From positions 1 through 37,449 of the forward strand of contig CAIVHJ010000381.1 of assembly GCA_903905665.1 (NCBI GenBank): a stretch of DNA of 37,449 bases, read 5' to 3'. Of this stretch, positions 1 through 37,449 are shown piece by piece. Position 1 is the first letter of the stretch. Each line of letters starts with the position of its first letter. Position numbers and translations under genes: made by a program. The notes under the pieces were generated by a model. The model was not told the origin of the DNA and did not search any database. It saw only the letters and a program-made list of their open reading frames with translations. Origin of the DNA: an uncultured Phycisphaerales bacterium. Its GTDB lineage: Bacteria > Planctomycetota > Phycisphaerae > UBA1845 > CAIVHJ01.

Positions 1-1766
1 ACATTTGGGTAAACGTAGTCAAAAACATCCATATCGGTGCGCATTTGTCGGTAGAACGAGGTGTGATCCCGATCAACAATGACGTAATCTGCGCCGAAGT
101 AATCACGGATATCTCTTAGATTGACATTAACGGTCACCATCTTTGGAGCCGGTGGGCGATGGTCTTTGACGATTGAAGACGTCGGCGATCTTCCCTGGGT
201 GATGACGCAGTAGCGTTCCCAGAGAATCGGGTCCAGCGTGTTGGAGAACTGAGGATCCAAACCGCAGACATAAGTGTTGTGGTCGTTGTAGTAGAAGTAG
301 TAAGGGAATACGTCCCAATCGTCTGCGAAAACGAGTGAGTCTTTGGGTGTTTGATCGTGGAGATAGTCCATGGCGGAGCGAATGTTCGGGATGTCGAAGT
401 CGCAGGTGGCCATTTTTTTGGAGTGGTAAAGAGTGATGGCGCCGGAGAGGCAGGCGACGAGGCAGGCGAACACATAACACCTTGTCGCCCAATGCGTTAT
501 GACTATTGCCGTGTCGGCCGTAGAGCTCGCGAGTCGGCATGAGAGTTGCCGGAGTCTGGAGTCGAAATTAGACCAGAGGGCGGCGGCGTTGAGGAGGCAG
601 AAGACGGGCCAGTACTCGATGAATCGGCGACTCTTCATGCAGAGAGCGAGGAAGCCGAGGTTGAGGAAGAAGAGGACGAGGTTGTTTGGTTCGAGGAGTC
701 TGGATTTCGTGAAGCGAAAGACGGCGCTGAGAGTGAAAATTGAGAGCGTAAATGCCGAAATTTCGAGCCAATAGTCGAGATTTATGGGGTTCCATTCGAC
801 GCCGACGCCGACTTTGCGAACATTGGAGAGTTGGAGGCCGGTATCAAAAATCTGGACTTTCAGGAATTCAAAGTTTTGGGGGAAATAGGGATGGGTGAAT
901 GTGGCGGCAAGCCATCCGATGAGGCTGAAACCGGCGATGCGCAAGACTTGGCGAGTAGGAACTCGCGCCAGCAAGTAGCCGACGACAACTGTGCCAATGA
1001 CGATCGGGAAGAAAACATAACAGCCGAGATAAATGTGGCCGGCGAGAAATCCAAACAAGATGAGCCAGCGAGGGCGATTCACCATGCAGAGATAAACAGA
1101 GAAAAGCAGAATTGCGAGGCAGGCGACCGGGGCGCGGATGTAGGACATTCGGAGATAAAAATCGGTGGGGAGGGCGAGAATGGCGAGAAGCCAGAAGAGG
1201 CGGAAACTGGCGTTTAGGTGCCTCAGAATGAGAGCAATGACGGTGGTCGAGAGGCCGAAGAGGATGACGTTGAGGAATTTTCCGGCGAGGAGGTCGGGAT
1301 AGTCAAGCCAGCCGCGAATCCATGTTCTGAATCCTTCGAGATGGGGGTTGGCGGAATCGAGTTCCATCTTGCTGGGTACGTACGACGCCCAGCGGTGAAG
1401 GGAATCGGGCATGAGGTGTGCGAGCCAAGTGGAAACCTCGACGACGGGCAGCAGGAGAATATGGAAACCCGTGTGGTGGCTGACGAAGTGGTCGTAGAGG
1501 ATGGTGTGTCGGAGCCACTTAAAGGTTTGGGGGAAGCCAAGTTCGGGCAGCATTTTCGTCATTTTGATGTGGTAGAACGAGTCTCGGTCGGAGGGTTCGT
1601 AGGAGCCGGATTGGACGTAGGCCATGGCGAGGCAGCCGAGCATGAAAGCGATCCAGAGTTCGTGATGGCGGAACCACTGGGTGGAAAAAGAAGTTGAAAG
1701 AGGGAGTTCGGGAGTTGAAACAGGTTTAGGGGTTGGGGGAGACGGATTCCGACGATTGCTTGCCAT
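1..1766 (-). CDS. Multi-pass membrane protein, probably a GT-C/PMT-like glycosyltransferase; 3' end truncated by the window edge
   Basis: Manual translation of the minus strand from ATG at 1766 stays open to position 1: MASNRRNPSPPTPKP...SYEPSDRDSFYHIKMTKMLPELGFPQTFKWLRHTILYDHFVSHHTGFHILLLPVVEV...LFGFLAGHIYLGCYVFFPIVIGTVVVGYLLARV... Many hydrophobic segments. Absent from the ORF track because there is no stop codon in the window. Confidence 0.75.
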   Translation of the reverse strand, partial: MASNRRNPSPPTPKPVSTPELPLSTSFSTQWFRHHELWIAFMLGCLAMAYVQSGSYEPSDRDSFYHIKMTKMLPELGFPQTFKWLRHTILYDHFVSHHTGFHILLLPVVEVSTWLAHLMPDSLHRWASYVPSKMELDSANPHLEGFRTWIRGWLDYPDLLAGKFLNVILFGLSTTVIALILRHLNASFRLFWLLAILALPTDFYLRMSYIRAPVACLAILLFSVYLCMVNRPRWLILFGFLAGHIYLGCYVFFPIVIGTVVVGYLLARVPTRQVLRIAGFSLIGWLAATFTHPYFPQNFEFLKVQIFDTGLQLSNVRKVGVGVEWNPINLDYWLEISAFTLSIFTLSAVFRFTKSRLLEPNNLVLFFLNLGFLALCMKSRRFIEYWPVFCLLNAAALWSNFDSRLRQLSCRLASSTADTAIVITHWATRCYVFACLVACLSGAITLYHSKKMATCDFDIPNIRSAMDYLHDQTPKDSLVFADDWDVFPYYFYYNDHNTYVCGLDPQFSNTLDPILWERYCVITQGRSPTSSIVKDHRPPAPKMVTVNVNLRDIRDYFGADYVIVDRDHTSFYRQMRTDMDVFDYVYPN

Positions 1767-1811
1767 GGGGACAGTTTGCCACAAAAACAATCGGAATGGA
1801 AGAGGAAAGAT

Positions 1812-1842
1812 TTAACCACAGAGAGCACAGAGGACGCAGAGA
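1812..1842. repeat. Degenerate ACAGAG-type intergenic repeat (TTAACCACAGAGAGCACAGAGGACGCAGAG)
   Basis: Internal near-repeat CACAGAG/GCACAGAG/ACGCAGAG. The pattern resembles the AACCACAGAGGACACAGAG-type intergenic sequence seen in many environmental bacterial genomes. Confidence 0.5.
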
Positions 1843-2056
1843 AATTGAAAATTAAAATTGAAGAATTGAAAATGGGGAATTACGAACTGCGAATCGAGAA
1901 ATTAAGAAGAGGGGAAGGAACTCCACAAAAAGGCCGAGACACGACGGAAGTGGTTGTCTCATAGCAAGTCGCCTCGTATACTCTCGTCCAAGGCGCGATT
2001 GAAAACGGTACTGCCAGTTCCAGAACCAGAGCACTATGACTGAAAGGGGGCTGGGT

Positions 2057-2878
2057 ATGACAGATGAACAGGTCTACGAACTGAAGATTAGCGACATCGA
2101 GATTTCTGATGAGAACGTTCGGAGCAAGGTCGCGGTTGACGATGAACTCAAAGAACTAGCGGAAAGCATCAAACTTCTCAACCAACTTCAGCCGGTCGTG
2201 CTGCGAGGGGATCACGGGAAGCCACCCTATGAGCTCATCATTGGGCAGCGTCGCTTCACCGCCATGAAGAAAATACTTAATAAGAAGACAATCAAGGCAG
2301 TTTTTGCGGGTACGATGACTGATACCAACGCCAAAATTAGATCCTTGGTTGAGAATATGTGTCGGGCAGAACTAAGCTACGAGGATACTGCCGACGCCGT
2401 CACAGAATTGTATAAAGCGAATGGGCGGGATGACCGAAAGGTCGCCAAGGTCACAGGGTTAGCTTTGAGGCATGTGCGCCAATATATCTACATCAAGGAG
2501 CGAGCATCTGACGCGATGAAAAAGAAGATGAGAGATCGGAAAGTCACGCCGGCAGATGTTCACCGTGCACTCAAAGCCGCATCTGATGATGTGGCCAAAG
2601 CGGACGAGTTAGTAAACCTCATAGAGAAACACAAGCTCGACAGTCATCAGAAGAAGCGTCTCGTCGAGATTGGAGAGCAACATCCAAGGATGTCAGCGGA
2701 GGAGATATTCAAGAGAGCACAGCCACCCGCACTAGAGGAGAACCTCGTCGTACGGCTCCCGGAACGGATACGAAAGGCTTTGGTCACAGCCGCCGACGAG
2801 CTCGCAATGGCCCCAGACGAGTTAGCGGCCAAGGCGCTCGAAGAGTGGCTTTCTACGAAGGGTTTCATGTCTAAATGA
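2057..2878 (+). CDS. ParB/Spo0J-like N-terminal domain protein with central HTH and C-terminal ribbon-helix-helix-like tail
   Basis: The ORF opens at 2036, but ATG 2057 is preceded by a GGGGG purine run. Motifs: LKISDIEISDENVR, IIGQRRFTAMKK (ParB box II-like), LVENMCRAELSYEDTADAVTEL; C-terminus VVRLPERIRKALVTAADELAMAPDELAAKALEEWL. Confidence 0.85.
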   Translation: MTDEQVYELKISDIEISDENVRSKVAVDDELKELAESIKLLNQLQPVVLRGDHGKPPYELIIGQRRFTAMKKILNKKTIKAVFAGTMTDTNAKIRSLVENMCRAELSYEDTADAVTELYKANGRDDRKVAKVTGLALRHVRQYIYIKERASDAMKKKMRDRKVTPADVHRALKAASDDVAKADELVNLIEKHKLDSHQKKRLVEIGEQHPRMSAEEIFKRAQPPALEENLVVRLPERIRKALVTAADELAMAPDELAAKALEEWLSTKGFMSK

Positions 2879-3564
2879 AGCAGGCATTTCCATCCCTAAG
2901 CCGCAAAGACGAAAGACGTCTTAACGAGGCGTTGGCCGCGTTGATTGCCAACACACGCAGAGGCAAGCGGAAGCTGACTCTCGTGGAGTTTGTCGAGTAT
3001 CTGCGGGTGGCTGAGAAATTGCTCGGAAACCTGCGTAAGGTGGCAGAGAGAATTAGCTTATCAGAGGAAATGGTTCGCCAATTTACCCGGGTCGAGAAGT
3101 TATCTCCTCCCGTCAGGAGGTTGGCGGCAAGTGGGGAACTGAGCAGCGTAGATATTGCCGATCGCCTAAGCCGACTTCCAACAGACGATCAGCTTATGGT
3201 CGCTCGAGGAATACTAGCGGGCAAACTCACACCATATGACCTGCGAGCAATCTTGGCCTTGCGCAAGACTACACCGCGGACCCCAATCAGAAAAATCATT
3301 GATAGGATAATAAGCTCCAGGAACATCAGGGTATATCTGGCTGAGTTTGTGGTACCTGAACCGCCAGTGCCTGATTCCATCATCATGGGGCGGATATCGC
3401 GCGCACTCGGGCGCGGACATGTGAAGCGAGTGGAAACATCTGGTAGATTCGGCCGAGTCGTCCTCGACGATGAGGGGAAAATAGCCCTCGAACAAAGTGC
3501 AAGGAAGGAGCGAATCACAAAATGGGAACTCCTTCATCGCCTGGTTCGCGGGGAGGTGCGCTAA
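2875..3564 (+). CDS. ParB central-HTH-like DNA-binding protein without the N-terminal ParB domain
   Basis: ATGA overlap with the upstream ORF. KVAERISLSEEMVRQFTRVEKLSPPVRRLAASGELSSVDIADRLSRLP...GKLTPYDLRAIL resembles the ParB/KorB HTH region. C-terminus ALEQSARKERITKWELLHRLV. Confidence 0.6.
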   Translation: MKQAFPSLSRKDERRLNEALAALIANTRRGKRKLTLVEFVEYLRVAEKLLGNLRKVAERISLSEEMVRQFTRVEKLSPPVRRLAASGELSSVDIADRLSRLPTDDQLMVARGILAGKLTPYDLRAILALRKTTPRTPIRKIIDRIISSRNIRVYLAEFVVPEPPVPDSIIMGRISRALGRGHVKRVETSGRFGRVVLDDEGKIALEQSARKERITKWELLHRLVRGEVR

Positions 3565-3565
3565 T

Positions 3566-4222
3566 ATGTCGGCGACTGTTGCAGCGAAGAAACGGACCGG
3601 CGTCGGGGCGATTCTCGAGATGGAAGAGTTCGAACGCTTGGCTGGGGAGCTGCGCCCTTGGCGCAAAAGCGACGATCTGGAAGTTATCGAGAAGGCGAAG
3701 GGTTCAGCGTTGGTGTTTCCGTTTGTGAAGGGATTACGCCTCTCCGCACGCCTCATCTACATCCTCCGAGCACATCTGTCAGAGACGAATCTGGAAGTGG
3801 ATTGGGGACAGCTTCTGAACGATCAAGGTGACTCTTGCTCACCGGAATGTGACATCATCATCCACCACAAAGGTTTCCATCGGGAATGGAATGACCACAA
3901 GAATCCGGTTATGCACTTCCGATTCATCAAAGGCGAAAAGGCCGTGGCAGTTGTCAGCTGCAAATCCTACGCGGACCGTGTGGATACTGGTTACGCCAAG
4001 AAACTGCATCACTACGTCAAGAACGTCTTACTATTCGCGGAATGCTGCGCTCCTGGACGGGTTAATTCTTTGCGCAAGAAGGCTAAGGCCGCCGGATACA
4101 CGGGCTTTTGGCATCTTTACACGTATGATGACAAATCAGGTTCCTGCATCAACGATCCCGATACTTGGACCGACTTTTTACGGACTGTCATATCCATCAC
4201 TAGGCGGGCGAAAGAGCGATGA
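3566..4222 (+). CDS. Uncharacterised protein, possibly a PD-(D/E)XK-like (DUF6602-like) domain
   Basis: ATG 3566 lies one nucleotide after the upstream TAA. Motif SPECDIIIHHKG...KAVAVVSCKSY resembles the D...(E/S)xK layout of PD-(D/E)XK folds. 218 aa. Confidence 0.55.
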   Translation: MSATVAAKKRTGVGAILEMEEFERLAGELRPWRKSDDLEVIEKAKGSALVFPFVKGLRLSARLIYILRAHLSETNLEVDWGQLLNDQGDSCSPECDIIIHHKGFHREWNDHKNPVMHFRFIKGEKAVAVVSCKSYADRVDTGYAKKLHHYVKNVLLFAECCAPGRVNSLRKKAKAAGYTGFWHLYTYDDKSGSCINDPDTWTDFLRTVISITRRAKER

Positions 4223-5235
4223 GTAATACATACAACAACGACCGCAATAACGGCTCCCGAACCTTCGATGTTGCATGGGGTGAGGTCGCCTTGTTGATCA
4301 CGACTAAGAGACTGCGCGGGCTTACAGTAAAGTGCCCGGACTGTGGACGCAAAGGCCTGGCATTCTCTAAGTGGATTAAAGGGGTCACGCAGAAACCGCT
4401 CTATTTGTGCCATCAGGAGAGGACTGGATCACTCGGAACGTGCGAACTAGACGATCTACAGTCGAAGCAAGTCAAGAATTCAATTACCATTACTAGAGAC
4501 GATATTCGCAAGCTCTTGAGGATGGGAAGGTGTTTTGTCCTCTTCAGCGGGGGAAAAGACAGCCTTTGTTTGCTCGAATACATGCGAGGGCTTGCCGCTA
4601 CCGATGGTAGAGAAATAACGGCCATCCACGCGAACACCACCGCTGGGTTTCCCGAAGTGGAACAGTATGTCGAGCGGGTATGCAAGGACCTCGGAGTAGC
4701 GCTCCACACGGTTCATCCTGATCGAGATTTTTTCGAGACCGCCAAACGGTGGGGTATTCCAAGTCCTCGATCGCGATGGTGTTGTGAGACGCTTAAAGTG
4801 GCACCGATCAGAAGATTCCTGGCGGGCATAGAGGGCCCCAAACTCATCTTTGATGGAATTCGTGCTGCCGAGTCAAGTATGCGATCAACCTACACGCCTG
4901 TCTGGTATCATCCTGCATTTCGATGCATTAGCGTAAGCCCCATCTTCTACTGGTCTAATGAGAAAGTGCATGATTACATAGCAAAACACAACCTTCCACA
5001 AAGCCCAGCATCCAAGCTCAACATGTCTGCAGAGTGTTGGTGTGGTGCCTACCAGGACAGGGAAGACTTCGAGGCCCTTCTAAGCGTTCACCCGGAAATT
5101 TTCGAAAAGTTGGTGGCCGTCGAGAAGGCTCAGCGGGGTAAGTATACCTTCGTTTTCGAGAAGGGACAGCAAGTGCCGCTAGTGCAGATACGCAAGCAAG
5201 CCAACGTCTGCGCGAGGGCGCTGGGGCGTTCATAA
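4219..5235 (+). CDS. Phosphoadenosine phosphosulfate reductase family protein (DndC/IbrA-like) with N-terminal zinc ribbon
   Basis: ATGA overlap with the upstream ORF. CPDCGRKGLAFSKW...LCHQE...C zinc-ribbon-like; FVLFSGGKDSLCLLEY PP-loop; RWCCETLKVAPIRRFL; ECWCGAYQDREDF cysteine motif. Confidence 0.88.
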   Translation: MSNTYNNDRNNGSRTFDVAWGEVALLITTKRLRGLTVKCPDCGRKGLAFSKWIKGVTQKPLYLCHQERTGSLGTCELDDLQSKQVKNSITITRDDIRKLLRMGRCFVLFSGGKDSLCLLEYMRGLAATDGREITAIHANTTAGFPEVEQYVERVCKDLGVALHTVHPDRDFFETAKRWGIPSPRSRWCCETLKVAPIRRFLAGIEGPKLIFDGIRAAESSMRSTYTPVWYHPAFRCISVSPIFYWSNEKVHDYIAKHNLPQSPASKLNMSAECWCGAYQDREDFEALLSVHPEIFEKLVAVEKAQRGKYTFVFEKGQQVPLVQIRKQANVCARALGRS

Positions 5236-5360
5236 CCCGGCCTTGTATCCATCACCTACGTATCCATCAACTGGTACTGTACCTAGGCGTCCTGTACCAC
5301 CCAGTGCGAAGCCCGGAATCAACATACCCATAGTGCGGCGCTGGTATTCGGGGTTCGTAA

Positions 5361-5527
5361 AACTTCGACGACTGGCAGCAGGAGAATATGGAAACCTGTG
5401 TGGTGGCTGACGAAGTGATCGTAGAGGATCGTGTGGCGGAGCCACTTAAAGGTGTGGGGGAAGCCTAGTTCTGGCAGCATCTTGGTCATTTTGATGTGGT
5501 AAAACGAATCGCGGTCGGAGGGTTCGT
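5361..5527 (-). pseudogene. Diverged fragment of the 1-1766 type membrane protein gene
   Basis: Ungapped alignment of 5361-5527 with 1434-1600 (constant offset 3927), about 14 mismatches in 167 bp by hand count. Encodes PSDRDSFYHIKMTKMLPELGFPHTFKWLRHTILYDHFVSHHTGFHILLLPVVEV. Confidence 0.88.
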
Positions 5528-5618
5528 CGGGGGGAGGGGCCAGTTGCTCATGGTAAACACGGGCTGCTGGCCCCTTTAGTACTGTACGATCACCTCTCAA
5601 CCTTATGGGCCGACCGGG

Positions 5619-6182
5619 TCAGGCGAGCAAATTCAAAATGCCGTCGGACGTTTGTTGAGAGGCTTCAGCCTCTTTGTTGATATAAGCCAAGCGTTCAGCC
5701 AAGGACACGACGCCGTCGCCGTTGGTGTCCGCAGGATCAGTGGTCTGGGATGCGGAGCTTGAGGAGTCCTTCCCTTGCGATCCTGTAGCTCCCGCGGAAT
5801 TGCCCATAGGCTTGGCCATTCCGCCACCCATGGCTCCACCCATTCGTGGACCGCCCATCGGATGACCGGTGCCTTGCTTTTTGCTCAGCATCGCAGTGAA
5901 TTCATCCTTGGAGATTTTTCCATCACCGTCTGTGTCGAGTTTTTTGAAGATGTCGTCAGGTGAAGGCGCATTGGCGTTTTGGGCGCCCTGAGGTCGATGA
6001 GCCTGCATCTGCTCAGATATGTTCAGGAATTCGTCTTTGGAGATGGAGCCGTCACCGTTGGCATCGGCATTCTGAAACATCTTTTCCATCCGCTGTTGGC
6101 GCGTTGCGAGGGAGTTGACTTGGCTTGCCCAACAGGGGGGATCGCTGCCAGAAGTTCCCTGCAAAGAAATCGCATTAATCAT
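5619..6182 (-). CDS. EF-hand domain protein (three EF-hand loops)
   Basis: DANGDGSISKDEF, DTDGDGKISKDEF, DTNGDGVVSLAE; Gly/Met-rich linker MGGPRMGGAMGGGMAKPMG. Confidence 0.88.
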   Translation of the reverse strand: MINAISLQGTSGSDPPCWASQVNSLATRQQRMEKMFQNADANGDGSISKDEFLNISEQMQAHRPQGAQNANAPSPDDIFKKLDTDGDGKISKDEFTAMLSKKQGTGHPMGGPRMGGAMGGGMAKPMGNSAGATGSQGKDSSSSASQTTDPADTNGDGVVSLAERLAYINKEAEASQQTSDGILNLLA

Positions 6183-6749
6183 GAACTGGCCCCTTTCTGA
6201 GACACAACATGAATATGGCCTAGCACTTCGACCAGGTTATAGTCAGGTATCGTCTTCTTATTCCCGGACCTTGATACCAGAACCCGACTTCTCCCAAGAC
6301 CGACCCGGAAATGTGATACAGACCTATTTATCGGACCACGGGGAAGTAATTTAATTCAGCAGTAGCGCAGGATTGATGTTCAATACATCCAGCGTGTGGA
6401 TGGAACGGCAGAAAGCCCGGTTGCGACGCTGGCCACTGTTTGGTGTGTCGAAATCAGAGCAGTTCATTGGGGGTTCAAAAAGCACACGAGTCGAGAGAAA
6501 GAACAAATGTCATTTGGGAATACAGACACAGGTAAATTTCAAAAGAAGCCACCCAGCATGCGGGGTGCCATACAAAAATCTACAGGTTCCGCCAAACGGC
6601 AAGCCGGGTCGGGGGATCAAAAAGGGAGCCAAGACGTTCGACTTCTGAAGGGGGATTCGGGTTGCGTGAGTCTTTCGGGTTTTCGGTTGGCGGCATAGAA
6701 TCCTGCTCGGATCAGGTCGTTTTCAAAACGTGGGACAAGGAGATTGCTG

Positions 6750-9122
6750 ATGGGCGCTCCATTATCGGCTGAGGAACTCAGGCGGATCGACGCTTACTGG
6801 AGAGCGGCGAATTATTTGTCCGTGGGGCAGATTTATCTGTACGACAATCCGTTGCTGAACGAACCGCTGAAGTCCGAACACATCAAGCCCCGACTTCTGG
6901 GCCACTGGGGAACTACGCCGGGGCTGAATTTCATCTATGTTCACATGAATCGCGCGATTAAGAAATACGATTTGAATATGATTTACATCACGGGGCCGGG
7001 GCATGGCGGGCCGGGTCTGGTGGCCAACACTTATCTGGAAGGGTCGTACAGCGAGATTTATCCCGAGATTTCGCAGGACCGGGACGGGATGAAGCGTCTG
7101 TTCAAGCAGTTTTCATTTCCGGGGGGCATCCCCAGTCACGTGGCGCCTGAGACGCCCGGATCCATTCATGAAGGCGGCGAACTCGGTTATGCACTGTCGC
7201 ATGCGTATGGCGCGGCATTCGACAATCCCGGCTTGCTGGTTTGTTGCGTGGTGGGTGATGGCGAGGCGGAGACGGGTCCGATGGCGACCAGTTGGCATTC
7301 GAACAAATTTTTGAATCCGGTCCACGACGGCGCCGTGTTGCCGATCCTTCACCTGAACGGATACAAAATCGCCGGGCCGACGGTGTTGGCGCGGATCAGT
7401 CATGAAGAACTCGCGCAGCTTTTCACGGGTTACGGTTATCGCCCGTATTTCATCGAAGGGGACGAGCCTGCCGCGATGCATCAGCAGATGGCGGAGACGC
7501 TGGACGGCATCATTGCAGAAATCCGGCAGATTCAAACCGAGGTGCGTCGCGGAGGCTTCACGCAACGTCCCTTGTGGCCGATGATCATTTTGCGCACGCC
7601 CAAGGGCTGGACGGGCCCCAAAGAAATCGATGGGCAACAAATCGAAGGGACTTTCCGCGCGCATCAGGTGCCGCTGAGCGATATGAAGCGGCCGGAACAC
7701 ATCAAGAGTCTGGAAGTATGGATGAAGAGTTATCGACCCGAGGAACTTTTCGACAAGAACGGCACGCTGATTCCGGAGTTGGCGGAACTGGCGCCGAAGG
7801 GAATGCGTCGCATGGGTGCCAACCCTCATGCCAACGGCGGATTATTGCTCCAAGACCTTAAGATGCCGGATTTTCGTGAGTATGCGGTCAAGGTTCCGGC
7901 GCCCGGCGCCGTCGAAGCAGAAGCCACTCGCGTACAGGGCACGTTCATCCGCGACGTCATTCAACTCAATGCCGAGCATCGAAATTTTCGCATCTTCAGC
8001 CCGGATGAGACGACGTCTAACCGCTGGGGGGCGCTGTTTGAGGTGACGAATCGCGTCTCTGCCGCGCAGATCGTTCCGGGAGACGATCACCTGTCGCCGG
8101 ACGGCCGCGTGATGGAAATGCTGAGCGAGCATCAGTGTCAGGGCTGGCTGGAAGGTTACCTTTTGACCGGACGTCACGGGTTTTTCTCCTGTTATGAAGC
8201 CTTCATCCATATCATTGATTCGATGTTCAACCAGCACGCCAAGTGGCTGAAGGTCACGCGCCATATTCCCTGGCGACGCCCCATCGCGTCGCTGAATTAT
8301 CTCCTCACATCGCACGTCTGGCGCCAGGACCACAACGGATTCAGCCATCAGGACCCCGGAATCATCGATCACGTCGTCAACAAGAAAGCGGACGTCATTC
8401 GCGTGTATCTGCCGCCCGATGCCAACACGCTGTTGTCCGTCACCGATCATTGCCTGCGCAGCCGAAACTATGTCAACGTGATCGTGGCGGGCAAACAGCC
8501 GGAGATTCAATGGTTGAACATGGACGACGCGATCAAACATTGCACGGCCGGCATCGGCATCTGGGATTGGGCCAGCAACGACCAGAAAGGCGAACCGGAC
8601 GTGGTGATGGCATGCGCCGGTGACGTTCCGACGCTGGAGACCCTGGCCGCGGTAGAACTCCTGCGTCAGCAACTGCCCGACTTGAAGGTCCGGGTGATCA
8701 ACATCGTGGATTTGATGACCTTGCAGCCACAAAGCGAGCACCCGCACGGACTGAGCGACAAGGATTTTGACATTTTATTTACTACGGATAAACCGATTAT
8801 CTTTGCGTTTCACGGTTATCCCTGGCTGATCCATCGCCTGACCTATCGTCGGACGAATCACAAGAATCTGCACGTCCGCGGTTATAAAGAGGAGGGCACC
8901 ACGACCACTCCGTTTGATATGGTGGTGCTGAATGATCTGGATCGCTTTCATCTCGTCAGCGATGTGATTGATCGTGTCCCCAACCCAGGTGCCCAGGCGG
9001 CCTACGTCAAACAATTCATTCGGAATAAACTCATTGAGCACAAACAATACATCACCCGGTATGGCGAAGACATGCCGGAGATTCGCAATTGGAAGTGGCG
9101 TATGCCGCTTCAGGCCCCGTGA
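6750..9122 (+). CDS. xfp: Xylulose-5-phosphate/fructose-6-phosphate phosphoketolase
   Basis: [94 protein letters not shown]. The ORF track opens at TTG 6744, but ATG 6750 has an AAGGAG Shine-Dalgarno. Confidence 0.97.
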
Positions 9123-9187
9123 GACCATCGGCGGGATCCGTCTCAATCTCGCCTCCTTTTGATTCGCTTCGCCGATGGGACTTGATT

Positions 9188-9607
9188 ATGATTCATGTCA
9201 TGAATTCCACGAATGAGACGCTTAAGGGTCATGGGATTGTGGCGGTGATTCGTCGGAAGGATTGTTATCTGATGATCCGGCGGGCGGAGGAGATTCGCGC
9301 CGGGGGGATGTGGTGTTTCGTCGGAGGGGCCATCGAGGACGGCGAAACACAGGAGCAAGCGCTGGTGCGGGAGGTTCGGGAGGAAGTTGGAATTTCGGTT
9401 CGGCCGATCTGCAAAGCGTGGGAGTGCCCGTCGATCCATCGCGACTGGCTGTTGCATTTGTGGGAAGCCGAACCGCTTTCGTTTGAGATAACGATGAATC
9501 CACGTGAAGTGGCGGACGCAAAGTGGCTGACGCCGCAGGAAATTCTGCTGTTACCTCGACTCATTCCCAGCGTGATCGACTTTTTCAAAGCAAAGAGCCT
9601 TCTCTAA
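9188..9607 (+). CDS. NUDIX hydrolase
   Basis: NUDIX box GGAIEDGETQEQALVREVREEVGI. The ORF opens at 9089; ATG 9188 is the more plausible start. Confidence 0.92.
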   Translation: MIHVMNSTNETLKGHGIVAVIRRKDCYLMIRRAEEIRAGGMWCFVGGAIEDGETQEQALVREVREEVGISVRPICKAWECPSIHRDWLLHLWEAEPLSFEITMNPREVADAKWLTPQEILLLPRLIPSVIDFFKAKSLL

Positions 9608-9652
9608 CAAATTTCCGAATAAACGCGGTTCCCGTCAGGCGACTATAGATTC

Positions 9653-9665
9653 TGTCAAATTGACA
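9653..9665. promoter_or_regulatory. Short palindrome TGTCA-AAT-TGACA, possible operator
   Basis: Perfect 5-bp arms in the intergenic region upstream of the response-regulator gene. Confidence 0.3.
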
Positions 9666-9813
9666 ATAGAGGAATCCGAAAAGGACGTCACGGTGAAAAG
9701 TTCGTGATACTCGTCGGTGCAAGCGACGGGTTCACCATTCGAGATCGCGAAGCGCCATCCGTGCAACGTCTGATAAAGTCACGCCGGGGTACGGCTTTGT
9801 CGATCCGAAGGTT

Positions 9814-11211
9814 ATGCGGGGGAACAATCGGGCCGATTCTGAAAACGGTATGAGCGGTATTCCCTCAGCACAGACGCAGTCCATTCACGTGCTGCTGGTC
9901 GATGACGAAGACGCGTTTCGTCAGGCGACGGCGCGGCGGCTGGAGTTGCGCGGTTTTTCGGTTTCACAGGCCTGCGACGGTCGGGAGGCGGATGTTTTTT
10001 TCGACAACTATCACTGCGACGTGGTGGTGTGCGACCTGAAAATGCCGAACATGGACGGCGCGGCCTTGCTGCAAAAACGCATCGAAAGCGCCCCGGCGAC
10101 GTCGTGGATTATTTTGACAGGGCAGGCATCGGTGGAGACCGCCGTCAGCACACTCAAACTCGGCGCCGTGGAATATCTTCAAAAGCCCATCGACATCGAA
10201 GACCTCGAATTCCATATTCACCGCGCCTACGACCAAAACAGCGCCGTGCGGGTCTTGAACGAAGTTCGGCATCAGATGGCCGAAGGACAAATTCGGTTTG
10301 GAATCGTCGGAACAAGCAGGCATATTCAGGAAACGTACGAGTTCATCTGTAAATCCGCCAAGAACGACCAGCCGGTTTTGATCACCGGAGAAAGCGGAAC
10401 CGGAAAAGAACTGATCGCCAGGGGAATCCACGCGCAAAGCGATCGAGCGGCGAGGCCGTTTGTCGCGATCAACTGTTCGTCGCTTTCGGATATGATGCTC
10501 GCGGACGAACTGTTCGGGCATGTGCAGACTGCCGAAACGCAGTCTGTCGGAACCAAAGCGGGGCTGCTGGAAGTGACCGACGGAGGAACGTTGTTCATCG
10601 ACGAAGCGGCGGATTTGTCGCTTGCGAATCAGTCGGCGCTCGCGCGGACGATCGAGACCGGTCAGTTTCGACGGTGCGGAGATTACAAGGATCGCGTGGC
10701 GGACGTGAGAATCATCGCTTCGACTCAGCGTGATCTGCCCCATTTGGTACAGCAAAAAATCTTCCGGAAAGACTTCTACTATCGTCTCAACGTGCTGCCG
10801 TGGACGGCGCTTCCTTTGCGGGAGCGCCGCGACGACATTCCGCTGCTGATTCAGCATTTGCTGGATCGTCACGGGCGACGAACGGGGGAACCCAAGCGGT
10901 TGTCGCCGGAATCGCTGGTGGCCTTGCAGGGTTACGACTGGCCGGGAAACATTCGCGAAATGGCCAACGTGATCGAACGAGCGGCGGCGCTGTGCAATGG
11001 TTATACGATTCGGGCCCACGATCTGCATCTGGGATTAGGGAACGCCGTCGCCACGCCGCAGGGATTGTCCGAAAAACTTGACGATCTGGAGCGCGATCAC
11101 ATCTTGCGCGTGCTGGAATCCCACCACGGCAACAAACTCGCCGCCGCCAAATCCCTCGGCATCAGCCGCATGAAACTCTACCGCAAACTCCGACTGTACG
11201 GCATCGAATAA
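9814..11211 (+). CDS. NtrC-like response regulator (REC, AAA+, Fis-type HTH) with degenerate GAFTGA loop
   Basis: REC: LLVDDED, VVCDLKMPNMDG, ILTGQAS, YLQKPID. AAA+: GESGTGKELIARGIH, GGTLFIDEAADL, FRKDFYYRLNVLP. C-terminal HTH: GNKLAAAKSLGISRMKLYRKLRLYGI. Start could be ATG 9850. Confidence 0.93.
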   Translation: MRGNNRADSENGMSGIPSAQTQSIHVLLVDDEDAFRQATARRLELRGFSVSQACDGREADVFFDNYHCDVVVCDLKMPNMDGAALLQKRIESAPATSWIILTGQASVETAVSTLKLGAVEYLQKPIDIEDLEFHIHRAYDQNSAVRVLNEVRHQMAEGQIRFGIVGTSRHIQETYEFICKSAKNDQPVLITGESGTGKELIARGIHAQSDRAARPFVAINCSSLSDMMLADELFGHVQTAETQSVGTKAGLLEVTDGGTLFIDEAADLSLANQSALARTIETGQFRRCGDYKDRVADVRIIASTQRDLPHLVQQKIFRKDFYYRLNVLPWTALPLRERRDDIPLLIQHLLDRHGRRTGEPKRLSPESLVALQGYDWPGNIREMANVIERAAALCNGYTIRAHDLHLGLGNAVATPQGLSEKLDDLERDHILRVLESHHGNKLAAAKSLGISRMKLYRKLRLYGIE

Positions 11212-11234
11212 TCTTCAGCGGACGTGCATACCGG

Positions 11235-12530
11235 CTATTCAAAATAATCGGGATACACCCGGCGCGGACGCTTGCGGGACCGATACGCTCTCGCCAAATC
11301 CAGAAAGATTTCCTGATCGCGGTCGAGGTGTGTGTCCACCCCGTCGAAATAACAGGATCGAATCGGAAGATTGTCGCAATCGGAACTGACGGCGGGATAC
11401 ACCGCCTCGCAAACCACCCCGTTCATGCAGGTAAACGGACTGACGTCAACCACGCCGTCCACGCCCTTCCCATAAAGATAAACGGCTTTGCCGATGCTCA
11501 GAACCATTTCACCCAATGCACCCGTCGGAGGAAGATACGGCTCGGCCGCGTCAAGCACTTCGAGAACGTTCTCCGGTTCTTCGTAACCCCTGAGATCGTC
11601 CACCACCGGCGACAGCAGGATTTGCTCGTCGCGATGTTGTACGTGCGTCTTGATGCGATGTTTGAGGCGGGACAGGTTGAACGTCCCCTCCTGCCGAACA
11701 ATGTCCCGTTCCTGACGCCAATTTGTGTACCAAACCCATTCCGCAATATCCGACAACCAGCATTCCCCACCCTTCTGCTCAAGACGCCGAATCAGGTCGT
11801 CGTTGCTGAAAACATTTTGGCGGCAGAATATCTCCCCCACAACTCCGACGAATAAACGATCCTTCGTGTATCGCGCGGGAATTCCGCGGAACCGGTTCCG
11901 CATCCGCGTCACGGCGTTCACGAGCACTCCACGCGTGTCGTGCGGGGCCACTCCCTGACGTTCCAGAATCTGCTGGAAGTCTTCTATCGCCTCCGCGTAA
12001 ACTTCGTCCGAATCACCCGCCGTTCGCTCATAAGGCCGAGTTTTCAGAACAAATCTCACGGCCAGATCACCCAGCACAATTCCCATCCACCCCAGGCGCA
12101 TGACCTGCGAGGCCATCTCGCCAATGCCCTCGTATCCGTCGGCACTGGATGGAGAAAACACCGGAACGTCGGCGTGTCCGAGTTCGCGAAGAACCTGTTT
12201 GAGGGCTTCGGCGTATTGTCCGAATCGACAGGGACCGGAAGCGGAAGGCATAAAAAACGCAGTTCGACGCGGATCGAAATCCGGTCGGTGACAGATCCGC
12301 AGAAAATCACCCAGTGTGATCTTGAGCGGCAGACACTCCTCCCCGCTGCTGTACTGCCCGCCGAGAGACAACGTTTCATCCGTCGAATCCGGCGTGACCG
12401 TCGCCTCGATCCCGATCGAACGAAACGCGGCCGCCATCAATCGAGAACCTGCATGGGCCATTTGCGGGATGTAGAGAGTTCGACCGGCAAGGCTTCCTCC
12501 GGCCGCTCGATGTTTGACCTGCGCCACCAT
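11235..12530 (-). CDS. Acyl-CoA dehydratase activase-related protein, C-terminal (reductase/CoA-dehydratase-like) part
   Basis: MVAQVKHRAAGGSLAGRTLYIPQMAHAGSRLMAAAFRSIGI...SGEECLPLKITLGDFL...PSASGPCRFGQYAEAL...GEIFCRQN. Start taken at ATG 12530 with AAGGGG 8 nt upstream; the ORF is open to 12674. Confidence 0.8.
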   Translation of the reverse strand: MVAQVKHRAAGGSLAGRTLYIPQMAHAGSRLMAAAFRSIGIEATVTPDSTDETLSLGGQYSSGEECLPLKITLGDFLRICHRPDFDPRRTAFFMPSASGPCRFGQYAEALKQVLRELGHADVPVFSPSSADGYEGIGEMASQVMRLGWMGIVLGDLAVRFVLKTRPYERTAGDSDEVYAEAIEDFQQILERQGVAPHDTRGVLVNAVTRMRNRFRGIPARYTKDRLFVGVVGEIFCRQNVFSNDDLIRRLEQKGGECWLSDIAEWVWYTNWRQERDIVRQEGTFNLSRLKHRIKTHVQHRDEQILLSPVVDDLRGYEEPENVLEVLDAAEPYLPPTGALGEMVLSIGKAVYLYGKGVDGVVDVSPFTCMNGVVCEAVYPAVSSDCDNLPIRSCYFDGVDTHLDRDQEIFLDLARAYRSRKRPRRVYPDYFE

Positions 12531-15500
12531 CGCAATATCCCCTTGCTGTCCAGATACGCTTCGCATCGGGTCATCATTCCGGCGTCGTTCGAGTGCCCGT
12601 CGAATTGCAGCGTCAAAAACGGCTTGCCCGACGCCCAGCGCACAAACCCCTTGATGAATGAATCCGGACCGCATTTGAAATTCGTAATGTAAATGATGTG
12701 CAACCGCGGATGCCGCGCTACCAGTTTCGCCGCCGCCAATATCCGGCGTCCGTAATCCCAGTACATGTTGCTGTTGACGTCCTTCACGTCCGTTTCATCC
12801 ACCGGTAACGCGTCGATCGGGATCACGTTGACCCCGTATCGCTCGCGAATCTTCACCCCCACCGACAGATTCATGCCGGAATCGTGAATGTTGTACGGCC
12901 GACCCACAAGGACCATCCCGGATTCTCCGGTCTGTTCCAGCACCTCCAGCGCTCGACGACCCGCCGCAAGATACTCCTCGCGGAATCGCTGGTGCGCCTC
13001 TTGCGCGCATTTCCACGCCCGATTCGCCGCGCGACGCGAAACCCCCAACTGACCGGCTACATCCATCAGGGCCCGAAAAATCGCAACCGTCCCATCGCGG
13101 AAACGAAGCGTCGGACACAATATCCGCCCACTCCACGACCGAAACTTCGGGGATTGGCGGATGACAAACGGCAGCGTCTGCCCCCACGGACACACGTAAC
13201 TTTCCCGGTCCATAATCTTCGTTTCGGACGACAGGATGTTCGGCATCCAGATGAAATCCACGTTCTGACGAATCAGTTCCGCTACGTGCCCATGCGCCAC
13301 AATGATCGGAAAACACGGTTCCGCCACCACGGCGTCAAGTCCCTGCCGAATGATGCCCCGGTGCGTCTCGCCGGATCGTACCACTTCAAATCCGCATTCC
13401 CAAAAGAAACGACGCCACAGCGGCAACTGGTCGATCATGTACATCGCCTGCGGAATCCCGATCCGACCTTTCGGATTCACCAATGCCGGACCTTCGTCGG
13501 CATCGAGCAATTCTTCGCGCAACGCGAGTAAATCCGGAATCACCGGTTTGCGATCCGTCTTGGCCTGCTTGCGATAGCGGTCCGAACACTTGTCGCCCCA
13601 AAACGTCTTCTCGCCTTCGACCGTAAATTCCTGAATTTGGCAATGGTTGCTGCATCCTTTGCAGACGAACTCCCGCATCGTGTAATCCAGCCGCCGAATG
13701 TCAAACCCGCGAAATCGCGTCGTCGATTCGGAACGAGTAATTTTTTCCCGCGCCAATAGCGCCGCACCGATCGCACCCAATACCGCGTTGTGCGGCGGAA
13801 CGATAATCTCTCGATCGCACAAGATGCTGAACGCCGCCGCCACCGCATCGTTGTAGGCGGTTCCTCCCTGAAAGAACACGCACGACCCAATCGGCCGACC
13901 CCGAACCACGCGGTTGATGTAATTCGTGGCAACCGAATACGCGAGTCCCGCGATGATGTCTTCTCGCCTCGCGCCGCGCTGCAGGCACGTGTTCACGTCT
14001 CGCTCCATGAAGACGGTGCATCGCTCTCCGAGTTTCAACGGCGCCTTCGACGACAACGCCAATCGCGAAAACTCATCCTTGATCGAAACCCCCAACTCCT
14101 CTGCCTGTTCTTCCAGGAAACTCCCCGTTCCCGCCGCACACGCTTCGTTCATCGTGAAATCCACGACGATCGTCTCGCGCGAAGGACCCCCTTCGGGCTG
14201 AAGACTGATGTATTTGCTGTCCTGTCCACCGATCTCAAAAATCGTATCCGGCCGACGACCCAGCATCCGATCCCCGATGAACGTCGCACCGGTCTTGTGG
14301 GCTGTGATCTCATCGTTGATGCTGTCCGCACCCACGAGTTCACCGATCAATTCGCGTCCACTCCCCGTCGTCCCCACGCCAAGAACCTGAACTCGCTCGC
14401 CGACTGCCTCTTGCATCTCAAGCAGGCATCGCGTGACTACCTCAATCGGACGACCCATGGTTCGCGTAAAAATGGAGTGGATCACTTCACCTTGCTTGTC
14501 AATCAAAACGAGCTTGGTTCCAACCGAACCGACATCAATCCCCAAATAGGCATCCACCGTGGACGTATCATTCAGGAACACATAGGGTTCCACCAAATCA
14601 CGAAGCAACTTCACTCGTTCCATGGCCAAGGGGGGCGACGTGGAAAAATCATCCGAAACTGCACCCAATGCTCGATCAAGTCGCTCAATATATGCCACAA
14701 TCTTCGTTGTTTTGCCGGTGTCTGGAGTAGTTAAATCAGCATGAAAAACGACATTTGAAGGCAATTTGCAAGCGTTTTTGTCGATTTTCGATATAACATC
14801 CGGCGAAGCAGAATCTATTGCCGATATCGCCGCTCCGATTGCCCCAATGGATTGGGACGCTTCGGGTACGAACAATTCCGACCCGGAAAAACAAAATACG
14901 TCCCGAAGTTCCGCCACAACCGCCTGATTCACCGACACGCCACCCATAACGGCAATCGGCACTTGAGGTTGACGCCCCTTCACCACCGCTGATTTGAAGT
15001 TCATCGCCACCGCATGGCATAATCCCTTCAAAACCTCCGCCGGTGAATAGCCTTTTTGCTGCGCATGGACCATGTCGCTTTTGGCGAAGACGCTGCATCG
15101 TCCGGCGATTTGGGCGGCGCGCTCAGCCTGCTGAACCAATGGGGTGATTTCTTCAACGGCGATTTTAAGTCGATGGGCCTGTTGGTCGAGAAACGCACCG
15201 GTACCGGCGGCGCAATCTCCGTTTGAACTGCAGTCGATGATGCCGAGTCGTTTGCTGACCGGATCGGGTTCCAATCGGATGTACCGACTCGATTCCCCGC
15301 CGATCTCAAAGATGGTCCTCACTTCAGGATAGAGAGAATTCATTGCTCGCGTGGCTGACTGAAACTCGTTGAGACGAGGACACTTCAGGATTTCACTGAC
15401 GCGCATGCTCCCCATGCCGGTCACCGCCAGTTGAAATTCGCAATCGGGGCCAAAATGATTCTGCAAATCGGTCAGGAATTCTCGAACGACGTTCAGAGGT

Positions 15501-15691
15501 TTTCCGCGAGTGCGTCTTGGCTGGGCGACCATGACCTGGAACGGCAAGTGATCTGTTGTGTTCAGGAACGTGAAAGACAAGCGAGAACCGTCGCCATTCA
15601 GCGATTTCGGCGCGCCAGAGGAAGGCGTGAGAATCGCCAGTTTAACGCTGACGACACCGACATCGATGCCACAATAAAAAATCTTCTTCAT
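12437..15691 (-). CDS. BadF/BadG/BcrA/BcrD-type ATPase (2-hydroxyglutaryl-CoA dehydratase activator-like), two ATPase domains plus DUF2229-like region
   Basis: MKKIFYCGIDVGVVSVKLAIL...FEIGGESSRYIRL...DCAAGTGAFLDQQ; second domain AYLGIDVGSVGTKLVLID...FEIGGQDSKYISL...NEACAAGTGSFLEEQ; then FVCKGCSNHCQIQEF, GRPYNIHDSGMNL, FKCGPDSFI. Start taken at ATG 15691 within the ORF opening at 15802. Confidence 0.92.
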   Translation of the reverse strand: MKKIFYCGIDVGVVSVKLAILTPSSGAPKSLNGDGSRLSFTFLNTTDHLPFQVMVAQPRRTRGKPLNVVREFLTDLQNHFGPDCEFQLAVTGMGSMRVSEILKCPRLNEFQSATRAMNSLYPEVRTIFEIGGESSRYIRLEPDPVSKRLGIIDCSSNGDCAAGTGAFLDQQAHRLKIAVEEITPLVQQAERAAQIAGRCSVFAKSDMVHAQQKGYSPAEVLKGLCHAVAMNFKSAVVKGRQPQVPIAVMGGVSVNQAVVAELRDVFCFSGSELFVPEASQSIGAIGAAISAIDSASPDVISKIDKNACKLPSNVVFHADLTTPDTGKTTKIVAYIERLDRALGAVSDDFSTSPPLAMERVKLLRDLVEPYVFLNDTSTVDAYLGIDVGSVGTKLVLIDKQGEVIHSIFTRTMGRPIEVVTRCLLEMQEAVGERVQVLGVGTTGSGRELIGELVGADSINDEITAHKTGATFIGDRMLGRRPDTIFEIGGQDSKYISLQPEGGPSRETIVVDFTMNEACAAGTGSFLEEQAEELGVSIKDEFSRLALSSKAPLKLGERCTVFMERDVNTCLQRGARREDIIAGLAYSVATNYINRVVRGRPIGSCVFFQGGTAYNDAVAAAFSILCDREIIVPPHNAVLGAIGAALLAREKITRSESTTRFRGFDIRRLDYTMREFVCKGCSNHCQIQEFTVEGEKTFWGDKCSDRYRKQAKTDRKPVIPDLLALREELLDADEGPALVNPKGRIGIPQAMYMIDQLPLWRRFFWECGFEVVRSGETHRGIIRQGLDAVVAEPCFPIIVAHGHVAELIRQNVDFIWMPNILSSETKIMDRESYVCPWGQTLPFVIRQSPKFRSWSGRILCPTLRFRDGTVAIFRALMDVAGQLGVSRRAANRAWKCAQEAHQRFREEYLAAGRRALEVLEQTGESGMVLVGRPYNIHDSGMNLSVGVKIRERYGVNVIPIDALPVDETDVKDVNSNMYWDYGRRILAAAKLVARHPRLHIIYITNFKCGPDSFIKGFVRWASGKPFLTLQFDGHSNDAGMMTRCEAYLDSKGILRWWRRSNIERPEEALPVELSTSRKWPMQVLD

Positions 15692-16089
15692 GTTCGATGA
15701 TCTCAGACCGCGCCGGCGATCGGAATTTGCCTTCGGACCAGCGGATGAAACCAAGTTAAAGCCTGAATGAACCAGCGTAGGAATTGGGCGGCTTAATGTC
15801 AACCGAAGTATGCCATGAGGAAATCCATATATGTTTCGTTCCGTTTGCGCATAACCTATTGTGGAATCAGGAATAACAATCGAAACCAGTTCTGTTGAGC
15901 GACATTATGAGAGACGCGCTTACCGAATTCAGTCCGTTGGATACCGGGCGAGGGGTCAGGGATCATAAAAAGCCGGTAGCCGACAGCCGGGAGCGGGCAG
16001 CGGGAAAGAAGAGCACTACTCAATACCAGTGGCATCAGGAGAGTAGAGAGGAAGATAAGGGAGCAAAGAAAAAAGTGGGAGAAAAGAGT

Positions 16090-16123
16090 GGGACAGGAGT
16101 CTTTGGGATAGGACTCCTGTCCC
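16090..16123. repeat. Perfect 12-bp inverted repeat GGGACAGGAGTC-(10 nt)-GACTCCTGTCCC
   Basis: Direct reading: left arm 16090-16101, right arm 16112-16123. Lies just past the 3' end of the minus-strand gene at 16156-17691, so it could act as a terminator or be a REP-like element. Confidence 0.75.
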
Positions 16124-16155
16124 ATTATGGTTGCATTCCTGCCGGCCTGTCATGC

Positions 16156-17691
16156 TTACGGCAATGGAAGCGCATGACCCGGTGGAAGTTCAATTGACCC
16201 CGCATACATCGGCGCCGGGTCTAATTCGTCTGGTGGAATCAGCATGGGTTGCCATTCATCGGCACCCATGTCCACGCGACCGTCATGCACCCGCGGTTCA
16301 CCGTCAATATCCGTTTCGCCCGGTGATGGAACATACGCCGGATCACCGGCATTCACACATGGGGAATGTCGTTGCAAATGATACCCAACTGCTGCAAACA
16401 ACGGATCGGCATTGATGTTGCCACCACCCCAGGACAAAGTACCGCATTGAACATAAATACCTTCTTGGCCACCTTCAATATCACTATGGTGAACCATCAA
16501 AGTAGAACATCCCATAGTGCTGACATTGATACTGATTTGCGGTGTCCAATCCGGTGTCGGATCGTAAAGATTCTGATTTCCCCAAACCACACTGTCCGCG
16601 ATTGTGCTTTCACCACAACCCAGAATGACCACAAACCCCAATTCTCCAATCGAGAAGCCTTGAGATTGATTATCTGTGATTGTGCAATTTCGGATTTCGG
16701 CTGAATAACCACCGACAAGTAACATGGTCGGTGTTTTCGATATGTTTTGCGAAATCACGTTATCGAAGAATCGAGGGTGTCCACCACTGACCTGGCTGAG
16801 GGCAACCACGCCACCGATCACATTGCGAGAGGTGTTTTCGTTCTCGCGGATCAGGCATGTCGTGATGAGCGGGCTCCCTGAACGAGAATAAATCGCTGCC
16901 GCCGCTTGTGAGACATTATTCTGAATTACACAGCGGGAAATCGTCGGACTGGCTTCCCAGATAAAGACGCCGCCGCCGATTCGGCCCTGGAATGGGTACA
17001 CAGGATGAACGGTCCCGGAACCATGGATCAACGTGAGACCGTCGAGTACAGAATCGGTGCCCTCAGCGTTTCGGAAAGTAACCACACTGCCGCTTTGGTT
17101 ACCGTCGATGATGGTGTGTGCCACAATATCGTCATCTGCAGGAACGGCGCTCTGAACCGTGATGGCCTTCCCAAGGAAATCGACGTTTTCGACATAGGCA
17201 TCTCCGGTGCAGTCGATGCCGACGAAGTTGCGCGGCAAAACGACGACTGTGTCGCCGTCAGCAGCGGCGTCGATGGCGCTCTGGATCGTGCTATAGCCGA
17301 AGGCGCCGTTGCATTCGACCAGCAGGACGTTGCCACGCGACTGCGCCCGAATGTCGTCAATCGCCTGTTGCACTTCCGGCAGGAGATCGACAATCGGTTC
17401 GGGCGACACGTCCCCTGACTGGAGCGGATATGAGGTCAAATCTCCGCTCTCTAACGGTCGCGGTTCTCGGTTCAATCCGAAATCCACATGACCCCCTGCT
17501 TGCGCAGAGGGCTCTGATGGTGCCGGACGCGTCTCTGATGCCTCCATCACTGCGACAGATGCATCCATCGCCGGCTGGGAGATTTTGGTAACAGGATCGG
17601 TTTGTAGTTTCTCCTGCGCCCCCAGCGGGGGATTCAGAGCCGCAACCCAGAACATCAGACCCAACATGGACCATACTTCTTTGCGTTTCAT
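16156..17691 (-). CDS. Secreted right-handed parallel beta-helix protein
   Basis: Signal-peptide-like N-terminus MKRKEVWSMLGLMFWVAALNPPLGAQ; IQSAIDAAADGDTVVVLP; repeated SPTISRCVIQNNVS, SPLITTCLIRENE, AEIRNCTITDN; C-terminal SPCVNAGDPAY...DIDGEPRVHDGRVDMGADE. Confidence 0.88.
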   Translation of the reverse strand: MKRKEVWSMLGLMFWVAALNPPLGAQEKLQTDPVTKISQPAMDASVAVMEASETRPAPSEPSAQAGGHVDFGLNREPRPLESGDLTSYPLQSGDVSPEPIVDLLPEVQQAIDDIRAQSRGNVLLVECNGAFGYSTIQSAIDAAADGDTVVVLPRNFVGIDCTGDAYVENVDFLGKAITVQSAVPADDDIVAHTIIDGNQSGSVVTFRNAEGTDSVLDGLTLIHGSGTVHPVYPFQGRIGGGVFIWEASPTISRCVIQNNVSQAAAAIYSRSGSPLITTCLIRENENTSRNVIGGVVALSQVSGGHPRFFDNVISQNISKTPTMLLVGGYSAEIRNCTITDNQSQGFSIGELGFVVILGCGESTIADSVVWGNQNLYDPTPDWTPQISINVSTMGCSTLMVHHSDIEGGQEGIYVQCGTLSWGGGNINADPLFAAVGYHLQRHSPCVNAGDPAYVPSPGETDIDGEPRVHDGRVDMGADEWQPMLIPPDELDPAPMYAGSIELPPGHALPLP

Positions 17692-17951
17692 GGCTTGTGC
17701 CTCCTAAAATGGAACCTTTCTGACTGATCGAGAAATCCCATTGATTTCCCATCCATCTATAAAGGCGCAAAAGGAAGCCCAAACAGCTCATGTTTTTTGA
17801 AAAAATTTTACACGCCCTATCTCCTTGAAAACAAAAGACTTGCGAGATTTCTGCCCAATCCAATAAAATAAAAACCGACACAGGTTCGGTCCTTGGAACT
17901 TCCACCCGCTCTCTCACAGTCGCGGTTCGGAAGCGCAGTCGGAGAAGACAT

Positions 17952-18785
17952 TCATGGTTTTTTCGGGGGGTTCAGAGGTTCGAGTTCGATGGGCCAGGAT
18001 TTTGTTTTGGAGGGAAGTTGGAAGTCGGACATTTTCAGGTCGGAGTTTTTCTTGACATTCGAGAAGACGGCGGATTTTCGGGTGTTTTCTTTTTTGTCGT
18101 GCAGGACCACCCGAATTGGAAGTCCGCAGGCCGTCAGTTTGTCGCTATTGGAGATGAACAATTCGATGCGGGAATACCGTTCGGCGAGGCGGCTGTCGGA
18201 TTTGGGAGTGCAGAGAAGGTGGTCGGTAGATTCGGGATCGTCAGGAGCGGGAGGGGCGAGGACGATGTCGAAGTGTTTTAGGATTTCGTCTTTTTTTTCA
18301 CCGAGCGGCAGAGGGACAGGTCCTTCGCCGAGTTTGAAGGGGTCGCTTTTTTCGCCGGGTGAGGCAAGTTCGCGTTTGACAATGGTGTTGGCGGGTTCCT
18401 TGGCTTCGATCAGCCAGTGACCGTCGAAAACATACCACTGCTGGTTCTTGTGCCGGTTAATGCCATCGTTCCATTCATCAAAGTGGACCATGAAGGCGGA
18501 TTCGGTCGGTGACTTAATCAGAAGGACGTTGCCCTGATAGTTCTGAACTTCGTCGGGATCGTCGGGGTTGATCTTGATGGTTTGCAGAACGGAATAAGCC
18601 ACGTCGGCGCTGAGGTCGCGGAGCTGTGCACCGGCTTGTTCCATTCGATCCAGAACCAGCGAAACATCCTGCACGGGGGGCGTTCGTTCGGTGGTGATTC
18701 CCGCGGCGGGATTTTGGCAGGCGAAGGCCGCCAGTCCGATTGTCCCGAGTATCCACCCTATGGAGTTGAATAGATCGATCGACAT
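17952..18785 (-). CDS. LolA-like/outer-membrane lipoprotein-sorting-like protein
   Basis: N-terminal hydrophobic segment; RMEQAGAQLRDLSADVAYSVLQTIK...YQGNVLLIKSPTESAFMVHF...WYVFDGHWLIEAKE...GLPIRVVLHDKKENTRKSAVFSNVKKN. Start taken at ATG 18785. Confidence 0.72.
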   Translation of the reverse strand: MSIDLFNSIGWILGTIGLAAFACQNPAAGITTERTPPVQDVSLVLDRMEQAGAQLRDLSADVAYSVLQTIKINPDDPDEVQNYQGNVLLIKSPTESAFMVHFDEWNDGINRHKNQQWYVFDGHWLIEAKEPANTIVKRELASPGEKSDPFKLGEGPVPLPLGEKKDEILKHFDIVLAPPAPDDPESTDHLLCTPKSDSRLAERYSRIELFISNSDKLTACGLPIRVVLHDKKENTRKSAVFSNVKKNSDLKMSDFQLPSKTKSWPIELEPLNPPKKP

Positions 18786-19001
18786 GAGCAGTGTCCTTTT
18801 TCGCAAGATGCAGGGTCTTGGGATATAGATCGCGACTGACTCTCCCCTGTCCCTCTCTGAGAAGGAAGGGAATAATAGATTCTTCGTTTGATGGTTATAT
18901 CGCAGACTGGCGAAAAAGTCATGCCTGGTCTCAGTCGGGTGTTTGCCGCCTGTGAGATCGTCCACTGAATTACCGATGCAGGAGTCGGCAAGAGAATGAA
19001 T

Positions 19002-19748
19002 TTATGGTTCCGTACGGCGAACGTAGCATAGCGATCCAATCAGAAATGCAAGCGGGCTTAGAATAAGGCAGGTATAGAGATACCATTCTTCGGCAGGGGC
19101 TTGCCGCGCGGACTCAAAAGGTGGATCCACCACCCAGGCCCAAAACCAGACTCCCATGGAGACAATCAAAGGGGAAGCCAAACCAATACAGGTGTCGATG
19201 GCGGGACTGTTCAAAAAGGAAGAGAACAACCAGGCGACACAGAACATCAATAGGGCCGTGGCGGTCATGTACAACAACGGCGGCGCGATCATATCGGCCA
19301 ATTCGTTAGGCTGAACAGGAAGCCTGCCTTCGGCGGAGAATTTCTGGTAATAAGCGGCTACGATTCCAGCCAGAATCAGTCGGTACAATAAGTAAATGAT
19401 CAGGCAGGTTCCGACGTTGAATATGATTTTGTGTGTCAATGCCGTGCGACGAGAAATCGGCAAATAGGCGAGGAATTCCGCCGAGCGATCATACCGTTCA
19501 CCGGTCAGCGAATATCCTCCCAACAAAGCCCATGTCAGCAACGAAAGACAGCCGCTTCCCATGGTGGGTACCAACCATTTTTCAAGCCAAACTTGCCAAA
19601 CTTGCGGGCCCCAATTGTTGGTCGACCAAAAGAGGTCGCGATAAAGTTCGACGCAAATCACAATCACAAACGGCAAGACGAAGGCCACCACGCCCGCGAT
19701 TAACACCGAACGGTTTTGGCGATATTCCTTCCAGAGCAACGCTTTCAT
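19002..19748 (-). CDS. ABC-2 type transporter permease
   Basis: MKALLWKEYRQNRSVLIAGVVAFVLPFVIV..., multiple transmembrane segments. ATG 19748 overlaps the ATPase stop by 4 nt. Confidence 0.85.
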   Translation of the reverse strand: MKALLWKEYRQNRSVLIAGVVAFVLPFVIVICVELYRDLFWSTNNWGPQVWQVWLEKWLVPTMGSGCLSLLTWALLGGYSLTGERYDRSAEFLAYLPISRRTALTHKIIFNVGTCLIIYLLYRLILAGIVAAYYQKFSAEGRLPVQPNELADMIAPPLLYMTATALLMFCVAWLFSSFLNSPAIDTCIGLASPLIVSMGVWFWAWVVDPPFESARQAPAEEWYLYTCLILSPLAFLIGSLCYVRRTEP

Positions 19749-20656
19749 CTCTGTACCCTCCGCCCCTTGATGTAGTCCTTGAAAATGTCTTCCAAGGTCA
19801 GATCGATCACTTCGACGTCCTGCACGGGATTGGTGCTCTTGAGTTGCAAAGGCAGATCGGACGTAAAGTTTCCCACGGTTACCAACCATTCGCGCCCCTG
19901 TACACGCTGCCAAATGGTGTGGGCAGGCGGTTGTTTGGGTTGGCAACCGTCGCGTAAAACACCACGGATGCGTTTGGTTTCTTTCAACAGATTGTCCATG
20001 CTGGAGAGCGTCAGCAGTTCCCCCCGGTCGATAATTCCCACCGTTTGCACCATTCGTTGAACATCGCCCAGCAAATGGCTGGAAAATACCACCGTCCGAT
20101 GCTGGTCCGCCAAATTCGCCATCACTCCTTCCAGAAACTCCTCCCGTGCGATGGGATCCAAACCGCCCATCGGTTCGTCCAGAATCAATACCTCAGGATC
20201 GTGGGCCAGCGCCAATACCAGTGATAATTTGGCCAGCATTCCTTTGGAAAGATGCCTGACTTTTTTGCCGCCCCCCAGATCAAATCGCTTCAGCATCTCG
20301 CCGCACAACGGTTCGTTCCAGGTCGGATAAAATGATCGACAGAAATTAATCGCCTCGCCGACACGCATCCAACGGTGAATAAAGTTTTGCTCCGGCACAT
20401 ATCCGAGTCGTTGTTTGATCGTCTGAGGATGGGAAGAAACATCCAGACCCAGAATGTTCATGCGACCGTTCGTGCACGGCAGGATGCCCATCATCATTTT
20501 CAGCGTGGTGGTCTTTCCGGCGCCGTTGGGACCGATCAGACCGAAGGCGGTTCCTTTGGGAACACAGAAGGACAAATCACGAACCGCCGTCGTGGAGCCA
20601 AAAACTTTGGCGACGTTCTTCAGTTCTATCACTGTGTCTGGTGCTTCCGAAACCAT
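19745..20656 (-). CDS. ABC transporter ATP-binding protein
   Basis: Walker A GPNGAGKTT, signature LSKGMLAKLSLVLALAHDPEVLILDEPMGGLDP, H-loop VFSSHLLGDV. Confidence 0.95.
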   Translation of the reverse strand: MVSEAPDTVIELKNVAKVFGSTTAVRDLSFCVPKGTAFGLIGPNGAGKTTTLKMMMGILPCTNGRMNILGLDVSSHPQTIKQRLGYVPEQNFIHRWMRVGEAINFCRSFYPTWNEPLCGEMLKRFDLGGGKKVRHLSKGMLAKLSLVLALAHDPEVLILDEPMGGLDPIAREEFLEGVMANLADQHRTVVFSSHLLGDVQRMVQTVGIIDRGELLTLSSMDNLLKETKRIRGVLRDGCQPKQPPAHTIWQRVQGREWLVTVGNFTSDLPLQLKSTNPVQDVEVIDLTLEDIFKDYIKGRRVQR

Positions 20657-21048
20657 TATGTCCCGCCCCCTTCTCTAACGCCGGAATCACTCATCGCACG
20701 ATCAAAAATTCCTCGAATGGATTCCTCGGAAATATTCGCAGAACGCGCCAAAACAATCCCCTGTGAAAAGGACCCGCGGGCAGCCTGCTCCAGTTGATTT
20801 CGCGCGACCCGTACTCCCTGTTCGGTTACAACGAACCCGACCCCGCGACGCAATTCCACCAAACCCTCCCAATCCAACTCGTCGTACGCACGCTGCACGG
20901 TATTGGGATTGACAACCAGTTCGATCGCCAAGGCCCGGATGGAAGGCAACATTTCACCGGGGCGGTGTATTCCCGCCGCCACCCGGCCGCGAACGTGGTC
21001 GGCGATCTGTTGATAAATAGGCACCGAAGTGTTGGTGTTAATTGACAT
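20656..21048 (-). CDS. GntR-family (YtrA-like) transcriptional regulator
   Basis: VPIYQQIADHVRGRVAAGIHRPGEMLPSIRALAIELVVNPNTVQRAYDELDWEGLVELRRGVGFVV; single-base overlap with the ABC ATPase gene. Confidence 0.93.
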   Translation of the reverse strand: MSINTNTSVPIYQQIADHVRGRVAAGIHRPGEMLPSIRALAIELVVNPNTVQRAYDELDWEGLVELRRGVGFVVTEQGVRVARNQLEQAARGSFSQGIVLARSANISEESIRGIFDRAMSDSGVREGGGT

Positions 21049-21071
21049 GCTGGGGAGGCCCGTATCAGACT

Positions 21072-21121
21072 TACTGTATTATATATCTAGTACAGTATAA
21101 CACAGAATCAGTGATTGTCAA
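21072..21121 (-). promoter_or_regulatory. Candidate sigma-70 promoter (TTGACA, 16 nt, TATACT) with overlapping operator TACTGTA-N12-TACAGTA
   Basis: Minus strand: -35 TTGACA at 21121-21116, -10 TATACT at 21099-21094; inverted repeat arms 21072-21078 and 21091-21097. Confidence 0.7.
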
Positions 21122-21176
21122 GATTGAATCAAAATACGGATGAAAGATGCTTTGTATCTTATTATAGTTTCAGTGA

Positions 21177-21773
21177 TTATATCAATTTGTCGTCTGCGAT
21201 ACGGTCGGTCAGTTCGCGCAGGCTGGTGATGACGAGATCGGCTTGGGACGTGTATTCGACTTCGTGATGGAGTCGGTTGCCCAGCATCAAAATGGGTGTG
21301 GCGCCGGCAGAACGAGCACTCAGCAGGTCGAACAGATAATCGCCGACGACCCAAGCAAATTCGGGGGGGATGTTGAAGTGTTTGCAGATGTCCCAGACGG
21401 GTTGTGGGGAAGGTTTGACGGGGCCGTCATCGCGGGTGTGAATGAAGTCCACGATGAGGTTGTGTCGGGTCAGGACGGTTTGTGTCGATCGGCGGGAATT
21501 GCGAGTGGCGATGGCGGTTTTGATGCGGCGGGCGCGCAGGAATGTCAGGAGTTCGTGTGCGCCGTCGTGAAGGGTGGATTGTTGGGCGGCGACTTCTTCA
21601 TGGCGGTGGAGAATTTCCCAGGCACGGGTTTGTTCATCGGGAGTCATTTTTTCGATGGCTTCGAGAATCGTGCCCTCGATGCCAATTTCGGTGCGAATGG
21701 ACTCGAAGTCCAGAAACGGTTCGGTCAAGGTTCCGTCCATATCGAAAATGATCAGTTTGGGGTGATTTTGCAT
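21177..21773 (-). CDS. HAD-superfamily hydrolase
   Basis: IIFDMDGTLTEP, TAIATRNSR, KPSPQPVWDICKHF, WVVGDYLFDLLSARSAG. Start taken at ATG 21773. Confidence 0.92.
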   Translation of the reverse strand: MQNHPKLIIFDMDGTLTEPFLDFESIRTEIGIEGTILEAIEKMTPDEQTRAWEILHRHEEVAAQQSTLHDGAHELLTFLRARRIKTAIATRNSRRSTQTVLTRHNLIVDFIHTRDDGPVKPSPQPVWDICKHFNIPPEFAWVVGDYLFDLLSARSAGATPILMLGNRLHHEVEYTSQADLVITSLRELTDRIADDKLI

Positions 21774-21843
21774 CGAGTTCGTGATCCCATAAAATGACGT
21801 CGGTAGAAATTCGATCCCTTCGTGGTCAAGTTCAGGCTGAAGA

Positions 21844-24585
21844 ATGCCCCCAACCACCTACGAATCATTTTACCTCTGGGAGTTGAGTTACAAAACGGCG
21901 CAGCGTCGCCGTCCCGATCCGCCGGCGCCGTGGGTGTTGTTGGCGGTGGGTCTGATGCTGGGGATTGTCCTCGATGCCCGGTATCCCATTCAGACGCTCG
22001 TGGTGGTGATTTCCTTTCTGACTGCTGGCGGGGTGGCCATATTTTGGGGGCGACGGGGTGTGGTAAGTGCGGTGGCGGTGCTGATTTGCGCCACGGCAGC
22101 CGGGGCGTATCTGTACGACGTGAACTACCGATTTCTTCCTGCCGATCACATTGCACATTTTGTTCGCGACGAGCCGTATCTGACCACGCTGGAAGGGCAG
22201 GTCGTGGCCACGCCGCAGCGGAGCAAGAGTGCTCATCCGTATTTTGGGAAAGGAGGGCCGACGCGCTCGACGTGGGTGTTGTCGGTGGAGAAGGGTTATG
22301 GTCCGCGCGAGGCGACAGTGCTCAGCGGGTTGGTCCGCGTGACGGTGTCGGAGGCGACGTACGATGTTCGAGAGGGGGATCGGGTTCGGGTTTTTGGCGA
22401 GTTGCACGGGACGACGCTTCCGGAGAATCCGGGGCAGTGGAACGCGTCGGAATCTCGTCGATATCAGGGCGTTTATGCAGAGTTGCATGCGTTGTATCCC
22501 GAGGCGGTTGAGAAGTTGTCACCGGCACCGGGAGGTTGGTCGCATCAGTTTTTGGGTCGGGTGCGTCAAGAGGCGCGGACCTTGTTGCTGCATCGGACGT
22601 ACGTGAACCATCCGGCGGAGCGGTCGCTGCTGGCGGCGTTGATCCTGGGTCAGCGGACGGAATTGGATACGAAGTTGATGGAGATATTCCGGTTGACGGG
22701 GACGGCGCACTATTTGGCGCTGAGCGGAGCCAACGTGGGGATGGTGGCGATGTTCATCTGGATGGTGGGGCGGATATTGAAGTGGACGAGGCGGATGACG
22801 GGGGTGGTGGTGCTGGTTGTGTTGCTGGTGTTTTCCATTTTGGTGGAGCCGTGTTCGTCGGTTTGGCGGGCGACGATCATGGCTGGATTTTTCTGTCTGT
22901 CGTTTATTTTGCGGCGGCCGGTGAGCGTGTTGAATAATCTGGCGATGGCGGTGATCGTGCTGTTGCTGTGGAATCCGATGCAGTTATTCGACGCAGGGTT
23001 TCAACTGTCGTTCGTGGTGACGCTGGGTTTGGTGTCGCTGGTGTCGGTTTTGGATTGGCCGCTGCGTTTTGCGCTGGGTTCGGCTGGTCGCTCTTTGCTG
23101 AAGAATTCTCCGGTACCGAGGGATCGGGAATCGGGTTCGTCGTCATCGGGCGGGGTGAACAAAACATTGCCGGTTGAACCGGTCGAAGATCATACATTGC
23201 TGGGGGAAGTGCGAAGTCGGATCGTTCCGGAGATGAAGTTTTTGTTTGTTCGCAATCTGCATTCATACAACCTCGTGTGCGCAGTGTGCTGGCTGGTGGT
23301 GGCGCCGCTCGTGGCATATCACTTTCATCAGTTGTATTTGTACGGTTGGCCGTGCACGTTGATCACGTGGCCGCTGATTACAGTGATCACGGTGCTTGGA
23401 ATGATCAAATTATTGCTGGGGTTGATTTGGCCCGGCAGCGCAATCGTGACGGGATTTCTGCTGGAGGGCGCCACGGGTGTTTTGGTGTGGTTGCTTCGAC
23501 ATTTGGCGATGCTGCCGGCGACCCGCCTTGATGTACCGGTGCCGCCGTTGTGGTGGTTGGCGTTGTATTACGGCTTTTTGGTGTTGGTTTTGATGTGGCG
23601 GAGGCCGGAGTTGTTTCGCGGGGTGATTTCGCAAAGGGGTTCGAATTCAGGTTTGGCTGGGGACTGTTCGGGTGTGCAGGAACGCGGACTCTGGTTGACG
23701 TGGAAGTACCCTGCGGCACTCGGAGCCGTTGTTTTGTTGACGGTGGGGGCGGCGTATTGGCCGCGGAGCGTCACGCAGGAATTTCGGATCACGACGTTGT
23801 CGGTTGGGGCGGGTCATGCGTCGATACTGGAAATGCCCGATGGTTCGGTGTGGCTTTTCGATGCCGGGGCGCAGATGGATTATGACATTGGGCGACTCGT
23901 TGTCGTGCCGGCGTTGCAGTCGCTGAATATTCGACGGATTGATACCGCGCTCGTGAGCCATCCGAATTTTGACCATTATTCGGGTCTGCTGAGCGTGGAT
24001 GATCATGTGCCGATCAGACAGGTTGTGATGACGAATCATTTTCGGCGACTGGCGGGATCGGACGGGGCGGACAAAGTTTTTCTGGATCATCTCCGGGATC
24101 GCGGGATCCCGATTGCGGAAATCAATCGAGACGATGGTACGTGGATTAAATCATTCGAGGGTTCATCGGGCGTGCGACTGGAAGTGCTTTGGCCTCCTTC
24201 GGATTTACCGGAAAATACGGCGTCCAACGACACGGCGCTGGTGGTGCGGTTTTCGTATTCGGGTCACAGCGTGTTGTTTACGGGGGACATCGACCGATCG
24301 GCGGAATCGCAGTTGCTGGATTCGGGTTTGGATTTGCGGGCGGACGTGTTGATGGTGCCGCACCACGGCAGCGTGAATCGGATGACCGGGCGTTTTGTGG
24401 AGGCGGTGGGTCCGAAATACATTGTGATGTCGAGCGACAAGCGCCGGGTGGAGTGGTCCGACGAGTTGGCGGAAATTCTGAAAAACCAGGCGGTATTCAA
24501 CACCGCCGACGTCGGGGCGGTCACGATTCTTTTGTCGCAGCAGGGATTGTCGTTGACGGGGTTCCAGAAAAACCGTTCAGAGTGA
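21844..24585 (+). CDS. comEC: ComEC/Rec2-family DNA internalization protein with C-terminal metallo-beta-lactamase domain
   Basis: LLAALILGQRTELDTKLMEIFRLTGTAHYLALSGANVGMVAMFIW; MBL part LSVGAGHASILEMPDGSVWLFDAG, VSHPNFDHYSGL, VLFTGDI, VPHHGSVN. Confidence 0.93.
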   Translation: MPPTTYESFYLWELSYKTAQRRRPDPPAPWVLLAVGLMLGIVLDARYPIQTLVVVISFLTAGGVAIFWGRRGVVSAVAVLICATAAGAYLYDVNYRFLPADHIAHFVRDEPYLTTLEGQVVATPQRSKSAHPYFGKGGPTRSTWVLSVEKGYGPREATVLSGLVRVTVSEATYDVREGDRVRVFGELHGTTLPENPGQWNASESRRYQGVYAELHALYPEAVEKLSPAPGGWSHQFLGRVRQEARTLLLHRTYVNHPAERSLLAALILGQRTELDTKLMEIFRLTGTAHYLALSGANVGMVAMFIWMVGRILKWTRRMTGVVVLVVLLVFSILVEPCSSVWRATIMAGFFCLSFILRRPVSVLNNLAMAVIVLLLWNPMQLFDAGFQLSFVVTLGLVSLVSVLDWPLRFALGSAGRSLLKNSPVPRDRESGSSSSGGVNKTLPVEPVEDHTLLGEVRSRIVPEMKFLFVRNLHSYNLVCAVCWLVVAPLVAYHFHQLYLYGWPCTLITWPLITVITVLGMIKLLLGLIWPGSAIVTGFLLEGATGVLVWLLRHLAMLPATRLDVPVPPLWWLALYYGFLVLVLMWRRPELFRGVISQRGSNSGLAGDCSGVQERGLWLTWKYPAALGAVVLLTVGAAYWPRSVTQEFRITTLSVGAGHASILEMPDGSVWLFDAGAQMDYDIGRLVVVPALQSLNIRRIDTALVSHPNFDHYSGLLSVDDHVPIRQVVMTNHFRRLAGSDGADKVFLDHLRDRGIPIAEINRDDGTWIKSFEGSSGVRLEVLWPPSDLPENTASNDTALVVRFSYSGHSVLFTGDIDRSAESQLLDSGLDLRADVLMVPHHGSVNRMTGRFVEAVGPKYIVMSSDKRRVEWSDELAEILKNQAVFNTADVGAVTILLSQQGLSLTGFQKNRSE

Positions 24586-24720
24586 TGATCACGTACCGAA
24601 AAACTCCATCCAAAATCATGAGTAAACGAGCGCGGCAGCGTTGTGTTTTCACAGTCACGAAAACAGCGTGCAAGAAGACGGTGCGATCATGTCTGCCCCC
24701 CCGTTGGTTGCATTCATTTT

Positions 24721-24736
24721 GGTGGGCAAGCCCACC
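24721..24736. repeat. Palindrome GGTGGGC-AA-GCCCACC between convergent genes
   Basis: Perfect 7-bp arms with a 2-nt spacer, within TTTTGGTGGGCAAGCCCACCCTACG, between the comEC end (24585) and the MMPL gene end (24783). Confidence 0.6.
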
Positions 24737-24782
24737 CTACGAAACTACGAAACTGAAAGGGAGGGGGGTATTGGAATAGGTT

Positions 24783-26993
24783 CTATGAAAGAATGCTCCG
24801 TTTTGAGGATCGATACCCCAGCAGATAAAAAGCGGGGACGAGCAGGGGGCGGACGAGATAGGTGTCCAGGAGGATTCCGACGGCGAACGCGAATCCGAGT
24901 TGCCGGATGAGTTCCACCGGGGTGACCATGAGCGAGCCGAGCGTCGCCGCCATGATCAGACCGCAGGAACTGATGACCGGTCCGGTCAAGATGATGGATC
25001 GTTCGACGGCTTCGCGGATCGGGAGCGTCCGGGATTCTTCCAGCAATCGCGTGACCAGAAAAATGTTGTAGTCCTGCCCGATCGCCACGATGATCACAAA
25101 AACCAGAATTTTGATTTTGTAGTCGATTCCGGCGCTGCCGAGCAAGCCGACGAACACGGCATGAGTCAGTCCGATGGCGGCGCCATAGGTGATGAGCGTG
25201 GCGAGCATCATGAAAATCGAGAGTCGAACGCGGCGGATCATAATCAGAACGATCAACCCGATCACGATGACGGAAAATCCGACGACACGATGCAGGTCCC
25301 GATTGGCCACAATCTGGAGGCTGGACATATAGGGAGTCATACCGATGGCGTAGAACTGATACGGTTGCTTCAAGTGAGCGGTGGCCCAGTTCCGAACGGT
25401 TTGTTCGACGCGGTGAAACACGCCGACGGCAGATTGACTCATCGGAGGATATCGTTGCATGACCTCGATAGCAATCGCGTTTTTGCCGGGGGCAAAATAA
25501 TACTCGGCGGATGAACTGGAAAACAAAGAACCGGCCAGGCGGGTCAGCAGTCCCTCTCGCTTGAGACCCAGCGGGGCGCCCAAATGCCACACGTCCGTGA
25601 CGCCGCTGATCGGTGCAATTTGTTGGGCAAGTTGATTCGATAGTTCGACCGCTCGTTGCGGGTCGGAGTGGAGATCGTCACAGACGATCATCAATCGGGT
25701 GGAAAATAATTCCGCTTCAGAGAAATGTTCGCGAACAATTTTCAGTCCTCTGGCGGCAGAAGTGTTTTCGAAGACCTCGCCGAAGCTGTCGTAGCGAACC
25801 GGGACTCCGAGTGACGCCGCGGCGGGAATTCCGAGAACAACCAGGCCGGTGACGAGAACAACGGCGGGATGCCTGACGAGCAATCTGGCGACGCGGGGCC
25901 ATAGAGGGTGTCGGCTAATCTGCGTAAGGGATGGTAAATCGCGGGGCCAGAAAAACGCGCGACGCATCACGACCACGAGTGAAGGAACCAGCGTGATGGC
26001 GGCCAGTAGCGAGAGCATCAGTGCGATCGGCAGAACCTGCCCGGAATTGTGAAACGGAACCAGACCGGCGGACATCAGCGTGAGCAGGCCGAAGATGGTG
26101 GTAGCGGCGCTGGCGGCGATGGCGGGTCCGACTGCCGACAACGATCGACCGACTGCCGTTGCTCGATCGAGCGTCTGCGAAAATTCCTCGCGGTATCGCG
26201 CGATCCAGAACAAGGCGTAGTCGGTACCGGCTCCAAACAGCAGTACGACAGTGAACGTTCGTTCGATATTGGAGATGGCTAGGCCGGCCATGGCCAGAAT
26301 ATCCAGAACCCGAAAGGCGATATAGACGCTTAGTCCGATGGACAACAGCGGTACCAGCGCGCCGAGCGGAGAACGATAGACCAGGATCAAAATGAGGAGG
26401 ACGGCGAGAATCGTGATCTTTGTGGTTCGCTGGAGTGCTTGCTCCGAACGGATGTTGTGTTGTTTGCCGATGGCTGCCGAACCGGTGATTTCCATCGTCA
26501 GTCCGTCGTGGATGCGATTTTGGGTGAGTTGCTCAATGCGTTCGACCGCCTGTGTAGCGCGCAGGGTGATGTAATTCAGGTCGAGCAAAACCGTGACCAG
26601 CGTGGACCGGCCGTCGGAACTATCGAGACGGGCGGACAATAACGGGTTCGTCGCGCTGGAGAGGACGCGCCACGGTTCGGGTTCATGGCGGCCGACTTGT
26701 TGGAGTTCCAGTGCAATTTTTTGAATGGTGCGACGGTCGTCGGGGGTAAGTCCATCCCTGCGATAAAAGACCAGTACGACTTGGCTTTGGGAGGTTTGCT
26801 CTGGAAACGTGTCGGAGAAGGCTCGCATCGCCTGATTCCATGGAGCATCGGGGGGGAGCAAACTTGCGGGTTCACTGCGTTGGAGAAGGACGGGGTCGGG
26901 CCGAAACAAGCTGACCATCACGGCCAGCATCAACCACGCCGTGATCCAAAGCCAGGGGTATCGGGCGATCAATTGTCCCAGTCGGTTCCACAT
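24783..26993 (-). CDS. MMPL/RND-family transporter
   Basis: 736 aa; MWNRLGQLIARYPWLWITAWLMLAVMV; LLFGAGTDYALFWIARYREE and VIIVAIGQDYNIFLVTRLLEE paired RND motifs; many transmembrane segments. Confidence 0.93.
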   Translation of the reverse strand: MWNRLGQLIARYPWLWITAWLMLAVMVSLFRPDPVLLQRSEPASLLPPDAPWNQAMRAFSDTFPEQTSQSQVVLVFYRRDGLTPDDRRTIQKIALELQQVGRHEPEPWRVLSSATNPLLSARLDSSDGRSTLVTVLLDLNYITLRATQAVERIEQLTQNRIHDGLTMEITGSAAIGKQHNIRSEQALQRTTKITILAVLLILILVYRSPLGALVPLLSIGLSVYIAFRVLDILAMAGLAISNIERTFTVVLLFGAGTDYALFWIARYREEFSQTLDRATAVGRSLSAVGPAIAASAATTIFGLLTLMSAGLVPFHNSGQVLPIALMLSLLAAITLVPSLVVVMRRAFFWPRDLPSLTQISRHPLWPRVARLLVRHPAVVLVTGLVVLGIPAAASLGVPVRYDSFGEVFENTSAARGLKIVREHFSEAELFSTRLMIVCDDLHSDPQRAVELSNQLAQQIAPISGVTDVWHLGAPLGLKREGLLTRLAGSLFSSSSAEYYFAPGKNAIAIEVMQRYPPMSQSAVGVFHRVEQTVRNWATAHLKQPYQFYAIGMTPYMSSLQIVANRDLHRVVGFSVIVIGLIVLIMIRRVRLSIFMMLATLITYGAAIGLTHAVFVGLLGSAGIDYKIKILVFVIIVAIGQDYNIFLVTRLLEESRTLPIREAVERSIILTGPVISSCGLIMAATLGSLMVTPVELIRQLGFAFAVGILLDTYLVRPLLVPAFYLLGYRSSKRSILS

Positions 26994-27035
26994 GAAGGTC
27001 CGCTCAATTCGCTACTGTATATTTGCGACACACGG

Positions 27036-28592
27036 TTAATCCGCCGGGCCGTGATAACCGTTGCATTCCCATATATAAATGCGATTGACACGATATCCGT
27101 GTCGAACGATCTCCAAATCCGGCAGGGCGGTGCAGTGGTCAAAGCGATAAAAATCTGCGGGTTGCCCCGGTCGATTGTGGAACATGGGAAAGGCATCCGT
27201 GGTCACGAAGAGAATGGGTTTTTGGCGCAGTTCGGACAGGCGGTCGTGCCACCACAGGTCATACTGATGAGACTGGGCATCCACACTCGCCACTTCGCAC
27301 ACGCCGCGCAGCGAGTAGGCGAGCGTTCCGGCGAGCACATGATGATACGTCATGACGACGGGCGTGGAGCCGGACGAAGCGGCGACCCGTTGGCACCAAT
27401 CGCTCACGACAGTGCGAAACTCCTGATTCCAACCGCATACCTGCGCCATGGGTTCGATGGTTTCGGGAAGACTGATGTATCGTTCGAGACGAGGATAGGC
27501 CATGGATTGAATGGGATACATGAGAAGTATCGGCAGCAATAGGCTCTGAACGGCGGCGATCCCGAGAGCGCCGGTGACCATCAGTTTTTTCCAGATCGAC
27601 CCGATGCGGTCATTCCCGGCGATCCATGCGGCGCCGGCCACCAATGCCGCGGTATAGGCTGATGACGGCCAGTGCGGAAGCGTCTGGCGAAATGATGCCA
27701 CTACGACGAACAGCAGCAACGTCGGAGCACTGAAACACAACAGCAGCAGCCATCGGTCGTCACGATCGCGCCACGAACGTACCCCGGCGACAACAACCCC
27801 CCACACCATCACCAGCCACAACAACGGAGAATGGTAACCCATCTGACCCACAAGACATTTCCACAACAATCCCAGACCGGGCTGAATCACTTCTCCATCC
27901 AACGCGGTGCGACTTTGCACAAAACCCAGTCCCATCCAATCGTGTCGGAAGTTCCACCACAATACCGGTGCAAACATTCCCAGTCCGATCAAAACCATCG
28001 CATAAGGTTCAGGACGCTTGAACCACACCCGGCAGCGCGAGGACAGCAGCGCCATCAACACCATCGCAACGACAATCATCACTCCGGGGTACTTCGACAA
28101 CATGGCGCCACCCAACGCCGTACCCACCAGATAAAACCATCCGACGCGATGATCGACCACGATTCGAGCCGCAAAGTATAGCGCCAGACTCATCCAGAAC
28201 AACAGCAGCGTCTCCGGCAGCAGAATGCACCCCGCCGCCACCGAAAAAAGCGGATGAACCGTGTGCAACAAAGCCGCCCAGAACCCGACACGCTCGCCAA
28301 ACAACTTTCGACCGGTGCAAAACAGCAACCACCCCACCGCCACCGACAATCCGACGGCCGCCAGCCGCCAAGTCCACGGGGCATCCCCCAGCCAGCGCGT
28401 CATGAGCGCAAAAACGTAGGCTATCAGCGGGGGATGATCGACATAGCCCCAATCGAGATGACGCGACCAGTCCCAGTAACACGCTTCATCAGGAATCGGG
28501 TCAAACCGGCCGATCAGCATCAATCGATAGACCGCCCCGACCAGCAATGTCCAGATCGTCCAGCGACGATAAAATCCAGGTGCACGATTCAC
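27036..28592 (-). CDS. GT39/ArnT-like membrane glycosyltransferase
   Basis: IPDEACYWDWSRHLDWGYVDHPPLIAYVFALMTRWLGD...PLFSVAAGCILLPETLLLFWMSLALYFA; multi-pass membrane protein. Confidence 0.9.
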   Translation of the reverse strand: MNRAPGFYRRWTIWTLLVGAVYRLMLIGRFDPIPDEACYWDWSRHLDWGYVDHPPLIAYVFALMTRWLGDAPWTWRLAAVGLSVAVGWLLFCTGRKLFGERVGFWAALLHTVHPLFSVAAGCILLPETLLLFWMSLALYFAARIVVDHRVGWFYLVGTALGGAMLSKYPGVMIVVAMVLMALLSSRCRVWFKRPEPYAMVLIGLGMFAPVLWWNFRHDWMGLGFVQSRTALDGEVIQPGLGLLWKCLVGQMGYHSPLLWLVMVWGVVVAGVRSWRDRDDRWLLLLCFSAPTLLLFVVVASFRQTLPHWPSSAYTAALVAGAAWIAGNDRIGSIWKKLMVTGALGIAAVQSLLLPILLMYPIQSMAYPRLERYISLPETIEPMAQVCGWNQEFRTVVSDWCQRVAASSGSTPVVMTYHHVLAGTLAYSLRGVCEVASVDAQSHQYDLWWHDRLSELRQKPILFVTTDAFPMFHNRPGQPADFYRFDHCTALPDLEIVRHGYRVNRIYIWECNGYHGPAD

Positions 28593-28694
28593 AGAGCATC
28601 TCCGAAATAAATTTCGTCGCTATACTTTATCCGGTCTGTCTTACTCCGTCACGTCCGGGGTGCTATTCAACCCATTGGGGAACCGTATAATAAG

Positions 28695-29225
28695 ATGGTG
28701 AACTTTCCACTGAATGACGGTGGAATCGGAACAATCGGGGAGAATTTGCTGATGGCGAATTCCAAAATTGAAGTCGTCGGCCCGGAAGAAGTGACGTTGA
28801 TCACCGAGTTGTACAACGCGGTATATCGCCCGCCCAAGACGGTAGCGTTTTTTCAGCGTCGTTTCAGCGGACGGTTGAACGTCGTCATGCTGGTGGCACA
28901 CCTCGATCGCAGACCGGTGGGATTCGCCACGGGATTTGAATTGAAGCCGTCCACGTTTTATGCATGGCTTACGGGTGTTTTGCCCGATGCGCGACGATTG
29001 GGGGTTGCCAGCCAACTGACGGAAGCGCTGGAAGGCTGGGCGATCGAACACGGATATGTGCGGATGCGTTTTGAGTGCTACAGCCGACACAGGGCGATGC
29101 TCCATCTGGCGATCACCAGCAATTACAACATCGTCGGTATTCGCTGGGACCCCGACGGACAAGACAACCTTGTCATTTTCGAGAAGACGCTGGTTGAATC
29201 CCACACCGAGGAAGCGGACATATAA
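28695..29225 (+). CDS. GNAT-family N-acetyltransferase
   Basis: GFATGFEL...WLTGVLPDARRLGVASQLTEALEGWAIEHGYVRMRFECYSRHRAMLHLAITSNYNIVGIRWD. Start may be ATG 28752. Confidence 0.82.
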   Translation: MVNFPLNDGGIGTIGENLLMANSKIEVVGPEEVTLITELYNAVYRPPKTVAFFQRRFSGRLNVVMLVAHLDRRPVGFATGFELKPSTFYAWLTGVLPDARRLGVASQLTEALEGWAIEHGYVRMRFECYSRHRAMLHLAITSNYNIVGIRWDPDGQDNLVIFEKTLVESHTEEADI

Positions 29226-29282
29226 GGCAATCTCTCCGCGTTCGGATTCGAGTGGTGCCTCTCGCACTTCGGACGCTGTTTC

Positions 29283-29311
29283 TTGTCAATTTGGACCCCT
29301 CGTGATATAGT
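29283..29311 (+). promoter_or_regulatory. Candidate sigma-70 promoter TTGTCA-17-TATAGT upstream of the S1 gene
   Basis: -35 TTGTCA at 29283-29288, -10 TATAGT at 29306-29311, exact 17-nt spacer, about 300 nt before the S1 start. Confidence 0.6.
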
Positions 29312-29608
29312 GGCGTCGTTCGATGGACAGTGGTGTCCGGGCGAGTGTTCGGGCCTGATCCGTCGTGTGGATTTCGGGTTTGCGGCGATCGAGTTTCAGT
29401 CGGTTCGGAATTCCCTTCCCAATTCTTTGCACATTGACGAAATTGAAGAATTGCATGGCGTGCCCTTGAGGCGCGCGGAGTTCTTGTGTCGGCTGGAAGG
29501 TCAGCCCAATCCGATGCGTGCATTTCTGCAGAATCAAACTCCGCAGTGTGATGAACACACGATGGGCGAGACGAGAACTGCACCGCAGAACAAGGAAATT
29601 GGTACAAC

Positions 29609-31495
29609 ATGGTCAATTATCATCTGCTCGAAGAATACGACATCACTCCTGAGGCGGTGGAAGCCGAACTCCAAAACATCCTGAGTCAGGCTCAGGGATC
29701 TCAAGCCGTCGCGGATCGCATTGAAGGAGCGATGAACGAGATCACCGCCGGAACATTGCTCAAAGGGAAGATCGTCAGCCGCAGCGGGGATGACGTGGTC
29801 ATTGACGTGGGGCTTAAGAGCGAAGGACTTTTGCCCTCCGACGAGTGGGACAATCCCAGCGACATTGTTCTGGGACAGGAGATTGACGTTTGGCTCGACG
29901 CCGTGGAGTCGGACAGCGGACTCGTGCAGTTGAGCAAGCGCAAAGCCGATCGCATGTTGAACTGGCAACGGATCGTTTCAACCGCCAACGAAGGAGACGT
30001 CGTCAAAGGCAAAGTCATGCGGAAAATCAAAGGCGGATTGCTGATGGACATCGGGGTTCCGGTGTTTTTGCCTGCTTCTCAGGTGGACGTCCGACGGCCG
30101 GGCGACATCGCCGAATTCATCGGCCGCGAAGTCGAAGCCAAAATCCTCAAAATCGACACCGAACGACGCAACATCGTCGTTTCCCGCCGACGCCTGATCG
30201 AGGAACGGCGGCAACTCGCAAGAGAAACCCTTTTGCTGGAACTCGAACCAGGCCAGACCCGAAAAGGCATCGTCAAAAACATCGCCGATTTCGGCGCGTT
30301 TGTTGATCTGGGCGGCATCGACGGATTGCTTCACATCACCGACATCAGCTGGGATCGCGTTCATCATCCGTCCGAAATTCTCAAAATCGATCAGGAACTT
30401 GAAGTCAGCATCCTGAGCGTGGACCGCGAGAAGGAAAAAATTGCACTGGGACTCAAGCAGCGGCAGGAAGACCCGTGGTTGCGCGTCGAAGAAAAATATC
30501 CGATCGGCGCACACATCAAGGGCGAGGTGGTCAACATTACCAATTACGGCGCGTTTGTGAAACTCGAACCGGGGGTGGAGGGGTTGGTTCACATCAGCGA
30601 GATGAGCTGGACGCGGCGGATCAATCATCCGTCCGAGATGGTCAGCGCCGGTGATTCGGTTGAAGTCGTCGTGCTGGAGATCAACAAGGAGAAAAAAGAA
30701 ATCAGTCTGGGCATGAAGCAGTGCGAAACGAATCCATGGACGCTGGTGGCGGCCAAATATCCCGCGTTCACGCGAGTCAAAGGGAAAGTCCGCAACCTGA
30801 CCAATTACGGCGCGTTCGTGGAAATCGAGGAGGGCATCGACGGACTTTTGCACGTTTCTGATCTGAGTTGGACCAAGAAAATTTCGCATCCGTCCGAAAT
30901 GCTCAAGAAGGGCGAGGAGATCGAATGCGTCGTGCTCAAGGTTGAGGAAGACAAGCAGCGGATCGCGCTGGGGCTCAAGCAACTGACCGAAGACCCGTGG
31001 GACCGCGCGGTTCCCGATCATTACATTCCCGGACAGATCGTCGAGGGCGTCGTCACTAAGATCACCAATTTCGGCGTGTTTGTCGAACTGGAGAAGGACC
31101 TTGAGGGATTGCTTCACGTCAGCGAATTGTCGGACGAGAAAATCGAGGACGTTCACGATGCGGTTAAGGTCGGTGATAAGATTCAGGTCAAAATTTTGCG
31201 TGTGGATCCGATCGAGCGAAAAATCGGTCTCAGCAAAAAGCGAGCCGAATGGGCCGCCGAGGAATCCCCCGAAGACGCGAAAGGCAGAAAGGAACGCCGG
31301 GGCGGACTCATGGGTTCGGTGGATTTGGGCACCGATATCATCAACCGCGATTTGCTCAGTCGCCCGAAAGATCAAAAACCCGACGTCCCGCCGATAGCGG
31401 CGAGTGCTTCGACGGACGGCGAATCCGAGACCAAAGGAGAGTCCCCCGTCGAACCGACGAATTCGGGAGACTCCGATAACCCGGAAACGACCTGA
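29609..31495 (+). CDS. rpsA: 30S ribosomal protein S1
   Basis: Six S1 repeats, e.g. GIVKNIADFGAFVDLGGIDGLLHITDISW, GEVVNITNYGAFVKLEPGVEGLVHISEMSW, GKVRNLTNYGAFVEIEEGIDGLLHVSDLSW. Confidence 0.96.
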   Translation: MVNYHLLEEYDITPEAVEAELQNILSQAQGSQAVADRIEGAMNEITAGTLLKGKIVSRSGDDVVIDVGLKSEGLLPSDEWDNPSDIVLGQEIDVWLDAVESDSGLVQLSKRKADRMLNWQRIVSTANEGDVVKGKVMRKIKGGLLMDIGVPVFLPASQVDVRRPGDIAEFIGREVEAKILKIDTERRNIVVSRRRLIEERRQLARETLLLELEPGQTRKGIVKNIADFGAFVDLGGIDGLLHITDISWDRVHHPSEILKIDQELEVSILSVDREKEKIALGLKQRQEDPWLRVEEKYPIGAHIKGEVVNITNYGAFVKLEPGVEGLVHISEMSWTRRINHPSEMVSAGDSVEVVVLEINKEKKEISLGMKQCETNPWTLVAAKYPAFTRVKGKVRNLTNYGAFVEIEEGIDGLLHVSDLSWTKKISHPSEMLKKGEEIECVVLKVEEDKQRIALGLKQLTEDPWDRAVPDHYIPGQIVEGVVTKITNFGVFVELEKDLEGLLHVSELSDEKIEDVHDAVKVGDKIQVKILRVDPIERKIGLSKKRAEWAAEESPEDAKGRKERRGGLMGSVDLGTDIINRDLLSRPKDQKPDVPPIAASASTDGESETKGESPVEPTNSGDSDNPETT

Positions 31496-31516
31496 ATCGT
31501 GTCGGATTGAGCGATC

Positions 31517-31522
31517 TATAAT
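31517..31522 (+). promoter_or_regulatory. Candidate -10 element TATAAT upstream of the sigma factor gene
   Basis: Exact TATAAT in the gap between the S1 stop and the sigma factor start; no convincing -35. Confidence 0.35.
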
Positions 31523-31657
31523 GCGATATGATGCCCTCTGGGCTTTTTGGCGCTCATGTGGGATCGGGCTTTGGGCGATGAATGACGATGGGGACGGGGA
31601 TGGTGTTTCCCGACTACCCTCTCGACCGATGGTTTCTACTTTGATCGGATATCTTCC

Positions 31658-32536
31658 GTGGAATCCGGGCTGCAACTATATCTGAAGCAGATCAACGAAG
31701 CCCCTCTGCTTTCTCCCGACGAAGAAAAAGAACTGGGCGAAATCATCCAGCATTCGATCGAGACGAATCGCCTTTTTCGCGAGCGCACGATCACCCTCGC
31801 CGAAAAAGAAAACTTCGAAACCAAAGCGCAACACGCCCGCGATCGCATGATCCGCTCGAACCTGCGTCTTGTCGTCAACATCGCCAAAAACTATACCAAG
31901 CGAGGCATGCCCCTCAACGACCTCGTCGAAGAAGGCAATCTGGGATTGTTGCGCGCGGTCGAGGGATTTGATCCGACGCAGGGGACACGGTTCAGCACGT
32001 ATGCGTCGTGGTGGATCAAGCAGGCGATCAAACGGGCGCTCATCAATGCCGTTCAACCGATCCACATCCCCGCCTATATGGTGGACATGATCGCGCGGTT
32101 CAAACAGGCCCACGAGTCTTTCATCGAACGGGAAGGGCGTAATCCCGATCTTCGGGAACTGGCGCGGGAGATGGATTTACCCGAGCGCAAAGTTCGAATC
32201 ATCAAACGCGCGGTCAAAGCCTTCGCGTCTCCGACTCAATCCAGTGAGCAAGGAGAAGGTCTTCCGCTGGCAGAGATGCTGGCCGACACTCGCAATCCCA
32301 AACCGGAGGATGCCGTCTTCACGGCGGCGGAGGAGGCGCTCCTCAAGAAATTTCTGGATCAGATCGACGCCCGCGAAGCAAGAATTCTTCGCATGCGATT
32401 CGGGCTGGACGATAAGGAGCCCATGACGCTGAAAGACATCGGCTCGAAGGTCGGATTGACCCGCGAACGCGTTCGACAAATCGAAACCGAAGCCATCAAA
32501 CGCCTGAATCAACTCCTCGAAACCGAAACCAGATGA
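31658..32536 (+). CDS. RNA polymerase sigma-70 family factor (RpoD/SigA-like, lacks region 1.1)
   Basis: NLRLVVNIAKNYTKRGMPLNDLVEEGNLGLLRAVEGFDPTQGTRFSTYASWWIKQAIKRAL; region 4 LKDIGSKVGLTRERVRQIETEAIKRLNQLL. GTG start at 31658. Confidence 0.95.
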   Translation: MESGLQLYLKQINEAPLLSPDEEKELGEIIQHSIETNRLFRERTITLAEKENFETKAQHARDRMIRSNLRLVVNIAKNYTKRGMPLNDLVEEGNLGLLRAVEGFDPTQGTRFSTYASWWIKQAIKRALINAVQPIHIPAYMVDMIARFKQAHESFIEREGRNPDLRELAREMDLPERKVRIIKRAVKAFASPTQSSEQGEGLPLAEMLADTRNPKPEDAVFTAAEEALLKKFLDQIDAREARILRMRFGLDDKEPMTLKDIGSKVGLTRERVRQIETEAIKRLNQLLETETR

Positions 32537-32585
32537 TCTCGTCTGGTCAACGTCGCCGCCACCTCGAAAATGTTTCGCTAATCCG

Positions 32586-33437
32586 TCAATGTTCTTCGTG
32601 AAGATTCTCGATAAACGCCAGAAACGGTTTTTCCACTTCCTCGATCTGTCCCACACCGAGTACGTCGCACAACGTGGAGATTCCGCACGGATCCTTCTCT
32701 GTGTCGGCTGCGAATCGCCGATAAAATTCTCGAAGTTTTCCCTGCTCCTGAAGGTAATAGCACAAATACCGCGATTCGGCATAATGCATACCGTGCGGAT
32801 CGGTATAAAACTCTTCCGACGTGGTGGACAGCAATCGGCGAAGCGGTACGAAATGCCCGTCGCGAATTCCGTTCTTCAGCACCGGCAATCGCCAGTTGAT
32901 CAATCCCGCCGGATGTCCTTCCTGCTCCCGACAGGCTTCAAATAGCGAACCCATCCCCTCGTTGAACCACGCCGGACATCGCGGAAAATTCGCCTCCATC
33001 AACGGATGAACCATCTCATGCACCAGCGTGCCCCCGCCCGTCGCAATGTTCATCACCAGGGCATCGTGTTCGCGGCTGTAATATCCGTAGGGGGTCGTGG
33101 GGGTTTGATCAAAAAATTTCTTGACGTTCCCCCGGTACGAATCGTCGCCATCAAACAGGTAGATCACCATCACCCGTTCGGGATCCTTGTCGAAAAAATC
33201 CTTCTTGAGCATCCGAACGGCCCATCGAATCGTCCCCGTACGCGTCCGTTCAAAATCCTCCGCCGACTGATCGCTCACGACGACAAACGGTTTTTCCATT
33301 GCGACCCGAAACCCTGCCCCCACCTTCGCGCGCATCTCCTGAAGTTTGTTCTCAAAATCGGCATCCGGGGGCGTCGCTGCTGCACACCAACCGCACACAA
33401 TGGCGCCTAAGGAAAAACCGATTGCTCGCCGGGCCAT
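32586..33437 (-). CDS. DUF1570-like putative zinc metallopeptidase
   Basis: GGGTLVHEMVHPLMEANFPRCPAWFNEGMGSLFEA (HExxH with downstream NEGMGSLFE); signal-like N-terminus MARRAIGFSLGAIVCGWCAAATPPDA. Start taken at ATG 33437. Confidence 0.78.
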   Translation of the reverse strand: MARRAIGFSLGAIVCGWCAAATPPDADFENKLQEMRAKVGAGFRVAMEKPFVVVSDQSAEDFERTRTGTIRWAVRMLKKDFFDKDPERVMVIYLFDGDDSYRGNVKKFFDQTPTTPYGYYSREHDALVMNIATGGGTLVHEMVHPLMEANFPRCPAWFNEGMGSLFEACREQEGHPAGLINWRLPVLKNGIRDGHFVPLRRLLSTTSEEFYTDPHGMHYAESRYLCYYLQEQGKLREFYRRFAADTEKDPCGISTLCDVLGVGQIEEVEKPFLAFIENLHEEH

Positions 33438-33463
33438 CTGCGTCCCCTCAAATTGGTCTATCT

Positions 33464-35035
33464 TCACTTGGCCGGTAGAATCCCCAGTTTCCGCAATTGT
33501 GCAATAATCGCACGGGTGTATGCATCGGCGCCGGCAGGATTCGGGTGCAAGACTGAGGCATAGAGGCACGTCAGCAAATCCTGTTGAACCCCTTCATCGG
33601 TGCACAGTGCGGCGCGATAATCCAGCAGCGGATCCTCCGGGAAAAGCGTCAAATCGTATCCCAGGTCCAGCCCGCCGGGAAGAACATCCTTTTCCGTCAA
33701 ACCCCAAATCCATGAGTCGGGTGCAAACGCCGTATTGGCGGGTTCGTACCCTGCATCAGCATACGCCGCTCGGGGCGGCGAAGTTTCGGCATTGACATCC
33801 GCAACCGCCTGCTCAAGGCTTTGACTTGAAACCTCATAAAAAATCGATGAATTCGTGATCAATTGCTCCAGCGTCTTTGAAAGCGTGCTATCCTGCCCTC
33901 CACCGCCTGAAACACCACCCGATTGATCCGATGGCGGCTGTCCGCTCAAAATATTCAGCCATTGTTCCAAAGTGGTCAGATCGGATTGCTCGCTGAAAAA
34001 CGGATAGTAGCCGTTCACAACGATTTTCGCATGGTTTGCCAAACCCTCAACTTCCTGCAACACGTCAAACATCACATCATGGCAGGATTGTCGCGTGAGC
34101 GTCTCCAGGTCTTCCGCCGTCGTGTCCCCCGACAAAATCTTGCCCAATCCGACGTCGTTGGCGCAACCATCCAGCAAGATCAGTTCGAGCAGTTCCGGTC
34201 GCTGCACCAGCGCCAGCTGCTCGGTCACCGACGTGTAAGCCTTGGGAACCTCCCCGGAACACAGACCCACGCAGTAACCACCGCCCGTTTCCGGTGGCAA
34301 AAGGCTCGCGCCGGAAATCGAATAATTCTGCAAAATTACTTTCCGACCTGTCTCCTGCTCAATCTGCTCAGCCACTCGCGTGGTAAACTTGTCGCGGTGA
34401 GTCAATCCGTTACCCCACATCACCGAATCCCCAACCGCCGCCATATAGAAAAAGTCCCGAACCAGCTCCACGCGATCCGCCCCGATCGCGGCTCCGTCGG
34501 GCGCCTCCGCCGCATACACCTCCAGCGTCATAAACGATCCCAGTCCCGTTTCGGGAATCGCCACGGCAAATCGATGTTCCAATCCCGACGCCCCGCCGCT
34601 GATTTCCCAGAATATTCCCTCGGACCGACTTAATGCCTCCATCGCACCGGAAGATAATTTCCACGTCCCATCTTCCTGCAATGGATCGGCTGGTACGGGA
34701 TCGCTCAAGGCCGACAATTGGGTAATTTGCTGGTCCTGCTGATCATACAACCGCATCCGAACCGCCGCGCCATCCGAAACCGCCACCGTCATATAAAAAC
34801 CAGCCGTACGATCCGCGCGATCGTCCGACGAATCCGGGTCAAACCAAAAAACGGGAACATAAACATCCACCGACGACACTTCGGGAGCGCGAAGCCGTTC
34901 GACACCCAGAATAAACACGGCTCCGGCACCGGTACTGCTCCCTGCCAGAGGTGCTTCCGAACTGCATCCACCCCCACCAACGACAATGCAGCCAATGCAC
35001 ATCGCCCAAATCCGAGTTCGGATTGCTGTGTACAT
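33464..35035 (-). CDS. SGNH/GDSL-hydrolase-like lipoprotein
   Basis: Lipobox-like IVVGGGGCSS; FFYMAAVGDSVMWGNGLTHRDKFTTRVAEQI; LILLDGCANDVG; C-terminal SVLHPNPAGADAYTRAI. Confidence 0.82.
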   Translation of the reverse strand: MYTAIRTRIWAMCIGCIVVGGGGCSSEAPLAGSSTGAGAVFILGVERLRAPEVSSVDVYVPVFWFDPDSSDDRADRTAGFYMTVAVSDGAAVRMRLYDQQDQQITQLSALSDPVPADPLQEDGTWKLSSGAMEALSRSEGIFWEISGGASGLEHRFAVAIPETGLGSFMTLEVYAAEAPDGAAIGADRVELVRDFFYMAAVGDSVMWGNGLTHRDKFTTRVAEQIEQETGRKVILQNYSISGASLLPPETGGGYCVGLCSGEVPKAYTSVTEQLALVQRPELLELILLDGCANDVGLGKILSGDTTAEDLETLTRQSCHDVMFDVLQEVEGLANHAKIVVNGYYPFFSEQSDLTTLEQWLNILSGQPPSDQSGGVSGGGGQDSTLSKTLEQLITNSSIFYEVSSQSLEQAVADVNAETSPPRAAYADAGYEPANTAFAPDSWIWGLTEKDVLPGGLDLGYDLTLFPEDPLLDYRAALCTDEGVQQDLLTCLYASVLHPNPAGADAYTRAIIAQLRKLGILPAK

Positions 35036-35054
35036 CTGCGCACCTCCCGCACGC

Positions 35055-35789
35055 TCATGATTCGGAAATCACCGCCGCTCGCAAATCCGCGACTTCCGTG
35101 GAGGTCAGCTTCCGATACTGCCCCGGACCCAGCCCCCGGAGCGAAAGCGGACCTATGCGAACGCGCTTGAGTCGGTGAACCTTCTGCCCCAGAAGTGACA
35201 GAATTTGTCGTACCTGACGATTGCGCCCCTCGCGCAGCCGAATCTCCAACTGGCATCCTTCCCGATCCGAATAGACTACCCGAATCTTCACCCGCTGCGC
35301 TTTGCCCTCGCTGAGCCACACCCCCTTGCGAATCTTTTCCAGTTCTTCCCCGCTGATCGCACCACGAACCGTCGCCGAATACGTCTTCTCGACACCGTAG
35401 CGCGGATGCGCCAATCGCTCCGCCAACTCCCCATCATTCGTCATCAAAACCAATCCCGTCGAATCCTTGTCCAGCCGACCTACCGGATAAACCCGCTCTT
35501 TTACGCCCTTCAGCAAATCCATCGTCTTGCGGCGATCACCGGGATCATTGTTGGTGCACAAAACTCCCTGGGGTTTGTGAAGCAGATAATACACCATTGG
35601 TTCCCGATGAATGCGATACCCGTCCACCCGGATGTCATCGACGCGGGGATCGACCAGAACCGGCAACTCGTCCACGATCTCGCCGTTGACGCTCACGCGC
35701 CCTTCAATCGCCATTGCCTCGCACGCACGCCTCGAACCATATCCTGCTGCCGCGAGCACCTTTTGAATTCGCTCTGGTTTTCGATTCAT
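35055..35789 (-). CDS. rRNA pseudouridine synthase, RluB/RsuA family
   Basis: ERIQKVLAAAGYGSRRACEAMAIEGRVSVNGEI (S4 domain); YPVGRLDKDSTGLVLMTNDGELAERLAHPRYGVEKTY. Confidence 0.95.
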   Translation of the reverse strand: MNRKPERIQKVLAAAGYGSRRACEAMAIEGRVSVNGEIVDELPVLVDPRVDDIRVDGYRIHREPMVYYLLHKPQGVLCTNNDPGDRRKTMDLLKGVKERVYPVGRLDKDSTGLVLMTNDGELAERLAHPRYGVEKTYSATVRGAISGEELEKIRKGVWLSEGKAQRVKIRVVYSDREGCQLEIRLREGRNRQVRQILSLLGQKVHRLKRVRIGPLSLRGLGPGQYRKLTSTEVADLRAAVISES

Positions 35790-35805
35790 CACAACCTCAT
35801 CATCA

Positions 35806-36825
35806 TCAATGCCTATGGTGCGGTAGTGTCACCACCAGCGCTTCCATCGGACCTTCCGAAATCCATCGACACGCTGTCACGGCAGCCGGAAAAACCACCG
35901 TATCCCATCGACGAACGTTAATCTCCAAACCACTGACAGGATGCAGCAATCGCCCCAGTCCCGAGAGCGTCATCCAAATCACCAATTCACCCAACGCCAT
36001 CGAAAAATCCACACCATCGTTCAAAATAACTCGGTCGATGACAAAGTCCTCGGTCACCCCGAGACACTCCACCTGTACCTTCGGAGTCGAACCCCACGCC
36101 GTTGCGACTGCAGACTTTTGCTTCATCATGGATTTCGCCACAGGTTCAAAATGAATCGAACGTAGCGCCTGTTCGAGATGCATCTCGCGCGGCCGACCGG
36201 TGTGTGAATCAATCCGGTTCCAGTCGAACAGTCGAAACGTCGTGTCGCTCGGGGTTTGAACCTCTGCGACCATCACTCCCGCACCCAGCGCATGGACCGT
36301 TCCTGCCTGAATCTCATGAACTTCTCCCACACGGGCGGGAATGCGCAAAAGCACTTCGTCTGGACATCCCCTTACCATCGCGGATGTGAACTGCTCTTGG
36401 GTGACACCCGACCGGAGTCCCTTGTATAGGACTGCATTCGGCGCGGCATCGATCACGTACCAGGCTTCGTGTTTAGAGCGAACACTACCTCCCATTTTCC
36501 GCGCCGTCGCTTCGTCAGGATGAACCTGAACGCTGAGCGGTTGGGCGGCGTCAAGGTATTTGATCAACAGCGGAAACGCTCCTTCGCAAAGCGATGCGTC
36601 GCCGATCAGGCTTGTATCCCACCTCTTCACCAATTCATGAAGCGTCTGACCCCGTGAAGGACCGGCAGTGACAATGGATTGCTCGTTCGGCAGGTCCGCT
36701 ACTTCCCATGATTCGCCGATCGGTTGATCCGAGGGAACAGAACGCCCGAACAAGGTGTGCAACCGCCGACCGCCCCACAATCGAGGCTTGTAAATCGGTT
36801 CCAGCACAAGGGGATGCACATCCAT
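35806..36825 (-). CDS. manA: Mannose-6-phosphate isomerase, class I
   Basis: LVLEPIYKPRLWGGRRL, IGESWEVADLP, FPLLIKYLDAAQPLSVQVHPDE, KHEAWYVIDAAPNAVLYKGL, VHEIQAGTVHALGAGVMVAEVQ. Confidence 0.94.
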   Translation of the reverse strand: MDVHPLVLEPIYKPRLWGGRRLHTLFGRSVPSDQPIGESWEVADLPNEQSIVTAGPSRGQTLHELVKRWDTSLIGDASLCEGAFPLLIKYLDAAQPLSVQVHPDEATARKMGGSVRSKHEAWYVIDAAPNAVLYKGLRSGVTQEQFTSAMVRGCPDEVLLRIPARVGEVHEIQAGTVHALGAGVMVAEVQTPSDTTFRLFDWNRIDSHTGRPREMHLEQALRSIHFEPVAKSMMKQKSAVATAWGSTPKVQVECLGVTEDFVIDRVILNDGVDFSMALGELVIWMTLSGLGRLLHPVSGLEINVRRWDTVVFPAAVTACRWISEGPMEALVVTLPHHRH

Positions 36826-36967
36826 TGCGAGCCAGTGTCGCTCAATTCCAACGGGGGGTCAAGGTTGACAAATTCCCGCGAAACGATCAGGATGCGATGC
36901 GTCATTCGCCGCAGGATTCGATGTGCGCGAACTCCGTGTGTGTCACATTATTGGAAAGGGCTGCCTC

Positions 36968-37348
36968 ATGTCGTCATTACCCGCTTCACCCGGTGGAGCT
37001 GTTCCTTCGGAAACTCCAAACTTCGTTGCGTTCGATGATTTCCTCAAACTCGACCTTCGCGTCGCCAAGGTTCTCGACGTCACCGAACATCCCAATGCCG
37101 ACAAACTCTGGCTGCTTAAAATTGATCTGGGGACCGAACAGCGGCAACTCTGCGCCGGACTGCGCGGTTACTACACGCGCGAGCAACTCCTCGGCAAAAA
37201 CATCGTCGTCGTGGTCAATCTGGCGCCTAGAACCATGCGCGGTCAAATCAGTCAGGGAATGCTCCTCGCCGCCTCCAGCGACGACAAATCCAAAGTCATC
37301 ATTCTGACCACCGATGCCGATATCGCCCCCGGCAGCAAAGTCACATAA
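36968..37348 (+). CDS. Stand-alone tRNA-binding domain protein (MetRS beta/C-terminal domain-like)
   Basis: FDDFLKLDLRVAKVLDVTEHPNADKLWLLKIDLGTEQRQLCAGLRGYYTREQLLGKNIVVVVNLAPRTMRGQISQGMLLAAS. Confidence 0.92.
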   Translation: MSSLPASPGGAVPSETPNFVAFDDFLKLDLRVAKVLDVTEHPNADKLWLLKIDLGTEQRQLCAGLRGYYTREQLLGKNIVVVVNLAPRTMRGQISQGMLLAASSDDKSKVIILTTDADIAPGSKVT

Positions 37349-37416
37349 AACGCCTGACAAAATCAGAGACGCGACTGCCAACCCATTGGTGGGCGTCAGG
37401 GAGCGCCTAATTAACC

Positions 37417-37449
37417 CCCCTCCCTTCCAGGGAGGGGTTGGGGGAGGGT
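37417..37449. repeat. Hairpin CCCCTCCCT-TCC-AGGGAGGGG followed by a G-rich tail
   Basis: 9-bp perfect stem (37417-37425 and 37429-37437), then TTGGGGGAGGGT; truncated by the window end. Confidence 0.6.

What the first reader, a model, noticed from the sequence alone, without database searches (positions are those of the whole stretch)
2057..5235. Four-gene ParB / ParB-HTH / PD-(D/E)XK-like / PAPS-reductase operon: candidate undescribed DNA-modification, defence or mobile-element system
Seen directly: four same-strand genes joined by ATGA, TAA-T-ATG and ATGA junctions, which implies obligate co-expression. The first carries ParB motifs (GQRRFTAMK, ENMCRAELSYEDTADAV). The last carries SGGKDS, RWCC and CWC motifs of the PAPS reductase/DndC type. 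Established: ParB-like plus PAPS-reductase pairs occur as IbrB/IbrA-type genes in phages and islands, and DndC in phosphorothioation systems is a PAPS-reductase relative. Here there is no DndA, DndD or DndE in the operon, and two extra genes, including a possible nuclease fold. Inference: a sulfur- or nucleotide-dependent modification or restriction module, or a regulatory module of a mobile element. Function is not demonstrated.
Basis: partly seen in the sequence, partly recalled or inferred. Interest (0 to 1): 0.82.

Follow-up and report, generated by a model that had tools for sequence, protein, structure and literature searches.

The report
Conserved four-gene ParB–sulfurtransferase cassette
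Four overlapping bacterial genes (two DNA-binding partition-type proteins, a nuclease-like protein that seems to have lost its cutting residues, and a sulfur-handling enzyme of a virus-related type) travel together as a rare, apparently undescribed unit in three distantly related genomes, so they probably form one DNA-acting machine whose function is still untested.

Summary
In detail: four same-strand genes at 2057-5235 with ATGA, TAA-T-ATG and ATGA junctions. The same four orthologous genes, in the same order and equally tight, recur in two further genomes of the phylum (another class, two families), at unrelated loci. In phylum samples of 326-393 genomes the profiles of genes 2, 3 and 4 matched only inside these cassettes. 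It is a genuine conserved module, but rare. P1 is a Noc/ParB-type CTPase-fold protein with its motifs kept. P2 is a ParB-type DNA-binding domain without the CTPase domain. P3 belongs with DUF6602/NucC nucleases, but the two catalytic glutamates invariant in nine relatives are replaced in all three copies, so it is probably a pseudo-nuclease. P4 is a PP-loop, PAPS-reductase-like protein with a zinc-ribbon-like N-terminus and CC...CxC cysteines; its nearest relatives are archaeal-virus and phage proteins, not CysH, DndC or SspD. No Dnd or Ssp partner lies beside the cassettes. Best mechanism, inferred only: a ParB-clamp-guided sulfur- or adenylate-transfer machine acting on DNA, for marking or local gene control. 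Restriction by P3 is now less likely. Function is untested. Verdict: new variant of a known kind (ParB plus PAPS-reductase-like modules).

The parts
2057..2878 (+). P1: ParB/Noc-type protein, 273 aa: CTPase-fold N-domain (LQP, GQRR, ENMCRAEL motifs), HTH, C-terminal tail with a ribbon-helix-helix-like pattern; no ParA gene beside it
   Evidence: Pfam ParB_N 6.5e-12; TIGR00180 5.6e-19 over cut-off; Noc 7ng0 3.4e-23 with the 3-sequence profile; RHH-like tail is a reading by eye only
2875..3564 (+). P2: CTPase-less ParB-type DNA-binding protein, 229 aa, homologous to the HTH half of P1
   Evidence: HTH_ParB in 2 of 3 members, best 5.2e-7; hhalign P1 vs P2 E 1.2e-6 over 116 columns; single-sequence AF2 model (pLDDT 63) whose best 31 PDB matches are ParB, Noc or KorB structures, TMt 0.71-0.73 to the isolated Noc DNA-binding domain 6y93
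3566..4222 (+). P3: NucC/DUF6602-type PD-(D/E)XK-fold protein, 218 aa, degenerate active site (D96 and K133 kept; NucC E39 and E104 replaced by S60 and S131)
   Evidence: DUF6602 in 3 of 3 members, best 1.9e-6; Serratia NucC 7zgv 0.0046; hhalign to 9 NucC/DUF6602 proteins E 1.3e-7; residue comparison
4219..5235 (+). P4: PP-loop PAPS-reductase-like protein, 338 aa, zinc-ribbon-like N-terminus, SGGKDS, RWCC and CWC cysteine motifs
   Evidence: PF01507 6.5e-26; BrxP 1.6e-23, SspD 5.2e-21, DndC 2.8e-6; phage family phrog_424 3.1e-35; tree and motif table
1433..1603 (.). Left copy of a 171-nt direct repeat, inside the gene of a large membrane protein (gene X, minus strand, 1766 to beyond 1)
5360..5530 (.). 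Right copy of the 171-nt direct repeat, an isolated fragment (about 56 codons) of a gene X homologue (91% nt; 13 silent against 2 replacement codons)

Best explanation
The four genes are one accessory module encoding a multi-protein machine that acts on DNA. P1, a ParB/Noc-type CTPase-fold protein, loads at a recognition site, perhaps as a CTP-gated clamp. P2, a ParB DNA-binding domain without the CTPase part, gives or modulates site recognition. P3, a NucC/DUF6602-fold protein with a degenerate catalytic centre, holds DNA or P4 rather than cutting. P4, a PP-loop ATP-pyrophosphatase with cysteine motifs, activates a phosphate or base with ATP and transfers sulfur (or otherwise modifies the target), drawing sulfur from the housekeeping cysteine desulfurase. 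The outcome would be a local DNA mark or switch used for self-recognition or gene control. Shown: domain identities, conserved linkage, co-occurrence, kept CTPase-fold and PP-loop motifs, lost P3 glutamates. Inferred: complex formation, CTP clamping, DNA as the substrate, sulfur as the atom transferred, and the biological purpose.
For: Same four genes, same order and tight junctions in G000, G602 and G441 (pairwise homology). P4 profile: 3 of 393 genomes, all cassettes; P3 and P2 profiles: 2 of 326 genomes each, only the cassettes. Two of the four proteins are ParB-type DNA-binding proteins. P4 is PP-loop/PAPS-reductase-like with CC...CxC, outside CysH (no ECGxH). Known sulfur modification of DNA uses a PAPS-reductase-like protein plus an ATPase plus a DNA-recognition or nicking protein, with the desulfurase sometimes encoded elsewhere (PMC12707154), which matches P4 + P1 + P2/P3 in kind.
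Against: No DndD/SspC-type ATPase, DndE or SspB lies in or beside any cassette; DUF4007 (SspB-type) is not found in the three genomes, although that search had no positive control. P3's catalytic glutamates are missing, so no nicking activity is evident. P4's nearest relatives are viral proteins of unknown function. No assay, no reliable P3 structure, and only three members known.
Confidence: 0.35

Rival explanations
1. An IbrA/IbrB-like regulatory module: the ParB-type proteins and the PAPS-reductase-like protein together switch transcription of a target gene or element, without covalent DNA modification.
For: ParB plus PAPS-reductase-like pairs are annotated as IbrB/IbrA, co-activators of prophage gene expression, in phages and mobile elements (PMC4490671, PMC8813620). 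Two of the four proteins are DNA-binding; P3 looks catalytically dead.
Against: No conserved target gene or shared upstream palindrome between the window and G602 loci. P4 keeps an intact PP-loop and conserved cysteines, suggesting catalysis. No IbrA or IbrB sequence was compared directly.
Confidence: 0.22
2. An anti-phage restriction module in which P3 is an active nuclease triggered when P1/P2/P4 detect foreign or unmarked DNA.
For: P3 belongs with NucC/DUF6602 nucleases, a family that includes a CBASS effector; related P4 folds occur in BREX type 4 and Ssp systems.
Against: E39 and E104 of NucC, invariant in 9 of 9 relatives, are replaced in 3 of 3 cassette copies (S60/S131 in the window; QVR in G441). 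No defence genes seen next to any of the three copies.
Confidence: 0.15
3. A partition, maintenance or nucleoid-occlusion remnant of a mobile element: P1/P2 are segregation-type proteins and P3/P4 are passengers.
For: P1 is closest to Noc/ParB; no ParA is needed for Noc-type proteins. The cassette has lower GC3 than most of its neighbours and a flanking repeat.
Against: All four genes are kept together in three unrelated chromosomal places without integrase, replication or ParA genes; passengers would be expected to separate.
Confidence: 0.1
4. A nucleotide-pool or RNA (tRNA) thiolation enzyme cassette in which the ParB fold acts as an NTPase rather than a DNA clamp.
For: PP-loop proteins include tRNA thiolases (TtcA, TtuA hits); ParB folds can bind other NTPs (PMC12704722).
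Against: P1 and P2 both carry ParB-type DNA-binding HTH domains, odd for an RNA or nucleotide enzyme.
Confidence: 0.1

Closest known systems
Ssp system (SspABCD) and Dnd system (DndABCDE), DNA phosphorothioation
   Same: A PAPS-reductase-like PP-loop protein (SspD/DndC) encoded with an NTP-binding and a DNA-recognition partner; ParB-fold DndB occurs in many Dnd loci (PMC10853773, PMC12707154)
   Different: No desulfurase, no DndD/SspC ATPase, no DndE/SspB; P4 has CC...CxC instead of the SspD CxxC; P1 is a Noc/ParB protein rather than DndB; DndC profile match is weak
BrxP of type 4 BREX
   Same: Best defence-library match of P4 (1.6e-23) and the same RWCC motif
   Different: BrxP carries extra domains and ferredoxin-like cysteines (PMC12839542); no PglZ, BrxC or other BREX gene beside the cassette; CxC instead of CxxC
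IbrA/IbrB-type ParB plus PAPS-reductase-like pairs
   Same: Combination of ParB-fold and PAPS-reductase-like proteins; a ParB-PAPS fusion was seen in G538
   Different: Four genes, not two; P1 has full ParB HTH architecture; no counterpart of P2 or P3 is known to me there
Viral PAPS-reductase-like proteins (phrog_424; ATSV, SBRV1, HFTV1, ChewyVIII)
   Same: Share the CxC motif and branch nearest P4 (moderate support); phage ChewyVIII places one directly after a PD-(D/E)XK gene
   Different: No ParB/P2/P3 partners seen at the viral loci examined; P4 has an added zinc-ribbon-like N-terminus
NucC/DUF6602 endonucleases
   Same: Homologous to P3 (hhalign 1.3e-7; DUF6602 in all three)
   Different: P3 lacks the two catalytic glutamates and has cassette-specific conserved cysteines (C95, C160, C161)

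Membership tests
ParB/Noc CTPase-fold proteins (P1) | ParB_N domain with GxRR and ENxxR motifs followed by ParB-type HTH | tested here: met
   PF02195 6.5e-12, TIGR00180 over cut-off; GQRR and ENxxR in all three; Noc structures 3.4e-23
ParB/Noc CTPase-fold proteins (P1) | CTP binding and clamp formation | not testable with these tools
   motifs kept; no biochemistry
ParB/Noc CTPase-fold proteins (P1) | Canonical ParAB partition: ParA gene beside it and parS sites | tested here: not met
   no ParA gene seen in the three loci; no good parS or Noc-site match near the cassette
PD-(D/E)XK nuclease, NucC/DUF6602 (P3) | Sequence kinship to NucC/DUF6602 | tested here: met
   (the window copy alone is below Pfam's gathering score)
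PD-(D/E)XK nuclease, NucC/DUF6602 (P3) | Catalytic residues D73, E104, K106 (and E39), E. coli NucC numbering | tested here: not met
   invariant in 9 of 9 relatives; P3 has D96 and K133 (R in G441) but S60 and S131 (Q in G441); that these residues are catalytic in NucC is from my own knowledge
PAPS reductase superfamily PF01507 (P4) | Domain score above gathering cut-off and SGGKDS PP-loop | tested here: met
   91.8 bits against 22.5; SGGKDS at residue 110
Assimilatory CysH | Score over TIGR00434/PRK02090 cut-offs and ECGxH active-site cysteine | tested here: not met
   44 against 165.1 and 63.5 against 154 bits; no ECGxH in any P4
SspD / Ssp system | SspD gene with SspA, SspB (DUF4007) and SspC neighbours | tested here: not met
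   absent beside all three cassettes; present beside plasmid SspD genes; DUF4007 not found in the three genomes but without positive control
DndC / Dnd system | DndC equivalog score and DndD/DndE neighbours | tested here: not met
   22.8 against 290.4 bits for TIGR03183; no such neighbours
DNA sulfur modification system | Sulfur-modified DNA in cells carrying the genes | not testable with these tools
   needs LC-MS
IbrA/IbrB module | Sequence kinship of P1 and P4 to IbrB and IbrA | not tested
   no verified IbrA/IbrB sequence was retrieved

The most novel reading that the evidence does not exclude
An undescribed DNA sulfur-modification system in which a ParB-type CTP clamp, paired with a CTPase-less ParB partner, replaces the ABC or Orc ATPase of Dnd/Ssp systems, and a NucC-fold pseudo-nuclease replaces the DNA-holding or nicking subunit, delivering a viral-type PP-loop/cysteine-cluster enzyme to specific sites.
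Probability: 0.17. Interest if true: 0.85.

Novelty: new variant of a known kind. Interest (0 to 1): 0.58.

Why it matters
ParB-fold and PAPS-reductase-like proteins recur together in phages, mobile elements and defence loci without an explained joint function. This cassette gives a compact, conserved four-gene version with intact CTPase-fold and PP-loop motifs, so the question of what such pairs do to DNA becomes testable by expressing 3.2 kb in a laboratory strain and measuring modified nucleotides.

Tried and rejected
Assimilatory CysH: rejected (scores far below cut-offs, no ECGxH). SspD or DndC membership: rejected (and neighbourhoods). Active restriction nuclease: weakened. Genome-contig scan with P3 gave one spurious antisense match (L003). 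Scans of viral contigs failed every time because the machine did not answer, so spread in viruses outside the phage collection is unknown. Single-sequence AF2 of P3 failed (pLDDT 36). Related loci from whole genomes were not sent to the structure predictor because its stated rule names other sources. No parS-like site or shared upstream palindrome. No described four-gene system found in the paper searches, which cover open-licence papers only.

Full report
Observation. The four genes are real and placed as described: g1 2057-2878, g2 2875-3564, g3 3566-4222, g4 4219-5235, with ATGA, TAA-T-ATG and ATGA junctions. Gene 1 starts at 2057 behind AAAGGGGG rather than at the longer ORF's 2036. All quoted motifs are present.

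Conservation. A whole-genome search with P4 found a 44% identical homologue in G441, of the same phylum but another class; the contig carries P1 (5' end cut by the contig edge), P2, P3 and P4 in the same order with an 11-nt overlap, a 1-nt overlap and a 7-nt gap. A profile search of that class found a third complete cassette in G602, another family. Identities to the window by tblastn (G602 and G441): P1 52 and 36%, P2 41 and 34%, P3 48 and 33%, P4 43 and 46%. Flanking genes differ: gene X and an EF-hand protein (window), DsbD-like and PlsY (G602), a heptosyltransferase (G441). In phylum samples, the P4 profile (E up to 1e-30) hit 3 of 393 genomes, and P3 (E up to 1e-3) and P2 (E up to 1e-8) hit 2 of 326 each, always these cassettes. 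The samples overlap and the profiles contain the three copies, so this shows co-occurrence and rarity within one phylum, not overall spread.

P1. Pfam, TIGR00180 and solved Noc/ParB structures agree; the LQP, GQRR and ENxxR motifs are in all three members. P1 has no ParA beside it. In G441 a second, canonical ParB exists, so P1 is an extra copy there. The canonical parB was not found in the G000 and G602 assemblies, which are incomplete.

P2. It matches the ParB HTH domain, aligns with the HTH half of P1 (E 1.2e-6), and a moderate-confidence model resembles Noc and ParB DNA-binding domains, although no Foldseek E-value is below 0.001. It lacks the CTPase-fold domain.

P3. DUF6602 is matched by 3 of 3 members (best 1.9e-6), Serratia NucC by the profile (0.0046), and an alignment of nine NucC/DUF6602 plasmid proteins by hhalign (1.3e-7). 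Those nine share G35, E39, P51, S69, D73, E104 and K106, E. coli NucC numbering. P3 keeps the G, S, D and, in two of three, K, but has S60 for E39 and S131 for E104 (Q in G441). Loss of metal-dependent cleavage is therefore predicted. Three invariant cysteines (C95, C160, C161) are specific to the cassette; whether they bind metal or relay sulfur is speculation.

P4. It has the PP-loop and the PAPS-reductase domain, an N-terminal CPxC...C zinc-ribbon-like stretch, RWCC and CWC. A 17-protein tree groups the three P4 copies (83/90) and places them with archaeal virus ATSV and phage or halovirus proteins (86/89, an open fork); SspD proteins form a separate group (100/100). Long branches make this placement tentative. 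The CxC motif is shared with the viral proteins, whereas SspD and BrxP have CxxC and CysH has ECGxH. Kinship to CysH, SspD and DndC is at superfamily level only. PAPS-reductase-like proteins are noted in phages, archaeal viruses, type IV-B CRISPR, type 4 BREX and phosphorothioation loci, with function open (PMC11437467).

Mechanism. Known phosphorothioation combines a PAPS-reductase-like enzyme, an ATPase and a DNA-recognition or nicking protein, with the desulfurase sometimes elsewhere (PMC12707154). The cassette offers the same kinds of parts, with a ParB-type NTP switch in place of the ATPase. That is an analogy, not membership: the defining Dnd and Ssp genes were looked for beside the cassettes and not found. 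The strongest rival is an IbrA/IbrB-like regulatory role (PMC4490671, PMC8813620). The survey of ParB-CTPase folds (PMC12704722) holds no mention of PAPS in its main text.

Mobility. Cassette GC3 (0.56-0.62) is lower than most neighbours (0.64-0.70; the EF-hand gene is 0.59). A 171-nt direct repeat brackets the cassette: the right copy is a fragment of a gene X homologue differing at 13 silent and 2 replacement codons, which suggests it came from a functional homologue rather than from a decaying duplicate. P3 was not found in 60 relatives, including two of the same family. In those two, gene X sits next to a ParB gene with an LGRG-type motif. Acquisition by recombination is likely; the route is unknown.

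Limits. Three members from one phylum; viral-contig scans unavailable; other phyla not sampled by whole genome; no reliable P3 structure; paper library restricted to open licences; no experiment.

Noticed in passing
window 1433-1603 and 5360-5530: 171-nt direct repeat (91%) bracketing the cassette; the right copy is an isolated fragment of a homologue of membrane-protein gene X with mostly silent differences, a possible footprint of acquisition.
   Followed up: partly
window 3-1766 (minus); L048 1373-4805; L049 804-3911: In two same-family genomes gene X lies next to a canonical-looking parB (LGRG motif), so the cassette with its own ParB-type genes seems to sit beside the chromosomal parB locus.
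   Followed up: partly
L009 2619-4744 (Rhodococcus phage ChewyVIII): A PD-(D/E)XK nuclease gene overlaps a viral-type PAPS-reductase-like gene, with a DNA methylase and an AAA-ATPase nearby.
   Followed up: no
L016 1164-2348 (G538): A single protein fusing a ParB-like domain to a PAPS-reductase-like domain.
   Followed up: no
L015 1034-3322 (G381): A BrxP-like protein with ferredoxin-like cysteines in another genome of the phylum, next to an ATPase gene: probably a type 4 BREX locus.
   Followed up: no
P3: C95, C160, C161 (window 3566-4222): Three cysteines invariant in the cassette P3 proteins, one beside the retained active-site Asp; role unexplained.
   Followed up: no
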